Assembly: GCF_000756305.1 (NCBI RefSeq)
Contig: NZ_JRFE01000006.1
Location: forward strand, 139,090 to 203,089
Reading direction: 5' to 3'
Source of the DNA: Myxosarcina sp. GI1
GTDB lineage: Bacteria; Cyanobacteriota; Cyanobacteriia; Cyanobacteriales; Xenococcaceae
Length of the DNA stretch: 64,000 bases
This document shows positions 1 through 64,000 of this stretch, piece after piece. Positions within the stretch are counted from its first letter, which is position 1. Each line of letters begins with the position of its first letter. The translations under genes were made by a program, and so were the position numbers. The notes below the pieces were generated by a model. The model worked only from the letters and a program-made list of their open reading frames with translations, did not search any database and was not told the origin of the DNA.

Positions 1-305
1 CCTGCCAGTAAAATCGGACCAATTCCTGGAATTGCCAAAACTCCTAAGCCCACTAGTAAGCCGCCAATACCGCCTAAAGCTCCGCCAGTCAAAGCTCCTG
101 TAGTCGCGCCATCATCAGCTTTATTGCCTACCTGTTTCGTATCGGTGGTGTTTGCTCCAGCAACTTTGTCTGCATCTCTAGCAATTACCGAAACGCGATC
201 CATATCAAAATTATTATTTTTTAACCCGCGAACTGCTGCCTCAGCTTCGTCACGACTATAGAACAATCCAGCGGCGCGCTTGTAATGTTTATTAACTTTA
301 TTCAT
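1..305 (-). CDS. General stress protein, YflT/GSP17M-like, C-terminal part cut by window edge
   Basis: The reading frame starts at the ATG on 303-305 and runs off the left edge, giving about 101 residues without a stop. The N-terminal part (RAAGLFYSRDEAEAAVRGLK, then a VSVIARD strand) matches the pattern of the heat-induced stress protein YflT / GSP17M domain, in which a short alpha-beta domain resembles an ACT-like fold. From about residue 68 the sequence becomes a glycine/alanine-rich stretch (GALTGGALGGIGGLLVG) that looks like a glycine-zipper membrane or assembly segment, as in many cyanobacterial members. Role: probably stress-related, mechanism unknown. The C terminus is outside the window, so length cannot be judged. 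Confidence 0.75.
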   Translation of the reverse strand, partial: MNKVNKHYKRAAGLFYSRDEAEAAVRGLKNNNFDMDRVSVIARDADKVAGANTTDTKQVGNKADDGATTGALTGGALGGIGGLLVGLGVLAIPGIGPILLA

Positions 306-755
306 TAATGTTTATTTTAATCCTCAAAATTTAGCAAAATAAAAAACTGTAATGCAATTTTTTACCTAAATTTATCAAGATAAATTTAGTGCAATTACTT
401 TACATATTTAATTATTTCAAAAATAAAGAGTATTCACCTCTATCTCTCGAATAATTTAAGTATGTCCCTTAGCTTTTGCTGCTATGCTTTTTTTTACAAA
501 ACAATACTTTTTATATATTACTTTTGGTTTTTCTGAAATTCTCAATCATTCTTGAGTACGTTCTTCAATTGATTTGAAAATTTTTACCAGTAATTATTAC
601 AACTTTTCTTAGCCTGTAATGGACTGTTTTTATAGTAACAATATTGTTTTGCTACAATAATCGAATTTAGTCTTATTAGTCTCGGTATATGTCAAAAGAT
701 ATAAAAACTAAACTTTAATCGCCAGCAGAGCCTTTAAAGTTTCAGCTTTAAAAAC
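306..755. other. AT-rich intergenic region between two minus-strand genes
   Basis: About 450 bases with no credible reading frame on either strand. It should carry the promoter of the stress protein that starts at 305 (reading leftwards) and the end of the transcript from the glucosylglycerate genes. A weak inverted repeat, TTTAAAG/CTTTAAA at about 732-750, lies just after the stop of the gene ending at 756, but no clear U-tract follows. I see no RNA gene or repeat array. Confidence 0.4.
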
Positions 756-1973
756 CTAACTATTATCAGCCTCCACAGCATCATTAATTTTCTGTAATAT
801 ATTAGCGTCGGCACTCATAACGCGATTCCAGCTAGGAATGACAGGATTCAATTGGGGATTTTGTAGAAAAGCATTGCCTGCATGAATAATCGATTGCGAA
901 AAAAGTTCGATCGCCTTTTCTTCACTATGACGATCTAAAGTTAATCCATTCATAATGGCATCGCTATAGTAACGTTCCACAAAATCTAAAGCCGTACGAT
1001 AGTAGCTGGCTTTGATGGTTCTGAAAATTTCCTGAGAAAAAACCACTCCATTGGTCGCCATTTTACGAAATATTGCTTTGCAAATATCAATCGACATTTT
1101 AGACAAACCTCGTTGACGATCTTCAATGGAAAGTTCTTGATGTTTGTGGTCGTAGGCATCGGCAATATCTACCTGACAAATTTTGTTGAGATTGTGGTTG
1201 CGATAAACATCGTAAAGTACGCCGATTTCTAATCCCCAATCATAGGGAATGCGAATGGTGTTGACCACCTCAGAAACCATGGCAAACTCTCCCGATAGAG
1301 GATAGCGAAAGCTGTCGATGTACTCTAAAAAGGGATTGTTGGGAAAAATCTTTTGCAGCGATCGCACCAAAGGACTAACTAATAGTCGCATGACTCTACC
1401 ATGCAATTTATTATTTGCCTGACGATAATAATAGCCTTTAGAAAATTTGAATTGAAAGGCGGGATTGGCTAATGGATAAATTAGTTTTGTTAGTAATTCT
1501 TTGTTGTAAGTTAAGATATCGCAATCATGCAAAGCCAAAATTTTTCTTCCGACTCCAGAAGACAAAAAATAGCCCATACAATACCAGACATTGCATCCTT
1601 TACCTCGTTCGCTAGGAGCTAACCCTTCATTTTTTAATAACTGATGTACGGCTTGCATACGCGCCCCATCATTCCACAAGATTTTGTAGTTTTGCGGTAA
1701 CTTAGAAAAGTATGCTTTGGCATAGTCGAATTCTACTTCAGATGCGCGATCTAAACCAATAATAATTTGGTTTATATATTCAACTTTAGTTAGTTCTTCA
1801 ACAATGTTTGGCAATGCCTTACCTTCAAGTTCGGTAAATAAACATGGCAGCACCAAAGTCATTGGTGTCGTAGTTTGAGAAATATGCAGTAATTCTGCTT
1901 CGAGCGATTCGACAGAACGACTGTGTAAATCATGTAAGGTGGTTATTTCACCGTTTTGAAAAAAGTCAGCGAT
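756..1973 (-). CDS. gpgS: Glucosyl-3-phosphoglycerate synthase (GT81-like), apparent non-canonical start
   Basis: Predicted to transfer glucose from an NDP-glucose to 3-phosphoglycerate, the first step of glucosylglycerate synthesis, in the cytoplasm. The GT-A fold is visible: a first strand (LVLPC), a GARM segment, and the metal-binding DxD as HDCDI (residues about 150-152 of the full form). The first ATG (1860-1862) would start directly on the first strand. Upstream, the same frame stays open for 37 more codons (ADFFQNGEITTLHDL and onward), which resembles the N-terminal segment I recall for this family. That stretch contains no ATG, GTG or TTG in frame. A strong Shine-Dalgarno, GGGAGGTGA (1980-1988), precedes it, so I place the start at ATC 1971-1973, nine bases beyond GGAGG; ATT 1977-1979 is the other option. 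Length is then 405, near the usual size of about 400. The upstream phosphatase gene ends at 1997, so the two form an operon. Confidence 0.8.
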   Translation of the reverse strand: MADFFQNGEITTLHDLHSRSVESLEAELLHISQTTTPMTLVLPCLFTELEGKALPNIVEELTKVEYINQIIIGLDRASEVEFDYAKAYFSKLPQNYKILWNDGARMQAVHQLLKNEGLAPSERGKGCNVWYCMGYFLSSGVGRKILALHDCDILTYNKELLTKLIYPLANPAFQFKFSKGYYYRQANNKLHGRVMRLLVSPLVRSLQKIFPNNPFLEYIDSFRYPLSGEFAMVSEVVNTIRIPYDWGLEIGVLYDVYRNHNLNKICQVDIADAYDHKHQELSIEDRQRGLSKMSIDICKAIFRKMATNGVVFSQEIFRTIKASYYRTALDFVERYYSDAIMNGLTLDRHSEEKAIELFSQSIIHAGNAFLQNPQLNPVIPSWNRVMSADANILQKINDAVEADNS

Positions 1974-1979
1974 TTCAAT

Positions 1980-1988
1980 TCACCTCCC
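1980..1988 (-). promoter_or_regulatory. Strong Shine-Dalgarno that decides the gpgS start
   Basis: The minus strand reads GGGAGGTGA, a near-perfect complement of the 16S rRNA tail. The in-frame stop TGA (1980-1982) ends this motif, so translation of gpgS must begin downstream of it. The only codons at workable distance in the right frame are ATT (1977-1979) and ATC (1971-1973). The TTG at 1976-1978 is out of frame. Confidence 0.6.
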
Positions 1989-1996
1989 AAGTATAC

Positions 1997-2764
1997 CTAC
2001 AAAATATTTTCCAAGCAAAAATCGATCGCTTCTTGCCAGCCATAGGGAGCTAGTTGAGAAGCGTAAAAAACTCGATCGCGTTCTAGCTTTAAAGCTTTGC
2101 CTTTAGCTGAAGGAATTACCACCGCCAAATCGGCTCGTTCCAACATTGGCAAATCGTTCGGACTATCACCAAGAGCAATTATTTTCACCTCTTCCTGCCA
2201 ACGTCGAGCATAATATTGTTTTAATTCACTAAAGCAACTTGCCTTATTAAAATTTCCCATGACATGGTAGAGTCGTCCCCCTTTAATACACTGTAACTGT
2301 CGTTTGGCTAACTTCTCTCTAAATTTTTCTAATGCCAGTTGCGAATCTTGCCATAATATTGGTTCGGTGGCTTCTCGCTGCATTGCTTTTTGGGCATCTG
2401 CAACGGTTAAATCAGTCCACTTTACTACAACATCTATGGTGACATCGGCAAACCCTTGATAGTTAAGATTTAATTCTTGTTTGAGCGATCGCAAGTATGC
2501 TAAAAATTGCTCTCTGGGAGTTCCTAAATATTTAGGAGCAGCTTCTAAACTACATATAATTCCACCATTTTCACAGACAAATGGTTCTCGGTTATCAAGT
2601 TTGTGGCGCAGTTCGCTAATTTCTGCCTGAGTCTTACTAGAGTTAAAAATTATGGGAATTTCACGCTGATTTAATTGTGCGATCGCTGTCTTAGCAGGAG
2701 TATATTCATAAGTTTGACGGTCTAGCAGCGTTCCATCTAAGTCAGTAACGACAATGTATCGCAT
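1997..2764 (-). CDS. gpgP: HAD-family glucosyl-/mannosyl-3-phosphoglycerate phosphatase
   Basis: A 255-residue HAD subclass IIB hydrolase. Motif I is DLDGTLLD at residues 8-15, motif II is the Ser in IFNSSKT, motif III is a Lys in the KGGRLYH region, and motif IV is GDSPNDLPM near the C terminus. Family members of this length next to a GT81 gene remove the phosphate from glucosyl-3-phosphoglycerate to give glucosylglycerate, a compatible solute. The gene starts at ATG 2762-2764 and ends 17-24 bases before the synthase, so both are on one transcript. The mannosyl counterpart uses a different synthase family, so the glucosyl substrate is favoured by the neighbour. Confidence 0.82.
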   Translation of the reverse strand: MRYIVVTDLDGTLLDRQTYEYTPAKTAIAQLNQREIPIIFNSSKTQAEISELRHKLDNREPFVCENGGIICSLEAAPKYLGTPREQFLAYLRSLKQELNLNYQGFADVTIDVVVKWTDLTVADAQKAMQREATEPILWQDSQLALEKFREKLAKRQLQCIKGGRLYHVMGNFNKASCFSELKQYYARRWQEEVKIIALGDSPNDLPMLERADLAVVIPSAKGKALKLERDRVFYASQLAPYGWQEAIDFCLENIL

Positions 2765-2819
2765 AGCTTGTGTTGACTTTTATTTTCTTCAACAAATTAT
2801 AATATGAAAACTTTAATTT

Positions 2820-2940
2820 TCATGTTTAAGGTCAAATTAAAACACCGCCAATCTTTAAAAGCAGATACCAATCCATGACGAACGGGATTGTAATTAATGT
2901 AGTCTACATGGTTGCGAAAATCTAACGCGATCGCAAACGA
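2820..2940 (-). pseudogene. Remnant of a REP-associated tyrosine transposase (RAYT / Y1_Tnp)
   Basis: The minus strand still reads DFRNHVDYINYNPVRHG followed by LVSAFKDW, the conserved C-terminal block of IS200-like REP-associated transposases (usual form DYIHYNPVKHGLV..DW). Nothing recognisable as the catalytic HUH part remains upstream, and stops interrupt the frame just above it, so this is a short relic. It lies in the 335-base gap between the divergent phosphatase and phosphorylase genes, which must also hold their promoters. Confidence 0.6.
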
Positions 2941-3099
2941 TACAAAGAAACATTAGAACATTCTGTCTCCTGTCTCTTAAGAAAGATGTGTTCTCATCAA
3001 AAAACGTATTGCTATATCTTGCCAAAATCTAAGATCTCAGGCTACATTGCAGTTTTCAGTGTCTATCCATCTAGCTCATTCAAATAATTTACAAATCGC

Positions 3100-5064
3100 A
3101 TGGTTGCCAGGCAGAAAGTTAGCTTCACCTCACAAGAACGAGTTTCCAACTCCGAGTCAAAACCTCCCAAAATTCGCCATTACGAATATCCAGATTACAG
3201 TAAGCCGCTTGTAGAAATTCCTTATGAAGCCCGCAAGAAAATTTTGGCTCGTTTATCTTTTCTCTATGGAGAAGCAGAGGCGCAAAAATATTTGCCCGAA
3301 TTGGAGCGAATTTTAAAAGTCTATTACGCACACAAACCACCTGCTAAAATCGAAGCCGAACGAGATTTGCTGCCTGCCAACCGCTTTACAGAAAAAGACG
3401 TTATTTTAATTACCTATGGAGATTTACTTCGCAGCGAAAAATCTTCTCCTTTAGCTAGCTTGGTTCATATTTTAGAACAGGTACCAGGATTTAAAAAAGC
3501 GATTAATACCCTGCATATACTGCCCTTTTTTCCTTACTCTTCAGATCGGGGTTTTTCCGTTACCGACTTTCGCAATGTAGATCCTAAGCTAGGTTCGTGG
3601 CAAGATATCGCTCAGATTGGCGACTCATATCAATTGATGTTCGATGCGGTATGCAACCATACCTCATCTCAAAGCAAGGCTTTCCAAAAATTATTAAACG
3701 GCAACCCCGAATACAAAGACATTGCTACAGTTTATCATTCTCCCGATGAATTGAGTCCAGAGGATCTACAAAAGGTAGTGCGTCCTCGTACTAGCGATTT
3801 GTTAACCAAATTTCAGTCAATCGACGGTCCTATTTGGGTATGGACGACTTTTTCTGCCGACCAAATCGATTTGAATTATCGCAACCCTAAAGTACTGCTC
3901 TGGGTAATCGAAACCCTGTTACTTTACGTGCGTCGCGGAGCAGATTTAATTCGTCTCGATGCCGTTACCTATCTCTGGGAAATTCCTGGGACTTCCTGCG
4001 CTAATTTGGAACAAACTCACGAAACCATCAAGCTATTTCGCGATATTTTAAACGTCGTCGCTCCAGGTGTCGCTTTAATTACCGAAACTAATATTCCTCA
4101 CGAACAAAATATTGCTTATTTTGGTAACGGTCACGATGAAGCACAAATGGTTTACAACTTTGCCCTACCTCCGTTAGTGCTGCATACTTTTTATCGCGAA
4201 GATACAACCGCTCTAGCTAAATGGGCAAAACAATTAGAGTTTCCTTCAGATACTTGTACCTATCTTAATATCTTAGATACTCACGATGGCATTGGCTTAA
4301 TGGGAGTAAAAAACATTCTGGCGAGCGAAGATATTCAATATTTAATTAGCAGAGCCAGAGAACACGGTGCTTTTGTTTCCTATCGTACGGGATCGGGCGG
4401 ACAAGACGAACCTTATGAAATTAATACTACCTGGTATAGTGCTTTAAATTTAGATAGTGATGATGAATCGTTGGCTATTCAAATTAAACGTTTTGTCGCT
4501 TCTCGCAGCATAGCGTTAGCACTAAAAGGCGTACCTGGAATTTATGTACACGGTTTGTTTGGCACTACCAATGATGTAAATACAGTTCTAAAAACCAAGT
4601 CCAAACGAGATATCAATCGTCAGATAATTGCCGAAACCGTTTTAGACGAACAATTACAACGCCCTGATTCTAAACTATCTCAACTTACTAAAGCTTTAGG
4701 TAGACTTTTAGAAATTCGGGTTTGCCAGCGAGCTTTTCATCCCCACGGAGAACAACAAATTTTGACTCTTTCTCCACAATGTTTTGCTGTATTACGAGTC
4801 GCACCCGAATGTGAAGAACATATTCTTACCATAACTAATGTCTCTAACCAAATTTGTCAGCTGGAAATTCCTCTAACCGAACTAAAATTAAACGATTCAC
4901 AATCTATTGCTTGCGCTACCCCAGAAGACAGTTATTGGTACGATTTGATCGGACATAGAGGCTGGAGAGTTCAAGGACAAAAAATTTCTCTAACTTTGCA
5001 ACCTTACGATGTTGTTTGGCTAGTTCCTTTTATTGAGTTAGAAAGAAGCATAGATCGGACTTGA
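3100..5064 (+). CDS. GH13_18 sugar phosphorylase, probably glucosylglycerate phosphorylase
   Basis: A 654-residue retaining alpha-glycoside phosphorylase of the sucrose phosphorylase group. The barrel starts near residue 100 (ITYGDLLRS). The nucleophile is Asp287 in LIRLDAV, the acid/base is Glu329 in ALITETN, and the transition-state stabiliser is Asp396 in DTHDGIG. Family GH13_18 includes sucrose, sucrose 6-phosphate, glucosylglycerol and glucosylglycerate phosphorylases, which convert the glucoside plus phosphate to glucose 1-phosphate and the acceptor. Lying divergently beside gpgS and gpgP, it most likely recycles glucosylglycerate. Sucrose or glucosylglycerol cannot be excluded from sequence alone. 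An N-terminal stretch of about 95 residues precedes the barrel and makes it longer than most relatives. ATG 3100 is chosen as the first start in frame. Confidence 0.8.
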   Translation: MVARQKVSFTSQERVSNSESKPPKIRHYEYPDYSKPLVEIPYEARKKILARLSFLYGEAEAQKYLPELERILKVYYAHKPPAKIEAERDLLPANRFTEKDVILITYGDLLRSEKSSPLASLVHILEQVPGFKKAINTLHILPFFPYSSDRGFSVTDFRNVDPKLGSWQDIAQIGDSYQLMFDAVCNHTSSQSKAFQKLLNGNPEYKDIATVYHSPDELSPEDLQKVVRPRTSDLLTKFQSIDGPIWVWTTFSADQIDLNYRNPKVLLWVIETLLLYVRRGADLIRLDAVTYLWEIPGTSCANLEQTHETIKLFRDILNVVAPGVALITETNIPHEQNIAYFGNGHDEAQMVYNFALPPLVLHTFYREDTTALAKWAKQLEFPSDTCTYLNILDTHDGIGLMGVKNILASEDIQYLISRAREHGAFVSYRTGSGGQDEPYEINTTWYSALNLDSDDESLAIQIKRFVASRSIALALKGVPGIYVHGLFGTTNDVNTVLKTKSKRDINRQIIAETVLDEQLQRPDSKLSQLTKALGRLLEIRVCQRAFHPHGEQQILTLSPQCFAVLRVAPECEEHILTITNVSNQICQLEIPLTELKLNDSQSIACATPEDSYWYDLIGHRGWRVQGQKISLTLQPYDVVWLVPFIELERSIDRT

Positions 5065-5100
5065 ACAGGGTGTTTTCTGGGTTGAACTGAGGTGAAAAAG

Positions 5101-5162
5101 GCAAAAGGAGCGGCGACCTACAGAGGCGCATACGCAAGGGCGCGTTAGCTCCCTTTTAGGGG
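5101..5162. repeat. GC-rich short palindromic repeat remnant
   Basis: A GC-rich patch (GGCGCATACGCAAGGGCGCG at its centre, followed by TTAGCTCCC) in an otherwise AT-rich gap. It shares the GCAAGGG and CGCG words with the in-frame insertion at 14107-14157, suggesting related small dispersed elements. The relation is judged by eye only. Confidence 0.35.
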
Positions 5163-5192
5163 TGGGTTTTTAATAAACTAAGAGAAAGACAC

Positions 5193-5410
5193 TTGAACTG
5201 CATAATTCTGATGAGAATACATCCATGTCTCAAAAGTTGGGTAGGAACAGTAACTCGCAACATGCCGCATTTAAGTAAGCCACAAGCCAAGGTCTTAGCA
5301 ATGTGGAGTTTTGGAATCGTCATAACGCAATCAAGCGGTTTGACTACTGTATTGATATTTCTCGCCAAATTATTAGACATCAAAAAAAATACGGTGCGAC
5401 AAAGACTGAT
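5193..5410 (+). pseudogene. N-terminal fragment of a DDE-type transposase
   Basis: The frame reads MPHLSKPQAKVLAMWSFG, then SSGLTTVLIFLAKLL and NTVRQRL, a start block common to large cyanobacterial IS transposases (helix-turn-helix like N terminus). After NTVRQRL the similarity stops and the remaining frame to 5540 is hydrophobic and meaningless, so the element was cut within the first quarter. No terminal inverted repeats were found. The exact IS family cannot be told from this part. Confidence 0.55.
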
Positions 5411-5557
5411 TTTCCTCTGTGTTCTGATGCTATTATTTCTCGGTGTTTGGGCATTAATCGCTCAAGTTAATTTTTTGAATTTCATTTTTTACCTTACTCT
5501 CTTTTTGCTCTCTTTTCTTCGTAAAATTGCCAAGTCGTGAAAATATCAGCATTAATA

Positions 5558-5747
5558 GCGGAAATACCCAATGTTTGAGCTATTAAAAGATTACGTCGCT
5601 TATGTGTCCCAAGCCCATCGTATCGTGAGAATACAGGACAATCCGCCATCTTCGCTGGGAAACATCTAACTGATTTGACAGACTTGGCATAGTTTTAAGA
5701 CGGTGATTGGTGGTTGAGCCTCGTACATGGTCAATAGCAATGGTCAT
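5558..5747 (-). pseudogene. Frameshifted N-terminal fragment of a glycosyltransferase-like protein
   Basis: From ATG 5745-5747, preceded by GGGAGAAATC, the minus strand encodes a short N-terminal stretch and then RWRIVLYSHDTMGLGH, a hallmark start of a family of predicted cyanobacterial glycosyltransferases. A two-base insertion then shifts the frame; the next frame continues as KRRNLLIAQTLG. Similarity ends near 5558, so the protein is both frameshifted and truncated after about 60 residues. Confidence 0.5.
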
Positions 5748-6046
5748 GATTTCTCCCACACAAAATGCGATTGAGTGTTTTTTGGAGTATTAATGTTAAT
5801 TGTTAAAATTACTTATATTTAATAAAAGATTAACTACACCTTAATAATGTGCGAGATAACCATGAAGCATTAGTGAAAAATTAATGAGAGAGTTTTCATG
5901 ACAACTGACTGTCAATGGTTCGGACAAAATTAAGCAGCAATAGCTCCGTAATCATAGCTATCTTGCTTTGTCAAACATTTTTCAATACTTCTTCTGTAAT
6001 AATATTGGGGATACTTTTACTACCAATCCAGAAGAATCACTCGTGC
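5748..6046. other. Gap in the gene graveyard
   Basis: AT-rich sequence with no intact gene. A short minus-strand tail (QDSYDYGAIAA then stop, about 5930-5965) looks like the end of a vanished gene, but I cannot assign it to a family. Confidence 0.25.
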
Positions 6047-6386
6047 TCAAATGTTTAGTTTGAGTGTTTCTGAATTCTTTTTCTTGGAATTAGAGGAAAC
6101 TAGCGGTAGCGTAATCGTAAATGTTGCTACTTTTCCTTTGCCGAGGCTGTCTACTAGCCCTTCCGAGAGCATAAAACGGCGGAATTTAAAAGTAGTCGCT
6201 AGCCAAAACAGACAGAACGGTGGCGAGCAGACCCGAACCAAGTCCACCATACCAAGCACTAAACAAAACGGCGGAATTTAAAAGTAGTCGCTAGCCAAAA
6301 CAGACAGAACGGTGGCGAGCAGACCCGAACCAAGTCCACCATACCAAGCACTAAACATAACTGCCGCAAAAAATAACGCCGAGCTA
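6047..6386 (-). pseudogene. Decayed sensor histidine kinase (DUF4118 fused to kinase tail), with tandem duplication
   Basis: The minus strand starts with SSALFFAAVMFSAWYGGLG and GSGLLATVLSVLASDYF, the membrane-embedded DUF4118 block of KdpD-like histidine kinases. It then jumps to LGKGKVATFTITLPL, the typical C-terminal end of a HATPase kinase domain, and stops at 6047. Everything between (PAS, HisKA, most of HATPase) is missing. A stop replaces the expected residue after DYF. The DUF4118 block is present twice because of the 92-base duplication at 6173-6356, which also breaks the frame. Confidence 0.6.
6173..6356. repeat. Perfect 92-bp tandem duplication
   Basis: Copy 1 is 6173-6264 and copy 2 is 6265-6356. 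They appear identical base for base, beginning AAAACGGCGGAATTT and ending CCAAGCACTAAAC. The unit is not a multiple of three. It lies inside the decayed histidine kinase gene and duplicates part of the DUF4118 coding segment, so it looks recent relative to the decay around it. Confidence 0.9.
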
Positions 6387-6566
6387 ATATTTAATTCACA
6401 TTAGACGTAATATAAAAGGTATTACTAAAACTAAAGGCAGTGGAACGCCCGATTTGGATACTCGACCACAATAGGGGTTGAAAAAATCTCTGCTTGTTGG
6501 TTTCGGCTTATGAGGAACTTAAGTTAAAGATAGTGTTCCTTAGTATCAAGCTAAAATAAACGTTAC

Positions 6567-7379
6567 TTAAAATACAAAAAACGTGTTGACATAAACATCA
6601 GCAATCGCTTCGCCATAAAATAAAGATAATATGCCTCCCAAAGCTAAAAAAGGACCAAAAGGCATGGGCTGTTTTTTATTTAACAAACCCAAAGCCATTG
6701 CACCACCACCGAGTACTGCCCCTAGACCACAGGCTACAAAACAAGTAACCAAGACAGATTTCCAGCCAACCCAGGCACCAATAGTTGCCAGCAATTTACC
6801 GTCAGCATCGCCCATTGCTTCTTGCTGAAAAATAATTGTACCGAGAATTCTAATCGTTTCTAACAGCCAAATTCCAACCGTAGCACCAGCAATACCAAAG
6901 ATAGCATTGGCGATCGCCGCAGAACTGCCGCTATTGCTCCAGCCAATTATAACCTGAAAAACTAAACCTAGTACTAAACCTGACTTAGTAAGGGAAGCAG
7001 GTAAAGTCATGGTATCGAAATCGATTAAGGTCAAAGACAATAACCAAGAAAATAAAATCCAGTACCCTATGGTTTCAACACTATAGCCAAATTGTCCAAA
7101 GATAATTAGGAACATAATTCCCGTTACCGCTTCGATTAGAGGATAGCGAAAGGAAATTGTAGTTTTACAGTAACTACAGCGTCCTTTCAGCATCAACCAG
7201 CCTAAAATCGGTACGTTTTCAGTTTTACCCAACTGATGCTGGCAACGAGGGCAGTGAGAAGCAGGATAAACTATCGAAAGTCCTGCGGGTAGGCGATAAA
7301 CGACTACGTTTAAAAAGCTGCCAATACAGGCACCAAAAACAAACACGACCAAAGTAGGAGCGATCGCTAAAATTTCCAT
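6567..7379 (-). CDS. pilD: Prepilin peptidase (leader peptidase and N-methyltransferase), A24A
   Basis: A 270-residue inner-membrane enzyme that cleaves the leader of type IV pilins and methylates the new N terminus. The N terminus reads FGACIGSFLNVVVYRLP, the classic PilD start. Two CxxC pairs (Cys43/46 and Cys68/71) form the zinc-binding cytoplasmic loop. The aspartyl protease residues are in LIDFDTMTLP and in MGDADGKLLA (the GxGD-type site). Seven or eight hydrophobic segments follow. Length is normal for the family. Its pilin substrates are not in this window. Confidence 0.92.
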   Translation of the reverse strand: MEILAIAPTLVVFVFGACIGSFLNVVVYRLPAGLSIVYPASHCPRCQHQLGKTENVPILGWLMLKGRCSYCKTTISFRYPLIEAVTGIMFLIIFGQFGYSVETIGYWILFSWLLSLTLIDFDTMTLPASLTKSGLVLGLVFQVIIGWSNSGSSAAIANAIFGIAGATVGIWLLETIRILGTIIFQQEAMGDADGKLLATIGAWVGWKSVLVTCFVACGLGAVLGGGAMALGLLNKKQPMPFGPFLALGGILSLFYGEAIADVYVNTFFVF

Positions 7380-7500
7380 AGTAAGCTTTTCATTAAATTG
7401 GCGATCGGAACTTAACTAAGATGCCCAACTCACTACTAGAAATTTACATTTAGAGCTTAAAATTTAGTTTGCTTAACACTCTCGTATCTAAAAGCCAAAT

Positions 7501-7752
7501 TTAAGTTTCGATCAAGTCCATACCAATAAAACGTTCTCTCGGCAAGAGTATTGGTTTTTCCCGAAAGGTTAGTTGTCCTTTATATGTCTTGCAGTCAATG
7601 ACAACTCCCAGAGGTTTTTTGTTTAGCTGGGAAAAAGTACAATAGCTTTGATAAACTTTTCTAGCTGCTTTGATTAGCGTTGGGTCGAAAAACATAGTAG
7701 AATCTACTTTAACTTTTGCAGAACGATCTCGATTGGTAGTGGCGTAGGTCAC
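7501..7752 (-). CDS. Small conserved-looking hypothetical protein, 83 aa
   Basis: I do not recognise this family. The frame opens at ATG 7750-7752 after AGGAGGCG on the minus strand (about 7759-7766), a good ribosome binding site, which supports a real gene. The product is basic, has no signal peptide or membrane segment, and contains two hydrophobic strands (LGVVIDCKTYKG, QLTFREKPILL) that could form a small beta sheet. It lies alone between pilD and a divergently oriented aldolase gene. Confidence 0.55.
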   Translation of the reverse strand: MTYATTNRDRSAKVKVDSTMFFDPTLIKAARKVYQSYCTFSQLNKKPLGVVIDCKTYKGQLTFREKPILLPRERFIGMDLIET

Positions 7753-8158
7753 TAAACGCCTCCTAAAATAGAACTTCCTAAATTTAACCTAATTTTAAAA
7801 GCAATAAATAAGCTCTATTGTAAATTTATATTGCCAAATTCGTGCTGCGAGAAAACAGTTGGGTAATAGTAATTACGTATTAGTGACTAAGTATTTTTTA
7901 TGAGCTTCTAATTATACATAAAACTTTTTTATTATAAATAGAGATTTTTAGAAAATTAATTTCGAAATTTAGCCATTTTTCCAACTTTAGTAATATTAAT
8001 ATGACGCAGAAGTTAGCTAATGTATTAACAAAGCAAATATTTGCTTCCGTACTTTTGTATAAAAACTTTTTTAGAAACCATTACTAAAAAATCATCATCA
8101 CAATTTTTAGCAGTTACGGAAGTTTAAGCATAAAAACATAAAAGGAGATTAATAAAAT
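7753..8158. other. Divergent intergenic region upstream of the aldolase gene
   Basis: About 400 very AT-rich bases with no coding potential. It separates a minus-strand small gene from the plus-strand aldolase and should carry both promoters. The only feature I can fix is the ribosome binding site AAAGGAG about a dozen bases before the aldolase ATG at 8159. Confidence 0.4.
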
Positions 8159-9199
8159 ATGAGTAAATATGCTCAAGAGCTAAGAAACACTGCCAAAGCA
8201 ATGATGGCTGAAGGTAAAGGTATTTTAGCTATGGATGAGAGTAATGGAACCTGTAACAAGCGATTTAAAAATTTAGATATCGAACCCGTAGAAGAAAATC
8301 GTCGCGCTTACAGAGAGTTATTGATTACCGCTCCAGATTTAGGTAACTATATTAGTGGCGCGATTTTATATGATGAAACAATTCGTCAATCGACCAAAGA
8401 CGGCGTATCCTTTGTTAAAGCCATGCAGGATGCGGGAATAATTCCTGGGATTAAAGTCGATACTGGAGCCAAAGATTTAGCCGCACGACCCAACGAAAAA
8501 GTAACTGAAGGTTTAGACGGACTGCGCGATCGCATTGCTGAATATTATGAAATGGGTGCGCGTTTTGCCAAATGGAGATCTGTAATTACTATTGGTGACG
8601 GTATTCCCAGTGATGGTTGCATTGAAGCTAATGCTCATGGTTTGGCTCGTTATGCCGTTCTCTGTCAAGAAGGCGGTTTAGTACCTATCGTCGAACCAGA
8701 AGTATTGATTAATGGCGACCATACTATTGAAACGTGCTACGAAGTAACCGAAAAAACTCTACATGAGGTATTTCGCCAGCTATACGTGCAGAATGCAGCT
8801 TACGACCAGATGATTTTAAAACCTAGTATGGTTATTTCTGGTGCAGACTGTTCCCAACAGGCTAGCGTAGAAGAAGTAGCATCAGAAACAGTTCGCTGCT
8901 TAATGAACTGCGTACCTGCCTCCGTACCTGGTATTGCTTTCCTATCTGGCGGACAAAGCGAACAGAGAGCTTCGGCACACCTCAATGAAATGAACGCCAA
9001 ATATAGATCTCAGTTCCCCTGGCGCGTTACGTTCTCTTATGCACGCGCAATTCAGCAACCTGCATTAAATTACTGGAAAGGCGAGCAATCTAACGTAGAA
9101 GAAGCACAAAAACGCTTGGTTGAGAGAGCCAAACTAAACAGCGAAGCTAGCAAAGGTAACTACTCTCAAAGCATGGAAAAAGAGCCAGCATTGGTCTAA
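8159..9199 (+). CDS. fda: Fructose-bisphosphate aldolase, class I
   Basis: A 346-residue class I (Schiff-base) aldolase that interconverts fructose 1,6-bisphosphate with dihydroxyacetone phosphate and glyceraldehyde 3-phosphate in glycolysis and the Calvin cycle. Class I marks include GILAMDESNGT near residue 20-30, FAKWRSV with the catalytic Lys, and the Schiff-base Lys in MILKPSMV. GIAFLSGGQSE forms the phosphate-binding loop. Start ATG follows AAAGGAG. A strong terminator follows at 9271-9304, so it is probably a single-gene transcript. Many cyanobacteria carry this enzyme in addition to the class II form. Confidence 0.95.
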   Translation: MSKYAQELRNTAKAMMAEGKGILAMDESNGTCNKRFKNLDIEPVEENRRAYRELLITAPDLGNYISGAILYDETIRQSTKDGVSFVKAMQDAGIIPGIKVDTGAKDLAARPNEKVTEGLDGLRDRIAEYYEMGARFAKWRSVITIGDGIPSDGCIEANAHGLARYAVLCQEGGLVPIVEPEVLINGDHTIETCYEVTEKTLHEVFRQLYVQNAAYDQMILKPSMVISGADCSQQASVEEVASETVRCLMNCVPASVPGIAFLSGGQSEQRASAHLNEMNAKYRSQFPWRVTFSYARAIQQPALNYWKGEQSNVEEAQKRLVERAKLNSEASKGNYSQSMEKEPALV

Positions 9200-9270
9200 A
9201 TTTGTACTGACAATAGGCTCAGTCATAAATTGCAAAGAAGTTATATTTTATTCTTCTCAATCTAAATTTT

Positions 9271-9304
9271 AAAAGAATTCGACTAAGTCGAATTCTTTTT
9301 TTTT
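9271..9304 (+). terminator. Rho-independent terminator after the aldolase gene
   Basis: A perfect 12-base-pair stem, AAAGAATTCGAC (9272-9283) with GTCGAATTCTTT (9287-9298), closes a three-base TAA loop and runs straight into a T-tract ending at 9304. It lies 72 bases past the aldolase stop. Confidence 0.9.
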
Positions 9305-9659
9305 GCATTCTCATGACTATCCTGAGAAGTTTCAACCGAGTTATTTAGAAATACCAAAGTGTATTGTTACTGATAGCTTTTAACACTTTTGTTAAATACA
9401 GGTGTTAAATACAGGCAATATATTTACTGTAAAACTATACTGTATTTGGCTTTATTCACAAAAGCTTTGTGCTTTATATAGCTTTGATATTTTAGTTATT
9501 TCTATAAACCAAACTTTAGCAATTTTTAGTGTTTGCTTGATATAAATGCCCCTAAACTTCATAGAATACACACCTATTTATTCGTAGATATATTTAAACT
9601 TTAGTTGTTGAATAAAAAACAAAACAAATATACTCAAATATACTTAAGGGATAAATACT
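9305..9659. other. AT-rich upstream region of the RTX gene
   Basis: About 355 bases without coding potential, presumed promoter region of the calcium-binding repeat gene. A short direct repeat, GTTAAATACAGG, occurs twice around 9393-9415. No operator or promoter can be assigned with confidence. Confidence 0.35.
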
Positions 9660-10418
9660 ATGACTACTACTAATATTAATGGAACTATTAACAGCGAATT
9701 AATTCAAGGTGATAATTTTCATAACACCATTTATAGCGGTAATGGTAATGACACAGTTATTGGCGGCAATGGTCATGACTTTCTCAATGGAGAAAAAGGC
9801 CATGACGATCTTGATAGTGGTAATGGGAAAGATACTCTTTATGGCGGCAGCGGTCGCGACAATCTAGATAGCGGCAATGGAAAAGACATTCTTTGTGGTG
9901 AAACTCACAATGACATCCTCAATAGTGGTAATGGAAAAGATGCTCTCTATGGTGGAGCTGCCAACGATCTTCTAGAAGGTGATAACGGTAAAGATATTCT
10001 CGATGGTGGTTTTGGTCTCGACACACTAAAAGGTGGACGAGGCAATGACATTCTTTATGGTGGAGCAAACGATGACTTACTAGAAGGTGGACAAGGCAAT
10101 GACACTCTTTATGGTGGCTCGAACAATGACACTCTTTATGGTGGTTGGAATAATGATGAACTTTGGGGCGGTAGAGGAGCTGATACTTTTGTCTATAATG
10201 ACCGAGGTGAAGGAGTTGATGTAATTAAAGACTTTAATCGTTACGAAGGAGATAAGATCGAAATTGTCACTGATACTTTTGGAGCTTCTGACCTCCAAGA
10301 CTTCCATTATGATACCAACACTGGAGCTTTGTCATACGATGGAACTCAACTTGCTACTTTACAGTTAGAGAGTATGCCTGGCAATTTCAATCTCAATACA
10401 GATATCGTCTTTGTTTAA
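9660..10418 (+). CDS. RTX / hemolysin-type calcium-binding repeat protein
   Basis: A 252-residue protein built almost wholly of nonapeptide repeats of the GGxGxDxLx type, for example GNGNDTVIGGNGHDFLNG and GGQGNDTLYGG, from about residue 25 to 175. They would fold into a calcium-stabilised parallel beta roll. The C-terminal block (GADTFVYNDRGEGVDVIKDF, then KIEIV) is the usual cap and type I secretion signal region. There is no N-terminal signal peptide, consistent with export by a type I system, but no such exporter lies nearby. No catalytic domain is present, so it may be a surface or matrix protein. The repeats alternate DSGNGKD and YGGxxND units, suggesting internal duplication. Confidence 0.9.
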   Translation: MTTTNINGTINSELIQGDNFHNTIYSGNGNDTVIGGNGHDFLNGEKGHDDLDSGNGKDTLYGGSGRDNLDSGNGKDILCGETHNDILNSGNGKDALYGGAANDLLEGDNGKDILDGGFGLDTLKGGRGNDILYGGANDDLLEGGQGNDTLYGGSNNDTLYGGWNNDELWGGRGADTFVYNDRGEGVDVIKDFNRYEGDKIEIVTDTFGASDLQDFHYDTNTGALSYDGTQLATLQLESMPGNFNLNTDIVFV

Positions 10419-10477
10419 GAATCTGGCATTGCTAAATTTGTAACGATTTCGAGCTAATTTTAAATAGTTTGCACCCA

Positions 10478-10510
10478 GACAGGAGAGATATTATCGGTAT
10501 CTCTCTTGTC
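10478..10510 (+). terminator. Stem-loop after the RTX gene
   Basis: GACAGGAGAGATA (10478-10490) pairs with TATCTCTCTTGTC (10498-10510) in a 13-base-pair stem with one G-T pair and a seven-base loop. No U-tract follows on either strand, so termination is likely but not certain. It separates the convergent RTX and leuB genes. Confidence 0.45.
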
Positions 10511-10583
10511 TAGAAGAATACTCAATCTATATAGAATTGCATATTTGCCAAAAAAGTTTTAATAGCGATCGCGCCTAATAACC

Positions 10584-11672
10584 TTACTCCTCTAACACTT
10601 TAATTAAAGCTTCTCCCATACCTTTACAGCCAACATCAGTCATGCCAGAAGACATAATATCTCCCGTACGATAGCCTAAATCTAATACTTTAGTTACGGC
10701 AGTTGCAATTTTGTTGGCGGCTTGAGGTTGGTTTAAACCATAACGCAACATCATTGCCACACTTAGAACCTGCGCTAGAGGATTGGCTTTATCCTGTCCT
10801 GCTATGTCTGGTGCCGAACCGTGGACGGGTTCAAAAACTCCAGGGCTACCAGCCTCGCCCAAGCTAGCAGAAGGCAACATCCCAATACTGCCAGTCAACA
10901 TCGCTGCCGCATCGGAGAGAATATCGCCAAATAAATTACCCGTGACAATGGTATCGAACTGTTTGGGAGCGCGAACTAACTGCATTGCCGCATTGTCTAC
11001 GTACAAATGACTTAGTTCGACATTGGGATAGTTAGTTGCCATTGCCTCGATGCGATCGCGCCATAGTTGCGAAACGTCGAGAACGTTAGCTTTGTCTACC
11101 GAACAAAGCCTACCTTTACGCTTTTGAGCGGTTTCAAAACCAACTTTAGCAATGCGATCGATTTCGCTAGCGGTATACGCCATCGTATTTACGCCGCGTT
11201 GTTCTCCCGTCTCCGTCTCAAAAATTCCTTTGGGCTTGCCGAAATAAACACCACCAGTTAGTTCGCGCACCACCATAATGTCTACCCCTTCGACTACTTC
11301 TTTTTTCAGACTAGAAGCGTCAATTAGCTGGGGTAAGATAGTTGCGGGTCTGAGGTTGGCAAATAAACCCAAACCCGATCGCAAACCTAATAAACCCGTT
11401 TCGGGGCGTTGCGATCGCGGTAAGTTATCCCACTTGTAGCCGCCAATTGCCGCCAACAACACCGCATCGCTACGGCGACAAGCTTCTAAAGTTTCGGCTG
11501 GCAGAGGTTCTCCTGTTTCATCTATTGCCGCACCACCAATCAAAGCAGATTCAAAAGTAAACTCAAGCTGGTGTTGTTTGCCCACTAGCTCTAGCACATC
11601 TACCGCCACCGCCATAATTTCCGAACCGATGCCATCGCCAGGAAGTAAGGTAATGCGGTATTGCTCGATCAT
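10584..11672 (-). CDS. leuB: 3-isopropylmalate dehydrogenase
   Basis: A 362-residue member of the isocitrate/isopropylmalate dehydrogenase family that oxidatively decarboxylates 3-isopropylmalate in leucine synthesis. The N terminus [14 protein letters not shown], the LLAAIGG segment, the substrate-binding [11 protein letters not shown], and the NAD-binding [13 protein letters not shown] are all present. The Leu-containing loop ([17 protein letters not shown]) favours isopropylmalate over isocitrate. Length is standard. It stands alone; the other leu genes are not in this window. Confidence 0.96.
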
Positions 11673-11916
11673 AATCTTAATTTTAGTTCTGCGAACGGTA
11701 GAAAAGACAATGGGATCTAATTTACCATTTAATGACAGAGTTGATTAAGATCTAACGATGAACGACAGAAAAATATCAAGCAACCGAGTTTTTAGACAAT
11801 GGAGTTTGTTTCTAAAATTTTCTTGCTACTAAATTTAAGCGGTATAGCAGCGATCGCTTTTAAAAAATACAACAATCTTTGTTCGCCCAATAGTCCAAAT
11901 TATTTTTTTTTACTTA

Positions 11917-12531
11917 ATGAAACATAGTAGCAAGCGAATTGCTTATACCACCTATACAATTATCGGACTCAATTTATTTTTATATGCTTTAGAAATTCGT
12001 CTGGGAGGTAGCACCGATATTGCTACATTAGAAAGATTAGGGGCGTTGATTCCCGAACGGGTTGAAGCTGGCGAATGGTGGCGATTGATTGGAGCTAATT
12101 TTCTACATTATGGTTCGCTGCATTTAGCCACCAATATGTTGGCTCTTTATTTTATCGGGCGTTTGGTGGAGTTTAATTTGGGAGCGCGCTTTTATTTAAT
12201 AGTTTATTTAGCTAGCGGTATCGGTTCGATGCTGACATTTTCGTGGCTGGCATTAAAAACGGGTATCAATAATGTTTTTTTAGTTGGAGCTTCTGCGGCA
12301 ATAATGGGTTTAATTGGCGCAATATTAGCTATTTCTCTACAGCTTTGGTTCAACAATAAAAGTTCTTTAAATACTAGAAGACTGAGGCAAGTTATTATTA
12401 TTATTCTGGTTCAATTTATTTTTGATAATTTAATTCCTCAAGTTAGTTTTCAAAGTCATTTATTTGGTTTAATTATTGGTTTTTTGGTAAGCAGTTTTTT
12501 ATTACTGTTGAGATTAAAAATGCAAAATTAA
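11917..12531 (+). CDS. Rhomboid family intramembrane serine protease
   Basis: A 204-residue polytopic membrane protein. The HxxxN motif of helix 2 is HLATN, the nucleophile is Ser126 in VGASAAIMG, and the partner is His181 in FQSHLFGLIIG. Together these are the rhomboid catalytic dyad. About six hydrophobic helices are visible. GEWWRLIGANFLHYG is the usual loop before helix 2. The Gly after the catalytic Ser in the common GxSG is Ala here, which occurs in some active members. The substrate is unknown. Start ATG 11917 follows a weak ribosome binding context. Confidence 0.9.
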   Translation: MKHSSKRIAYTTYTIIGLNLFLYALEIRLGGSTDIATLERLGALIPERVEAGEWWRLIGANFLHYGSLHLATNMLALYFIGRLVEFNLGARFYLIVYLASGIGSMLTFSWLALKTGINNVFLVGASAAIMGLIGAILAISLQLWFNNKSSLNTRRLRQVIIIILVQFIFDNLIPQVSFQSHLFGLIIGFLVSSFLLLLRLKMQN

Positions 12532-12582
12532 ATTTAGCGATGGGCAAAGTCGATCGCTAGTAACCTACTGATTCATTCGATG

Positions 12583-12718
12583 GCAATACCTAATATTTGC
12601 TTGGCATATTTGTCTGATGGTTTTTTGGCTTCTAGGGAAAAGTATTCTCCCTGTCACCGACTCTCCGTGTTTACCTGTTAACCTTAATTATTTAATGTTC
12701 GTGCAATACCTAATATTT
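12583..12718. repeat. Short direct repeat bracketing the end of ppk2
   Basis: The 16-mer GCAATACCTAATATTT occurs at 12583-12598 and again at 12703-12718, where it includes the ppk2 stop codon. On the minus strand the outer copy could read NMPSKY plus stop, echoing the real C terminus VPAKY plus stop. This suggests a vestigial partial duplication of the gene end. Confidence 0.35.
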
Positions 12719-13555
12719 AGCTGGTACAAATTTTTGTACTTCCATCGGCGGGCGATTGTATTCTAGCTTATGTTCTTGCGGTGGTAGCTCAAATGGTTTT
12801 GGTAAGATGTCTTGATAGGGTATCTGACTTAAAAGATGACTGATGCAGTTAAGACGCGCTCGCTTTTTATCATCTGCTTCTACTACATACCAGGGCGATT
12901 CGGGGATATCGGTAGCGGCAAACATATCATCTTTAGCTCTAGAATATTCCAGCCATTTTTCCCGCGATTTTAAATCCATCGGGCTAAATTTCCAGCGTTT
13001 GAGGGGATTGTTAATTCTTTCTTGAAAACGTTTTTCTTGTTCTTTATCGCTAACAGAAAACCAGTATTTAATTAAGATAATACCCGATCGCTGGATCATC
13101 AACTCGAACTGAGGACAGGAGCGTAAAAAATCATTATATTCTTCATAGGTGCAAAAACCCATTACTCTTTCTACCCCCGCCCGATTGTACCAACTGCGAT
13201 CGAACAGCATAATTTCTCCTGCGGCTGGTAGATGTGCCACGTATCTTTGAAAATACCATTGGGTTTTTTCGCGATCGCTTGGCGTTCCCAAGGCTACTGT
13301 TTTACAAATACGAGGATTGAGACATTCACTAATACGCTTGATCGCGCCTCCTTTACCCGCCGCGTCTCTACCCTCAAAAATAACTACTACTTTTAAACCT
13401 TTTTGCTTTACCCATTCTTGCAGTTTAACTAACTCTATCTGTAGCTTGGCTAGTTCTTCCTGGTATACTGATTTTTTTAGTTTTTTTTGCTTATTATTTT
13501 TTTTGTGTCCGTTGGCAATATCTTCTTGCATAGTGCTTTGGTTCGCGAGCGACAA
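12710..13555 (-). CDS. ppk2: Polyphosphate kinase 2
   Basis: A 281-residue single-domain PPK2, a P-loop kinase that transfers phosphate between polyphosphate and nucleotides. Walker A is GRDAAGKGGAIKR at about residue 62-74. The Walker B and lid parts are LFDRSWYNRAGVERVMGF and KRWKFSPMDLKSREKW. A Lys-rich N-terminal tail of about 30 residues (HKKNNKQKKLKK) precedes the domain. One-domain forms mostly phosphorylate nucleoside diphosphates; which nucleotide is used cannot be told here. The gene appears to stand alone. Confidence 0.93.
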   Translation of the reverse strand: MSLANQSTMQEDIANGHKKNNKQKKLKKSVYQEELAKLQIELVKLQEWVKQKGLKVVVIFEGRDAAGKGGAIKRISECLNPRICKTVALGTPSDREKTQWYFQRYVAHLPAAGEIMLFDRSWYNRAGVERVMGFCTYEEYNDFLRSCPQFELMIQRSGIILIKYWFSVSDKEQEKRFQERINNPLKRWKFSPMDLKSREKWLEYSRAKDDMFAATDIPESPWYVVEADDKKRARLNCISHLLSQIPYQDILPKPFELPPQEHKLEYNRPPMEVQKFVPAKY

Positions 13556-13588
13556 CTCAAGGTTTTAATAATTATAAAACTGTATCTT

Positions 13589-13783
13589 TTAGTTTTTATT
13601 GATTTTATTAAGTTTCTGATATTTAGGAATTTCTTCAGCAGGGATGATTTTAACTTTTCCTTCCTCGTCGCTAATGGCAATAGATTCACCTCTTTGGCGA
13701 TGTCTTTCTATTGCTTTATCTACCGCCTGTTGTATTAAACCATTTAATCGCTTTGATAATTTTTTATCTGTCTGAATCTTCAT
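13589..13783 (-). CDS. Small protein partner of the zeta-toxin-like gene, possible antitoxin
   Basis: A 64-residue intact frame. Its N-terminal two-thirds is helical and charged (KKLSKRLNGLIQQAVDKAIERHR), followed by a short strand region (GKVKIIPAEEIPKY). The start ATG (13781-13783) lies inside the last codons of the upstream zeta-like gene, overlapping it by about 20 bases, the usual sign of translational coupling in toxin-antitoxin pairs. I recall small genes of this kind next to cyanobacterial zeta-like genes, but I cannot prove antitoxin function. The upstream partner is broken, so this gene is either an orphan antitoxin or has another role. Confidence 0.6.
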   Translation of the reverse strand: MKIQTDKKLSKRLNGLIQQAVDKAIERHRQRGESIAISDEEGKVKIIPAEEIPKYQKLNKINKN

Positions 13784-14400
13784 AGATTTGATTTATTTGC
13801 TGCCAAATTTTTGGTCGATAAATTATAGCAGAGCTATTAAAAGTTTTTTCTGCTACGGCTTCTCTCGATGGCTTAGTATTATCATAAACTATCCAATAAT
13901 CAGCAAGCTCGCTGTATATATAGTTCCAGAAAGTTTATTCTACCCCGCTCGTAGCGACGACGGATTGTATTTTCAGGAATATTATGTCCGCCGCTTGCTA
14001 CTCTTAAGGCAACTCTATTAACATCTAGTTCGACACTGTTCAGCCAGACTTAAATAAGGTTAACTAAATAACCTTGAGCTTTGCACTGTTTTAGAAAGTG
14101 AGCAAAGCGGTGCGACCCCGCGCCGCCGTTAGGCGCAAGGGAACGCGCACCAAGAGAGCTGCGGGCTGCTAAAGTTGTCTCAAAGGCAAAATCTGCTTGT
14201 TGTCGGGCTAAAGTTTTTAGCCGTTCTAGCATAATTCTACTAGCTGAGATGGCAACTGCATCGGGTTCGTCAGGATTTAATTGGGCAGCGATGATGTCAG
14301 CGTTGACAAATTCTATATTGCCAGTTTGAGGGAAAATGTTTAAAGCAAAAGTCGTTTTCCCCGAACCATTACAGCCCCCAATTACATAAATTTCGGGCAT
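13764..14400 (-). pseudogene. Zeta-toxin-like P-loop kinase, disrupted by insertion, nonsense codon and frameshift
   Basis: The N terminus is intact: MPEIYVIGGCNGSGKTTFAL with a Walker A at residues 8-17, then a D-N-x-D type segment and FETTLAAR. Three lesions follow. First, 51 GC-rich bases at 14107-14157 are inserted in frame between AARS and FAHF. Second, a TAA stop follows VNLI near 14050, after which the same frame continues as VWLNSVELDVNRVALRVASGGHNIP. Third, a short TA-repeat expansion near 13930 shifts the frame before ADYWIVYDN. The true C terminus (IIYRPKIWQQINQIYEDSDR) ends at 13764. The family comprises zeta toxins and related nucleoside or UDP-sugar kinases. Confidence 0.75.
14107..14157. 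repeat. 51-bp GC-rich in-frame insertion inside the zeta-like gene
   Basis: On the minus strand it encodes SLGARSLAPNGGAGSHR between the conserved words AARS and FAHFLKQCKAQGY. Removing exactly 51 bases restores a normal zeta-like sequence. It is rich in G and C and in CGCG words, unlike its surroundings, and shares GCAAGGG and CGCG elements with 5101-5162. It looks like a small dispersed palindromic repeat that tolerates insertion in coding sequence. Confidence 0.55.
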
Positions 14401-14428
14401 TGTTGATGCTAGCTTGCTTTGAGTAGAT

Positions 14429-15655
14429 TTATTCTACACCTTCTAAGCGATCGCTGTGTTGTAAAGCTGCGGCAATCTCATCGACGACTAAATCTTTGTT
14501 TTCATAGAGCATTACTAGATGATCTTTAGCTCTAGTTATTGCCGTGTATAGTCCCGCTTTGGCTTCAAAGTCAACTTCAGCATCGGGTGCGTATTGAGTC
14601 AAGCTATCGACACCTGCAATAATAACCGCGTCAAATTCAACACCTTTTAAGGCATTCCAAGAATCGACAATTATATATGGGCGATCGACTACATTACCTT
14701 CTCTATCCTGAGAAGTTCTTGGTGCGTGATGATCGATATTTAAAGCAGCTAATTCGCGACTAATTTCTTGTTTTAAATCTTTGTTTTGAGGATGAACTAA
14801 GATGCCAATTGAAGATTCTGAATGAGTATTTAAAGCGTCTCGCACCTCGTAAGCGATTTTATTGGGCATATCTTCGTAATACACTTCTAATAGTAGCGGT
14901 TCGATACCAGAACTACGCGTCAGTTTTTTCTTAGGTTCGATAATGCTACCAATACTGGGAGTTTTGATTACTTTGCCACTCTCATCTCGTTCGCGCTTTT
15001 CTACGTTCATATCTGCAGCAAATAAAGCAGGTTCGATAAACTGCCAGGCTAACTCTAAAATCTCTGGCGAGTTACGGTAATTGACATCAAAGACTTGCGA
15101 TCGCCCACCAGGGATATTAATGCCCAAACTTTTCCAAGTCCAGTTAGATTTACGGCGATGAGGCTGACCGTAAACTGATTGGGTGTTGTCGTAAACTATA
15201 AACAAAGCTTCGGTTTTAGGATCTAATACTTCTGTAAGGGCTAAAAACCATTCATCATAAAAGTCTTGAGCTTCATCAATTAAAATTGCCTGATACTGGC
15301 GATCGCATTTTTTAGCCAGACGCACTACTTCATCTAAATCGTAATCGTAGCGGTACTTTAATTTTTGATATGCCCATTGATGAAAGGTTTTGCATTCGAC
15401 GCTGACATTCGCTGCCTGGAAATTAGCCTTAAGCCACTCTTTCATGAAGCGGTTGTAGCTCAAAACTAAAAGATCGTCAAAGTCTTCTAAAAGCTTTTGT
15501 ACTCGATTACGCAACACTAATGATTTACCAGAACCAGCAACGCCGCGAACTATTGCTGCACCTTTAGAACGCAAGTTTTTAGCTTTATTTTGTTCGTTAT
15601 CTAATTCTGCTACGGTTAAACGCCGATCTATACTTTGCTCGAAATTAATCCACAT
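14429..15655 (-). CDS. Compact UvrD/Rep-like superfamily 1 helicase
   Basis: A 408-residue SF1 ATPase with a condensed core. Walker A is RGVAGSGKS at residues 37-45, the Walker B/motif II is AILIDEAQDFYDEW, motif III-like is YDNTQSVYG, and the C-terminal motifs are KGVEFDAVIIAGVD and LYTAITRAKDHLVML (motifs V and VI). It is far shorter than UvrD or Rep (about 700 residues) because the 1B and 2B accessory domains are reduced. Related short proteins are annotated as DNA helicases or as nuclease/helicase accessory factors. Its role is unknown. It is transcribed towards the zeta-like gene, 28 bases apart, and could be in one unit with it. Confidence 0.82.
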   Translation of the reverse strand: MWINFEQSIDRRLTVAELDNEQNKAKNLRSKGAAIVRGVAGSGKSLVLRNRVQKLLEDFDDLLVLSYNRFMKEWLKANFQAANVSVECKTFHQWAYQKLKYRYDYDLDEVVRLAKKCDRQYQAILIDEAQDFYDEWFLALTEVLDPKTEALFIVYDNTQSVYGQPHRRKSNWTWKSLGINIPGGRSQVFDVNYRNSPEILELAWQFIEPALFAADMNVEKRERDESGKVIKTPSIGSIIEPKKKLTRSSGIEPLLLEVYYEDMPNKIAYEVRDALNTHSESSIGILVHPQNKDLKQEISRELAALNIDHHAPRTSQDREGNVVDRPYIIVDSWNALKGVEFDAVIIAGVDSLTQYAPDAEVDFEAKAGLYTAITRAKDHLVMLYENKDLVVDEIAAALQHSDRLEGVE

Positions 15656-15801
15656 TTGATAAATTATTAGAATGCTTATTTTAAAATCCTAAGCTGAAAC
15701 TTTCTTCCCGTCACTAGCTAAAACTACCGAGACAGCTAACGCGATCGCAACTATAACTTGAATAGTCGCTCTGTGCCAAGTTAACTCTAAGCTCAGCTAA
15801 T

Positions 15802-15845
15802 AAGAAAAAGCGGTAAGTATTTTTATGTTTAGAACTTACCGCTTT
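15802..15845 (-). terminator. Rho-independent terminator of the HtrA-type protease gene
   Basis: Reading the minus strand, AAAGCGGTAAGT (15834-15845) pairs with ACTTACCGCTTT (15807-15818), a perfect 12-base-pair stem around a loop of about 15 bases. It is followed by TTCTTATT. It lies 30 bases past the stop of the protease gene at 15875. Confidence 0.85.
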
Positions 15846-15874
15846 AGTGGTGTGAGGAAAAACTAAATTGTCGA

Positions 15875-17089
15875 TTATCTTTTGGCAGTTTGTGGCACTG
15901 GTAAAACACCAACTTCAACTTCAAGATTTACCTGTTTGCCATCGCGTGTTATTTGAAGTGGTAATTCATTACCTACTTTAGTTTGCCGTACAGCCTGTTG
16001 AATTTCTTCAGCTTTAGATACTGCTTCGTCATCAATTTTTTGAATTACATCGCCAGCTTGTAAACCAGCCTTATCCGCAGGAGAGTCGGGAACTACATTG
16101 ACAATTACAATACCTTCGTCTTCTGTTAGCTGCCATTTTTCGTTATTAGCTTTGAGTTGGTCTTTTAACTCTGGGGTAATTGCCGTCATTTGAATACCCA
16201 AATAAGGGTGGTCTACTTTACCTTTGGCAATTAGTTCTTCAGCAATATCTCTAGCTGCATCGATGGGGATAGCAAAACCAATTCCCTGCGCTCCTTGGAT
16301 AATAGCGGTATTGATGCCAATTACTTGTCCATTAGCGTTAAGTAAAGGACCTCCAGAGTTACCAGGATTAATCGCCGCATCAGTTTGAATAAAACTGACT
16401 CGCTTGTCGGCTATACCAACTTGAGAACTGCTTCTACCAGTAGCACTGACAATACCCGTAGTTACGGTATTATCCAAACCCAAAGGGTTGCCTATGGCGA
16501 TCGCATATTCTCCTGGCTGTAACTGTTCGCTGTCGGCAAAAGCAACTTCTGGTAAATCTTCAGCTTCGATTTTTATGACTCCCACATCGGTTAGAGGATC
16601 TGTTCCCATTACTTTGCCTTCATAGCTGCGACCATCTTTGAGGGTTACTTTAACCTCATCGCTACCTTCAACTACATGAGCGTTGGTAAGAATTAAACCA
16701 TCGGAACTTACTACAAAACCCGATCCCATTCCTCTTTGAATTTGTTCGTTGGGAATATCGGGCATCTGAGAACCGAAGAATTGACGAAAAAATGGATCGT
16801 CAAACATTGCAGGTACGTTAGTAGATACCTTGCGCGAGGCATCGATACGCACTACCGAATCACCTACTTTATTAACTACATCGCTTACGTAATTTTGGGG
16901 TAGATTAACTGCTGTTTTAGTTACTTCTGTTGTTGAGTTTTTTTGATTGGTTACGGTTTCACTATCAGAATTTTGAGCAAAGCTTTGAGGACTATTTATT
17001 AGATAGTTGCCACCGAGGGCAATACCACCACTAAGTAAAATTAAAGATAAAGAAGTAGTTGCTTTTTTCCAGATTTTTGATTGTCGCAT
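15875..17089 (-). CDS. hhoA: HtrA/DegP-type trypsin-like serine protease with one PDZ domain
   Basis: A 404-residue periplasmic or lumenal quality-control protease. The N terminus has a hydrophobic signal segment (about residues 11-28) ending SFAQ. The catalytic triad is His138 in LTNAHVVEG, Asp168 in PLTDVG, and Ser245 in NPGNSGGPL. One PDZ domain follows at about residues 290-395 (VPDSPADKAGLQAGDVIQK). A single PDZ matches the cyanobacterial HtrA/HhoA/HhoB trio. Which of the three this is cannot be told with certainty, so the symbol is tentative. It is a single-gene unit with its own terminator. Confidence 0.92.
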   Translation of the reverse strand: MRQSKIWKKATTSLSLILLSGGIALGGNYLINSPQSFAQNSDSETVTNQKNSTTEVTKTAVNLPQNYVSDVVNKVGDSVVRIDASRKVSTNVPAMFDDPFFRQFFGSQMPDIPNEQIQRGMGSGFVVSSDGLILTNAHVVEGSDEVKVTLKDGRSYEGKVMGTDPLTDVGVIKIEAEDLPEVAFADSEQLQPGEYAIAIGNPLGLDNTVTTGIVSATGRSSSQVGIADKRVSFIQTDAAINPGNSGGPLLNANGQVIGINTAIIQGAQGIGFAIPIDAARDIAEELIAKGKVDHPYLGIQMTAITPELKDQLKANNEKWQLTEDEGIVIVNVVPDSPADKAGLQAGDVIQKIDDEAVSKAEEIQQAVRQTKVGNELPLQITRDGKQVNLEVEVGVLPVPQTAKR

Positions 17090-17957
17090 TATTTAAAAAC
17101 TGTATATAATTTTTAGTTATGTATGAGAATAAATAAAGTCACCTTGATAAGGTCAAAGATAACCGATGCACCAATTAGTTTTCGATAGAATAAAAAGCCG
17201 ATCTATAAATTTGGTTTGGTTTCAAATTGCACAAAATAATTTTTGTTGCTTGGCTTCAAACTGTTATTTTTAATTTAGACAGTCGATGTGACTTTGAGAT
17301 GACAATCTGTTGAAATTTTGACGATGTTTTTTCCGTTATTCGGTATAAATAGGATAAATAGGAACTACCGAACCGTCATCGTTTAAAACAGCAACCATAA
17401 TTTACACTGCGACAGAAGCTCTGAGCAGTCAAAATAATTAAAGAACTAAAGTTTATTTCTGCTTTGAAGCAGCTAAGTAAAGTTGGTTTTATAAGCTCTT
17501 GACAACAGCATATTTTTATCAGCGATCTGGTGCAGGTGCGCTGTATAAATGCATCGGGGTTGCTATTTCATAAAAAAAATTTTGGCTCGCAGAAAAATTG
17601 TTGCAATATCAAAAGCTTTAAGCCTGTCTATTACGATAGCAATGCTCAATGATTCATGCTAAAGTTTTTTGCTTATAGTCTATTGCCTTGCTTTATTATC
17701 TAAATTTTTTTTACCACGTTAACATTTTATAAAACAATCAGTTTTTATATTTGAATTCAATTTGTCGGTACGATTTATTGCATTAGTTGTAGTATTTATT
17801 TTTAAAATGCAAGTAATAAATTCTGCTTCTTGCCGATAAAAACCCAATTTTTATTACATTGAAAATATTGTTAAATACAATCTATCTTAAGTGCGAAGAT
17901 AGCTAATATAAATTGCTGCATAGTACTTATAAAAGCAGAAAGATAGTATTTAAAGAT
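17090..17957. other. Long AT-rich intergenic region
   Basis: About 870 bases with no convincing gene. It presumably holds the promoter of the protease gene. One minus-strand mini-frame at 17336-17398 (20 residues, MVAVLNDDGSVVPIYPIYTE) looks protein-like and may be a gene relic. I see no RNA gene, IS end or repeat array. Confidence 0.35.
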
Positions 17958-18086
17958 GTGTCGGCAAAAGTTATCTTTGGCTTAATTCTTACTTCTGCTA
18001 GTGCGACAACACTAGCCAAAGCAAGCAACTCTGGCAGAATGATGAATGCGGCGGAGTCATATATTCAGGGATATCAAGGAGAATAA
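17958..18086 (+). CDS. Possible small secreted peptide, 42 aa, GTG start
   Basis: From GTG 17958 the frame reads a basic-hydrophobic leader (KVIFGLILTSASATTLAKA) that resembles a signal peptide, then SNSGRMMNAAESYIQGYQGE and a stop. There is no clear ribosome binding site and no recognised family. It could be a true small secreted peptide or the front end of a lost gene. Confidence 0.3.
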   Translation: MSAKVIFGLILTSASATTLAKASNSGRMMNAAESYIQGYQGE

Positions 18087-18123
18087 GTTTTTAGTGGAAA
18101 GCTTAGAGGGCTTTTAGGCAAAT

Positions 18124-18392
18124 ATGCGATCGAGAGTCCTCTCCCCTAAATATCTAATAGCATTAGTTTCAAGTGCTCTACTACTCCTGTCAACTGTTAA
18201 CGACGACAATCTAGATTATGCGGCTATAGAACCGATAAAAGTTGAGTTTTGCGATTTGAAACCAAACTCGGTAATGCCATAGTTAAAATTGCAAATAAAA
18301 TAGTTTTGAAAACGGAGGAGACAAAAACACAAATTTTGGCGCAGGCTTTATCTCTACCAAAAGTACTACCTTTACTACTAAATAACTCATAA
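18124..18392 (+). pseudogene. Small secreted-protein gene, probably frameshifted
   Basis: From ATG 18124 the frame encodes a signal-like N terminus (LIALVSSALLLLSTVN) and then DDNLDYAAIEPIKVEF, stopping at 18282. The next frame is open across the joint and continues RFETKLGNAIVKIANKIVLK and onward to a stop at 18390-18392. Joined by a one-base shift near 18245-18255, the two would make a protein of about 88 residues. I do not recognise the family. The minus-strand frame over this interval looks like a shadow. Confidence 0.3.
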
Positions 18393-18478
18393 AATATAGT
18401 AACTATCATAAATTAGCTAATTTTGTATGTTTTTTGATGTTTCTCGACTTTTGTTCGAGCATTTGGCTTAAGGTTGCG

Positions 18479-19015
18479 TTATTTTTTTTGATTGAATCTG
18501 TTGATTTTGGCAGTTTTTTTGAGGTTAGTTTGTTTTTGATTTTTACAAGTACTAATGCAGTTAGGATAATAGCTATAAGTTAATGTCCAATTTTTTGTCT
18601 GTTGTAGATCGTTTATTTTTCCCACAAACTGTAGCCAAAGTGCGGTTCGAGTTCTAAGATGCAGCTTTAATACAGTAGAGTTTGGAGGTGCAAAAATTTC
18701 ATCAATACTAGTTTTACTGACAAGAACAATTCTTCGGCAAAAAATAGTAACATTTTTTATGTCTAACAAAACTGGATATCCTGATTCATAAAGCATTGGT
18801 ACGATGAAAATGGCATAAACGCTATGACGACCGCGCCATGGTTCGACAACCACTTTAGTAGCTTTGACATGAGCTATGTTGTAATTAGCTTTTCTAAACC
18901 CTTCTACATCACAAACAGTAATATCGGGATGCCGTAGCTTTACTAGAGCCCCGCTCGACAAAAGAGCAAACGAAAATAATAAAATTTTTATGCCAAACAA
19001 TTTTATTTTTAGCAT
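18479..19015 (-). CDS. Unknown secreted protein at the end of the lasso-peptide operon
   Basis: A 178-residue protein with an N-terminal hydrophobic segment (ILLFSFALLSSGALV) that could be a signal peptide or membrane anchor. The mature part is basic, contains VCDVEGFRKANYNIAHVKATK and five or so cysteines, and ends in a Lys/Asn-rich tail (KQTNLKKTAKINRFNQKK). I recognise no domain. It begins 42 bases after the nucleotidyltransferase gene in the same direction and is probably co-transcribed, so it may help mature, export or resist the lasso peptide. The start ATG is directly abutted by AGGAG, an unusually tight spacing. Placement in the operon is an inference. Confidence 0.6.
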   Translation of the reverse strand: MLKIKLFGIKILLFSFALLSSGALVKLRHPDITVCDVEGFRKANYNIAHVKATKVVVEPWRGRHSVYAIFIVPMLYESGYPVLLDIKNVTIFCRRIVLVSKTSIDEIFAPPNSTVLKLHLRTRTALWLQFVGKINDLQQTKNWTLTYSYYPNCISTCKNQKQTNLKKTAKINRFNQKK

Positions 19016-19057
19016 CTCCTAATAAACATCTCAGCGATTAATCTAATTTTTTGAAGT

Positions 19058-20260
19058 CTAGCTATGGTCACGCACATAAAACCGTTGAGCTAAAATAGAA
19101 GAATACTTTAGGCTAATTCTTAGGGGTCGAATTAAATAATAAACAAAAGTAAAATAATTCGGCAGATGGATAAAATCCCGATCGTTTTTTGTGATATTCA
19201 TCCAACCAGAATGTTTCATCAAACCAATAAAACTTTTGACTTTGTCTTGCCAATCCTCTCTAGTACGAATATGAAATATAGTTCTCTCCACTTCTTCTAT
19301 TGGAGAAATAGCTTGAGAAAAAAGTCGTTTTTTAATATTTTCAGCAATCGATTGAGCGACTCTATCTGCTTTAATGTGTCGCAAAATAGTATCATTAAGT
19401 GGAATATCTAAAAAATTGCTAGATATAAAAATACCAACTAAAACCAATCTTTTACACCTCAATTTATTAATTTTAATTATTAATCTTTCCCAATCTATGT
19501 TCGGATGAGAGCGCAGCAATTCGGCGACATCACATATTCGATTTAAATTTTGCCAACACTCTTTAGTTCCGTTCAAACAAAGGACAATTAGAGAAGTTTC
19601 TAGAGATAAAGTCAATACATTGATACCAGATAAAGAGATAAATTCAATATGCTCCCATAAATAATTTGAACTTGAAAAACAAGAGAGATGTTTGGGTACA
19701 ATATCTTGATGTAAATCTAAAGAGTAAAGATCGTTGCGTTGGTAATGAGCCTCCCATGGAACTCGAACGCGCAACCAATATCCATAGGAAATCAACAATT
19801 GTTCGGCTTTTACAAAATCAGATTCATGAACTAGAATGTCTAAATCCTGTATTTCTCTAAGAGCAAGATTGCCATAAGCTAAAGCAGTTAAAGTAGGCCC
19901 CTTAAAAGCTATAACAGGAATTTTGTGTTTTTTGAACAAATCTACAAGTTTTAGAAGTTCGCTGGTTAAAAGTAAGTTACGCCTGAGATTCTTCTTAAAA
20001 AAAAGTTGTAGATTGTCCAGGATATTTTTGGGAACAGCATTTGGGCAAGTATCTTTTAAACTTTGGTAAACCAGAGGCATGACCTTATGTTGTTTTGCTA
20101 TCTCAATTAACTCTGCCCAGTTAATATTTTGCCGAAGTAAATTCTCTATTGCCTCAGCTGTTTGAGAATTCATCTCAGTACGGGTAAGACAAAGTAATAA
20201 CTGAGTCTCCAAAGAGCCAGTCTCGACAGGTATTTTATTAGCCTGGGATGAAGTAATCAT
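19058..20260 (-). CDS. Nucleotidyltransferase-fold protein (PF14907 type) in the lasso cluster
   Basis: A 400-residue protein of the uncharacterised nucleotidyltransferase family NTP_transf_5. The hallmark is the run VIAFKGPTLTALAYG followed by LREIQDLDILV, where the Asp pair in DLDILV would bind metal, then the LDLHQDIVP stretch. The C-terminal half is helical. Members are common beside lasso and other RiPP clusters and beside HprK-like kinases. From memory, in the pseudomycoidin cluster such a protein further modifies the phosphorylated C terminus of the peptide. Here it starts 6 bases after the ABC transporter stop, so it is tightly in the operon. A tailoring role is likely; the donor is unknown. 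Confidence 0.8.
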   Translation of the reverse strand: MITSSQANKIPVETGSLETQLLLCLTRTEMNSQTAEAIENLLRQNINWAELIEIAKQHKVMPLVYQSLKDTCPNAVPKNILDNLQLFFKKNLRRNLLLTSELLKLVDLFKKHKIPVIAFKGPTLTALAYGNLALREIQDLDILVHESDFVKAEQLLISYGYWLRVRVPWEAHYQRNDLYSLDLHQDIVPKHLSCFSSSNYLWEHIEFISLSGINVLTLSLETSLIVLCLNGTKECWQNLNRICDVAELLRSHPNIDWERLIIKINKLRCKRLVLVGIFISSNFLDIPLNDTILRHIKADRVAQSIAENIKKRLFSQAISPIEEVERTIFHIRTREDWQDKVKSFIGLMKHSGWMNITKNDRDFIHLPNYFTFVYYLIRPLRISLKYSSILAQRFYVRDHS

Positions 20261-20266
20261 ATTTTT

Positions 20267-22105
20267 TCAGCTTGAATAATTTTTAGCGTTTGTTTTCATT
20301 TGTGCTTTCCATGACCTTGCATAAACAGAATCTCGTCTGAGTAGTTCTTCGTGGCTGCCAGATTCGACAACTTTACCTTGGCGCATAACATAGATAAGAT
20401 CTGCACGCATTGCCAGGGTAAAACGATGAGTTATCACAATCGCTGTTTTTTTTATGGATAAGTCGCGAAAACGAGTAAACCAGTCTACTTCTGTCCAGGG
20501 ATCCATAGCACTGGTAGGCTCGTCTAAGATGATAATTTGAGCCTTGCGGACAAACGCTCTAGCTAGAGCAATCCTCTGCCATTCTCCGCCACTAAGTTCG
20601 CAACCTCCTGCAAATCCTTTTCCCATCAAACTAGAATAGCCTTGAGGTAAAGACTCGATAACATGATGTACACCTGCTCTTTTAGCAGCTGCTTGAATTT
20701 CTTCTAAGTTAGGAGAACCTTCCAAATCTCCCAAGGCTATATTGTCTGCTGCATTAACATAATAGGGAATCGGGAACTGAAATACAGCCGAGATCGAGCG
20801 ACGAAGCTCGGCAATAGATATTTCTCGAATATTGACCCCATCTAGTTCGATGCTTCCTTCTTCAGGATCGTAAAAACGGCATAGAAGCTTAATTAGAGTA
20901 CTTTTACCCGCACCATTATCTCCAACAATTACTGCTACTTTTCCAGCAGGAATCGTCAAGTTGAAATTTTGCAAAACAAAGCGATCGCTTCCAGGGTAGC
21001 GAAAACTTACTTGCTTAAAACAAATACTTGTTTTTAATATTGGTACTGGTTGTGGGTTAGATAATTCTGCAAGCTGAGATTGTAGTTGTAGAAATTCAAA
21101 TAAATTACTGAGAAATAGACTATTTTGATAAATTTCACCCAAATTACTCAACGTAGAGCGCATCAAATTCTGCCCTTTGTTGAAGACTTGATAAAATAAT
21201 GTCAGATCGCCTAAACTCATTATTCCCAAAAGCACTTGGCGTCCAATCCAGACCAAAACGCTACCAGAAATCAATAGTGATAACATTCCTGCCCACAAAC
21301 GTCCCAAACTCCTTTCTCTGGCTAGTTGGATTTTTTCTCGTCGCAGACGAGAGCGCAAGCTTTGGTAAGCAGATTTAAAATGATTTCCTAAACCGAACAA
21401 ACGTAATTCTGCTACCGCCGAATTATGAGTTAACAATAACTGATAATAGTCAAGCCAACGACGGTCGACTGTAGTCCTTTCCCACCAGCGATAATTTTTT
21501 TGATTGAGGGATAGAATAATGTAAAAACCAGGCAAAGTACTAGCAAATAAAAAGACTGGCAACCATAATCCATAAGAAACAAGAAGTGCTGCCATTGCCA
21601 ACAGAGTAATACTGTTTTGAATTAAACTTCCAGTATTATCGAGCAATAAAAGAGATTGCCCACTAGCATCACTAGTAGCGCGATTGAGTCTATCGTGATA
21701 GTCTGAAGATTCATAAAAAGCATAATCTACAGTAATGGCCTTTTGATGAACTAATTCACTAATGTAGTCTTGCGTCAATTCTGATTGAGCGATACGAACC
21801 CATGCACTTAAGCCCTGAGACAATTCTGTAAGAATTAAGACTCCTCCAAGTAAAATTCCAGGTAATAAAATTGGTTGAATAGCTCGCACAGAAACTCCGA
21901 TTCCCCCCACTTTCACCAAACAATCTACTAAAGAGCGAGTTATTGCAACACTAGCAGCAGGAAGTAAGCCTTGAAAGATTAGCAAAGCTACCCAAGCTAC
22001 TAACCAGTTCCCTGCTGCTTTCCAGATTAACTGGAAAATTTGAGGTAGATAAGCTAAACGAGTTTTTACCGTTCGGAATTGCCGAGCAATTTTGGGCTTT
22101 TTCAC
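20267..22105 (-). CDS. ABC exporter (fused membrane and ATPase) for the lasso peptide
   Basis: A 612-residue half transporter of the MsbA/LagD-like exporter type. The N-terminal 330 residues contain about six membrane helices. The ATPase has Walker A GDNGAGKST, Q-loop FQFPIPYY, signature LSGGEWQR, Walker B IIILDEPTSAMDP, and the H-loop VITHRFT. There is no N-terminal C39 peptidase domain, as expected because leader removal in lasso systems is done by the B2 protein. It lies between the kinase and nucleotidyltransferase genes and most likely exports the mature peptide, giving self-immunity. This corresponds to the D component of lasso clusters. Confidence 0.88.
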   Translation of the reverse strand: MKKPKIARQFRTVKTRLAYLPQIFQLIWKAAGNWLVAWVALLIFQGLLPAASVAITRSLVDCLVKVGGIGVSVRAIQPILLPGILLGGVLILTELSQGLSAWVRIAQSELTQDYISELVHQKAITVDYAFYESSDYHDRLNRATSDASGQSLLLLDNTGSLIQNSITLLAMAALLVSYGLWLPVFLFASTLPGFYIILSLNQKNYRWWERTTVDRRWLDYYQLLLTHNSAVAELRLFGLGNHFKSAYQSLRSRLRREKIQLARERSLGRLWAGMLSLLISGSVLVWIGRQVLLGIMSLGDLTLFYQVFNKGQNLMRSTLSNLGEIYQNSLFLSNLFEFLQLQSQLAELSNPQPVPILKTSICFKQVSFRYPGSDRFVLQNFNLTIPAGKVAVIVGDNGAGKSTLIKLLCRFYDPEEGSIELDGVNIREISIAELRRSISAVFQFPIPYYVNAADNIALGDLEGSPNLEEIQAAAKRAGVHHVIESLPQGYSSLMGKGFAGGCELSGGEWQRIALARAFVRKAQIIILDEPTSAMDPWTEVDWFTRFRDLSIKKTAIVITHRFTLAMRADLIYVMRQGKVVESGSHEELLRRDSVYARSWKAQMKTNAKNYSS

Positions 22106-22182
22106 TACAGATATTTTAGGAATAGAAATATAAGTAAAATATTGATTGGCATGGACGAGAAAATGCTTGTTAGCAAATAAAA

Positions 22183-23124
22183 TTATTGTTCGCTGCTAGC
22201 TGTTGTTGAACTTTGAATCTGCTTGATAAAATGCTCCTCTACAGATCTAGCTAGTTCATCGAGCCTAGACAAATCGTTAGGTCTTTTTAGCATATAGACT
22301 TTGACTCGATTAACTAGCTCGCTACATTTTTGAAAGTGAGGTTTAATTCCCATTATTTGAAGCATTTGTTCTCCAAATCGAGCACAGTACCAATTTCGCA
22401 GTGTGGTTGCTAGTGCTACTGAAGATGACATGGACTCAATTTCGATGTTAGCTCCCAAACTTAAAATATAAATACATTTTAAGGGAACGACAGTCGACAC
22501 AAATCCTCGATTAAATCGTTGCACTCGTTTTTCAAAGTCAGGATGTAAACGAGGTAGACTTTCTAGTTGATGTCCTAGAGATATAGCTGAGTCACACCAA
22601 AGCTTTATTTGGGGAAATCCAGATAAAACTAAAGGGCTAAATGGTTGATTGAGATCGATAGCGGTAACATCATCAGAGAGCGTTAAATGACCCCGATTCA
22701 TCATCGCTCCAATAGTAGTAGATTTCCCCCAACCTCGATCTCCAACAAAAGCGATCGCCTCTCCATTTACCATAACCGTACTGGCATGGAGAGTCATTAA
22801 TCCTCTCTGATGCAGTAATAGACCTAAAGCAGCACCCAGTAAATAAATCCTCAGCACTTGCTCTGAAACATTTGGTATTGCCTCGATAACAATCTCACAG
22901 CCATTTCTAACTAAGAAAGTTCCACCATCTTTCCAGTAAAGATAAGCTTCTTGTTTGGAAATGTGACAATAGCATTCCGAACTAGTAGCTTGCAAAGGCG
23001 GAGGATTTAGGAATCCAAAGCCAATAGTTACATCTACTCGACCTTCACCTGAATTATTACTCAATAACTCTGGCAAGAAGATACCTGAAGTAATTCTCAA
23101 GCCATAAGCAATGTATGAATACAT
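22183..23124 (-). CDS. HprK-related kinase, probable lasso-peptide C-terminal Ser kinase
   Basis: A 313-residue protein related to the C-terminal half of HPr kinase. Walker A is FVGDRGWGKSTT at residues 127-137. The motif LTLSDDVTAIDL (Asp151/152) provides the catalytic and metal-binding acids. In paeninodin-type lasso clusters a kinase of this kind phosphorylates the side chain of the C-terminal Ser of the precursor. The precursor gene, whose last residue is Ser, ends 54 bases upstream of this start. The N-terminal 100 residues are divergent, as in other lasso kinases. A true carbon-regulatory HPr kinase is unlikely because the usual N-terminal domain is absent and the context is biosynthetic. 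Confidence 0.82.
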   Translation of the reverse strand: MYSYIAYGLRITSGIFLPELLSNNSGEGRVDVTIGFGFLNPPPLQATSSECYCHISKQEAYLYWKDGGTFLVRNGCEIVIEAIPNVSEQVLRIYLLGAALGLLLHQRGLMTLHASTVMVNGEAIAFVGDRGWGKSTTIGAMMNRGHLTLSDDVTAIDLNQPFSPLVLSGFPQIKLWCDSAISLGHQLESLPRLHPDFEKRVQRFNRGFVSTVVPLKCIYILSLGANIEIESMSSSVALATTLRNWYCARFGEQMLQIMGIKPHFQKCSELVNRVKVYMLKRPNDLSRLDELARSVEEHFIKQIQSSTTASSEQ

Positions 23125-23178
23125 TATCTAAATTCCTAAATCCTTCTAACTAAACGTAGATTTAACTAAAAATAAAAA

Positions 23179-23343
23179 CTACGATAGTCTAGCTCCAGTA
23201 GTGTTGCCATTGTTAGGTACGCCATTAGCTGTATTAGCTCCATTGGGGGCATCTTTAAAATCTTGTCCACTACCAAGAGTGATCTCTTCAACACTGCCGT
23301 AAACAGTTAAGATTGGGGTTTCGTAAGTTTCTTTTTGATGCAT
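23179..23343 (-). CDS. Lasso-peptide precursor, 54 aa
   Basis: From ATG 23341-23343, preceded by GGAG about 8 bases upstream, the minus strand encodes 54 residues ending with TAG at 23179-23181. The leader carries the lasso recognition signature bound by B1/RRE proteins: Tyr7-x-x-Pro10, Leu12, Tyr15-Gly16 and Thr22 (YETPILTVYG, then EEIT). Thr22 is at the -2 position, so cleavage after Leu23 gives a core starting at Gly24. Core residue 8 is Asp31 (GSGQDFKD), fitting an 8-member Gly1-Asp8 macrolactam. The tail of 23 residues is rich in Asn, Gly, Thr and Ala and ends ARLS, with a C-terminal Ser suited to the neighbouring kinase. A core of 31 is long. The gene sits between the cyclase and kinase genes. 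Confidence 0.85.
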   Translation of the reverse strand: MHQKETYETPILTVYGSVEEITLGSGQDFKDAPNGANTANGVPNNGNTTGARLS

Positions 23344-23389
23344 TGTTTTGTCTCCATTAATTTGATATTTTCAACATCTACGAATTCAG

Positions 23390-23448
23390 TCAATAGTCAT
23401 TAATTAATTCTTGCCAGAACATCACCTCCTTAACATAAATATCACCTC
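23390..23448 (-). promoter_or_regulatory. Two coupled mini-ORFs with strong ribosome sites upstream of the lasso precursor
   Basis: The minus strand reads GGGAGGTGA, seven bases later ATG TTA AGG AGG TGA (23422-23436, MLRR), whose codons AGGAGGTG are themselves a perfect Shine-Dalgarno. Its stop overlaps the next start as TGATG. The second mini-frame (23390-23422) encodes MFWQELINDY and stops 47 bases before the precursor ATG. This is a compact arrangement of coupled leader frames in the 149-base gap between the cyclase and precursor genes. It may tune precursor translation, mark an RNA processing site, or be chance duplication of the GGAGGTGAT word. Confidence 0.5.
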
Positions 23449-23492
23449 CCAAAAATCTTTAAAAGTTTGTCATTTTGTCGATCGATACTTGG

Positions 23493-25394
23493 CTAAAATT
23501 CTTCTTTACATAGCCACAAACCTAAAGTTGTTGCTATCCATAACAGAGCAGCATCGTCTTCCAAGCCGCAGTCGTTAAAATTTTGATAAGCTCGATTTAA
23601 TACCTTCGTGTCAATAAATCGCTCGATTGAAGAAGATTTCGTAATCAATACTCCTTCTATACATTGCCGATCTAAAGTACTCAACCCATGATGAAAATTA
23701 GGGTAAAGATTACCTTTATCGGTACGCCACTGTACTTTTGGCGGTAAGTACTTTGCCAGGGCGCGACGCATTAAATATCGAATCCAGCCATTGTGGAATT
23801 TTTCTTGAGGCGGGATAGCCAAACAGAATTCAACTAATCGCTTATCTGTGAAAGGAAATCTTGCTTCAATACCAAAAGCTGAAGCAGCCTTATTAATACC
23901 TTCAAGAGCAAATGAATTGGCTCCACTTATAATATCTTGATGATGATATTCTCTGGCAGTCCAGAATATTTGAGACCGATTTTGTGAAAATGCTTGAATT
24001 CTGTCTAGAAGTTTGATGTTTCTCGCAAAATCAGAGTTGACAATTGGATCGAGTTTAGGTGATTCAATTTGATAACCCTTGAGTTTGCGCCATGCCTGAC
24101 GTAAGTTTTCCGAAACCCAAGGTTTGAGACTATATTGCCATAGATAATGTTTGAGCCATTCTTGCGTAGAGCCTCCATTTCGCTTTGTTGCCGATTGGAT
24201 TTCTTTTAACAAAGTTATCCAGCGAAACTTACGTGCCAGTTCGATTAAGTATGGCCAGCCATGAGATACGGTAGTATCTCCCAAAAACCCATCTAATATA
24301 ATCCTTACCCCTTGTTGCTTGGCACTTTTATATAAACTCCAATGGATAAAAAGATTGGGAGCATAAAAAGGTTCATCCTGATGCCAAAGGACACGATCTA
24401 TATCCCCAAGCGGACTAAGTTGGTCTGCTCTTACGTAGCTAGGGATGACTGAATTGCAAGCTAAAATCTCATTAATATAAACACGCTCATCACATTGAGT
24501 AATCTTATCAAATATGGCAGAAAATGTTTTTAATGGGGTATTTTGCCTAGCTAAAATTTGACTTGCCACGCTAGTAATAGAGGACGAATCAAGACCACCA
24601 CTGAGAAATGAGCCTACAGGAAAAGCACCCCGAAGTCGGCAGCTTACGGCTCGAGTAAAAATATCATCAAACGCGGCAATATATTCTCGCTCTGAACTAA
24701 GGTGTAATTCATATTTAGCATCGAGAACATAATATTTTTCTAGCCGAAATTTATGTGAAGATACCGTCAAACAATGACTGGGAGCAAGTCGATAAATATT
24801 TTGATAAAAAGTAATCGACCGATCCTCAAACATCGCTTCTAGATAGTCACCCACTCTAGTCTCATTTAACTGGCTAGATACTTCAGGCAGACATAAAATA
24901 CCTTTGATTTCACTAGCAAAAATAAACGCTTTTTTGGGAAGATAATAATAATAAAAAGGCTTTACACCAAAATGATCTCTGGCACAAAATATTGATTGCT
25001 GAGATTTATCCCAAATAGCAAAAGCAAAATCACCCAATAGCTTTTCGGAGCATTGCTTACCCCATTTTTTGTAAGCAGCCAAAATTATTTCACTATCGGA
25101 TATGGTTTCTTGGAGGTATCTGTTTAATAATAAAGCTGAAATTAGTTCTTCTCGATTATCAATCCGAGCATCAGCAGTAATCACGTAATTGCTATTACGA
25201 CTAACTAACGGCAGTTTCTCCTGAAGTGATTCTGGAGTATGCCATAACATCCGATGCCCTAAACCAATCGCCCCTTCATGCCATTGACCAGTTCTATCAG
25301 CTCCACGATGGGCAAGAATCTCTAGCATTTTGTCTAGATTTGCTGTGTTAACTGGATTACTATCAAGGTTATATATCCCCAAAATGGCGCTCAA
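23493..25394 (-). CDS. Lasso cyclase, asparagine synthetase B-like (C protein)
   Basis: A 633-residue homologue of asparagine synthetase that activates the core Asp side chain by adenylation and closes the macrolactam with the N-terminal amine. The ATP pyrophosphatase loop is SGGLDSSS at residues 265-272. The N-terminal glutaminase-like domain is kept but its catalytic Cys2 is Ser (MSAILGIYNL), so it cannot supply ammonia from glutamine, as expected for a lasso cyclase. Its start overlaps the B2 stop by four bases (ATGA), indicating coupling. The context with B1, B2 and the precursor makes the cyclase assignment firm compared with a true AsnB. Confidence 0.9.
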   Translation of the reverse strand: MSAILGIYNLDSNPVNTANLDKMLEILAHRGADRTGQWHEGAIGLGHRMLWHTPESLQEKLPLVSRNSNYVITADARIDNREELISALLLNRYLQETISDSEIILAAYKKWGKQCSEKLLGDFAFAIWDKSQQSIFCARDHFGVKPFYYYYLPKKAFIFASEIKGILCLPEVSSQLNETRVGDYLEAMFEDRSITFYQNIYRLAPSHCLTVSSHKFRLEKYYVLDAKYELHLSSEREYIAAFDDIFTRAVSCRLRGAFPVGSFLSGGLDSSSITSVASQILARQNTPLKTFSAIFDKITQCDERVYINEILACNSVIPSYVRADQLSPLGDIDRVLWHQDEPFYAPNLFIHWSLYKSAKQQGVRIILDGFLGDTTVSHGWPYLIELARKFRWITLLKEIQSATKRNGGSTQEWLKHYLWQYSLKPWVSENLRQAWRKLKGYQIESPKLDPIVNSDFARNIKLLDRIQAFSQNRSQIFWTAREYHHQDIISGANSFALEGINKAASAFGIEARFPFTDKRLVEFCLAIPPQEKFHNGWIRYLMRRALAKYLPPKVQWRTDKGNLYPNFHHGLSTLDRQCIEGVLITKSSSIERFIDTKVLNRAYQNFNDCGLEDDAALLWIATTLGLWLCKEEF

Positions 25395-25837
25395 CTTTCT
25401 TTTTCACTCCAAGTTGTCAAGGGAGTAAAGCGAGAAAGGTCAGGAAGATAACCAATTACTATTTTGCCTTCGTTTTCAATCCAAGCATGAGCCTCTAAAT
25501 TACCACTTCTGTTTTTAGCTACGCCGATTTGTAGTTGGGAACAGTAACCATAACTGCTCATTAGAGTTTGTGTAGTTAAGGCTTTGGCCAAACATTTAAC
25601 CTCTCTAAACCAATATCGGCTACACAAATCAATCGCCCAAAGAATTTTATCTAACTCAATATGAGATACTTTTTGATAATTGAAAAATTGCTGGCGAACC
25701 TTGTCTAACAAGTAACTCAAAGTTCCATAAGGAAGCAACCACAATCCTAATCGTATCAAGCCCAATAAGACAAAAGTATCAATTAATAATCTGCGTTCCT
25801 TTCCTGTCAAGTCAATAAAATTAAGTACTTGCTTCAT
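25391..25837 (-). CDS. Lasso-peptide leader peptidase B2, transglutaminase-like
   Basis: A 148-residue protein of the lasso B2 family, the cysteine protease that removes the leader. The catalytic Cys82 lies in EVKCLAKAL and His117 in LEAHAWIE; Asp133 in YLPDLSRFTPL is the likely third residue. The N-terminal region (KERRLLIDTFVLLGLIRLGL) is the usual helical start of split B2 proteins. It overlaps the B1 gene by 17 bases and the cyclase by four, so all three are translated together. Length matches split-B systems rather than the fused McjB form. Confidence 0.88.
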   Translation of the reverse strand: MKQVLNFIDLTGKERRLLIDTFVLLGLIRLGLWLLPYGTLSYLLDKVRQQFFNYQKVSHIELDKILWAIDLCSRYWFREVKCLAKALTTQTLMSSYGYCSQLQIGVAKNRSGNLEAHAWIENEGKIVIGYLPDLSRFTPLTTWSEKES

Positions 25838-26165
25838 TGCTTATTAGGATTAAACCTTTAGATTGTAATTGTTCGAGCAAAGATAACAAGTCACTTTGAC
25901 ATCGTTCTGAACTGACTTCGTATTTTGTCAAAATAGCATCTCGAACTTCGGCAAAAGTTTTTGGCTGTTGAATGAGATTCCAAACAGTTTGTCCAATAGG
26001 ATTTAGGCCATAGTATATTCCTGAATTGCTATTGAGAATTAATAGTTCGCCATCCATCTCGGCAGCAATCTGACCTTTGGCTGCTATTATTTTTAGCTTA
26101 TTGTTTTTAAATGAAGATAGAAAAAAGCTTTGATTCACCTCAACGTTCTCCAACACGAGATTCAA
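25821..26165 (-). CDS. Lasso-peptide RRE protein B1, PqqD-like
   Basis: A 114-residue PqqD-like protein with the RiPP recognition element fold: strands GELLILNSNSGIYYGLNPIG and then helices VWNLIQQPKTFAEV and the C-terminal CQSDLLSLLEQLQSKGLIL. It binds the leader, mainly the YxxP segment, and presents it to the B2 peptidase. It carries an N-terminal extension of about 25 residues beyond a minimal RRE. As first gene of the lasso operon it begins 43 bases after the stop of the upstream serine hydrolase, with which it might share a transcript. Confidence 0.85.
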   Translation of the reverse strand: MNLVLENVEVNQSFFLSSFKNNKLKIIAAKGQIAAEMDGELLILNSNSGIYYGLNPIGQTVWNLIQQPKTFAEVRDAILTKYEVSSERCQSDLLSLLEQLQSKGLILISNEAST

Positions 26166-26208
26166 AAAGTATTATACCTGAATTTTTTGCATGCAATCTA
26201 AAATAATT

Positions 26209-28266
26209 CTAAAACTGCCAACAGAGCAGATTCCAGTAAGCTAATAAAGGAATAAAGCTGATTGCGGCGATAGTAACCAAACTGTAATGCGATCGCTCCT
26301 GCCAAGACCAATAGTTTTTGCGCCAAACCACCAGTATTGAAACAAACAAAATTAGAGTCAGTACGGCAGATAATATCGGTAAACCAAGTAAACCTACCGC
26401 CACTGGTGGAACGCCATAAGCGAGTTTCCAAGGTCCCCACAACCATAAATATAACGGCAATCCAATCAGAAACACTAAGTTTAATAGAGCGATCGCGCCA
26501 GCTAAAGTACGAACCCAGGTTAATTTTGGCGTATGTACGGTTCTTTTCGATAGAATCCGCAGTAAAGGGCGAATGATGCCAGCGACTATAGCTGTCAGAA
26601 AAAAAATCGCGCAGAAAATTAAAATTCCTAGTTGCACTGTAATCGTCTCGTACCAAGGCATTCGTTGATAGGTACCGATTTTGGGATATAGAGGATTAGA
26701 AACATGGGTAACATTGCCCGAATCGTCAGCGACAAAAAACACATAGGCATTATCGCGATCGCGGTAAAATAATCCTGGTTCTGAGGTAGGAGTTAACTCG
26801 ACGTTCTCTACCTGACTGCGGAATAAAAGCGGTGGAGTTTTAACTAATAAAGTTCCATTGTCTTGAGTAGTTACTTTAATTTCTTTAGCAACGCCAGTTA
26901 TTTTACCAATTGTAAAGCGCGGATACTCCATGTCGCGGTAAGTTCCAGTATATCGTTCTAACTGTTCGGGTGGAACTTCAGTTTTATCTGAGTTATTAGT
27001 ATTAGAACCTGGAAAATAGCGATCGAAAAAACGAGTGATAAATTCACCGTGTACGTTACTAAAACTATTACAGGCAATAAAAATACCGATATTTTCTTCG
27101 GGAATTAAAGTTAGAGAACTAGAATAACCCCGCAAGCTTCCCAAGTGTCCGATCGCACGTTTATTATTAATCAAACGTTCCCTAAAACTGTAACCCGTAC
27201 CTGGTAACTTGGGATGAATCTGATAGTGAGTTTGGTGCATCATCTCAACAGTTTCAGGGTTTAATATTTGCCTTTCTCGATAGCTACCCTGTTGCAAATG
27301 AGCCAGCATAAAATGAGCCATATCAGTGGCGGTAGTCATCAATGCTGCTGCTGGAGCGATGTTGAGATAAAGATAGGGAACGGCTTTAGCTTTACCTTTT
27401 TGTATTTGATATCCCGTAGCAAAGTTATCGGGTAATTCCGCAACTGGTGGTTGTTCAAAACTACTTTGCCTCATTTCTAGAGGCTGAAAGATATTTTTAT
27501 CTACATAGTTTACAAAAGGCATACCCGATATTTGTTCTACCAAATAACCGAGTAAAGCAATACTGTGATTTGAGTAGCTGTAAAACTTACCTGGAGGATA
27601 GTTAATAGCTGGCATATATTTGGGTAAATATTCTGCCAAAGGCTGCATTTGAGCTTTAGTTCGCGCACCCAATCCAATAAGACGCTGTGTTGTACCATCA
27701 GTGTGCATCATCATGCGCGCGGGTGTTACCGATTCGCTGTAGGGATTTTCAAGTTGCCAGTCTGGTAAATATCGATCGATATTTTCGTTTAAATCTAGCG
27801 CACCTCGTTCGTATAGTTGCATGGCTGAAGTGGCAGTAAACAACTTAGAAAGAGAAGCTACCCGAAATAAGGTTTTGTCTGCATCTACGGGAATCTTTTG
27901 TTCTAGATTGGCATAACCATAACCATTACTAAAAAAAATTTCCCCATCCTTAACCACAGCAATAGCTGCACCTGGAATCTTAGTCTCCGATAGTTGCTGT
28001 TGAAAAAAATCATTAACAAAATTAGCAAATTCTTGAGGATTGTCGATGTCTATTTTTGGTAATGTTGTAGCCGAACTTTCTCCTGGTGATGAGAGTTGTT
28101 GAGATTGATTATCTAAAATATGAAATTTAGGAGTATCGCGAGCCGAACCAGGTAAGAGAAAAACGAAAAAACATAAAACAAAGCTAATAAAACCGATAAT
28201 AAAATAACGAGTTTTGCGGTCGCTGGCAATATTTCTTAAAATTTGAAATTTTGATAAGTTATTCAT
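26209..28266 (-). CDS. Membrane-anchored serine hydrolase, class C beta-lactamase family (S12)
   Basis: A 685-residue protein. It has an N-terminal signal anchor (YFIIGFISFVLCFFVFLLPG), then a beta-lactamase/D-Ala-D-Ala peptidase domain at about residues 75-430 with the SxxK nucleophile in VASLSKLFT, the YxN motif as SYSNHS, and HLGSLRGYSS near the third motif. A beta-sheet region follows (residues about 440-540), and the last 140 residues contain four or five membrane helices. Proteins of this layout act on peptides or peptidoglycan at the cell surface, but substrates are seldom known. It lies upstream of the lasso operon in the same direction with a 43-base gap; a link to the lasso pathway is possible but unproven. 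Confidence 0.85.
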   Translation of the reverse strand: MNNLSKFQILRNIASDRKTRYFIIGFISFVLCFFVFLLPGSARDTPKFHILDNQSQQLSSPGESSATTLPKIDIDNPQEFANFVNDFFQQQLSETKIPGAAIAVVKDGEIFFSNGYGYANLEQKIPVDADKTLFRVASLSKLFTATSAMQLYERGALDLNENIDRYLPDWQLENPYSESVTPARMMMHTDGTTQRLIGLGARTKAQMQPLAEYLPKYMPAINYPPGKFYSYSNHSIALLGYLVEQISGMPFVNYVDKNIFQPLEMRQSSFEQPPVAELPDNFATGYQIQKGKAKAVPYLYLNIAPAAALMTTATDMAHFMLAHLQQGSYRERQILNPETVEMMHQTHYQIHPKLPGTGYSFRERLINNKRAIGHLGSLRGYSSSLTLIPEENIGIFIACNSFSNVHGEFITRFFDRYFPGSNTNNSDKTEVPPEQLERYTGTYRDMEYPRFTIGKITGVAKEIKVTTQDNGTLLVKTPPLLFRSQVENVELTPTSEPGLFYRDRDNAYVFFVADDSGNVTHVSNPLYPKIGTYQRMPWYETITVQLGILIFCAIFFLTAIVAGIIRPLLRILSKRTVHTPKLTWVRTLAGAIALLNLVFLIGLPLYLWLWGPWKLAYGVPPVAVGLLGLPILSAVLTLILFVSILVVWRKNYWSWQERSHYSLVTIAAISFIPLLAYWNLLCWQF

Positions 28267-28559
28267 CTGTATATTAAGGATCGATAGATATTTTGAGCTT
28301 AGTCACAATTTATGTTTGATTATTTTTGGTACTTTTAAACTGTCATTTTATTTGCAGTATTTCTCGATCGCCTGAGACAATTTTGTACTGAAACAATCTA
28401 AAAACCGCTCTCTATCTAATAGTCTATTTATAAAATTAGATTTGTATGTTTATTTTTGATTCTATCTACAGATAGTTTTTATAAAATTGAAAGTCGTTCG
28501 TTTGTCAATTGTTTTATGGTAGATAAAAGAAATAGCAATTGATAAATTAAATTATTATT

Positions 28560-29471
28560 ATGAAAAATATCTCCGAAAAATTTAAATATGCAGCTTTAGG
28601 ATTAGTAGGCGTAATTGGTTTATTAGTAATTTGGAGTTTTATCGAGCCACGAATTCTCAATACAGAAAGCGAAGTTGCAAACATACCCAATCTTCCCAAA
28701 TCTTGGCAGGGTAAGCAAATCGGTCAAATCTCTGATTTTCAAATTGGACTATGGGGCGATAATCGCGGCACTGCACGTCGCAGCGTTGCAGAGTTGATAG
28801 AAGCCAAACCTGCCGTGGCATTAGTCAGTGGCGACTTTATCTATCACCCCGGTCAAAATATCGAACCAGAAATTGAAACAGCAGTAGATATAGTTCGTCC
28901 TCTAGTAGAAGCAGGGATACCTACCTATGCGGTTCTAGGCAATCATGACTACGGTATGAGTAGTAAAACTGCATCTCCCAAAACAGAAGAAGCCGAACGT
29001 TTGGCAACGGCATTAGAATCTGCTGGTATAGAAGTATTAGAAAACGAAGCAGTCGAACTGCAACTGCCAAACAGTAACGAACCTTTGTATTTAGTTGGAG
29101 TGGGTTCGCTGTGGGCAAATAGAGACAATGTGGATAAAGCTTTAAGCGGTGTACCAGATAATAGCCCTAGAATCACTATGATGCACAATCCAGACTCATT
29201 CGAGCAGTTTCCGCCTAACTCAGCACCACTGGCGGTAGCAGGACATACTCACGGAGGACAGGTACGCGTACCAAATACTCCCCACTGGTCTTGGTTGAGG
29301 TTTACCCAAGACGATAAAGTTTATGCAGATGGCTGGGCAAAAGGTTATGGAGAACCAGGCAATCAACTTTACGTAAATCCTGGAATTGGCATGAGTATCG
29401 CACCTATACGACTATTTTGTCCGCCCGAACTAACTTTATTTACGCTTCAGTTAGATAATTCTAAACAATAA
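28560..29471 (+). CDS. Membrane-anchored metallophosphoesterase, YkuE-like
   Basis: A 303-residue calcineurin-like phosphoesterase with an N-terminal membrane segment (AALGLVGVIGLLVIWSF, residues about 12-28). The metal-binding motifs are ISDFQIG, VSGDFIYHPG, LGNHDYG and GHTHGGQV, in the normal order. In the first motif the usual DxH is DFQ, so one metal ligand is changed, which may alter the metal centre. Relatives act on UDP-diacylglucosamine or unknown phosphoesters at the membrane. It is divergent from the serine hydrolase, sharing a promoter region of about 290 bases. Confidence 0.85.
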   Translation: MKNISEKFKYAALGLVGVIGLLVIWSFIEPRILNTESEVANIPNLPKSWQGKQIGQISDFQIGLWGDNRGTARRSVAELIEAKPAVALVSGDFIYHPGQNIEPEIETAVDIVRPLVEAGIPTYAVLGNHDYGMSSKTASPKTEEAERLATALESAGIEVLENEAVELQLPNSNEPLYLVGVGSLWANRDNVDKALSGVPDNSPRITMMHNPDSFEQFPPNSAPLAVAGHTHGGQVRVPNTPHWSWLRFTQDDKVYADGWAKGYGEPGNQLYVNPGIGMSIAPIRLFCPPELTLFTLQLDNSKQ

Positions 29472-29746
29472 CTATTCTCTCTAGATTGAATATTGAAAAT
29501 AAAAATTGCAACTATCTAAAGATTGAATTAATTTATTAGTTTGTATTTTACACCAGCGACAAGCGATCTCATAGTCGGAAATATTATATCTAAGGCTAGA
29601 AGAACTCAGACAAAAAATATTTTTAAGTTAGAGAAACAAGGAACTATTTAAACGGTAATTTTATATAGCGTTTTTTTTAGTCCACACCAATTTAAAAATA
29701 GCTATAGCACTTCAATATAATTAAATACTGAGAGGACATTAATCTC

Positions 29747-30562
29747 ATGTCAAACTATGCTTTGTTCTGGTTTTTATTAAGCGCAGCGGTACTATTGCCG
29801 TTTGGAGTTAATGGTAACAGTCAGGTAAACGCGCAATCAGCAGAAACTAATGTAACTCTAGAAGAAATAAACGACAATACAAACAAGTGGCTCGGCAAAA
29901 CAGTAACGGTTACGGGAACGATTGAAAACCTAAATGATTCTACGTTTACGATTGAAAATGAAGCCTATTTAGATAGCGAAAGAATACTAGTAATTAACCG
30001 TTCTGGCGAACCAATACCCCAGCTACCAGAAAAAAATATTGCCCTACAGGTTACGGGAGAGGTAGAAAAAGTCGATGAAGCAGCATTAGTAGAAGGGGTG
30101 GATGTAGAGCTTTCATCAAGCCTTCCAACAGAATTTACTAATAAACCAGCTATTTATGCCGATTCCATTGTTCTTGCTCCCGCTCCTAGAGAAGTAATTG
30201 AAGCTCCCGATAATTTTTATGGTCGAAAAGTAATAGTAAATGGACGAGTAGCAGAAATTTTAAATGAAAATACTTTTACCCTCGCTCAGCGTTCTTATGC
30301 CTTACCAGAAGACAAAGATTTATTAGTATTAAATGTGGCTTCTGAATCGATGCCGAGTGACGATGCTGAAGTATCTATTATAGGTGAAGTTCGTCCTTAC
30401 GATCGCCAACAACTAGAACGAGATTATGGTATAGAACCATTGTCTGAAGAATTAGCTGAAAAATACACTAACGCAGGGATATTAATAGTTGAATCAATTT
30501 CACCAGGAGATGTCGAGGGAGCATCCCATTTTGGAAGAAAAACAGAAGAAGTAGAGAAATAG
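29747..30562 (+). CDS. Secreted two-repeat OB-like protein, C terminus replaced by IS sequence
   Basis: A 271-residue exported protein. A signal peptide (LFWFLLSAAVLLPFGVNG, ending near NAQS) is followed by two similar beta-barrel-like repeats: NKWLGKTVTVTGTIENLNDS at about 45 and NFYGRKVIVNGRVAEILNEN at about 155, each of OB-fold character. Function unknown. The last 15 residues come from the inserted element: reading stops in the IS at 30562. If the IS and one target copy are removed, the frame runs on to a stop at 31238-31240, giving 267 residues ending SEAEIDITP. The folded part is intact, so the product may still work. Confidence 0.75.
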   Translation: MSNYALFWFLLSAAVLLPFGVNGNSQVNAQSAETNVTLEEINDNTNKWLGKTVTVTGTIENLNDSTFTIENEAYLDSERILVINRSGEPIPQLPEKNIALQVTGEVEKVDEAALVEGVDVELSSSLPTEFTNKPAIYADSIVLAPAPREVIEAPDNFYGRKVIVNGRVAEILNENTFTLAQRSYALPEDKDLLVLNVASESMPSDDAEVSIIGEVRPYDRQQLERDYGIEPLSEELAEKYTNAGILIVESISPGDVEGASHFGRKTEEVEK

Positions 30563-31198
30563 AAGCAATGGCGGTCAAACTATAAGAAGACTTGAGTACA
30601 TAAAAAGATTAATGACTCCATCAGAAAAAGCTCGTGTTCAAGAGTGCGTTCAAGAACTATCAGAGATTTTGTATCGTAATACTCCATCAGACAATCGCGC
30701 TTCGCGATTCGCCGGACTCCAGCCCGCGCCAAACTTTCTGGGAGATGGACATTCAGGAGTGTGGAATCTTTTTAGTCAAATTTCTACCACACAACAACGA
30801 TATGAAATTCTAGATTGGTTTCATCTCAAAGAAAACTTGTTCAAAGTTGGTGGTTCATTAAAACGCCTGAGACAGGCAGAAACATTTTTATGGCAAGGAG
30901 AAGTCGAGCAAGCGATCTCTTTATTTCAACAAGAATGTCCTAAACGAGCGCGGAAATTTATTGCTTATGTTGAAAAACACCGTCATCGTCTAGTTAATTA
31001 CGAGCTATTACAAGCTGAAGATTATATTTCAATTGGTTCTGGGGCAGTCGAATCAGCTATTAAACAACTCGATCGCCGTTTAAAAATTTCAGGAGCGCAA
31101 TGGAATTTTAATTCAGTCAGTCCAATGTTGCGATTGCGCTGTGCTTATCTTAATAGACAAATTGCTGCTTAGTCTATTTGCCAAAATGGGATGCTCCC
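30517..31198. mobile_element. 682-bp ISKra4-like element, internally deleted, with 18-bp inverted repeats and 8-bp target duplication
   Basis: The ends are perfect inverted repeats: GGGAGCATCCCATTTTGG at 30517-30534 and CCAAAATGGGATGCTCCC at 31181-31198. The bases on both sides are the same 8-mer GATGTCGA (30509-30516 and 31199-31206), a target-site duplication. Excising the element restores the frame of the interrupted gene. The GGG ends and the transposase fit ISKra4. At 682 bases it is far shorter than full elements of that family, because the transposase has lost its middle. Confidence 0.9.
30612..31172 (+). pseudogene. ISKra4-type transposase, internally deleted
   Basis: A 186-residue frame that joins an N terminus (SEKARVQECVQELSEIL, about residues 4-20) to a C-terminal catalytic part (FLGDGHSGVWNLF, WFHLKENLFKVG, and GSGAVESAIKQLDRR). 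The second Asp (GDGH) and the Glu (AVES) of the DDE triad are present, but the region with the first Asp is missing. At the joint lies a GC-rich patch (30693-30735, CGCGCTTCGCGATTCGCCGG) coding NRASRFAGLQPAPN that does not belong to either side. The element probably cannot move by itself but could be moved by a full relative. Confidence 0.75.
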
Positions 31199-31400
31199 GA
31201 TGTCGATGCGAGCGAGGCTGAAATTGATATTACTCCTTAAAAAATAACTAATACGGCTAAATTAAATAAAAAGTGTTTGTTGTTATAAATATTAAAAATA
31301 TTTAAAAAATAAATTTAGTTTCAAACTTTTAATAGACGCATTAAAATTCAGCAATTATTAAACTAGTCGCAGAAAAAATGATTTTAATAAACACAGAAAT

Positions 31401-31946
31401 ATGTTAAAACTACAAAACAAATTTAGTTTTTCAGATTCAAAAATTACCAAAATTTTCTTTAGTAGTTTGCTAATTGGATTTCCAGTATTAACAGCTTTAG
31501 AAGCTAAAGCAGATATGCACGCGGAATCTATGCCCAAAACAGAAATGGGTACAGAAAATGATGCCGTAGAATCTGAAGAAGATGGACTTTATAATCAGAG
31601 CGATGGTGGTTATGATGGCGAACCTACGGTTACAGTAGCCCCTACTGAAGGAACTATAAATGTGTTAGTTAAAAACCAAACTAATGCCGCAATTGACTAT
31701 CAGGCGCGTGGCTATACCGAAAATCAAACTTTAGAAGGTGGAGAACAACACATTCTAAGAAATTTACCCGTACCCGTAGTAATTAGAGCGGCACGTCAAG
31801 ATGATGGCTTTATTCAAACAATGCCAGAAGTTAACCAGGAGGGAATGTTAGAGTTAACTTTAGACGAAGCTTCAGAAAGAAATATTGGTGTAGTCAGAAT
31901 TGAAGAAGACGGAAGTGTTTACATAGATCCGAGTAATTCTGGTTAA
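31401..31946 (+). CDS. Secreted acidic hypothetical protein
   Basis: A 181-residue protein with a probable signal sequence (ITKIFFSSLLIGFPVLTAL, cut near EAKA). The mature N terminus is acidic and disordered-looking (AESMPKTEMGTENDAVESEEDG), followed by a beta-rich domain at about residues 85-175 (TINVLVKNQTNAAIDYQARG, LPVPVVIRAARQDDG). Met and acidic residues near the N terminus would suit metal contact, but this is speculative. I do not recognise the family. It precedes the copper-type cluster in the same direction with a 344-base gap. Confidence 0.65.
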   Translation: MLKLQNKFSFSDSKITKIFFSSLLIGFPVLTALEAKADMHAESMPKTEMGTENDAVESEEDGLYNQSDGGYDGEPTVTVAPTEGTINVLVKNQTNAAIDYQARGYTENQTLEGGEQHILRNLPVPVVIRAARQDDGFIQTMPEVNQEGMLELTLDEASERNIGVVRIEEDGSVYIDPSNSG

Positions 31947-32290
31947 ATAATTACTCAGTCTAGAGAAGATAAACGATCTTGTTCTAAAAAAGCGAAAAAA
32001 ATAGTTATTTAAATAAAGCGATCGCTTCAACTAATTCTATTGTTAACGAGCGATCGCTCTGCTGTTTTAATATAAATTAAAAACGAATAATAACTTTAGT
32101 TCTGTTTCTTTTTCTGTATCTATTGTTATTTTTATACTTAATATTTCTAAACAATAAAAAGTAAATAAATGCTTACAAAATTTAATCTATATCTAGAGTT
32201 ATAAATATCATTTACTACGGTTGATAGACGAATCAGACAGCACATTTTTTTACTATCCGAGTAACAAAGTAAAATAACAGGAAATATCTA
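31947..32290. other. Intergenic region with paired HIP1 palindromes
   Basis: AT-rich gap of 344 bases. Two copies of AGCGATCGCT (32017-32026 and 32049-32058) lie 22 bases apart and could pair with each other as a stem; each is also self-complementary. They may act as a terminator for the upstream gene, though no strong U-tract follows. The rest presumably carries the promoter of the Cys-rich gene. Confidence 0.4.
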
Positions 32291-32626
32291 ATGTTATTAG
32301 TTCATGAAGAATATCAATCCAGCTTTGATGTAGCGATGAAATGTGCGGTAGAATGCGAACATTGTGCCGAAGCCTGTATGGGCAATCCAGATATGCTTAA
32401 ATGCGCTCGCACCTGCTTAGATTGTGCAGAAATTTGTCGTACTATTTGTACATATATGGTGCGAGGTTCGCGCTTTATTCCTAATTTATCTAAAGCCTGT
32501 GCGGAGATTTGCCAGGCTTGTGGCGATGAATGCAGTTCTCATAGCATGGAACACTGCCAGAAATGTGCGAAAGCTTGTTGCCAAGCAGTAGAAGAATATA
32601 ACAAAATTGCTGCTGTAGCTGCCTAA
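32291..32626 (+). CDS. Cys-rich four-helix-bundle copper-binding protein (DUF326 / Csp-like)
   Basis: A 111-residue protein with 17 cysteines arranged as CxxxC and CxxC pairs along helices (MKCAVECEHCAEAC, ARTCLDCAEICRTIC, KACAEICQACGDEC, HCQKCAKACC). This is the pattern of DUF326 and of the copper storage proteins Csp, where the cysteines line the core of a four-helix bundle and hold many Cu(I) ions. There is no signal peptide, so it is cytosolic, like Csp3. The following genes encode membrane proteins with cysteine motifs and a permease, suggesting a metal-handling set. Confidence 0.85.
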   Translation: MLLVHEEYQSSFDVAMKCAVECEHCAEACMGNPDMLKCARTCLDCAEICRTICTYMVRGSRFIPNLSKACAEICQACGDECSSHSMEHCQKCAKACCQAVEEYNKIAAVAA

Positions 32627-32632
32627 ATAACT

Positions 32633-32682
32633 AGAGCGCGGCTCTAAGAGACTTAGTAATTTATTTTTAGTTCTCGCGCTCT
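32633..32682 (+). terminator. Stem-loop after the Cys-rich gene
   Basis: AGAGCGCG (32633-32640) pairs with CGCGCTCT (32675-32682), with an inner TAGAGC/GCTCTA alternative hairpin. There is no U-tract, so attenuation or partial termination is only possible. Confidence 0.3.
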
Positions 32683-32746
32683 CTCAACAACAAGGGTAAG
32701 TTTTCGGGATAAAGCGTTTGAATAAGCGAACGAGTAATTAATAATC

Positions 32747-33124
32747 ATGGATAAGAATGAACATCTAGAAAAAAATGCTTCAAAAATAACTGAAGCAATT
32801 AGTCCCACTCAACCTCAAGAAATTCCAACCCAGGAAGTGACTGCGAGTTATGACGGTGGAGTACATTTGCTATTGATATGGATAGTTTCAATTGTGGGAT
32901 TTTGTTTTTTGCTCAAAAAATCAAAATCCCAACCAGATAAAACCAATTCTCAAAACTTAAGTGTCTTCCAACATTTTACTCAGCCTGACTGCGAAAAATG
33001 TCGCTTTTTCGATAAAAACTCTTACCTTAAGTGTGCCGTACATCCAATTTATGTAGGCAAAATAAATGCCAAAGATTGTTCTGATTATTGGCAGCGCGAT
33101 CGCCGTAAATTTTTTTATCACTAA
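32747..33124 (+). CDS. Small single-span membrane protein with C-terminal Cys motif
   Basis: A 125-residue protein with one membrane helix (LLLIWIVSIVGFCFLL, about residues 44-59) and a conserved-looking C-terminal domain: CEKCRFFDKNSYLKCAVHP, then KDCSDYW. The four cysteines and a His could bind a metal. The same C-terminal block occurs in the protein at 34584-34937 (CTKCRFFDNNFYLKCAVHP, KDCSDYW), so the two are paralogues placed on either side of the permease gene. Family name unknown to me. Confidence 0.7.
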   Translation: MDKNEHLEKNASKITEAISPTQPQEIPTQEVTASYDGGVHLLLIWIVSIVGFCFLLKKSKSQPDKTNSQNLSVFQHFTQPDCEKCRFFDKNSYLKCAVHPIYVGKINAKDCSDYWQRDRRKFFYH

Positions 33125-33226
33125 ATAACTCATTTACCTCGAAACGATAATTTGAACCATAAGGAAATTAGTTGGAACGACTATATAAACCTCGCATAAT
33201 TCTTTATAAGACTTACTAAACTAAAT

Positions 33227-34534
33227 ATGAATGACGCTAATTTTTGGCAACTTTACAGCGAAGCCGTACTGACTACTCTCGGTTTTTTTTGGAAAGCCTT
33301 ATGGGCATTTATTTTTGGTTATATCATCAGTAGCGCGATTCAAGTGTTTGTTACTCGCGAAAAAATGAGGCAAACTATGGGGCAAGCAGGAACAAAAAGT
33401 ATTGCCATCGGTACTTTTTTTGGCTTTCTCTCTAGTTCCTGTAGTTTTGCCGCCCTCTCTACTACCAAATCTTTATTTAAAAAAGGTGCGGGTTTTGTAC
33501 CTTCCTTAGCTTTCTTGCTAGCTTCAACTAATCTGGTAATCGAACTAGGATTTATTATCGCCATCTTTTTAGGTTGGCAATTTGTAGTTGGTGAATATCT
33601 TGGTGGAATTTTGTTAATTCTCTTTACCTGGTTAATTGTTAAGTATACACGTCCTAAAGAATTACTAAGAAAAGCCAAAAGACGCTTAAACGAACGAGAA
33701 GGGGAAGAGAACCAAGATAAAGATGCCCCCAACTGGAAAGACAAAATTACCAGCAAAAAGGGATGGCAACAGGTAGCCAAAAAATACTTTATGGAATGGG
33801 GTATGGTTTGGAAGGACGTAACCTTTGGTTTTACCATAGCGGGAGTTATTGCCGCCTTTGTACCCCGTTCTTTTTTTCAGGCTTTATTTCTCGGTGCTGG
33901 TTCGCAAAATCCTGGCTTTTTTGCCGTTTTAGAAAATACTATTGTCGGACCGATCGCAGCCTTTTTTACTTTTATTGGTTCGATGGGCAATATTCCTTTA
34001 GCGGCAATTTTGTTTAATAACGGCGTTAGCTTTGCGGGGGTAATAGCGTTTATCTTTAGCGATTTAGTAGTTTTTCCTGTTATTCGAGTTAATGCTAAAT
34101 ATTATGGCTGGAAAGTAGCTCTTTATATTGTCGGAGTCTTTTTCGCGGCGTTAGTAGCAACGGCAATTGTAATGCACTATGGTTTCTCTCTCTTTGGTTT
34201 ACTACCTGAAAGTGTTGAGGCGGTTAGCCCTCAATCGACAGAGCGTTTTGCTATTGATTATACTTTTTGGCTCAATCTAGTACTTTTGATTATTACAGGT
34301 ATTTTGGCATGGTTGCGATTTGGTAGTGGTCAAAAACAACAAAGCAAGCATCAACATCACCAACAGCATAGTAATGAAAACGCAGATGGTAAAAAACAGC
34401 AACATCAAGGCGGACACAATCATGGTGGTGGCAAGCAAGGGTTTACCGAAAAGCTGCTATTTTGGCTGGCTATTCTGTCTTACATCTGGTTAGTTGGCGG
34501 TCTTATTGTCACCTTTTTTGTAAACGGACAATAA
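33227..34534 (+). CDS. Permease of the DUF318/ArsP_1 type with His-rich loop
   Basis: A 435-residue membrane protein of the predicted permease family PF03773, with about eight to ten helices. The conserved core is SSSCSFAALSTTKSLFKKGAG and the later GSMGNIPLAAILFNNGVSFAG, two half-repeats typical of the family. Relatives include the organoarsenical exporter ArsP. A cytoplasmic or external loop at about residues 375-405 is rich in His and Gln (SKHQHHQQHSNE, GGHNHGGGK), suited to metal binding. With the Cys-rich protein upstream, the cargo is more likely a metal ion or metal complex than arsenic. The direction of transport is unknown. Confidence 0.8.
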   Translation: MNDANFWQLYSEAVLTTLGFFWKALWAFIFGYIISSAIQVFVTREKMRQTMGQAGTKSIAIGTFFGFLSSSCSFAALSTTKSLFKKGAGFVPSLAFLLASTNLVIELGFIIAIFLGWQFVVGEYLGGILLILFTWLIVKYTRPKELLRKAKRRLNEREGEENQDKDAPNWKDKITSKKGWQQVAKKYFMEWGMVWKDVTFGFTIAGVIAAFVPRSFFQALFLGAGSQNPGFFAVLENTIVGPIAAFFTFIGSMGNIPLAAILFNNGVSFAGVIAFIFSDLVVFPVIRVNAKYYGWKVALYIVGVFFAALVATAIVMHYGFSLFGLLPESVEAVSPQSTERFAIDYTFWLNLVLLIITGILAWLRFGSGQKQQSKHQHHQQHSNENADGKKQQHQGGHNHGGGKQGFTEKLLFWLAILSYIWLVGGLIVTFFVNGQ

Positions 34535-34583
34535 AAATGGCGATCGCTCCAACTGCTAAAAGTTCAAACATTAATTTAAGATA

Positions 34584-34937
34584 ATGAATGCAGGTGAATA
34601 CTCTAACACTGTAAATCGGCACGAAAACTATTATGTTCGAGTGTCTCCGAGCCAATTCCCTATAAAAGAATCAGACAATATAAAAACACATCATAGCCTG
34701 GGTTTTGTTGCCATAGTTTCTCTTTTCTTAGTAGGAATAGCAATCTTTTTGTGGCGATCGCGCTTTCCCAAAACTACTGGCGATCGCTCAAATTATTTTG
34801 AGAGTTTTGCTCAATCCAAATGTACCAAGTGTCGTTTTTTCGATAACAACTTCTATCTTAAGTGTGCCGTTCATCCGACCAAAGTTCTTCAGGAGGAGGC
34901 TAAAGACTGTTCGGATTATTGGTCTGGCAAGGCATGA
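34584..34937 (+). CDS. Paralogue of the small Cys-motif membrane protein
   Basis: A 117-residue protein with one membrane helix (LGFVAIVSLFLVGIAIFLW, about residues 38-56) and the C-terminal block CTKCRFFDNNFYLKCAVHP plus KDCSDYW, nearly the same as in the protein at 32747-33124. The N-terminal parts do not match, so only the Cys domain is conserved. It begins 50 bases after the permease stop and is likely in the same transcript. Confidence 0.7.
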   Translation: MNAGEYSNTVNRHENYYVRVSPSQFPIKESDNIKTHHSLGFVAIVSLFLVGIAIFLWRSRFPKTTGDRSNYFESFAQSKCTKCRFFDNNFYLKCAVHPTKVLQEEAKDCSDYWSGKA

Positions 34938-35079
34938 TATCGTTTTACTTTTTAGTTGATACAGATAGGTTAATAGGGTGAGTTGGGGACGAGGAAAAAT
35001 TGTCTGTCTGATATATTTTCTAAATTGATATAACAAACAATAAATATCTCGCGTTCTTTATTTAAGTGCCTACAACACA

Positions 35080-35574
35080 ATGAACGATTTACAACCTACT
35101 ATCATTCTTGGCGGTGGATTTGTCGGGCTATTTACAGCCCTGCATCTAAGCAAGCAAAATTATTCCGAGCGAGTTATGTTAGTCGATCGCCAAGAGCGGT
35201 TTGTTTTTAAACCCTTGCTCTATGATTATCTCACCGCAGAAATGAACGATAGTCAGGTCAATCCTCTCTACCAAGAACTTTTAGAGGGCAGCGGAGTCGT
35301 ATTCGTACGAGATACGGTACGAAAGATCGACCCAGAAAAAAGGCGAGTCGAACTGGCAAATAAAGGCAATATTAACTATAAATACTTAGTTTTAGCTTTG
35401 GGTGCTCAAACGGGATACTTTGGTATTGAAGGAGCTAAAGAACATACTTTACCTTTTCGTACTCGCGAGAATGCGATCGCCCTAAAAAATCATCTTCAAG
35501 AATGCCTCAAGCGATCGCTCTCTACCGAAAATTCGTCAGAAAGGCAAAAGCTTTTAACTGTAGCTACTGATTTT
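35080..35574 (+). pseudogene. Type II NADH dehydrogenase, C-terminally truncated
   Basis: The first 165 residues are a good NDH-2-like start: FAD-binding IILGGGFVGLFTALHL, the RFVFKPLLYDYL block, and LVLALGAQTGYFG. The NADH-binding GxGxxG region and the C-terminal membrane part are missing; after RQKLLTVA the frame runs as meaningless sequence to a stop at 35634, overlapping the 3' end of thrB on the other strand. The normal length is above 400 residues. A deletion has probably fused its middle to the thrB end. A full NDH-2 lies at 48966-50336. Confidence 0.75.
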
Positions 35575-35584
35575 TACTTGCTAC

Positions 35585-36496
35585 TTAGAAAATTTTTGCA
35601 CCTTTACTATCTAAGTCAAGCGATCGCACCATAGCTTTAACTCCCAGCTTCGACCAGGCGGCATTCATTACTGCTATTACTGCTTCTACTTGGGTACTGT
35701 TGCTCAAAGCTAATAAAGTAGGACCCGCACCACTAATAATCACCCCATAGGCTCCCGCTTTTATTGCTGCCGTTCTTACTTCTTCATAACCAGTAATTAA
35801 TTTTTGGCGATAGGGTTGGTGCAATTTATCTGCTAAAGCAGCTTTTAGCCACTCTGGGTTGTTGGTTGCTAAAGCCCTAATTAATAGTCCCATCCGAGAA
35901 ATATTAAAAATAGCGTCTTTGCAGCTAATGGCTGTGGGTAATACCGCTCTGGCTGTGGCGGTGGAAAGTTCAAAATTGGGAATAGCTACTATTGGCACGA
36001 TATCTGGCTGCCAGGGAATCGAGCAAATCTGCCAGCGATCGCCATCGGCTACTGCTAGTTGACAGTTACCGAGTAAAGCAGGAACCACATTGTCAGGATG
36101 TCCTTCAATAGCGATCGCCAAATCTCTAATTTCGGTTTTGTTTAACGGATGTCCTGCTAGCTGGTTGGCACCAACTAAACCACCAACAATAGCCGTTGCC
36201 GAACTGCCCAAACCTCTAGCCAAAGGTACACCAAGCTTAATAGTAATTTCTATATTTGGCGGCGTTTTATCTATATGTTGATACAACCGAACAAAAGAAC
36301 GGTACAACAAATTAGATTCATCAGTGCTGACTCTAGCAGCTTCATCTCCAATAACTTTAATCTCTAGTTTTTTAGCACTCTCGTTAACGGCAGTAAATTC
36401 AAACTCGTTGTAAAGAGACAAAGCCGCACCGAGACAATCAAAACCTACACCTAAGTTAGCAGTAGTAGCTGGAACGATAACGGTAAAACGATTCAT
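35585..36496 (-). CDS. thrB: Homoserine kinase
   Basis: A 303-residue GHMP kinase that phosphorylates homoserine in threonine synthesis. The N terminus VIVPATTANLGVGFDCLGAAL and the ATP-binding PLARGLGSSATAIVGG are the classic homoserine kinase motifs. The C-terminal GVIISGAGPTLLAL is the third GHMP motif. Length is standard. It follows the GTPase gene in the same direction by 9 bases, so they may be co-transcribed. Confidence 0.95.
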   Translation of the reverse strand: MNRFTVIVPATTANLGVGFDCLGAALSLYNEFEFTAVNESAKKLEIKVIGDEAARVSTDESNLLYRSFVRLYQHIDKTPPNIEITIKLGVPLARGLGSSATAIVGGLVGANQLAGHPLNKTEIRDLAIAIEGHPDNVVPALLGNCQLAVADGDRWQICSIPWQPDIVPIVAIPNFELSTATARAVLPTAISCKDAIFNISRMGLLIRALATNNPEWLKAALADKLHQPYRQKLITGYEEVRTAAIKAGAYGVIISGAGPTLLALSNSTQVEAVIAVMNAAWSKLGVKAMVRSLDLDSKGAKIF

Positions 36497-36505
36497 CGAT
36501 AATTG

Positions 36506-37873
36506 TTATTGTGCTAATAATTCTTGACGCAGACGATAGATTATGGTGTTTGGTTCTACTTGAGTGAGAATTTGACGGATTAAAGTCGAAGGACCGAGAT
36601 CGCCCCAGGTACAGCCTCGTTCGAGATAAACTTGAGCTACATTACCAATAACAAAAGTGCTATAACCCGCGATCGCGCCTTGTGCGCTGGCAGTAAAAGC
36701 ATAAGCCGTAAATGCTCCGCTACTTTCAAACATACTAGTGACAGCCGCGCCGCTTTTACCCACACCCAAAAGCATATTACTAGCTATTTCTCCTAGCAAC
36801 AAGCCTCCCGAACTAGCAATAATTTTACGCCAGAGATTGCCGGCTTCATAAGTGGTGATTGGCAGTCCATAAAGCTTTCCCAAAGCACGAATTAGAGCTA
36901 AATCTGCTACCAAACCTCCTGCCAAATCTAACAAAACGACAGGATTGACCGCCACAGCTATAGCCTTGTATCGAGCATATTGCCAAATAATCTCTCTAGC
37001 TCGTTCCTGACGTAAGGCGATGGTTTTGCGAGCAATATTAACTTGTGCATCTCTTGCCTCTACTAAGGCATTTAAAGCCAGCAAAGAACGTCCTTCCTTT
37101 TGCAAAATTCCATAAATCGTCTCTTCAAGTTCGGCAATTTGAGGTTCTGGCTGTTCCCAACTAGTGCTGGTCGAACCATCTGCTGCTTCTACTCTTACCA
37201 AAATCGCTCGTGGTTTTGCCGCTACCATTACGATTTCTCTGGTAGTAACGATTGGTTCTAACTCGCCACCACTATAGGCGGCGTTAAATTTTTGTAGCTG
37301 ATTGTAGATAGTCTGGCGGTCTTTATTGGGATAGAGATCGATTTTATTAAATACCAAAATTAAAGGTTTTTGACTGGTTCTCAGTTCGCGCAAAGCCTGG
37401 TATTCAGTACGAGTGATATCTCCAGCCACCACAAACAAAATCAAATCGGACTTTTGGGCAATTTCTCGCGCCATAACTGCCCTGGCTTCACCTGCAATCT
37501 CATCCAAACCAGGGGTATCGACTAACTCGACTTCGATGTCGGACACATGAGGATTCCAGCGCAAAACCGTAAGCGATTGAGTAACTCCATGAAGTGCGCC
37601 AGTTGCTACTGCTTCTTCCTTTAATAAAGCATTGATGATAGATGACTTACCGCAGCTTACCAAGCCAAAAGTGCTGATTCTAATTGCTTTATTGTCTAGC
37701 TTGTTTAATGCTGTTTTTAATGATTGTAGATCTTGTTTTACCGTAACTTGCAGGCGTTCGTCGGGAGAATATTTTCCGTGACGACGAAAACTACCATACC
37801 AGGAAATTGCCTGTTGCAAACTGGCACGAGCTTGATTGTAGTAAGTTTCTGAGTTTGAAAAATTTTTGCTCAC
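36506..37873 (-). CDS. Era/TrmE-like GTPase with C-terminal membrane-associated DUF697 region
   Basis: A 455-residue GTP-binding protein. G1 is FGLVSCGKSSIIN at about residue 68-80, G3 is VDTPGLDE, and G4 is VFNKIDLYPN. After the G domain come charged helices and a hydrophobic, Ala/Gly-rich C-terminal half (LLDLAGGLVADLALIRALG, SSGGLLLGEIASNMLLG) that matches the DUF697 type found in cyanobacterial and plastid membrane GTPases. It may act in membrane or ribosome biology; no precise role is known. Confidence 0.82.
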   Translation of the reverse strand: MSKNFSNSETYYNQARASLQQAISWYGSFRRHGKYSPDERLQVTVKQDLQSLKTALNKLDNKAIRISTFGLVSCGKSSIINALLKEEAVATGALHGVTQSLTVLRWNPHVSDIEVELVDTPGLDEIAGEARAVMAREIAQKSDLILFVVAGDITRTEYQALRELRTSQKPLILVFNKIDLYPNKDRQTIYNQLQKFNAAYSGGELEPIVTTREIVMVAAKPRAILVRVEAADGSTSTSWEQPEPQIAELEETIYGILQKEGRSLLALNALVEARDAQVNIARKTIALRQERAREIIWQYARYKAIAVAVNPVVLLDLAGGLVADLALIRALGKLYGLPITTYEAGNLWRKIIASSGGLLLGEIASNMLLGVGKSGAAVTSMFESSGAFTAYAFTASAQGAIAGYSTFVIGNVAQVYLERGCTWGDLGPSTLIRQILTQVEPNTIIYRLRQELLAQ

Positions 37874-37911
37874 AACTAATTAACAGTTTTTACCCTCGAT
37901 TTCTTTTCTAT

Positions 37912-40350
37912 TTATTTTTTACTTTTGATATTTAAAGCTCCTTGCGGATAAACAATACGCTTGTGGTTGAGTTGCTGCCAAACATTAATAAAAACTTCGG
38001 CAATAGTAGGCAACTCTTGATAACTCAAACCACTATCGAGCAATTGACCATCTTGCCAGCGAGCTTTAAAAATTTTCTTGACGGTGGATAGAGCCTGTTG
38101 GGGAGTTGCTTCGTTTAAAGAGCGTAATGCTGCTTCACAAGCATCTGCCAACATTAAAATTCCAGTTTCTCGCGATTGAGGTATGGGTCCTGCATAACGA
38201 AAGTCTGATTCTAAAACCGTAGTTCCTTCTTTCTCGGCTTGCTGTTTTGCCTGATAGTAAAAATAGGCAATTAATAATGTACCTTGATGTTCGGGAATAA
38301 AGTCGCGAATTGCCTGGGGCAAACCATATCTACGAGCCATTTTTAGCCCTTCACTAACGTGTCTTTTAATAATTTCTACACTTACTTGCGGATCGCCAAT
38401 CTCATCGTGTTTGTTAACACCTCCCATTTGATTTTCAATAAATCCCAGAGGATCGTGCATTTTGCCAATATCATGATATAGCGTTCCCGCTCTTACCAAC
38501 TCTACGTTACAGTTGAGTTCCCTGGCGGCAGCTTCGGCTAAAGAAGCTACAAACATCGTATGTTGAAAAGTTCCAGGAGTTTCAGTTGCCAGCCTTTTTA
38601 GCAGTGGCAGGTTGGGATTGGACAATTCTGCCAGGCGAATTGGCGTAATTATATCAAAGTATCGTTCTAAATAAGGGGAGATACCGATCGCCACCACACT
38701 CCAGGCTACGCCAGACAGTCCATAGACAACTGCTCCAGGTAAAACTGCCGACCAGATATCAGCAGCACTAGAACTGAGAATTAAGTTACTCAGAAAATAG
38801 ACGCTGCCTTGAAACAAACCTACCAAAACGCCCAAGCGTGCCATAGCTTCACGCGATCGCGATCTGCCTCCAAAGATTGCTGCTAAAAGACCTCCTGCGT
38901 ATCCTGCAAGTAAATATTGCCAGGCAATAGTACGACCGCCAAACAAAACTAAAACCGTTAACAGGCTAACGTGACAAACTGCCAAACCAGGATTGTAAAA
39001 GCTACTGACTAAAAAACCAATTGCTGGCAAATTTGTATATTTGATATTTAAAATACTTAAAAATAGCGCGCTCAAACTTAACAAGCAAATTAATAAGTAG
39101 TCGCGACAGCGCATGGAAGTGTAAATATATTTTTGAATTAATAAAAATAAACAGACAATGACTGTTACTAATAGCCCCGTTGCTTGCAAACCCTGCCAAT
39201 TGGTATCTCTACGGCTCAGTCCAAAACCATCTAAAAGTACGAAATCATCTTGAGAAATTGTTTCTCCTCGTTCGACAATTATCTCTCCTGCTTTTATTTC
39301 TACTATGACGGGTTCGATCGCTTTTGCCGCCTGTTCGGCAATATTTCTGGTCGCTTCTCGGTCTTTTTCTAGATTGGGTTCGAGGGTATTCAATAACAGA
39401 TTACTGGCAAAATGTAAGGTAGATTCTGGGATCTGAGAACCTAACTGCACCGCAACCGTTTTTTCTAGTAAATTAGAAGGCGTTCCTGGAGATATTCCTT
39501 GAATTAAAATGCGTTTTGCAGCCTCAGTAATAGATTGTTTGGTAGTTAGCCATTCGCGATCGCTTAAATCTAATAGATTAGTTATTTCTTCAGTATTAAA
39601 ATTTTCTATTGAATTCTGCTCGGTCTGTTTCCACCCTTGGGAATAGCGATAGCGATTTAACGCGATTTGAGAGACTAGTTCTTCGTATTGTGCGGCTGAG
39701 GTGCTACGGCGATATTCGAGCAGTTCGACAGCAATTTGCTGCGATCGCAAATTTAAATCTGAGGGAGCATACTGTGGGGAATTAGCCTTAGAAGTATCGA
39801 GGGAAAAACTTTGTTCTACTACTTTTAAAATTGCATTAAGTTCGGTTTCTGGGTAAGAACGCAGATCTCTCTGGCTGGATAGGGAAAGAATTGCCGTATC
39901 AAGAAAAGGAAACGGAGCGGTCAGCTTTCTTAAATTTTCTATTTTTTCTAAAGATAGTTCCAAACGCTCGAACATTTGTTCTGTTAGTTCGCGATTTTGT
40001 TTGAGAATAGGAACAATCCCCGTTTGGACTTTTTGACGCTTATAAATTGTAGTTTTGGTATCCTCAAACCTACCATCTTGAGGTGCCTTGATAGTTACGG
40101 GAGAAACTTTACCAATTGTTAGCTGTGGTTGATTGTAAAAGCGATAGCCTTCCACGCAAGTTAAAGTAATAATAGCTAAAACCAAAATCAACAAAAATTG
40201 TTGTAATTTAGTCTGATAATTTCTTTTACTGTACGAATTTATCCTCAGATCTTTACTGTTTCTCCACAGTCTACTCGTCAAGAGCGATAATTTTGGCAGC
40301 CACTCTTTAATATGTCGTGTAAATAAATTCAAATACCACCTTTTCTTCAT
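37912..40350 (-). CDS. 7TM-HD phosphodiesterase, PgpH-like (cyclic di-AMP hydrolase family)
   Basis: An 812-residue membrane protein. One helix near residues 50-70 leads to a large extracytoplasmic 7TMR-HDED domain (about 75-370). Seven membrane helices follow (about 385-580). The C terminus is a cytoplasmic HD domain, with the metal motif as TLYHDIGKMHDPLGFIENQ and later IPEHQGTLLIAYFY. PgpH proteins degrade cyclic di-AMP to pApA, controlling potassium and osmotic balance. The order and length match the family. It is followed by the GTPase gene, 38 bases apart. Confidence 0.88.
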   Translation of the reverse strand: MKKRWYLNLFTRHIKEWLPKLSLLTSRLWRNSKDLRINSYSKRNYQTKLQQFLLILVLAIITLTCVEGYRFYNQPQLTIGKVSPVTIKAPQDGRFEDTKTTIYKRQKVQTGIVPILKQNRELTEQMFERLELSLEKIENLRKLTAPFPFLDTAILSLSSQRDLRSYPETELNAILKVVEQSFSLDTSKANSPQYAPSDLNLRSQQIAVELLEYRRSTSAAQYEELVSQIALNRYRYSQGWKQTEQNSIENFNTEEITNLLDLSDREWLTTKQSITEAAKRILIQGISPGTPSNLLEKTVAVQLGSQIPESTLHFASNLLLNTLEPNLEKDREATRNIAEQAAKAIEPVIVEIKAGEIIVERGETISQDDFVLLDGFGLSRRDTNWQGLQATGLLVTVIVCLFLLIQKYIYTSMRCRDYLLICLLSLSALFLSILNIKYTNLPAIGFLVSSFYNPGLAVCHVSLLTVLVLFGGRTIAWQYLLAGYAGGLLAAIFGGRSRSREAMARLGVLVGLFQGSVYFLSNLILSSSAADIWSAVLPGAVVYGLSGVAWSVVAIGISPYLERYFDIITPIRLAELSNPNLPLLKRLATETPGTFQHTMFVASLAEAAARELNCNVELVRAGTLYHDIGKMHDPLGFIENQMGGVNKHDEIGDPQVSVEIIKRHVSEGLKMARRYGLPQAIRDFIPEHQGTLLIAYFYYQAKQQAEKEGTTVLESDFRYAGPIPQSRETGILMLADACEAALRSLNEATPQQALSTVKKIFKARWQDGQLLDSGLSYQELPTIAEVFINVWQQLNHKRIVYPQGALNIKSKK

Positions 40351-40367
40351 AAATAGAAGACAACTTG

Positions 40368-41285
40368 TTAGTAGTCTGACTGAGAAACAATATTTAAAGA
40401 TGACCGAGGTTGGATAATTTTAGGGGCAGCCACAACAGGCATATGGCAAGTGTTTTCTGGGTTCTGAGGTACAAAAGCACCCAACCAGTTGTAAAATAAA
40501 TCTACTACTGTTTTTTGCTCTTGTCGATAAATTTGATTTTGAGTGCCGAACATTTGCCAGTCGGCAGGAACTCCTGTCAAACCATTATAGGCTCCAGACA
40601 GGGTTGCAGTCAGTACCGCCGTAATTTGTTTGAATTTTAAACTCACATTTTTAAGACTTCGCACTCGATTGACGGCAAGATAAAAATCTTCAGGAACATT
40701 AGCAAAGCAATATATAGATGTAACAATCGCTGCTTGACTGCAATTTTTGCTTACGAGTAAAGTTTCGACAAGCTTGTTGAAAGCCGTATTTTTTTTGAAG
40801 GCTTGCTCTGCTGCCTGTAAATTGGCAACCAAAGTAGCATTAACTCCTACACCAGTTAAAATTTGCTCGATAGGGTTATTGACATCCAATTTTCCTTTTA
40901 AGACTGAGGAAATTGCATAATTCCATAATAATACATTGTTGAATGTCTCTACTCGATCGCAAGCGGTAAAGTAGTTTTTTATCGAATTTATCTGTGCCAG
41001 TTCCTTACTTTCATGTTCGGAAAAAATCAATGGCAACAAAATTAGTAGTAAATAATCGCTATCTAATGATTTTGTCGATAGCTGCTGTCGATTGACGATT
41101 TCCGTCGCAGTTTGGTTTCTCAATGCCAACCAGGGCGAAGTGTGAGAATAGTTAATAATTTTCGAGCGATCGGACGAGTAGCGAGGAACAGTCAACGCCT
41201 CGGCGATAATGCCACCCAACCAAGCTCCTTTAATTTGGTTCAAAAGACTGTATCGTACTGTGGTAGGTATTTCGGCAAGACTCAC
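40368..41285 (-). CDS. ADP-ribosylglycohydrolase-fold protein, probably degenerate
   Basis: A 305-residue protein whose ends resemble the all-helical DraG/ARH fold: IKGAWLGGIIAEALTVP matches the usual first helix (GAxxGxAxGDALG), and LSGAYNGLTGVPADW matches the last (GAxxGAxxGxxxIPxxW). The Asp and Thr clusters that hold the two magnesium ions in active enzymes are not visible, for example the Asp of GDALG is Glu-Ala here. It is therefore likely a non-catalytic relative. It starts the unit with the PgpH-like gene, 17 bases downstream. Confidence 0.6.
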   Translation of the reverse strand: MSLAEIPTTVRYSLLNQIKGAWLGGIIAEALTVPRYSSDRSKIINYSHTSPWLALRNQTATEIVNRQQLSTKSLDSDYLLLILLPLIFSEHESKELAQINSIKNYFTACDRVETFNNVLLWNYAISSVLKGKLDVNNPIEQILTGVGVNATLVANLQAAEQAFKKNTAFNKLVETLLVSKNCSQAAIVTSIYCFANVPEDFYLAVNRVRSLKNVSLKFKQITAVLTATLSGAYNGLTGVPADWQMFGTQNQIYRQEQKTVVDLFYNWLGAFVPQNPENTCHMPVVAAPKIIQPRSSLNIVSQSDY

Positions 41286-41548
41286 TGAGTTTTAACCACA
41301 TTTACAAAATTTTCTGTAGCTATCTTAAAGTATAAACTCACACAAAAAAATCGGTATAGATATATATTTAATACCCAAGCGTTTATCAAAAAAACTAATC
41401 AATTTTCCAACCACAATTAAAATTGCTATACTTAAAAACCGATTTTTGCTATCAAAACAGCGCAAGTGTCTTGCAAAAGTTAATTGCAATAATGACTTTT
41501 ATTATTGATAAGATACTCACAAACAACATTATTCACTTTTAACAACCG

Positions 41549-41875
41549 ATGCTAGTTACCACTACCGACTTCATTCAAGATCGAACTGTTGAAAATTATT
41601 TAGGTATAGTTACTGCCGAAGTTGTATTTGGCACTAACGCCTTTCGAGATTTTTTTGCAGGAATTAGAGATACCTTTGGCGGACGCACTGGCAGCTATGA
41701 GAAAGTATTTGAAAAAGGTCAGCAAAAAGCAATTGAAGAACTAGAGCGACGCGCTAAAAAATTAGGTGCTGATGCCGTTATTGGGGTTGAAGTCGATACG
41801 GGTACGATAAATGTAGACCAGAAAGGGGTGTTAGTTTTGATTACGGCTACGGGAACAGCGGTTAAGTTCCAGTAG
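41549..41875 (+). CDS. YbjQ/UPF0145 (heavy-metal-binding domain-like) protein
   Basis: A 108-residue small protein with the YbjQ pattern: a first strand pair (LGIVTAEVVFGTNAF), a central helix (KAIEELERRAKKLGADAVIGVEVD) and a final strand (VLVLITATGTAV). Members form pentamer-like beta-alpha assemblies with unknown function. It lies on the plus strand just upstream of the glycosyltransferase gene. Confidence 0.85.
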   Translation: MLVTTTDFIQDRTVENYLGIVTAEVVFGTNAFRDFFAGIRDTFGGRTGSYEKVFEKGQQKAIEELERRAKKLGADAVIGVEVDTGTINVDQKGVLVLITATGTAVKFQ

Positions 41876-41920
41876 TCACGGGTTGAATGGCTTTTTTGAA
41901 TTTTCGTGTTGCGTCATTTT

Positions 41921-42676
41921 ATGTCAAACATATTAAAAATAGATAACAAAATACACTCCGTGCAAATTTTTCCCGTTCTCAATCTCAAAGTTCATCTTCA
42001 TGATGATTATTGCCAGTGGTTATTGACCAGACTGGCAGAAGGAAGTAGCACACACGTCGTTACCCTCAACGCCGAGATGTCTATGATGGCACAGGAAAAT
42101 AAAGCTTTAGCTGCAGCGGTCGAGCAAGCGGACTTAGTAGTTCCCGATGGTGCGGGAGTTATTTTGTATATGCGTATGCGAGGTTTAAAGCGCGCTCGCT
42201 GTCCTGGAATAGAATTAGCGGCATCTTTGTTAGAGCAACTAGGAAAAACTTCCTTTGCCGAATCGGTATGTTTTTATGGAGCAAAACCTGGAGTTGCCGC
42301 TACTGCCGCTCAAATTTGGCAGCATAGAGTTCCCTCTCTGGCAATTATGACTCAAGATGGCTATCTAAGCGATGAGGCAGAAGCAAAATGGAAACAAACC
42401 TTACAAATGCGTCAGCCTAAAGTAATTTTAGTCGGGTTGGGTGTACCAAAACAGGAGTTCTGGATACAGCAAAATCGCCACTTATGTCCCAATTCAATTT
42501 GGATTGGGGTTGGTGGTAGTTTTGATATTTGGGCGGGTGAAAAATCTCGCGCTCCTGTATGGTTGAGAAATAATAATTTAGAGTGGACATATCGCCTCTA
42601 TCAAGAACCTTGGCGCTGGCGAAGAATGCTGTATTTACCTCGATTTTTCTGGCGTTCTTTACCAATTATTAGATAG
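41921..42676 (+). CDS. WecG/TagA/CpsF-family glycosyltransferase (GT26)
   Basis: A GT26 enzyme that adds a sugar to a lipid-linked acceptor in surface polysaccharide or teichoic-acid-like synthesis. Marks are TLNAEMSMMAQENKAL, the VVPDGAGVIL nucleophile-region motif, GAKPGVAATAA, and LVGLGVPKQEFWIQ with VGGSFDIWAGE. The sequence begins with a GTG at 41906 in frame (five codons earlier). I chose the ATG at 41921, but either could be the start. The product is about 251 residues, normal for the family. Its acceptor lipid is unknown. Confidence 0.9.
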   Translation: MSNILKIDNKIHSVQIFPVLNLKVHLHDDYCQWLLTRLAEGSSTHVVTLNAEMSMMAQENKALAAAVEQADLVVPDGAGVILYMRMRGLKRARCPGIELAASLLEQLGKTSFAESVCFYGAKPGVAATAAQIWQHRVPSLAIMTQDGYLSDEAEAKWKQTLQMRQPKVILVGLGVPKQEFWIQQNRHLCPNSIWIGVGGSFDIWAGEKSRAPVWLRNNNLEWTYRLYQEPWRWRRMLYLPRFFWRSLPIIR

Positions 42677-42690
42677 CCGATCGATTATTT

Positions 42691-43500
42691 TTAAGGCATA
42701 AGCTCTGCTTGAGAGCGGTTATTAGCAAAATCTTTGATAGAAATACTTTCAACTATAGGTTCTGAAGCCAACTCTTCCAAATTTACAGACTGTAATAAAT
42801 TTAACCACTTAGTTGCTACTGCCGATTCATCAGTAGAACTTACTTTGTGCTTGGCTAACATAGATAGTGCATCGTACCAAAAACCTTGTTGGTGATAGAT
42901 CTCTGCTTTCTCTACAGTGTTAGAAGTATTCGAGAGCCGTTCGAGGGTAGCCGAATCTAGTTGTTCCTGGCGCATCCATCCTTCAACCACCAGATCGCGA
43001 GAGCGATATTGAGGATTGCAAATCAATGATAAATACCAATGATAATTTTGTTCGGTATTGACCGAAGATGCGAGAATTCGACTGGGAATATTTACCTCAA
43101 CAATTCCTTTACCAGTTGTAGTAATAAAATCCTCGTAAATTAGTCGGTCTGCTTCATTTCGCAACACAAACTCTATGGTTTTGGGTTCGGTGGTTTCGGG
43201 AATATAGAAAAAAAGACTGGGTGAATTAGAGTTAGTAGATGCTACCCGAGCTTCTGGAACTAAAGCAATTAGATTGCTGCTGCTATCGACGCACCGACTT
43301 AACTTACCGCTTCTACTCCCTCCATCTCGACGCTGAATAGGTAGCCCCTGATTTTCCCGCTCTAAAGAGCTAGAATTGCTAGCTTTTTCTGCATTAGCTG
43401 GTTGAGAAAAGGCTAATAAATAGCTGAAAATTACTAGTAAACCAAGCGCACCGCCAAGTTTGTTTGAGTTTTTTTTTGTTTTTGAGATTATATTTAACAT
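42691..43500 (-). CDS. DUF928 secreted protein
   Basis: A 269-residue exported protein with a signal peptide (GALGLLVIFSYLLAFSQPANA). The mature part has the DUF928 pattern: RRDGGSRSG, then ALVPEARVA, LFFYIPETT, and the beta-sandwich ending in WYLSLICNPQYRSRDLVVEGW. The C-terminal third is helical. The family is nearly restricted to cyanobacteria and often lies beside CHASE2, CHAT and two-partner-secretion genes, as here. Its function is unknown. It is divergent from the CHASE2 gene with a 195-base promoter gap. Confidence 0.8.
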   Translation of the reverse strand: MLNIISKTKKNSNKLGGALGLLVIFSYLLAFSQPANAEKASNSSSLERENQGLPIQRRDGGSRSGKLSRCVDSSSNLIALVPEARVASTNSNSPSLFFYIPETTEPKTIEFVLRNEADRLIYEDFITTTGKGIVEVNIPSRILASSVNTEQNYHWYLSLICNPQYRSRDLVVEGWMRQEQLDSATLERLSNTSNTVEKAEIYHQQGFWYDALSMLAKHKVSSTDESAVATKWLNLLQSVNLEELASEPIVESISIKDFANNRSQAELMP

Positions 43501-43695
43501 ATTTAATAATATAAAATCCAGGCTTTTTTATACAACAATTATAATTTGGACTTTTAATAAGTGTCGATATAAAAAAGTAAAGTTATACTCAATACTTATA
43601 AAGCTTTAACAATAAGTAGAAACACTAACAATTAATTTAATTAACTCAGTATTTTTACTTAGAAAAAGCAAAAAGAAGAAGCTGATACATTCAAT

Positions 43696-46206
43696 ATGTT
43701 TATACGCAAACTACTTTTGAGGTTGACAAACAAAGATCCTAATCTAGATATTTACAATCGAAATTATATTCTATCAATTTTGTTTGTCACCATAATTATT
43801 ACTTTTATTCTGTCAATAATTAGACGTTTGGGTGGTTTGCAACTATTAGAATTAACCGCCTATGATTGGATGGTAAATTTACATACCAAAAATAAACTCG
43901 ATACTAAACTGTTAGTAGTTGAAATTACAGATGCAGATATCGAACAATTAAATCGCTGGCCTATTGCCGATGCTACATTTGCTAAATTATTGCAAAATTT
44001 ACAACAATATAATCCTAAAGCGATTGGTTTAGATATATATCGCGATATTACACATCCTCCTGGTAGTCTTGTCTTAGCTCGACAGTTGCAGCGAGAAAAT
44101 GTAATAACTATTGAATATCTCGGTAGTGGTGAAAATCGTGTTAGCTCGCCGCCTGGAGTACCAGAAGAACGAGTTGGGTTCAATGATATAGTTTTAGATG
44201 TCGATGGCGTACTGCGACGCAACTTAATGTATGCTCGTTTGGGCGATCGCGACTTATATTCTTTTGCCTTGCGTTTGAGCTTACTGTATTTGCAAGACCG
44301 CCAACTCGAATTTCAAGTAAATCCAGACTCTTTAAAAATTGGCGACAAAATTATAACTCGTCTCAAACCTAATTCTGGAGGCTACCAAATGCCCCCTTCG
44401 GAAGCTGTAGGGTGGCAGATTTTACTTGACTATAGTTACCCTAATGTCGCTCGCAGGATCTCATTGACTGAAGCTCTATCAGGCAAACTAGAACCAGATT
44501 TGGTAACAGACAAAATAGTTATTATTGGTACGAGCGCACCGAGTATTAAAGATATATTTTATACGCCCTATCATGGCTCTAAAGCTTTGATGCCTGGAGC
44601 TATAGCTCATGCTCACATGGTCGGACAAATTTTAGGGCTGGTATTAGATGAAAGGAGACAGTTTTGGTTTTGGTGGGAGTGGACTGAAACTGTTTGGATT
44701 TGGGGTTGGTCTTTAGTAGGGGCGGTAATTGCCTGGAAATTAAGACATCCTCTATCAATTGCCGGGGCTGGATTTTTTTCAGCGATCGGACTATGGAGTA
44801 TCTGTTCTCTTGCCTTTGTTTTCTCAGGTTGGATTCCTTTGGTTTCTCCTATGCTGGCGTTTCTCTTGAGTAGTGGATTGGTACTAGGGTACAAAGTTCT
44901 ATATACTCTTTTTTACGATTCTCTGACTGGACTGCCCAATCGCTTGATGTTTGCCAGACAGCTAACGCAACTCAAGCAAAACAATCAGTTCGTAAATGGT
45001 ACAATTGCCGTTTTGTGTCTCGATCTCAATCGCTTTAAGTTAATTAATGAAGGTTTGGGATATGAAGCTGGCGATCGCCTTTTAATTTATACTGCTCGAC
45101 GTTTAAAAAAATATTTGAATGCCAAAGCAATTTTAGCCAGAATTGGCGCGGATGAGTTTGGAATTGCCTTCAAAGTTACCGATGGAAGCACAGAAGCAAT
45201 CGATTTGGCAACCGAAGTCGAAAGCGAGTTAGCTACGGAGTATCGGCTAAAGGAACAAACTGTTTTTATTTCAGTTAGTGTCGGACTGGCGATCGCGCAG
45301 CTTCAAGAAGATTTTAGTCCCGAAGAATTAATTCGTGCCTCTCATACCGCAATGTATAAAGCTAAAGCTTCTGGCAAATCACGCTATCAAATCTTCGCTA
45401 ATAAAATGCACGAACAGGCATTTAAAAGATTAGAACTAGAGGCAGATTTACAAGAAGCAATTGTCAATTGCGAATTTGAACTTCATTATCAGCCGATTAT
45501 TTCTCTGATAACAGGACAGCTTGCAGGTTTTGAAGCTTTAGTACGTTGGCAATCTCCTAAAAGGGGCTTTGTTTCTCCTGGAGCATTTATTCCGATAGCC
45601 GAGGAAACAGGTTTAATCGTGCCGTTAGGAAAGTGGATTTTAGAGACGGCATGTTGTCAGCTAAGTCAATGGCAACAGCAGTTCGATGGCAACGATTCGT
45701 TATTAATTAGCGTCAATCTTTCTAGCCGCCAGTTTGCACAACCCGACTTAGTAGAACAAGTCGAACATATTTTGGTATCGAGCAATCTAGATGCCAAAAA
45801 TTTAAAATTAGAGATTACTGAAAGTATGGTGATGGATAATGTAGAGGATACTATTGTTTTACTCAATCGGCTTAAAAATTTGGGTATCAAGTTAAGTATG
45901 GACGATTTTGGCACGGGATTTTCTTCTTTTAGCTATTTGCATCGGTTTCCGATGGATACTTTAAAAATAGACCGCTCTTTTGTCAGTAATATGAGCAATG
46001 GTACTAAGAATCAAGAAATAGTTAGTACCATTGTGATGCTGGCTCATAAGTTAAACATGGATGTAATTGCCGAAGGAATTGAAACCGAGACTGAAAAGCA
46101 AATTTTACAAAGTTTAAACTGTGAATACGGACAGGGTTATTTTTTTGCCAAACCTTTAACTATAGTAAATGCCACCAAACTACTAGCTGACAAAAAAAGT
46201 TGGTAG
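43696..46206 (+). CDS. CHASE2-GGDEF-EAL protein, predicted cyclic di-GMP phosphodiesterase
   Basis: An 836-residue membrane sensor. After one helix (LSILFVTIIITFILSII) comes an extracytoplasmic CHASE2 domain (about 50-310, with ELTAYDWMVN and IVIIGTSAPSIKDIFYTP), then about three helices (315-400). A GGDEF domain (about 405-570) has the signature changed to IGADEF, so cyclase activity is doubtful. The EAL domain (about 580-830) keeps FEALVRW, ITESMVMDN, MDDFGTGFSSF, TLKIDRSF and AEGIET, so phosphodiesterase activity is likely. It overlaps or abuts the next CHAT gene, so the two are coupled. Confidence 0.9.
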   Translation: MFIRKLLLRLTNKDPNLDIYNRNYILSILFVTIIITFILSIIRRLGGLQLLELTAYDWMVNLHTKNKLDTKLLVVEITDADIEQLNRWPIADATFAKLLQNLQQYNPKAIGLDIYRDITHPPGSLVLARQLQRENVITIEYLGSGENRVSSPPGVPEERVGFNDIVLDVDGVLRRNLMYARLGDRDLYSFALRLSLLYLQDRQLEFQVNPDSLKIGDKIITRLKPNSGGYQMPPSEAVGWQILLDYSYPNVARRISLTEALSGKLEPDLVTDKIVIIGTSAPSIKDIFYTPYHGSKALMPGAIAHAHMVGQILGLVLDERRQFWFWWEWTETVWIWGWSLVGAVIAWKLRHPLSIAGAGFFSAIGLWSICSLAFVFSGWIPLVSPMLAFLLSSGLVLGYKVLYTLFYDSLTGLPNRLMFARQLTQLKQNNQFVNGTIAVLCLDLNRFKLINEGLGYEAGDRLLIYTARRLKKYLNAKAILARIGADEFGIAFKVTDGSTEAIDLATEVESELATEYRLKEQTVFISVSVGLAIAQLQEDFSPEELIRASHTAMYKAKASGKSRYQIFANKMHEQAFKRLELEADLQEAIVNCEFELHYQPIISLITGQLAGFEALVRWQSPKRGFVSPGAFIPIAEETGLIVPLGKWILETACCQLSQWQQQFDGNDSLLISVNLSSRQFAQPDLVEQVEHILVSSNLDAKNLKLEITESMVMDNVEDTIVLLNRLKNLGIKLSMDDFGTGFSSFSYLHRFPMDTLKIDRSFVSNMSNGTKNQEIVSTIVMLAHKLNMDVIAEGIETETEKQILQSLNCEYGQGYFFAKPLTIVNATKLLADKKSW

Positions 46207-46259
46207 CTAGTTTGTTTGCAACCAATTTTGATAATAATTTAAATAATTTTTATAGCTAT

Positions 46260-48872
46260 ATGTTTTCTCAACTCAAACAACGTTGCCTGTCGTTGTTAGT
46301 CTGTCTGGCGATGGGATTGAGTCTTAGTTTACTTGCCGCTAATTACAATGCTCTACACGTTGCCGCCAATGAACCTCCAACCATAGAAGAACGCTCGGCA
46401 GTAACTTGGGAAAGACAAGGACATAAGTTTTACTCGCTCGAACGCTTCGATCGCGCTGTAGAGTTTTGGGAACGAGCAGTAAAGATATATGCTACCAAGG
46501 GAGAAATACTCGCTCGCAGTAGAGTTTTAGGTAACTTAGCTCTGGCTTATGCTCGATTGGGAGCTTGGCAGCAAGCAAAAAACAATATTGCTGTCAGTTT
46601 AGAGTTATTAAACAGCAATACAGAGCTAGACGAGGGAAAACGCACTAAGGTTTTAGCCCAGGTATTAAACAATCGGGGAGTTTTACAGTTAACAACTAGT
46701 CAAACAGAAGCAGCGATCGCTTCCTGGCAAGAGGCACTCGATAATTATCGAACTGTCGGAGATAAAGCAGGAGCGATTAGAGCTACTCTCAATCTTGCCA
46801 ATGCTTATAAAAACATAGGTTTATATCGTCGCGCTTTAAAAACTTTGCGTCAAATTACCGCCGAACTCAAACAGCAGCCAGATTCAGCTATTAAAGCGGC
46901 AGGCTTGAGAAGCTATGGCGAAATCAATCGGATCGTGGGCAATTACGAGCGATCGCGGCAAATTTTAGAACGCAGTCTGGCGATCGCCACAAAAATAGAT
47001 GCTTCCTCAGAAAAAGTTAAAACTTTGTTGGCGTTGGGAAATACTTGGGAAGTAATAAACGATAACCAACAGGCACTGGAGTTATATTATCAGGGACTAA
47101 AAATTTGCTACAAAGATTTGGCTTGTAAACGCAGCGAACTACCGTTACAAATCAATTTAGCTCAGTTTAATTTACTTTTGGAAACTAAGTATTGGTGGCG
47201 AAGTATAGCTTTAATTCCCGAAATTAAATCTCGTCTGGTTACAAACGGCAATCGTACTAATTTATACCAGCAGATTAATTTTGCCCGTAACTTAGTTGAA
47301 TTACGTCAGCGAAAACGCCATGCCTCGGCATCATTTAACACCGTTCCAACCTGGGCAGAAATTGCCGAAATTATTGCTAATGCTAATAGTAGTGCTGTAG
47401 CCCTGGGAGATAGAAGGGCTGAGTCTTATACTTTGGGTTTTCAAGGTCAGATCTACGAACAACAGCAACAATGGGATAAAGCACGTTTGGCGACCGAAAA
47501 AGCCTCGCAAATAGCTTTAGAAATTGATGCCCCTGAAATTAATTATTTATGGCAATGGCAACTCGGTAGAATTAGTCAGGCACGACAAGACCGAGAGAGC
47601 GCGATCGCTCATTATACTGGAGCGGTAGAAGCAATTAAGTTACTCAGTCAAAATCTAGCAGCCATAAACTCCGATCTTCAATACTCTTTTCGCGATAGTG
47701 TCGAACCAATCTATCGCGGTTTGGTTAGCTTGCTGCTATCAAATTCTGCTGTCGGTCAAACTGACTTGGAACGAGCCAGAAATGTTATCGAGTCACTACA
47801 AATTGCCGAATTAAATAACTTTTTTCGAGAAGCCTGTTTAGATGCTCAACCAATAAAAATTGAAAGTCTCGATAGCAAAGCGGCAATAATTTATCCAATT
47901 ATTTTAGAAGATCGTCTGGAAGTAATTTTAAGTTTGCCAGGAAAACCCCTGCGCCAGTACACAACTGCAATCTCCAGCGATAAATTGGAAACAATCATCG
48001 AGCGGTTTAAGCAAGATATTGTAGTCCGTAGCCGTCGCAATTTTTACACTCCAGCCAGCCAGCTATACGATCTATTAATTCGTCCCGCAGCTAAAGATTT
48101 AGCTGGCAGTGGCGTTGATAATCTTATTTTTGTTCCCGATGGAGCTTTACGCAATATTCCACTAGCAGCTTTATATGATGGTCGAGAGTATCTTATCGAG
48201 CAATACAGAGTAAGTATGACTCCAAGCCTACAGTTGTTAGCTCCTCGCTCGTTAGATCGAGTAAAGTTTAAAACCGTTGCCGCAGGACTTTCAGAACCAA
48301 CACAGGGCTTTTCTGGTTTAAATTATGTAAATCGAGAACTATCGGCAATTAAAGCCGAGGTAAGTAACGGTAGTGTAGTGTTGATGAATGACAAATTTAC
48401 GTCTCAAGCACTAGAACGCGAAATTAAATTTACTAATTATCCCATCGTACATATTGCTACTCACGGTCAGTTTAGCTCCAGCCTCGAAGACACGTTTTTA
48501 CTGGCTTGGAATAGTAAAATACAGATTGGCGAACTCGAACACATTTTGCAAACTAGAACTCCAACTTCCCAAAAGGCGATCGAACTGTTAGTGCTTAGTG
48601 CCTGTGAAACTGCGGCAGGTGATAAACGGGCAGCTTTGGGTTTAGCTGGAATTGCAGTACGTGCTGGAGCTAAAAGTACTCTCGCAACTTTGTGGTCGGT
48701 TAACGATCTGACTACGGCTGAGTTGATGAGCCAGTTTTATCAAGAGTTAACTACTAAAAACACTACTAAAACTGAGGCAATCAGACAAGCACAACTAAGC
48801 TTGTTGCATAGCCGTTGGCATCGACATCCATATTACTGGGCTCCCTATGTTTTACTAGGCAACTGGCTTTAA
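46260..48872 (+). CDS. CHAT-domain caspase-like protein with TPR repeats
   Basis: An 870-residue exported protein. I start it at ATG 46260, which gives a clear signal peptide (CLSLLVCLAMGLSLSLLAA); the longer frame from TTG 46200 would bury this. TPR repeats fill about residues 40-460. The C-terminal CHAT protease domain (about 560-870) has the catalytic His in IVHIATHGQFSS and Cys in VLSACETAAGDKR, with AGIAVRAGAKSTLATLWSV after. It would be a periplasmic or outer-surface cysteine peptidase. It follows the CHASE2-EAL gene directly and resembles the protein at 54231-56870. Confidence 0.88.
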   Translation: MFSQLKQRCLSLLVCLAMGLSLSLLAANYNALHVAANEPPTIEERSAVTWERQGHKFYSLERFDRAVEFWERAVKIYATKGEILARSRVLGNLALAYARLGAWQQAKNNIAVSLELLNSNTELDEGKRTKVLAQVLNNRGVLQLTTSQTEAAIASWQEALDNYRTVGDKAGAIRATLNLANAYKNIGLYRRALKTLRQITAELKQQPDSAIKAAGLRSYGEINRIVGNYERSRQILERSLAIATKIDASSEKVKTLLALGNTWEVINDNQQALELYYQGLKICYKDLACKRSELPLQINLAQFNLLLETKYWWRSIALIPEIKSRLVTNGNRTNLYQQINFARNLVELRQRKRHASASFNTVPTWAEIAEIIANANSSAVALGDRRAESYTLGFQGQIYEQQQQWDKARLATEKASQIALEIDAPEINYLWQWQLGRISQARQDRESAIAHYTGAVEAIKLLSQNLAAINSDLQYSFRDSVEPIYRGLVSLLLSNSAVGQTDLERARNVIESLQIAELNNFFREACLDAQPIKIESLDSKAAIIYPIILEDRLEVILSLPGKPLRQYTTAISSDKLETIIERFKQDIVVRSRRNFYTPASQLYDLLIRPAAKDLAGSGVDNLIFVPDGALRNIPLAALYDGREYLIEQYRVSMTPSLQLLAPRSLDRVKFKTVAAGLSEPTQGFSGLNYVNRELSAIKAEVSNGSVVLMNDKFTSQALEREIKFTNYPIVHIATHGQFSSSLEDTFLLAWNSKIQIGELEHILQTRTPTSQKAIELLVLSACETAAGDKRAALGLAGIAVRAGAKSTLATLWSVNDLTTAELMSQFYQELTTKNTTKTEAIRQAQLSLLHSRWHRHPYYWAPYVLLGNWL

Positions 48873-48906
48873 CCGCTTCGCGGTAGCTGTTAGTTGATTA
48901 TCTAGA

Positions 48907-48962
48907 GACAGACTAAAGACTAAAGACTTTAAAAAAAGCTAAAGGCTTAAAGCTTAAAGCTT
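48907..48962. repeat. Heptanucleotide repeats
   Basis: GACTAAA twice then GACTTTA (48911-48931), and GCTTAAA twice then GCTT (48945-48962). Both have a period of seven, the form of cyanobacterial short tandemly repeated repetitive (STRR) sequences. They lie between the CHAT and NDH-2 genes; the convergent gap also has a small ACCGCTTCGCGGT palindrome at about 48871-48883. Confidence 0.6.
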
Positions 48963-48965
48963 GTT

Positions 48966-50336
48966 TTAGTTTTCTGCTAGCTGATATTGAGAGGTTTTGG
49001 CTTTTGACTGCGATTCTGAAACTAAAGGGGTTTCGGTAATCAAACGCGCACCTCGTCCCAGGGTAATGTAGTTCCACGCCCACTGAATCATCACGATGAG
49101 TTTGTTATCAAATTCAATTAAAAAATAGATATGAGCAAATACCCAAATCAGCCAAGCTAAAAAGCCCGAAAGTTGGGCAAAACCCAAATCGACGACAGCT
49201 TTATTTTGTCCGATTACTGCCAGACTACCAAAGTCATAGTACTTAAAGGCTTCTACGGCTTGACCTCTAACGCGTTTGCCAATCAGTTTGGCAACATACT
49301 CCCCTTCTTTAATGGCTACGGGTGCAACTCCAGGCAAAGGGCGATCTCCCTGATGGGAAAAGTTAGCCAAATCTCCGATAACAAAAATGTCGGAATATTT
49401 CTTGAGACTCAAATCTGGCTCGACCATAACTCTACCTACTCTGTCTAGTTCTGCTTCTGCTTTTTCTGCCAAAATTCTGCCCATAAAAGAAGCTTTGACC
49501 CCTGCCGCCCATAAAACAGTATGTGCTTCAATTTTATTAGTATTTTCCCCTTGGCGAAATGTTACCGTGTTATTGGTGATGTCAGTCACTAAAGTTTTAG
49601 TTTGAATTTCAACACCCAACTTTTCTAAAGCTTGTCGTGCTTGAGCCGAAGACTCTGGTGGGTAGGGAGGTAAGATACGATCCATCCCTTCAAACAATAC
49701 AACTTTAGCTTGGGTAGTATCGATATCGCGAAAATCACCACAAAGAGATTTGTAAGCAATTTCGGCGATCGCACCAGCTAATTCTACGCCAGTCGGACCA
49801 CCTCCCACGACCACAAATGTTAGTAAAGCCTGTTTTTTTTCGGGATCTGATTCTTTTTCGGCGGCTTCAAATGCCATAAAGATGCGGCGACGCATTTCTA
49901 GAGCATCTTCTACGGTTTTTAGTCCTGGTGCCTCGGTTTGCCACTGGTCGTTACCAAAGTAGTGATGGCTTACTCCCGTAGCAATCACCAGCGTATCGTA
50001 GTTTAATTCTTTTTCGCTCTCTAGATAAACTTTTTTGGCTTCGGGATCGATATCTACTACTTTATCGAGCAATACCTGGGTGTTTTTATGTTTACTCAAA
50101 ACTACTCGCAAAGGAGAAGCAATATCGGCGGGTGACAAACTTCCAGTAGCTACTTGGTAGAGCAATGGCTGAAACAAATGAAAATTACGCTTGTCGATCA
50201 AAGTTACTTTAACTGGAGCATGCTTTAGAGATTTTGCAGCATATAGTCCGCCAAAGCCGCCACCGATGATTACTACGTGGGGAACCGACGATACTGGCTG
50301 TGTATTTTGTCTATTGTTTGTCAGGACAGTTTGCAT
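48966..50336 (-). CDS. Type II NADH dehydrogenase (NDH-2)
   Basis: A 456-residue flavoprotein that passes electrons from NAD(P)H to quinone without proton pumping. The FAD motif is VVIIGGGFGGLYAAKSL, the NADH motif is FVVVGGGPTGVELAGAIAE, and the DIFVIGDLANF segment completes the flavin site. The quinone-binding and membrane-anchoring C terminus (LSGFLAWLIWVFAHIYFLIEF) is present. Cyanobacteria have several ndb paralogues; I cannot tell which this is. Unlike the fragment at 35080, it is full length. Confidence 0.92.
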   Translation of the reverse strand: MQTVLTNNRQNTQPVSSVPHVVIIGGGFGGLYAAKSLKHAPVKVTLIDKRNFHLFQPLLYQVATGSLSPADIASPLRVVLSKHKNTQVLLDKVVDIDPEAKKVYLESEKELNYDTLVIATGVSHHYFGNDQWQTEAPGLKTVEDALEMRRRIFMAFEAAEKESDPEKKQALLTFVVVGGGPTGVELAGAIAEIAYKSLCGDFRDIDTTQAKVVLFEGMDRILPPYPPESSAQARQALEKLGVEIQTKTLVTDITNNTVTFRQGENTNKIEAHTVLWAAGVKASFMGRILAEKAEAELDRVGRVMVEPDLSLKKYSDIFVIGDLANFSHQGDRPLPGVAPVAIKEGEYVAKLIGKRVRGQAVEAFKYYDFGSLAVIGQNKAVVDLGFAQLSGFLAWLIWVFAHIYFLIEFDNKLIVMIQWAWNYITLGRGARLITETPLVSESQSKAKTSQYQLAEN

Positions 50337-50647
50337 GAGAATTAATATAGTTTGAGAACAATATATCGAGGGGCGACTTGGCAGAACTAAGGTTTCAAAT
50401 CGCTTATAAATAAATATATATTAACTTTAATTAACTAAAGCGAAGAAAAATTACATTTTACCGTTAGTAATTTAAAATATTGCGATTGACTATATTAATA
50501 TCTTGAAATTTATAATTTAGATGTAGTTAATCGAACAATAAGTGAGGGCAAAAGGCAAAAGACAGAAGGCAGAAGGTTTTGGGTTCTAAAAAAGAAAAAG
50601 TTTAAAATAAATAATTAGGTAATGGAGCAAACCCACAAGCGATCGCC
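50337..50647. other. Intergenic region with heptad repeat
   Basis: A 311-base gap. It holds the promoter of the NDH-2 gene reading left. At 50546-50576 the sequence runs GGCAAAA, GGCAAAA, GACAGAA, GGCAGAA, a degenerate heptanucleotide repeat of the STRR kind. Nothing else is recognised. Confidence 0.5.
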
Positions 50648-50970
50648 ATGCCGCTAAAAACTACCTTCGACATTCTAGATTTCTGGTTTGATGAAGCAAC
50701 CGAAACAGTGTGGTTTAAAAAAGATTTGCTGTTCGATCGCCAAATTAAAGAAATTTTTCTCGATACTTACAAACTCGCTGCCGCAGTTGATTTAAGCGAG
50801 TCGCAAAATAACCCAAAAAAGTTTTTAGTTTGATTAGGTTGACCTAGCTCATAAAGCACAAAGAAATTATCGATCGCTTTGGCAGATTTCCCCATTGCAA
50901 TCAAATTCTGGGTAGAGAATCGACAGCAGCAGAAAAACTGTTTTTAACTCAGCCTGGTTCGAGTTTTTAG
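50648..50970 (+). pseudogene. DUF924 protein gene with large internal deletion
   Basis: The first 55 codons from ATG 50648 are a good DUF924 start (ILDFWFDEATETVWFKKD, FDRQIKEIFLDTY). The frame then ends. About 40 bases later, in a different frame, the C-terminal block of the same family appears (DRFGRFPHCNQILGRESTAAE, then KLFLTQPGSSF) and stops at 50968-50970. Some 80 to 100 middle residues are gone. Its end overlaps the 3' end of the methyltransferase gene by a few bases. Confidence 0.75.
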
Positions 50971-51923
50971 TAGGGTTTAATCCCAATTAGAGTACGGTGG
51001 CGCGGATCGCTAGCTACTGTTGTTTTATAGTCAAAACCTACTTGCTGCATTGCCGCTTCGAGATCGAAAGTATAATAATCATCACTCCAGGGTTCGGTGC
51101 TTTTCATCAGGGTAAATAGTACGGGAGGAAGATTTTGAATTACAGGAGAAGCAGGATCGTTATCTACGATGCCGATGACTCCTCCTGGTTTGAGAATTCG
51201 CAGCACTTCTTTAAAGATGGCGGTTGTTGCCTGGCGGGGTAGTTCGTGCAGTACAAATTGAAGAGTTACGAGATCGAAGGAATTACTAGGCAATCTGGTA
51301 TCTTCTGCCAAACCGTGTAGCCAGCGAGAAATTTCTTGCTGTTTGTCGTTAATTTTGGCGACTGCCAACATATAGGGAGATAAATCCAAACCGACAGTGC
51401 GCGGAGAACTATTTTGTTTGGCTGCAACGTAATGATGTAAGGCTAAAGTAGAAATACCTACCGAACAACCCAAATCGAGAATATCCGTCAGGCGATCGCC
51501 AGTGTATCTGGCTACTATATCGTAAAAACTGTGTCTTAATCTGGTATGTGCCGTTTGCCAGGTCAATTTTTCATCTTTCCAAACTCGTAAGGGCATTGAA
51601 TAGGTAGCTGATGTCGCTTCAAAGGCTGCCTCCCAGCAAAGATTACCGCGATCGTAAGCGTGAAAAGGGACTAAATAATAGTCGGGGTAGACTAGCTTGT
51701 GGTTGGTAACTGAATCTAACAGTGCCTTGGCTTCTGACTGCTCTAACTCTCGATAGTTTTCGCGCCAGGATATGCCATTTTTCTCAGCAGTTTTAATAAT
51801 TACCTGTCTAGCTTGATGTTTCATCAAACTGTATATAGGTTTAGTTCGGATTGCTAAATTGACCAAGCGAGATAAAATGTCGTCGCCTGCCCAAGATGGC
51901 TTTAACTTGTGGGTTTGAGACAT
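50967..51923 (-). CDS. SAM-dependent class I methyltransferase
   Basis: A 318-residue protein. An N-terminal helical part of about 125 residues precedes a Rossmann methyltransferase domain with motif I ILDLGCSVGISTLALH (around residues 145-160), the acidic VGLDLSPYML, and the motif FDLVTLQFVLHELP. ALRILKPGG-type VLRILKPGGVIGIVD follows. It is of the ubiquinone/menaquinone or small-molecule methyltransferase kind; the substrate is unknown. Related cyanobacterial proteins share the extra N-terminal part. Confidence 0.85.
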   Translation of the reverse strand: MSQTHKLKPSWAGDDILSRLVNLAIRTKPIYSLMKHQARQVIIKTAEKNGISWRENYRELEQSEAKALLDSVTNHKLVYPDYYLVPFHAYDRGNLCWEAAFEATSATYSMPLRVWKDEKLTWQTAHTRLRHSFYDIVARYTGDRLTDILDLGCSVGISTLALHHYVAAKQNSSPRTVGLDLSPYMLAVAKINDKQQEISRWLHGLAEDTRLPSNSFDLVTLQFVLHELPRQATTAIFKEVLRILKPGGVIGIVDNDPASPVIQNLPPVLFTLMKSTEPWSDDYYTFDLEAAMQQVGFDYKTTVASDPRHRTLIGIKPY

Positions 51924-52169
51924 AGCTATAGATAGTTGGTACGTAGTTATTGTATCGATCTGGCTAAAGCTCAGTACAAATTATTTAAAAAAAATAAAGT
52001 TGTTTTTAATTTAGTTATTTATATTGAATAAAAAAATAATTTCTAGTTAATAACACTGAGCCATTTAATTTTTAAATAAAAGAATCTAGAGTATTTTCTT
52101 ATATGTTTTCGCTCATATAGAGCTATAAATGATGGAGATATAGTTGACAAACAGGTTGTCAATAGATAG

Positions 52170-54209
52170 ATGTTAAAATCTTTTTATTTATTATTAACAG
52201 AGCAATATATACCTCACGGACATTGTTATTTATGGCAAAAGTCATTAGTTTTGCTGCATAGCATATCAGATGGTTTGACGGCGATCGCTTATTTTTCGAT
52301 CGCGAGTTTTATCATATATCTTTTAAACAAAAGGAAAGATACACCGTTTAAAAATGCCTTTGTTTTGCTTGGGGCTTTAATAGTAGCTTGTGGAGTCTGC
52401 CATTTAATAGATATTATAACTTTATGGTATCCATTTTATTGGTTTGCTGGAGTAACCAAAGCGATTACGTCGGGAATTGCTTTGTACACTACATTTTACT
52501 TATTTTCCATCATTCCTAAAGCTTTAACTTTACCTTCTTTAGAACAGTTAGAAAACTTGAATCAACAGCTAAGAGAGCGAATTACAGAATGCGAAGCAGC
52601 AGAGATAGAAATACGGCAACTTAACTCGGAGTTAAAACGCCGAGTTAAACAAAGAACGACAACTTTAAATATACTCAATCGAGCTAATGAAGATTTACAA
52701 AAAAGTACGAAATTTAATGAAAAAATTACCAATTTAACTCCTAACTTGCTTTACATTTTCGATTTAGAAAGCAACCACTATATATATAGTAATCGTTTTA
52801 TAGAAAAATTTCTTAGCTATGCTTCGAGCAAAAATCAAAATTTGGATCGTAGCTTATTAATTAAAGTTTTGCATCATTCAGATACTGAATTAATCGAACA
52901 GCATCATGAAAAGCTCATGAATCTTGAGAACGATGATTGTCTGGAAATTGAATATCGTATTAAAGATAAACAGGGAGTTTGGCATTGGCTACATAGTAAA
53001 GATACTATTTTTGAACGTCAAGCCGACGGTACACCCAAACAAATTTTAGGGTTAATTCAAGATGTTACTAAAATCAAAAAAAATCAACTAGAGTTAGAAG
53101 CTTTAAATATACAGTTAAAACAAAAAATACAAGCTTTAAAATCGAGTAATCTAGAGCGAATTAAACTGGCAAAAGTTAACGAATTTTTATTAGCCTGTTC
53201 CACGTTAAACGAGGTCAAAAAAGCACTGGCAGATTTACTAAAACCTTTGTTTCCCAACATCAACGGTGCAGTATATTTAGTCAACAACAGTAAAACAATA
53301 GTTGAAGCGATCGCCACCTGGGGTACGATCGATAGCGAGCTTAACTTTTCTACTCAAGAATGTTGGGGACTGCGACGCAGCGATACTCATCAATGCGAAA
53401 CACAATTTCCTGGTATTTGCTGCAATCACGTTCGTATAGACGCTCGTAGTTGTCGTTACTCGATGTGTATACCAATGATGGCACAGGGAGAAACTTTAGG
53501 ATTACTCTATCTAGATTGGAATAACTCGGATAATCTTACCAGAGCGTCTTTAGGCGATCGAGAAACTCGGTCATTTAGCGATCGCGATAGTAAAGTAGCT
53601 GTAACAATTCCGCCAGATGAAAGTATCTCCTTAATTCAAGAGCTTGGCGAAACCGTCGCACCAAATATTGCCATGTCTCTAGCAAATATAAAATTACAGG
53701 AAACCCTAAGATATCAAAGCTTTCGCGATCCTCTGACGGGGTTGTACAATCGTCGCTATTTAGAAGAATCTCTAACCAAAGAAATCGAACGCGCCCAGCG
53801 CAAGCAACATTATATTGGCATTATGATTCTCGATGTCGACTATTTTAAACGCTTTAACGATACTTACGGACATGATGCTGGAGATCTGGTATTACGTGCG
53901 GTTAGCCAGTATCTTCGCGAACAAACCCGTCAGTACGACCTTGCCTGTCGCTATGGAGGCGAAGAGTTGGTGACAATTATGCCAGAAGCTTCACTGGAAA
54001 ATACCATTGTTCGCGCCGAAGGAATACGAGAAGGAATCAAAAATTTGGAACTAATTTATGAAGGAAAACATCTGGAAAAAGTGACTGTTTCCATTGGTAT
54101 TAGCTGTTTTCCCGATGATGGTATTGAGTCTCACGCTCTCTTGAGGGCTGCCGATAAAGCCATGTATCAAGCAAAACAACAAGGGCGCGATCGGGTAGCT
54201 CGCTGTTAG
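52170..54209 (+). CDS. Ethylene-receptor-type sensor with PAS, GAF and active GGDEF: diguanylate cyclase
   Basis: A 679-residue membrane sensor. Three N-terminal helices match the ethylene-binding domain of ETR1 and SynEtr1: Asp34, Tyr41, Ile44, Ile71, Cys74 and His78 have the spacing of ETR1 Asp25, Tyr32, Ile35, Ile62, Cys65 and His69, where Cys and His bind Cu(I). ETR1 Pro36 is Ala45 here. A coiled coil (about 120-175), a PAS/PAC domain (about 180-310), a GAF domain (about 330-510, CWGLRRSDTHQC, YSMCIPMMAQGETLG) and a GGDEF domain (about 515-675) with an active-type GGEEL follow. An RxxD-like inhibitory site is not obvious. Output is likely cyclic di-GMP, sensing copper-bound ethylene or a related ligand. 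The start follows a weak ribosome site. Confidence 0.88.
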   Translation: MLKSFYLLLTEQYIPHGHCYLWQKSLVLLHSISDGLTAIAYFSIASFIIYLLNKRKDTPFKNAFVLLGALIVACGVCHLIDIITLWYPFYWFAGVTKAITSGIALYTTFYLFSIIPKALTLPSLEQLENLNQQLRERITECEAAEIEIRQLNSELKRRVKQRTTTLNILNRANEDLQKSTKFNEKITNLTPNLLYIFDLESNHYIYSNRFIEKFLSYASSKNQNLDRSLLIKVLHHSDTELIEQHHEKLMNLENDDCLEIEYRIKDKQGVWHWLHSKDTIFERQADGTPKQILGLIQDVTKIKKNQLELEALNIQLKQKIQALKSSNLERIKLAKVNEFLLACSTLNEVKKALADLLKPLFPNINGAVYLVNNSKTIVEAIATWGTIDSELNFSTQECWGLRRSDTHQCETQFPGICCNHVRIDARSCRYSMCIPMMAQGETLGLLYLDWNNSDNLTRASLGDRETRSFSDRDSKVAVTIPPDESISLIQELGETVAPNIAMSLANIKLQETLRYQSFRDPLTGLYNRRYLEESLTKEIERAQRKQHYIGIMILDVDYFKRFNDTYGHDAGDLVLRAVSQYLREQTRQYDLACRYGGEELVTIMPEASLENTIVRAEGIREGIKNLELIYEGKHLEKVTVSIGISCFPDDGIESHALLRAADKAMYQAKQQGRDRVARC

Positions 54210-54230
54210 CATTCTGTTTGGCAACAGTAG

Positions 54231-56870
54231 CTATTGCCAGTTGCCAACCAGGACAAATGGTGCCCAATAGTAAGGATGAACGGCTGTCTGTCCTTCCAAC
54301 AGGGGGTTAGATTGTAAAGTTTTTAATAGTCTAAGTTGAGCGTTCCTTAAAGCTTCGGCTTTTTTTACTTCAGGTTGCTTGAACTCTTGATAAAACTGTC
54401 CCATCAACTGAGCCGTAGAAGAATCTTCTACAGACCACAAGGTAGCTATAGTACTACGAGTACCAGAACGAACCGTTACTCCTGCTAGTCCTAAAATTGC
54501 TCTTTCATCACCAGTAGCAGTTTCACAGGCACTAAGCACTACTAATTCTGGATTGCCAGCATCTAATAGGGAACTGAGGCGATCGACTCCTATAATATCA
54601 CTGTCTCCCGTGACGATAAAAGTACGATTGGGATCGGAGCTAAACAAACCGTGTGTTGCCAGGTGAATGACGGGAAAATTGGATTGGAGTCGGTTTTGAA
54701 TTGTAGTTAAGGTAAATTCTTCATTGAGTAGTTGTTGAGAAGCAGGAAAAGCCTCGGCAATTTGGTTTAATTCTTGAGGAACATTTATTAGGGGAGGGAA
54801 GACTTCTCCTTGTACTTCTATTTGCTGACTTACTCCTGCCGCTAAAACTTTTAATTGTTGTCTGGGTGTGTCTTGAGATTCAAGTAATTCCAGGCTAGGA
54901 ACTAGAGCAATGCTATATTTTTCCAATAGATATTGCTGTCCATCATAGAGGGCTGCTAATGGGACTTGCTGTAGTTTGCCGTTAAGAACAAATACCAAAG
55001 TTTCAATTTGGTTTGCCTCTAACTCTGTTGCCAGTGGTTCGATTAACCAGCTATGAATGCGCTCGAAAATAGGCATTAGCTTTTGCCTATTTGTTTCTAT
55101 TTCGGAAAAATTTAAGGGAATAGTTCTGACAATATTAATTGCCGAATCATCGACGCTTTCGTTGTAAAGATTATCGTACAGTTCGTCTAGAGTTGCATTG
55201 ACCTGCGGTTCGTCAACTGGTATTACCACCTGCTGTAGGGGTTTGTTGGGTATGGAAAAAATAATTGCCAAACGGTCGGGTAAGGCAATGGGATAAATCA
55301 CTGCGGCTTGAGGATCGAGGTCGTCAATTTGTACGGCAACATTGGCGACTTCCGAACAGGGGTCTTGGAAAAAGTTGTCTAGTTCTGCTAGCTGAAGCGA
55401 TTCGACGACTCTACGAGCCAGCTCTAAATTTTGAGGCTGTTTTGGCTCGAATTCTTCTCTAACCGCATCTAAGTTAAAAATACTCAAAGCTTCTAGCTCT
55501 TCTGAAGTCAAATCGGTACTAAGTAGCAAATCGACTAGTTGTAAGTAAACGGGGCGTACTTCCTGCCTAAAATCAAACTGTACTAAGCGATCGTTAGCAT
55601 TGAGATCGGTTCTTAGAGACTGAAGAGTATTAAAAGCAGCAGCATAAGCGGCGAGGGCTTCACGGTTTTGTCCCTGTTGTTTGAGTAGGCTACCAAGCTG
55701 AGATTGCCAGAGGTAAGTAGCTTCTGGAGCGTCACCGTTGAGATTGCGTTCTTGAGCCAAAACCAAAGCCCGTCGTGTTGTCGAAATCGCGGCTGGTAGT
55801 TGTCCCTGAAGGGAGTAATATTTACCGAGATATCCTAAAGCATAAGACTGGTTTTGCCGATCCTCAAGAGAGCGAGCCTGTTCTAAAGTAGTTGTCAATA
55901 GAGACTCAGTTCGGTTGAGTTGTTGAAGCCGCAAAAGATTTTGAGCATAGTTAATTCGAGCAAACAGAGCCTGTCGGCTGGGAGTGAGAATATTTAAGCT
56001 AGATTCGATTTCCGTCTGTAGCTTGGCTATTTGTTGTTGCTGTAGCTCTTCTAGCCGAGCTATAAAACTCTTGGTTCTTTCTAATTGCTGAGTCATACCC
56101 ATACGTGCTTGAGTAGACATACGACGTTGGGCTTGCTGTTGCCACCAGGTTCTAGTATCTAGAATCAGATTGAGTTGATTGAGTTGTGACTGTAGCTGGG
56201 TCAAAGGAACGGAACTTTTAGCAGCGGTTCTATAAGTATCAATAGCAGCCCGATTGGGTGCGAGAGCAGATTCTAAAGATTGACGTTCGATAATTTCCGT
56301 TACTTCTTCATATTCCCAGCGATCGCGTACTCGATCGCCCATAGCTCGTTCGACATTACCCAAACTAAGTAAAGTCGTCCCCATTTCGGATGTATTTTGA
56401 GTTGCTTTTAAACTCAAATTCAGCATCGATCGTGCCTGTTCTAACATTCCCTGACGGCGAGAAATATCGCCCAAACTGCGCCAGCCAATAGCGCGATCGA
56501 GCGTCAGCGTATTTTCTTGTTTGGCAGAGGCTACTAGATCTTCTAATACTTCGCTATTGCAGTCGCGGCGATCGTCGCTTAGTGCCAGAATTAGAGTTCG
56601 ACAGGCTTTGGGGTACAATCCCAAATCTCGTAGTGCTTGAGCTTGATTGATTAAGCTTCTGCTTACGTTATCGGCATCGTCTGCTTCTTGATAGGCATCG
56701 GCTGCCTGTTGCCACAACTCTGCCGCTGCTGTTAGGTTGCCACGCTGATATTGCTGTTGTCCTGCTAGAGCCAGATCTAACGCCTCGGTCGCCTGCAAGC
56801 GAGCGGGAAAAAAAGCTAAAACCAAGCCCAACCCTACCAAACAAATAAAGGTTAATATACGACGACTCAT
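54231..56870 (-). CDS. CHAT-domain caspase-like protein with TPR repeats, in the two-partner-secretion operon
   Basis: An 879-residue exported protein, paralogous to 46260-48872. A signal peptide (FICLVGLGLVLAFFPARLQA) is followed by TPR repeats to about residue 450 and a C-terminal CHAT domain with His in VIHLATHGLFSSD and Cys in VVLSACETATGDER, then RSGTRSTIATLWSV. The gene follows tpsB by 15 bases in the same direction, so it is the third gene of the tpsA-tpsB-CHAT operon. It could cleave or mature the secreted TpsA protein, but this is not proven. Confidence 0.88.
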   Translation of the reverse strand: MSRRILTFICLVGLGLVLAFFPARLQATEALDLALAGQQQYQRGNLTAAAELWQQAADAYQEADDADNVSRSLINQAQALRDLGLYPKACRTLILALSDDRRDCNSEVLEDLVASAKQENTLTLDRAIGWRSLGDISRRQGMLEQARSMLNLSLKATQNTSEMGTTLLSLGNVERAMGDRVRDRWEYEEVTEIIERQSLESALAPNRAAIDTYRTAAKSSVPLTQLQSQLNQLNLILDTRTWWQQQAQRRMSTQARMGMTQQLERTKSFIARLEELQQQQIAKLQTEIESSLNILTPSRQALFARINYAQNLLRLQQLNRTESLLTTTLEQARSLEDRQNQSYALGYLGKYYSLQGQLPAAISTTRRALVLAQERNLNGDAPEATYLWQSQLGSLLKQQGQNREALAAYAAAFNTLQSLRTDLNANDRLVQFDFRQEVRPVYLQLVDLLLSTDLTSEELEALSIFNLDAVREEFEPKQPQNLELARRVVESLQLAELDNFFQDPCSEVANVAVQIDDLDPQAAVIYPIALPDRLAIIFSIPNKPLQQVVIPVDEPQVNATLDELYDNLYNESVDDSAINIVRTIPLNFSEIETNRQKLMPIFERIHSWLIEPLATELEANQIETLVFVLNGKLQQVPLAALYDGQQYLLEKYSIALVPSLELLESQDTPRQQLKVLAAGVSQQIEVQGEVFPPLINVPQELNQIAEAFPASQQLLNEEFTLTTIQNRLQSNFPVIHLATHGLFSSDPNRTFIVTGDSDIIGVDRLSSLLDAGNPELVVLSACETATGDERAILGLAGVTVRSGTRSTIATLWSVEDSSTAQLMGQFYQEFKQPEVKKAEALRNAQLRLLKTLQSNPLLEGQTAVHPYYWAPFVLVGNWQ

Positions 56871-56885
56871 TTTATAAATTTATAA

Positions 56886-58631
56886 CTATTGAATGTTGTA
56901 CCGAAGTTGAAAGTAAACTCCATTTTCTTGCCAGGTGCGATCGTCAGAATCGGTATTTATTAGAGGAATGCCAAAATCTACACGTGCTTCTAATCGCTCT
57001 GGCAATTCCCAAAGCACTCCCACCCCCGTACCGATTAAAGTATTAAAGTCAGTTGCTTCATCGTCAGCATTCCAACCAGTACCCCAGTCAACAAAAGGAG
57101 TAAGCTGCACTGTACCCCAACGTTCGCTACTGGCAATGGGCAATCGTACTTCTGCCGAAGCAAACCAGCCACTGTCGGTTAATAAGTCGTCCTGGCGATA
57201 ACCCCTTACGGAAGCTCCCCCTCCCAAACTAAACTGCTCGACTGTCAGTAATGGATCTGCTGCTAGTTGTAAATCGGAGCGTAACAATAAGGTTGGAGGT
57301 ATTCGATTATCAAAGGTAGTTCTGCCCAACAACCGCAAATAAAGCAACTGTCCTCGCCAGGCAAAAAACTGACCATCTGGCTCTACGTCGTTAATAGTGG
57401 CATCAAAAGCGTCGATACCGAGGTTCAACTGCGATCGCGCGGAAATTACCGAAACGCGATCGCGACGCAGCCATTCTTGTGCCAAACGCAGGGCAGAAAT
57501 TCTAGTTTCCCCGTCTTCGCTAGCTCCTGGAGACAGCGGATAATCGACATCAACAATTGAAGTATCGCTTTCTCGTCTAGAAGCAATTAACTCTAAAGCT
57601 ACTTCCTGATTGGCTTGAGGAGTAGCTCTTTGAATTACTGGTTGTCGCCAGGATAGAGCAAAATCCCGCGAATCGATTTCAATATCTAAATCTTCAAAGG
57701 GAGGTTCGATAATCTCATTGTCGGCAATTCTAAAATCAAAACTTACAGTTCCATTTTGGGCATTGACTGGCAAAGTATAGCCTCCTTCAAAGCTATCGCT
57801 ACCATCGGTATTGCTATAGGCAAAGTTTATACCGTCGCCAATACCGAAAAGATTATTTTCAATAACTTCGATGCGACGTTCAAAAGTTCCGATAACTGGG
57901 TTGCGGCTATTATTAATGCTTGGTTGCAGAAAAAAAGTATCGGCTTCAGTTACCGAAACCGTCAGCGAATTGGTACCTGGTCTGATACCTGCGGCAAGTT
58001 CGGCATCTAAACTGGCGATTAAGGGATTAAATTGCAGTAGCTGAAGAGCTTCCTGTAGTTTGTCAATATTGAGCGGAGCGGCAATAGCTCGTTCGAGACG
58101 AGCGCGGACATAGTCGGGATTGAGTCTACCCTCGGCGATGTCGATCTCCACATTACTCACGCTCCCCTCTACGATTTGAATTTGAACCGTATCCGACTCT
58201 AAGTTTTGTGCCGGAATATAGGCTCCCGAAGTAATGTATCCTTGCTGGATGTAGAGTTCGCTAATTTTATCGGCAGCTTGAAGTAAGCGGGCAAAGGAAA
58301 TAGGTTTACCGCGAAATTTGGCAACCGCCTCTGCTAGTTCGGCATCGCTAAAAACGGTGCTACCGACGAACTCAAATTTTCTCACCACAATCGTGCCTGG
58401 AATATCAACTGCTGATTCGGGGGAAGGAGGAGCGAGGGGAGAATTGAAATCGAATTGTTTTGGCGGCGATTGTCGCGGAGTGGTAGGCTGGGGAAGTTCG
58501 GGAGGTTCGGGGGCTTGCGCTCTCACTTGAGGAACAACAATAAAAATAGTAGCTAAGAATGAAAAATAGCTACACGCCTTCAGATACTTGCTACTGACCT
58601 TTAAATCCTTCAACATCCAATTAACGAACAT
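56886..58631 (-). CDS. Two-partner secretion outer-membrane transporter TpsB (ShlB/FhaC/HecB)
   Basis: A 581-residue Omp85-superfamily pore that exports the partner TpsA. After a signal peptide (YFSFLATIFIVVPQVRAQ) and a Pro-rich linker come two POTRA domains (about 75-235), the first with FEFVGSTVFSDAEL. The rest is a 16-strand barrel with the loop-6 motif SVRGYRQDDL and a final strand ending YFQLRYNIQ. Length is standard. The start overlaps the tpsA stop by 11 bases. Confidence 0.92.
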   Translation of the reverse strand: MFVNWMLKDLKVSSKYLKACSYFSFLATIFIVVPQVRAQAPEPPELPQPTTPRQSPPKQFDFNSPLAPPSPESAVDIPGTIVVRKFEFVGSTVFSDAELAEAVAKFRGKPISFARLLQAADKISELYIQQGYITSGAYIPAQNLESDTVQIQIVEGSVSNVEIDIAEGRLNPDYVRARLERAIAAPLNIDKLQEALQLLQFNPLIASLDAELAAGIRPGTNSLTVSVTEADTFFLQPSINNSRNPVIGTFERRIEVIENNLFGIGDGINFAYSNTDGSDSFEGGYTLPVNAQNGTVSFDFRIADNEIIEPPFEDLDIEIDSRDFALSWRQPVIQRATPQANQEVALELIASRRESDTSIVDVDYPLSPGASEDGETRISALRLAQEWLRRDRVSVISARSQLNLGIDAFDATINDVEPDGQFFAWRGQLLYLRLLGRTTFDNRIPPTLLLRSDLQLAADPLLTVEQFSLGGGASVRGYRQDDLLTDSGWFASAEVRLPIASSERWGTVQLTPFVDWGTGWNADDEATDFNTLIGTGVGVLWELPERLEARVDFGIPLINTDSDDRTWQENGVYFQLRYNIQ

Positions 58632-61509
58632 GACAGTCAGGAGAATTTAAAGGTGAACTATTAACGGTATCGGGCGATTGGGCAGCAAGAACGACTACAC
58701 CGTCGGGGTTAACATACCAGTCTCTAGCCGCAGGTGGTAACTGAGAAGTATTGGTTTTCTCATCGGTATCATCTGCATTACTAGCCTCAGAATCATCGGG
58801 AGTAAAAGCGATCGCCGATTCGCCGCTCAAAGGTTCGCTCGGTCTGGGTGGTAAGCCACCGCGACCCGTAATAGTTAGCTCGCTGCTGCGAGCGTCGCGC
58901 TCTGAAGAACAGGCTAATGCTACCGCTTCTTCTGCTTGGGCTGGCTGCTCGGGTAAATTAATAGTTTCTAGATTGGGTTCTGGTTCTAAGACGCTAAAGG
59001 TAATAATACCGTCTACTCCCCCTGGTGAGGCACTAGCATCAACCACGCAACTAGGGCAAATAAACAGACTTTCTGTATCGACCAAAATGTTTCCTCCATC
59101 GCCTCCTTCTGTCGCATTAGCAATCAACTCACTCCCTTCTAAAGCCACTAAATTATCTGCCTGAATAGTAATGTTGCCACCATTGCCAGAGCCTCCAGCA
59201 GAAGCTGTAGTGGTACTTTGCCTGCGCCAAAAAACATTGTCTGCTTCGAGAAAAATATTGCCTCCTACTCCAGTTTCGGTTGCGGCAGTAATCTCGCTTT
59301 GATTATCGATAACAATTTCATTGGCAACAATGCTCAATTCACCAGTACCTCCTTCACCTATGCTTTGAACGTCAATACTCGCGCCATCGCGAATGGTTAA
59401 ATCGGGTGTAGTAATGTTTATCGCCCCAGCCGCTCCAGTAGCATCTAAATCGGGGAAAATAGCTCTACCCGATGCCGCAAATAGTCCTCCCCTTCTTGTA
59501 GTGCCGATGTTAAGAGTTCCACCTACATCGATAAATTCACTAGCGTTAATGGTTAAATCTCCGCCATTTCCACTGCCTAAAGTAGCAGTGGTAATATCAC
59601 CGCCGTCTCTAACGGTTAGCCGCTCGGTCGTAATATTTATATTACCTGCATCGGAGTCGCTGAAGGTAGAAGAACCAATACCGCTAGAAAATTTAGTGTT
59701 ATAGGGAATGCCGCTTATATCAATCTCATTTGCCTCAATATTTATGTTTCCCCCAGTGCCTCCAGTATTGATAACTGACTCATCTAACAGTACCAGTCCA
59801 CTATTGTTGGTAACAAATGCGTCATTAATATTTAAGCGGTCGGTAACGATCTCAATATTCCCTGCCGCTCCCGACCCGACGCTAGAATTAGCATAAATAC
59901 CAGTTAGTAATGCAGCACCTTCTGGGCTATTCTGCAAAGTAACTGTTTGGGAAGCGTCGATCTTTATATCTCCAGCCGCAGCAGCTCCCAGAGTAATATC
60001 GAGCAAAACCGCTCCATCTCTTATATCTAAACTTGCCGTATCGATATCGATATCGCCTGCGGTGTTTCCTGCTACGCTGTCCTGTACGGCTCCAGCTTGC
60101 AGTGCAGAGCTAACTAGTTCGATATTATTGGCACTGATATTAATATCTCCTCCTTTGCCTGTAGTAAAGGTAGGACTGTGAATTATCGAGCCATTATCCA
60201 GACGCAGAGAACCAGTATTGATGTTGACATTACCCGAAGTACCAGTCTCTACCGAACCAATAAATAAACCAGTACCGCGATCGCTTGGCTGAAAGGTTTT
60301 TTCCAGCACTGCTACCTGAAAATTTTGGATTAGATCTCCTATTCCAGTACCATTTATGGTAACTGCATCGCTAGCAATATTGAGATCTCCTCCCGCACCC
60401 GCACCATAGGCGGTAGTAGAAATAAAGGCGCGATCGCTAATACTTAAATTAGAAGTAGCGATATTAATATTTCCCCCATTGCCCCCTGCCAAGGATTCGT
60501 TGACAATATTGCTGCCGTTTTGGCTACTATTGAAACCCTGGAGCATTAGCGATTCTGAGGCACCGACATCGATGGCACCTGCTGCTGTCTCTGCCGTATT
60601 TTGAATCAATAATGACGAACCATCCGTTAGAGATACCTGACTACCTCGTACTTGAATTGAACCGCCCGAATTCGATCCCGTACTGCTGGCATCTGCCAGA
60701 GCTTGCGATCGCAGTTGTAAATCGGCAAAGGCAGCAACATTTTCATAACTCAAGTTCCAGCCCATTGCTCCAGGATCGAGGTTTACGGTTCCTTGAGCCA
60801 CACTGCCTAGTTCGATGTCTCCTCCCCTGGCGGTAACGGTGCCACCGTCAAAGATCAATCCCTTGCCTACTAAAGCCAGAGTTCGCTCCGACTGCACCTG
60901 CAACCCAGGATTTTCCAATATGTCTAAAGGTGAAGCTAAATCAGTTTCTGTTATCTGGTTGCCAATTCCTTCAACTCCAATCGCTCCAGAGCTTTGCCCC
61001 ATTTGCAATCCTAAAGGCACACTTACCGTCAAGAGCGTATTTTGAGTATCTGTCGCGCTAAATACCGTTCCGTCTTCAAATATCAAGCTCTCGGCGGTGC
61101 TGCCTAAAAACGAGCCACCAATATCCAATCGCGCATTGGCACCAAAATTAATGCCCGCAGGATTGATCAAAATTAGATTGGCGTTACCGTTAGCTCGAAT
61201 CAAACCGTCAATTTCAGAAATTGAGCCGCCAGTCACTCTGCTAATAGCGTTTACTACATCTGTGGCGTTGTTAAAAAATGCGGTATTGTCAGTGGGGAGA
61301 GAAAATTCTTGAAAGCTGTGAAACAGGTTATCTCCTACTCTTTCGCCTCCCGTAATTTCCCAGACATCATTCGTTCGATCGACTTCTGTGGGAATAGTAC
61401 CATCAGGAGTAATTTGAGCTATGGCAGGAGTGGCGATCGCACAGGAACTTAAAACTGTTGCTATTTTTAGCTGCTGTGATTTTATGAAGCTGCACGGAAA
61501 ATAAGTCAT
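58621..61509 (-). CDS. Filamentous hemagglutinin-like exoprotein TpsA
   Basis: A 962-residue secreted protein. A signal peptide (LKIATVLSSCAIATPAIAQ) is followed by the TPS recognition domain (about 40-290) with ANLILINPAGINFGANARLDIGG, the NPxGI hallmark. The middle is a long right-handed beta-helix with repeats of the SGNVNINTGSLRLDNGSII kind (about 290-840). The C-terminal 100 residues (WYVNPDGVVVLAA) are less regular. It is exported by the adjacent TpsB and probably sits on the cell surface or in a biofilm matrix. No toxin or adhesin domain is recognised. Confidence 0.9.
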   Translation of the reverse strand: MTYFPCSFIKSQQLKIATVLSSCAIATPAIAQITPDGTIPTEVDRTNDVWEITGGERVGDNLFHSFQEFSLPTDNTAFFNNATDVVNAISRVTGGSISEIDGLIRANGNANLILINPAGINFGANARLDIGGSFLGSTAESLIFEDGTVFSATDTQNTLLTVSVPLGLQMGQSSGAIGVEGIGNQITETDLASPLDILENPGLQVQSERTLALVGKGLIFDGGTVTARGGDIELGSVAQGTVNLDPGAMGWNLSYENVAAFADLQLRSQALADASSTGSNSGGSIQVRGSQVSLTDGSSLLIQNTAETAAGAIDVGASESLMLQGFNSSQNGSNIVNESLAGGNGGNINIATSNLSISDRAFISTTAYGAGAGGDLNIASDAVTINGTGIGDLIQNFQVAVLEKTFQPSDRGTGLFIGSVETGTSGNVNINTGSLRLDNGSIIHSPTFTTGKGGDINISANNIELVSSALQAGAVQDSVAGNTAGDIDIDTASLDIRDGAVLLDITLGAAAAGDIKIDASQTVTLQNSPEGAALLTGIYANSSVGSGAAGNIEIVTDRLNINDAFVTNNSGLVLLDESVINTGGTGGNINIEANEIDISGIPYNTKFSSGIGSSTFSDSDAGNINITTERLTVRDGGDITTATLGSGNGGDLTINASEFIDVGGTLNIGTTRRGGLFAASGRAIFPDLDATGAAGAINITTPDLTIRDGASIDVQSIGEGGTGELSIVANEIVIDNQSEITAATETGVGGNIFLEADNVFWRRQSTTTASAGGSGNGGNITIQADNLVALEGSELIANATEGGDGGNILVDTESLFICPSCVVDASASPGGVDGIITFSVLEPEPNLETINLPEQPAQAEEAVALACSSERDARSSELTITGRGGLPPRPSEPLSGESAIAFTPDDSEASNADDTDEKTNTSQLPPAARDWYVNPDGVVVLAAQSPDTVNSSPLNSPDCHVR

Positions 61510-61621
61510 TACTCTATCTCTCTAATGATTGACCCACTAGATCTTTTTTGGTTGAGAATAAATCAATCGTACGACTCGTATTATCATATATTAATCGTGA
61601 CAAAAACAAAAAGTTTCCCCG

Positions 61622-62161
61622 ATGAATGATAAATATTTATCAACCGTGAGATTATTGACTGCTTCTGTAGCAGTACCCGCTATGGCGTTGATTTCTCAGC
61701 TAAGTCAGGTTAAAGTTAGTACGGCTGCCGTCCCCAATATCACCTGTGATACTACAAGCGAAACTCCTACAGTCGTAGCTAGTGTCGAAGGTTCTGAAGG
61801 CAAGCAACAGACTAAAATGTTAACTTTCTTGACAGATTACTTCCCCGACCGAGAGGCAAAGCAAAAATGCCAGGCTGCGGCTAATACCTTACAAACGCTT
61901 TATGCTGCCAATGAAATGAATTATCTGGCAAGCGATACTATTGACGGCGAGCTACCAGTGGTTTGCGCGGTACAGAGAAGAGGAGTTGGCTGCGATAGTT
62001 ACAGTGCTAAAGTTTTATTCGCTCTCGATCGCCAGGTCAACCCAGCTGTAGCTTTATATAATATGCTCGGCGAAGACCTCAAGCGTTCGGAATTACCAGA
62101 TTCTAGAACCGTTAGCCGCATTTACACCGATCTTACTCTTTTTGACTGGTTGCCGTTTTAA
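61622..62161 (+). CDS. COP23-domain exported protein
   Basis: A 179-residue protein with a signal peptide (LTASVAVPAMALISQLSQV) and the COP23 fold: ITCDTTSETPTVVAS, FFTDYFPDR-like LTDYFPDREAKQKCQAAA, and VVCAVQRRGVGCDSYSAKVLF. COP23 is a cyanobacterial secreted family named after a circadian oscillating polypeptide. Four cysteines probably form two disulfides. It is divergent from tpsA with a 112-base gap, so they may share regulation. Confidence 0.85.
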   Translation: MNDKYLSTVRLLTASVAVPAMALISQLSQVKVSTAAVPNITCDTTSETPTVVASVEGSEGKQQTKMLTFLTDYFPDREAKQKCQAAANTLQTLYAANEMNYLASDTIDGELPVVCAVQRRGVGCDSYSAKVLFALDRQVNPAVALYNMLGEDLKRSELPDSRTVSRIYTDLTLFDWLPF

Positions 62162-62167
62162 GCTAGT

Positions 62168-64000
62168 TTATTGGCAGCGAGCTTTAGCGAGCTTTGCTGC
62201 TTCGTAGTTTGGTTTTAGCTCTATCGATCGGTCGAAAGCAGCAATACCAGAAAAAACCTGGGATGAGTTACAGAGAGTTTTACCCAGGTAAAACCAAGCT
62301 TCGGCTTTTTGAATTTTGGTCAGTCCGTCTTTTCTCAAAATATTCTCAAATACAGCACTGGCTTGAGGATATTGTTGTAAGTTACTAAGAGTAATACCTT
62401 TACCAATTTGAGCGGGAAAATATTCGGCATTATACTCTAAAGATAGATTGTAAGCAGCCAGAGCCGCCCGATCTTGTTGTTGCTCCAATAGAGCTTTAGC
62501 CTGGTAATTCCAAGCAGTGGCTAATTCACCTGCTACTCTAGCTTTACCTGCGGTGCGTTCTCTCGCCTCTAAAATTTCGATCGCTCGTTGGCTGGCAACA
62601 ACTGCTTCATCATATTGTTTGAGAGAGAGTAAAGTTTCGCTTTTATTAACAAAAAATATTGAATCAGCAGGAGCGATTTCAATTGCTCGCTCGAATGCCT
62701 CTAGTGCCTCGGCATTTCTCTGTAAATTATGTAACGCTTCACCCCGACAATTCCAGGCATAGACTGCTTCAGGCTCGATTAAAGTTGCCGAAGAACAAGA
62801 TGCCAGCATTTGTTCGTACTTTTTCATCCCAGACAAAGCATAGCCGCGATTAGTCCAAGCCTGATAGTAATTGCTGTCTATATTTAGCAGTTTATTGTAA
62901 CCTGCGATCGCCTGCTGATACTTTCCTGTTGTTAGTAGTTCGGTACTAGTTAGAAATAAGGTTCTTACCTGCCAGCGTTGGAGAATGTAAGGAATACTAA
63001 CTCCTAAAAAAACGGTAAAAATCAGTAGACTCAACCAACCAGACCAGCGATTAGAGCGGTTAGTTTTGGCATCTGGAGCGAGATTGGTTCTGGTAATTTT
63101 AGGAGCAGTTTTACTGTCATCTAGAATACTGCGATCGCGTTGTTCTGACTGCTGAGATAAATTATTTAGATTACTCTCGATCCAGCTTAGACTAAAAACT
63201 TCTCTATAGATACGATTAGAAACTCTAAGCCTACCTTCTTCTTCTTTAACCAATCCCAGATCGATCAATTCTGTTTGCTCTTCACTTTCATCAAACTCAA
63301 TCTGTTGCCTATAGATAAATTTGTATTCGCGTAAAAGCTCCAAAGCTTGGCATTGCCGATTGTGTAGTAGGCGATCGCGCATTTCAGATAGATGTTCGGC
63401 AGCGATTCCCTGTTGCCAATTTTCTATTAAGCGAGTTCTCACCAACTGCTCGATTTGCTTTTCTTCACCAACGGAAATATTAGTTTCGACAGCCAGGCGA
63501 CAGAGTTTCTGAGTTAAAAAAACCTGCCCTTCTGTCCACAGCATTATTTCATCTAAGATATCAAGGGGCAAGCTATTTTCATTAAGACCAAACAATCTCA
63601 ATCTAATTTTCGAGAAGTCTTGATGAATTTTTCGTTTGTGTTCGTAGTCTACTGATGGCATTTGAGGTTGTGAAGTAAAATGCTCGACAAAAAAATCGCG
63701 AGTAGCTGGTTTAATCCAGCCTTTTCTAATGGCTAACTCGCCAAACTTTAGATTGGTTTGTCCTTGTTCGTAAAGAATTAAACCTATTTGGGATTCATCT
63801 AACAATCCTGCTTCCTTAAAATATTGTCCTATAGGCTGTTGAGATTTTTGTCTGGCAATTGTCAACCAGCGTTCGGCAAAAAAATCAGCAGTTTTGGGAG
63901 TGAGCAATCCTTGCAATGCCAAAATTTCTCCCAAACGTTGCCGTCGCTCTTCTTTTTCCTGCTTTTCTAAAGCAGTTTTTATCTGTTGGCGCGATACTAA
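62168..64000 (-). CDS. Membrane TPR protein with AAA_35-type winged helix, N terminus cut by window edge
   Basis: The frame is open to the right edge (611 codons here). The start is outside; a TTG at 63932-63934 inside the frame is not the true start. Two helical N-terminal repeats of the kind ATRDFFVEHF / KTADFFAERW are followed by a winged-helix region of the AAA-like_domain type (WTEGQVFLTQKLCRLAV, about 190-330 in this numbering) without its ATPase part. One membrane helix (LSLLIFTVFLGVSIPYIL) comes next, then about six TPR repeats (for example GKYQQAIAGYNKLLNIDSNYYQAWTNRG-like units). Function unknown; such proteins scaffold complexes. Confidence 0.8.
   Translation of the reverse strand, partial: LVSRQQIKTALEKQEKEERRQRLGEILALQGLLTPKTADFFAERWLTIARQKSQQPIGQYFKEAGLLDESQIGLILYEQGQTNLKFGELAIRKGWIKPATRDFFVEHFTSQPQMPSVDYEHKRKIHQDFSKIRLRLFGLNENSLPLDILDEIMLWTEGQVFLTQKLCRLAVETNISVGEEKQIEQLVRTRLIENWQQGIAAEHLSEMRDRLLHNRQCQALELLREYKFIYRQQIEFDESEEQTELIDLGLVKEEEGRLRVSNRIYREVFSLSWIESNLNNLSQQSEQRDRSILDDSKTAPKITRTNLAPDAKTNRSNRWSGWLSLLIFTVFLGVSIPYILQRWQVRTLFLTSTELLTTGKYQQAIAGYNKLLNIDSNYYQAWTNRGYALSGMKKYEQMLASCSSATLIEPEAVYAWNCRGEALHNLQRNAEALEAFERAIEIAPADSIFFVNKSETLLSLKQYDEAVVASQRAIEILEARERTAGKARVAGELATAWNYQAKALLEQQQDRAALAAYNLSLEYNAEYFPAQIGKGITLSNLQQYPQASAVFENILRKDGLTKIQKAEAWFYLGKTLCNSSQVFSGIAAFDRSIELKPNYEAAKLAKARCQ

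Follow-up and report, generated by a model that had tools for sequence, protein, structure and literature searches.

A lasso peptide operon of Myxosarcina sp. GI1 with a plain-tailed precursor and a predicted modification of the C-terminal serine

Among described lasso peptide systems, the pseudomycoidin cluster of Bacillus pseudomycoides combines lasso genes with a kinase (psmK) and a nucleotidyltransferase (psmN). PsmK, like PadeK in the case of paeninodin, phosphorylates a C-terminal Ser, and pseudomycoidin additionally receives one to two hexoses, for which the gene encoding PsmN is needed (reviewed in PMC9266682). Site-directed mutation has shown that His-Lys-Asp-Asp residues matter in these kinases (PMC9266682). 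Long lasso peptides have also been described, namely pandonodin with 33 residues and achromonodin-1 with 30, of which the latter contains a 20-residue loop and provides a precedent for threading by the far end (PMC13352647). Cyanobacterial lasso peptides are described as underexplored (PMC9967302), and our literature search found none that is structurally characterized. In this work we analyzed a 64,000-nucleotide stretch of the Myxosarcina sp. GI1 genome (contig NZ_JRFE01000006.1, positions 139,090 to 203,089), referred to here as the window. It holds a cluster that adds a member to an already known kind of lasso system, and which we read as probably a class II lasso operon with a pseudomycoidin-type gene set, the product of which would carry a modified C-terminal Ser. 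The gene set is the same as in pseudomycoidin, as is the terminal Ser as predicted target residue, but pseudomycoidin comes from another phylum; the comparison covers gene content and the terminal residue, and the modification in Myxosarcina is a prediction. The paeninodin cluster likewise pairs a HKDD-motif lasso kinase with a C-terminal Ser; a nucleotidyltransferase is not mentioned for it in the review (PMC9266682), whereas the Myxosarcina cluster has one.

As Table 1 shows, seven genes lie on one strand in the order B1-B2-C-A-K-D-N. B1, B2, and C overlap, and the gaps between A and K, K and D, and D and N are short. The cluster thus contains a PqqD-like RiPP recognition element, a Cys protease with its triad, and an ATP-dependent cyclase, as a lasso cluster should. 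B1 scores 71.8 bits with the NF033536 (lasso_PqqD_Bac) model, below its cut-off of 80, and is recognized by PF05402. The cyclase retains an SGGLDSS motif and has no Cys nucleophile at residue 2; an N-terminal Cys is a feature of glutamine-using asparagine synthetases. The kinase scores far under the cut-offs of the named HPr-kinase families, reaching 27.6 bits with TIGR04352 (HprK-related kinase A, cut-off 200), which indicates a related fold only. Its AlphaFold model (pLDDT 92) matches PEP carboxykinase and HPr kinase/phosphatase, that is, the HPrK/PEPCK fold. From our reading of the HPr-kinase motifs, its four intact residues are presumably the His-Lys-Asp-Asp positions that were mutated in the described lasso kinases. 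For the model of N, weak matches were obtained to nucleotidyltransferases, LnuA and ANT(2'')-Ia among them. The predicted structures support a kinase fold for K and a nucleotidyltransferase fold for N. Scans for promoters and terminators stayed at chance level. A beta-lactamase-family gene (26209-28266, minus strand) lies upstream of B1 in the same orientation, with 43 bases between its end and B1; neither this gene nor the 178-aa gene downstream of the operon has a match among related lasso loci, and both were rejected as cluster members.

Table 1. Positions of the lasso operon genes and precursor segments within the window
Feature	Coordinates	Strand	Basis
B1, PqqD-type RiPP recognition element	25821..26165	minus	PF05402, 64.7 bits (cut-off 23.4)
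B2, leader peptidase	25391..25837	minus	NF033537, 106 bits (cut-off 33); Cys-His-Asp triad residues present
C, lasso cyclase, asparagine-synthetase-like	23493..25394	minus	NF033535 lass_lactam_cya, 842 bits (cut-off 525)
A, lasso precursor, 54 aa	23179..23343	minus	leader MHQKETYETPILTVYGSVEEITL, core GSGQDFKDAPNGANTANGVPNNGNTTGARLS; NF033528 and NF033521
Leader with YxxP, YG, Thr at -2	23275..23343	minus	sequence; lasso_cyano match at residues 4-23
Ring-forming segment GSGQDFKD (Gly1 to Asp8)	23251..23274	minus	acid conserved at 7-9 in relatives
Plain tail, 23 aa, ending Arg-Leu-Ser	23182..23250	minus	kinase proposed to act on the C-terminal Ser
K, HPr-kinase-like lasso peptide kinase	22183..23124	minus	H113/K134/D151/D152 intact; motifs, AlphaFold model
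D, ABC transporter (ATPase domain), probably an exporter	20267..22105	minus	PF00005, E 3e-32
N, nucleotidyltransferase	19058..20260	minus	PF14907, E 1e-57; DxD (D139, D141)

The precursor gene A runs for 54 codons from an ATG, closely preceded by a ribosome-binding-like GGAG, to a TAG stop. The YxxP, YG, and Thr at -2 that the earlier note had seen in the leader are all in place (Y7xxP10, Y15-G16, Thr22), with Leu23 at -1, and the 31-aa core begins with Gly1 and carries Asp at position 8, within the 7-9 range occupied by the ring acid of lasso cores. The translation scores 36.2 bits (E 4.2e-9, cut-off 33) with NF033528 (lasso_cyano) and 28.8 bits (cut-off 19) with the NF033521 lasso leader model. 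Because of these scores, and because it sits inside a complete lasso operon, the gene is far beyond what chance would yield; a chance open reading frame is ruled out, and precursor A is a real lasso peptide gene of a cyanobacterium. The NF033528 match is confined to the leader, and the core and its modification are undescribed by that model. No better-fitting precursor turned up elsewhere in the genome. Searches of the 7.07 Mb assembly (76 contigs) with the precursor and NF033521 returned no second precursor, and a search with B2 returned no second B2. The gap between the cyclase and precursor A contains, at 23390-23450 on the minus strand, two copies of the Shine-Dalgarno-like GGAGGTGAT and a tiny ORF, MFWQELINDY.

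Related loci came from searches, among them one with the cyclase alignment, across overlapping genome sets that comprised 196 members of the order, 390 members of the class, and 27 members of the family, together with 79 named loci; their precursors were picked by leader motif. A direct search of the named genomes with the precursor A sequence gave no match; among the related loci, L129 (genome G539) belongs to a named Xenococcaceae MAG, a member of the same family. A quick tree built from the cyclases of 117 loci places the Myxosarcina locus as sister to L053, from a Synechococcales MAG, with an SH-aLRT of 92 on a branch that is not starred. The core of L053, GDRQWYSDALIGADGTDGDKGTKCNKNPNGMTHPNWGASLCS, has in common with the Myxosarcina core a GxxQxxxDA ring and a GA...S end, and these features, together with the C-terminal Ser, characterize the nearest cluster, L053/L111.

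These relatives support the predicted closure of an 8-residue ring between Gly1 and Asp8 (GSGQDFKD), as the earlier note had proposed. An Asp or Glu occurs at core position 7-9 in 128 of 146 distinct related cores, whereas over 2000 shuffles the count averaged 42 and peaked at 61; the size of this excess is only approximate since the list was made with a regular expression, cleared manually of obvious junk, and counts kin separately. The ring segment contains a second acid, Asp5. It is disfavored as the ring acid, since we know of no precedent for a 5-residue lasso ring and the conserved acid in related cores is at position 8 or 9. In a group of five loci (L052, L054, L058, L059, and L132), the first conserved acid comes at around position 11-15 of the core, in GxGD or a similar context, rather than at 7-9, which reflects either a misread cut site or a different ring. 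In Rubrobacter taiwanensis (L143:7076), a precursor that adjoins a lasso cyclase, a kinase, and an ABC gene has a core, QGQGGPPGGFNGVGNPPVQC..., that lacks Asp or Glu before position 30.

The tail that follows the ring is indeed plain, with 19 of its 23 residues being Ala, Pro, Asn, Gly, or Thr and the rest Val, Arg, Leu, and Ser; there is no aromatic residue that could act as a plug, and the larger residues are limited to Arg and Leu near the end. The claim that this is unusual does not hold within the family. Related cores range from 14 to 58 residues with a median of 36, plain Gly/Asn/Thr/Val tails are common among them, and 17 of the 146 are devoid of F, Y, W, H, R, and K beyond position 9, and the Myxosarcina tail is thus ordinary for its family. 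A core of 31 residues is long next to characterized lasso peptides, near the top of their range, but not next to its relatives. The total length is comparable to that of pandonodin and achromonodin-1, a comparison that covers length and loop; the tail of pandonodin has a disulfide, whereas the Myxosarcina core has no Cys. No DNA tandem repeat was found in the tail. In the locus L074 (9241-10614, genome G174), tandem precursors with lasso leaders carry long (RGG)n repeats in their core tails, for example GINARPPVDVSSGMPPRGGRGGRGG..., and an NF033535-like cyclase was not found within that 20 kb.

The earlier note overlooked the C-terminal Ser31 together with the downstream genes, which encode a PF14907 nucleotidyltransferase and an HPr-kinase-like kinase that is intact; with these, the end of the tail probably has a role. 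By analogy with the described systems, these neighbors suggest that Ser31 may be phosphorylated and perhaps also bear a sugar. A C-terminal Ser is found in 38 of the 117 loci, while Ser makes up 9.5% of the other core positions (first set of 69), so that it is 3-4 times commoner than expected. It also has a local sequence context: in 30 of the 39 cores that end in Ser, one of the two positions before it (-1 or -2) holds a hydrophobic residue, as compared with 17.6 in tail shuffles. Several other cores share D-x-P-x-G following the ring acid, and a Ser end is found in 12 of the 15 loci of this kind versus 26 of 102 others, although this motif was picked post hoc from the cores and the count takes related loci as separate.

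Rather unlikely, if the likeliest of the alternatives, is that the kinase has its target elsewhere (Ser2, a Thr in the tail, or a separate substrate, for example), with the terminal Ser being coincidental. Of 104 loci, 99 have the kinase, of which only 31 end in Ser; since it is nearly universal and the Ser end is confined to about a third of the cores, a kinase gene is no predictor of a Ser end. The enrichment and sequence context of the Ser, along with the direct precedent of paeninodin and pseudomycoidin (PMC9266682), argue against this reading. Many loci (e.g., L095, L117, L137, and L154) have a kinase and long cyanobacterial cores without a C-terminal Ser but with an internal G-S-x-D near the end, which is a possible alternative phosphorylation site. 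Only 3 of 41 loci with this motif end in Ser, compared with 35 of 76 without it (Fisher 1e-5); the motif was chosen after inspecting the cores, and the association is clade-structured, is not significant as independent pairs, and was set aside.

Considering the favored reading of a modified C-terminal Ser, family membership and intact motifs suggest that B1 would bind the YxxP/YG leader, B2 would cut after Leu(-1), and C would join Gly1 to Asp8. By analogy, phosphorylation of Ser31 by K would follow. A further group may then be added by N, and in view of PsmN it could be a hexose; D, again by analogy, would export the product. The long Asn/Gly-rich segment would form a loop of about 20 residues. 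If the peptide is threaded, the lower stopper would lie toward the C terminus, in the region of Arg29, Leu30, and the modified Ser31; this assignment is speculative and the weakest step of the scheme. Bolder still is the idea, quite unlikely in our estimation, that in this cyanobacterial branch a phosphate and a sugar on the C-terminal Ser replace the amino acid plug and hold a long, plug-less, Asn/Gly-rich thread in the 8-residue ring.

A ring closed at Asp8 from which the tail unthreads, leaving a branched cyclic peptide, is unlikely as well, if less so than that idea. Such a product would fit a tail whose larger residues are Arg and Leu and the existence of plug-poor relatives, and the loss of lock residues can yield unthreading products in other lasso peptides (PMC13352647). 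On the other hand, known enzymes of the lasso cyclase family, which is conserved, thread their substrates, and Leu/Arg or a modified Ser could act as the stopper. Very unlikely, in our view, is trimming of the tail by a host protease after cyclization to give a much shorter mature peptide. Endogenous carboxypeptidases do truncate the tails of other lasso peptides (PMC13352647), and the Asn/Gly-rich segment appears unstructured, but the genes common to related clusters include no dedicated protease, the upstream beta-lactamase-family gene has no match in the related loci, and in relatives that end in Ser the hydrophobic surroundings of this residue suggest that the end is retained. Finally, a decayed or silent cluster whose plain tail stems from drift is highly improbable, for despite the low-complexity Asn/Gly segment and the lack of a close homologue for a selection test, all genes are open, catalytic residues are intact, and the operon spacing is tight.

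The wider question raised here, and the one worth an experiment, is whether and how cyanobacterial cores poor in plug residues remain threaded. The cluster offers a clean test case for whether lasso enzymes can thread substrates that are nearly without bulky residues, and for whether the kinase/nucleotidyltransferase pair builds a stopper. Relatives of the cyclase with 39% identity, accompanied by B1 and B2, also occur in Methanobacteriaceae MAGs (L173, L175, and L177), where the candidate cores are very short (14-16 aa) and lie on the opposite strand.
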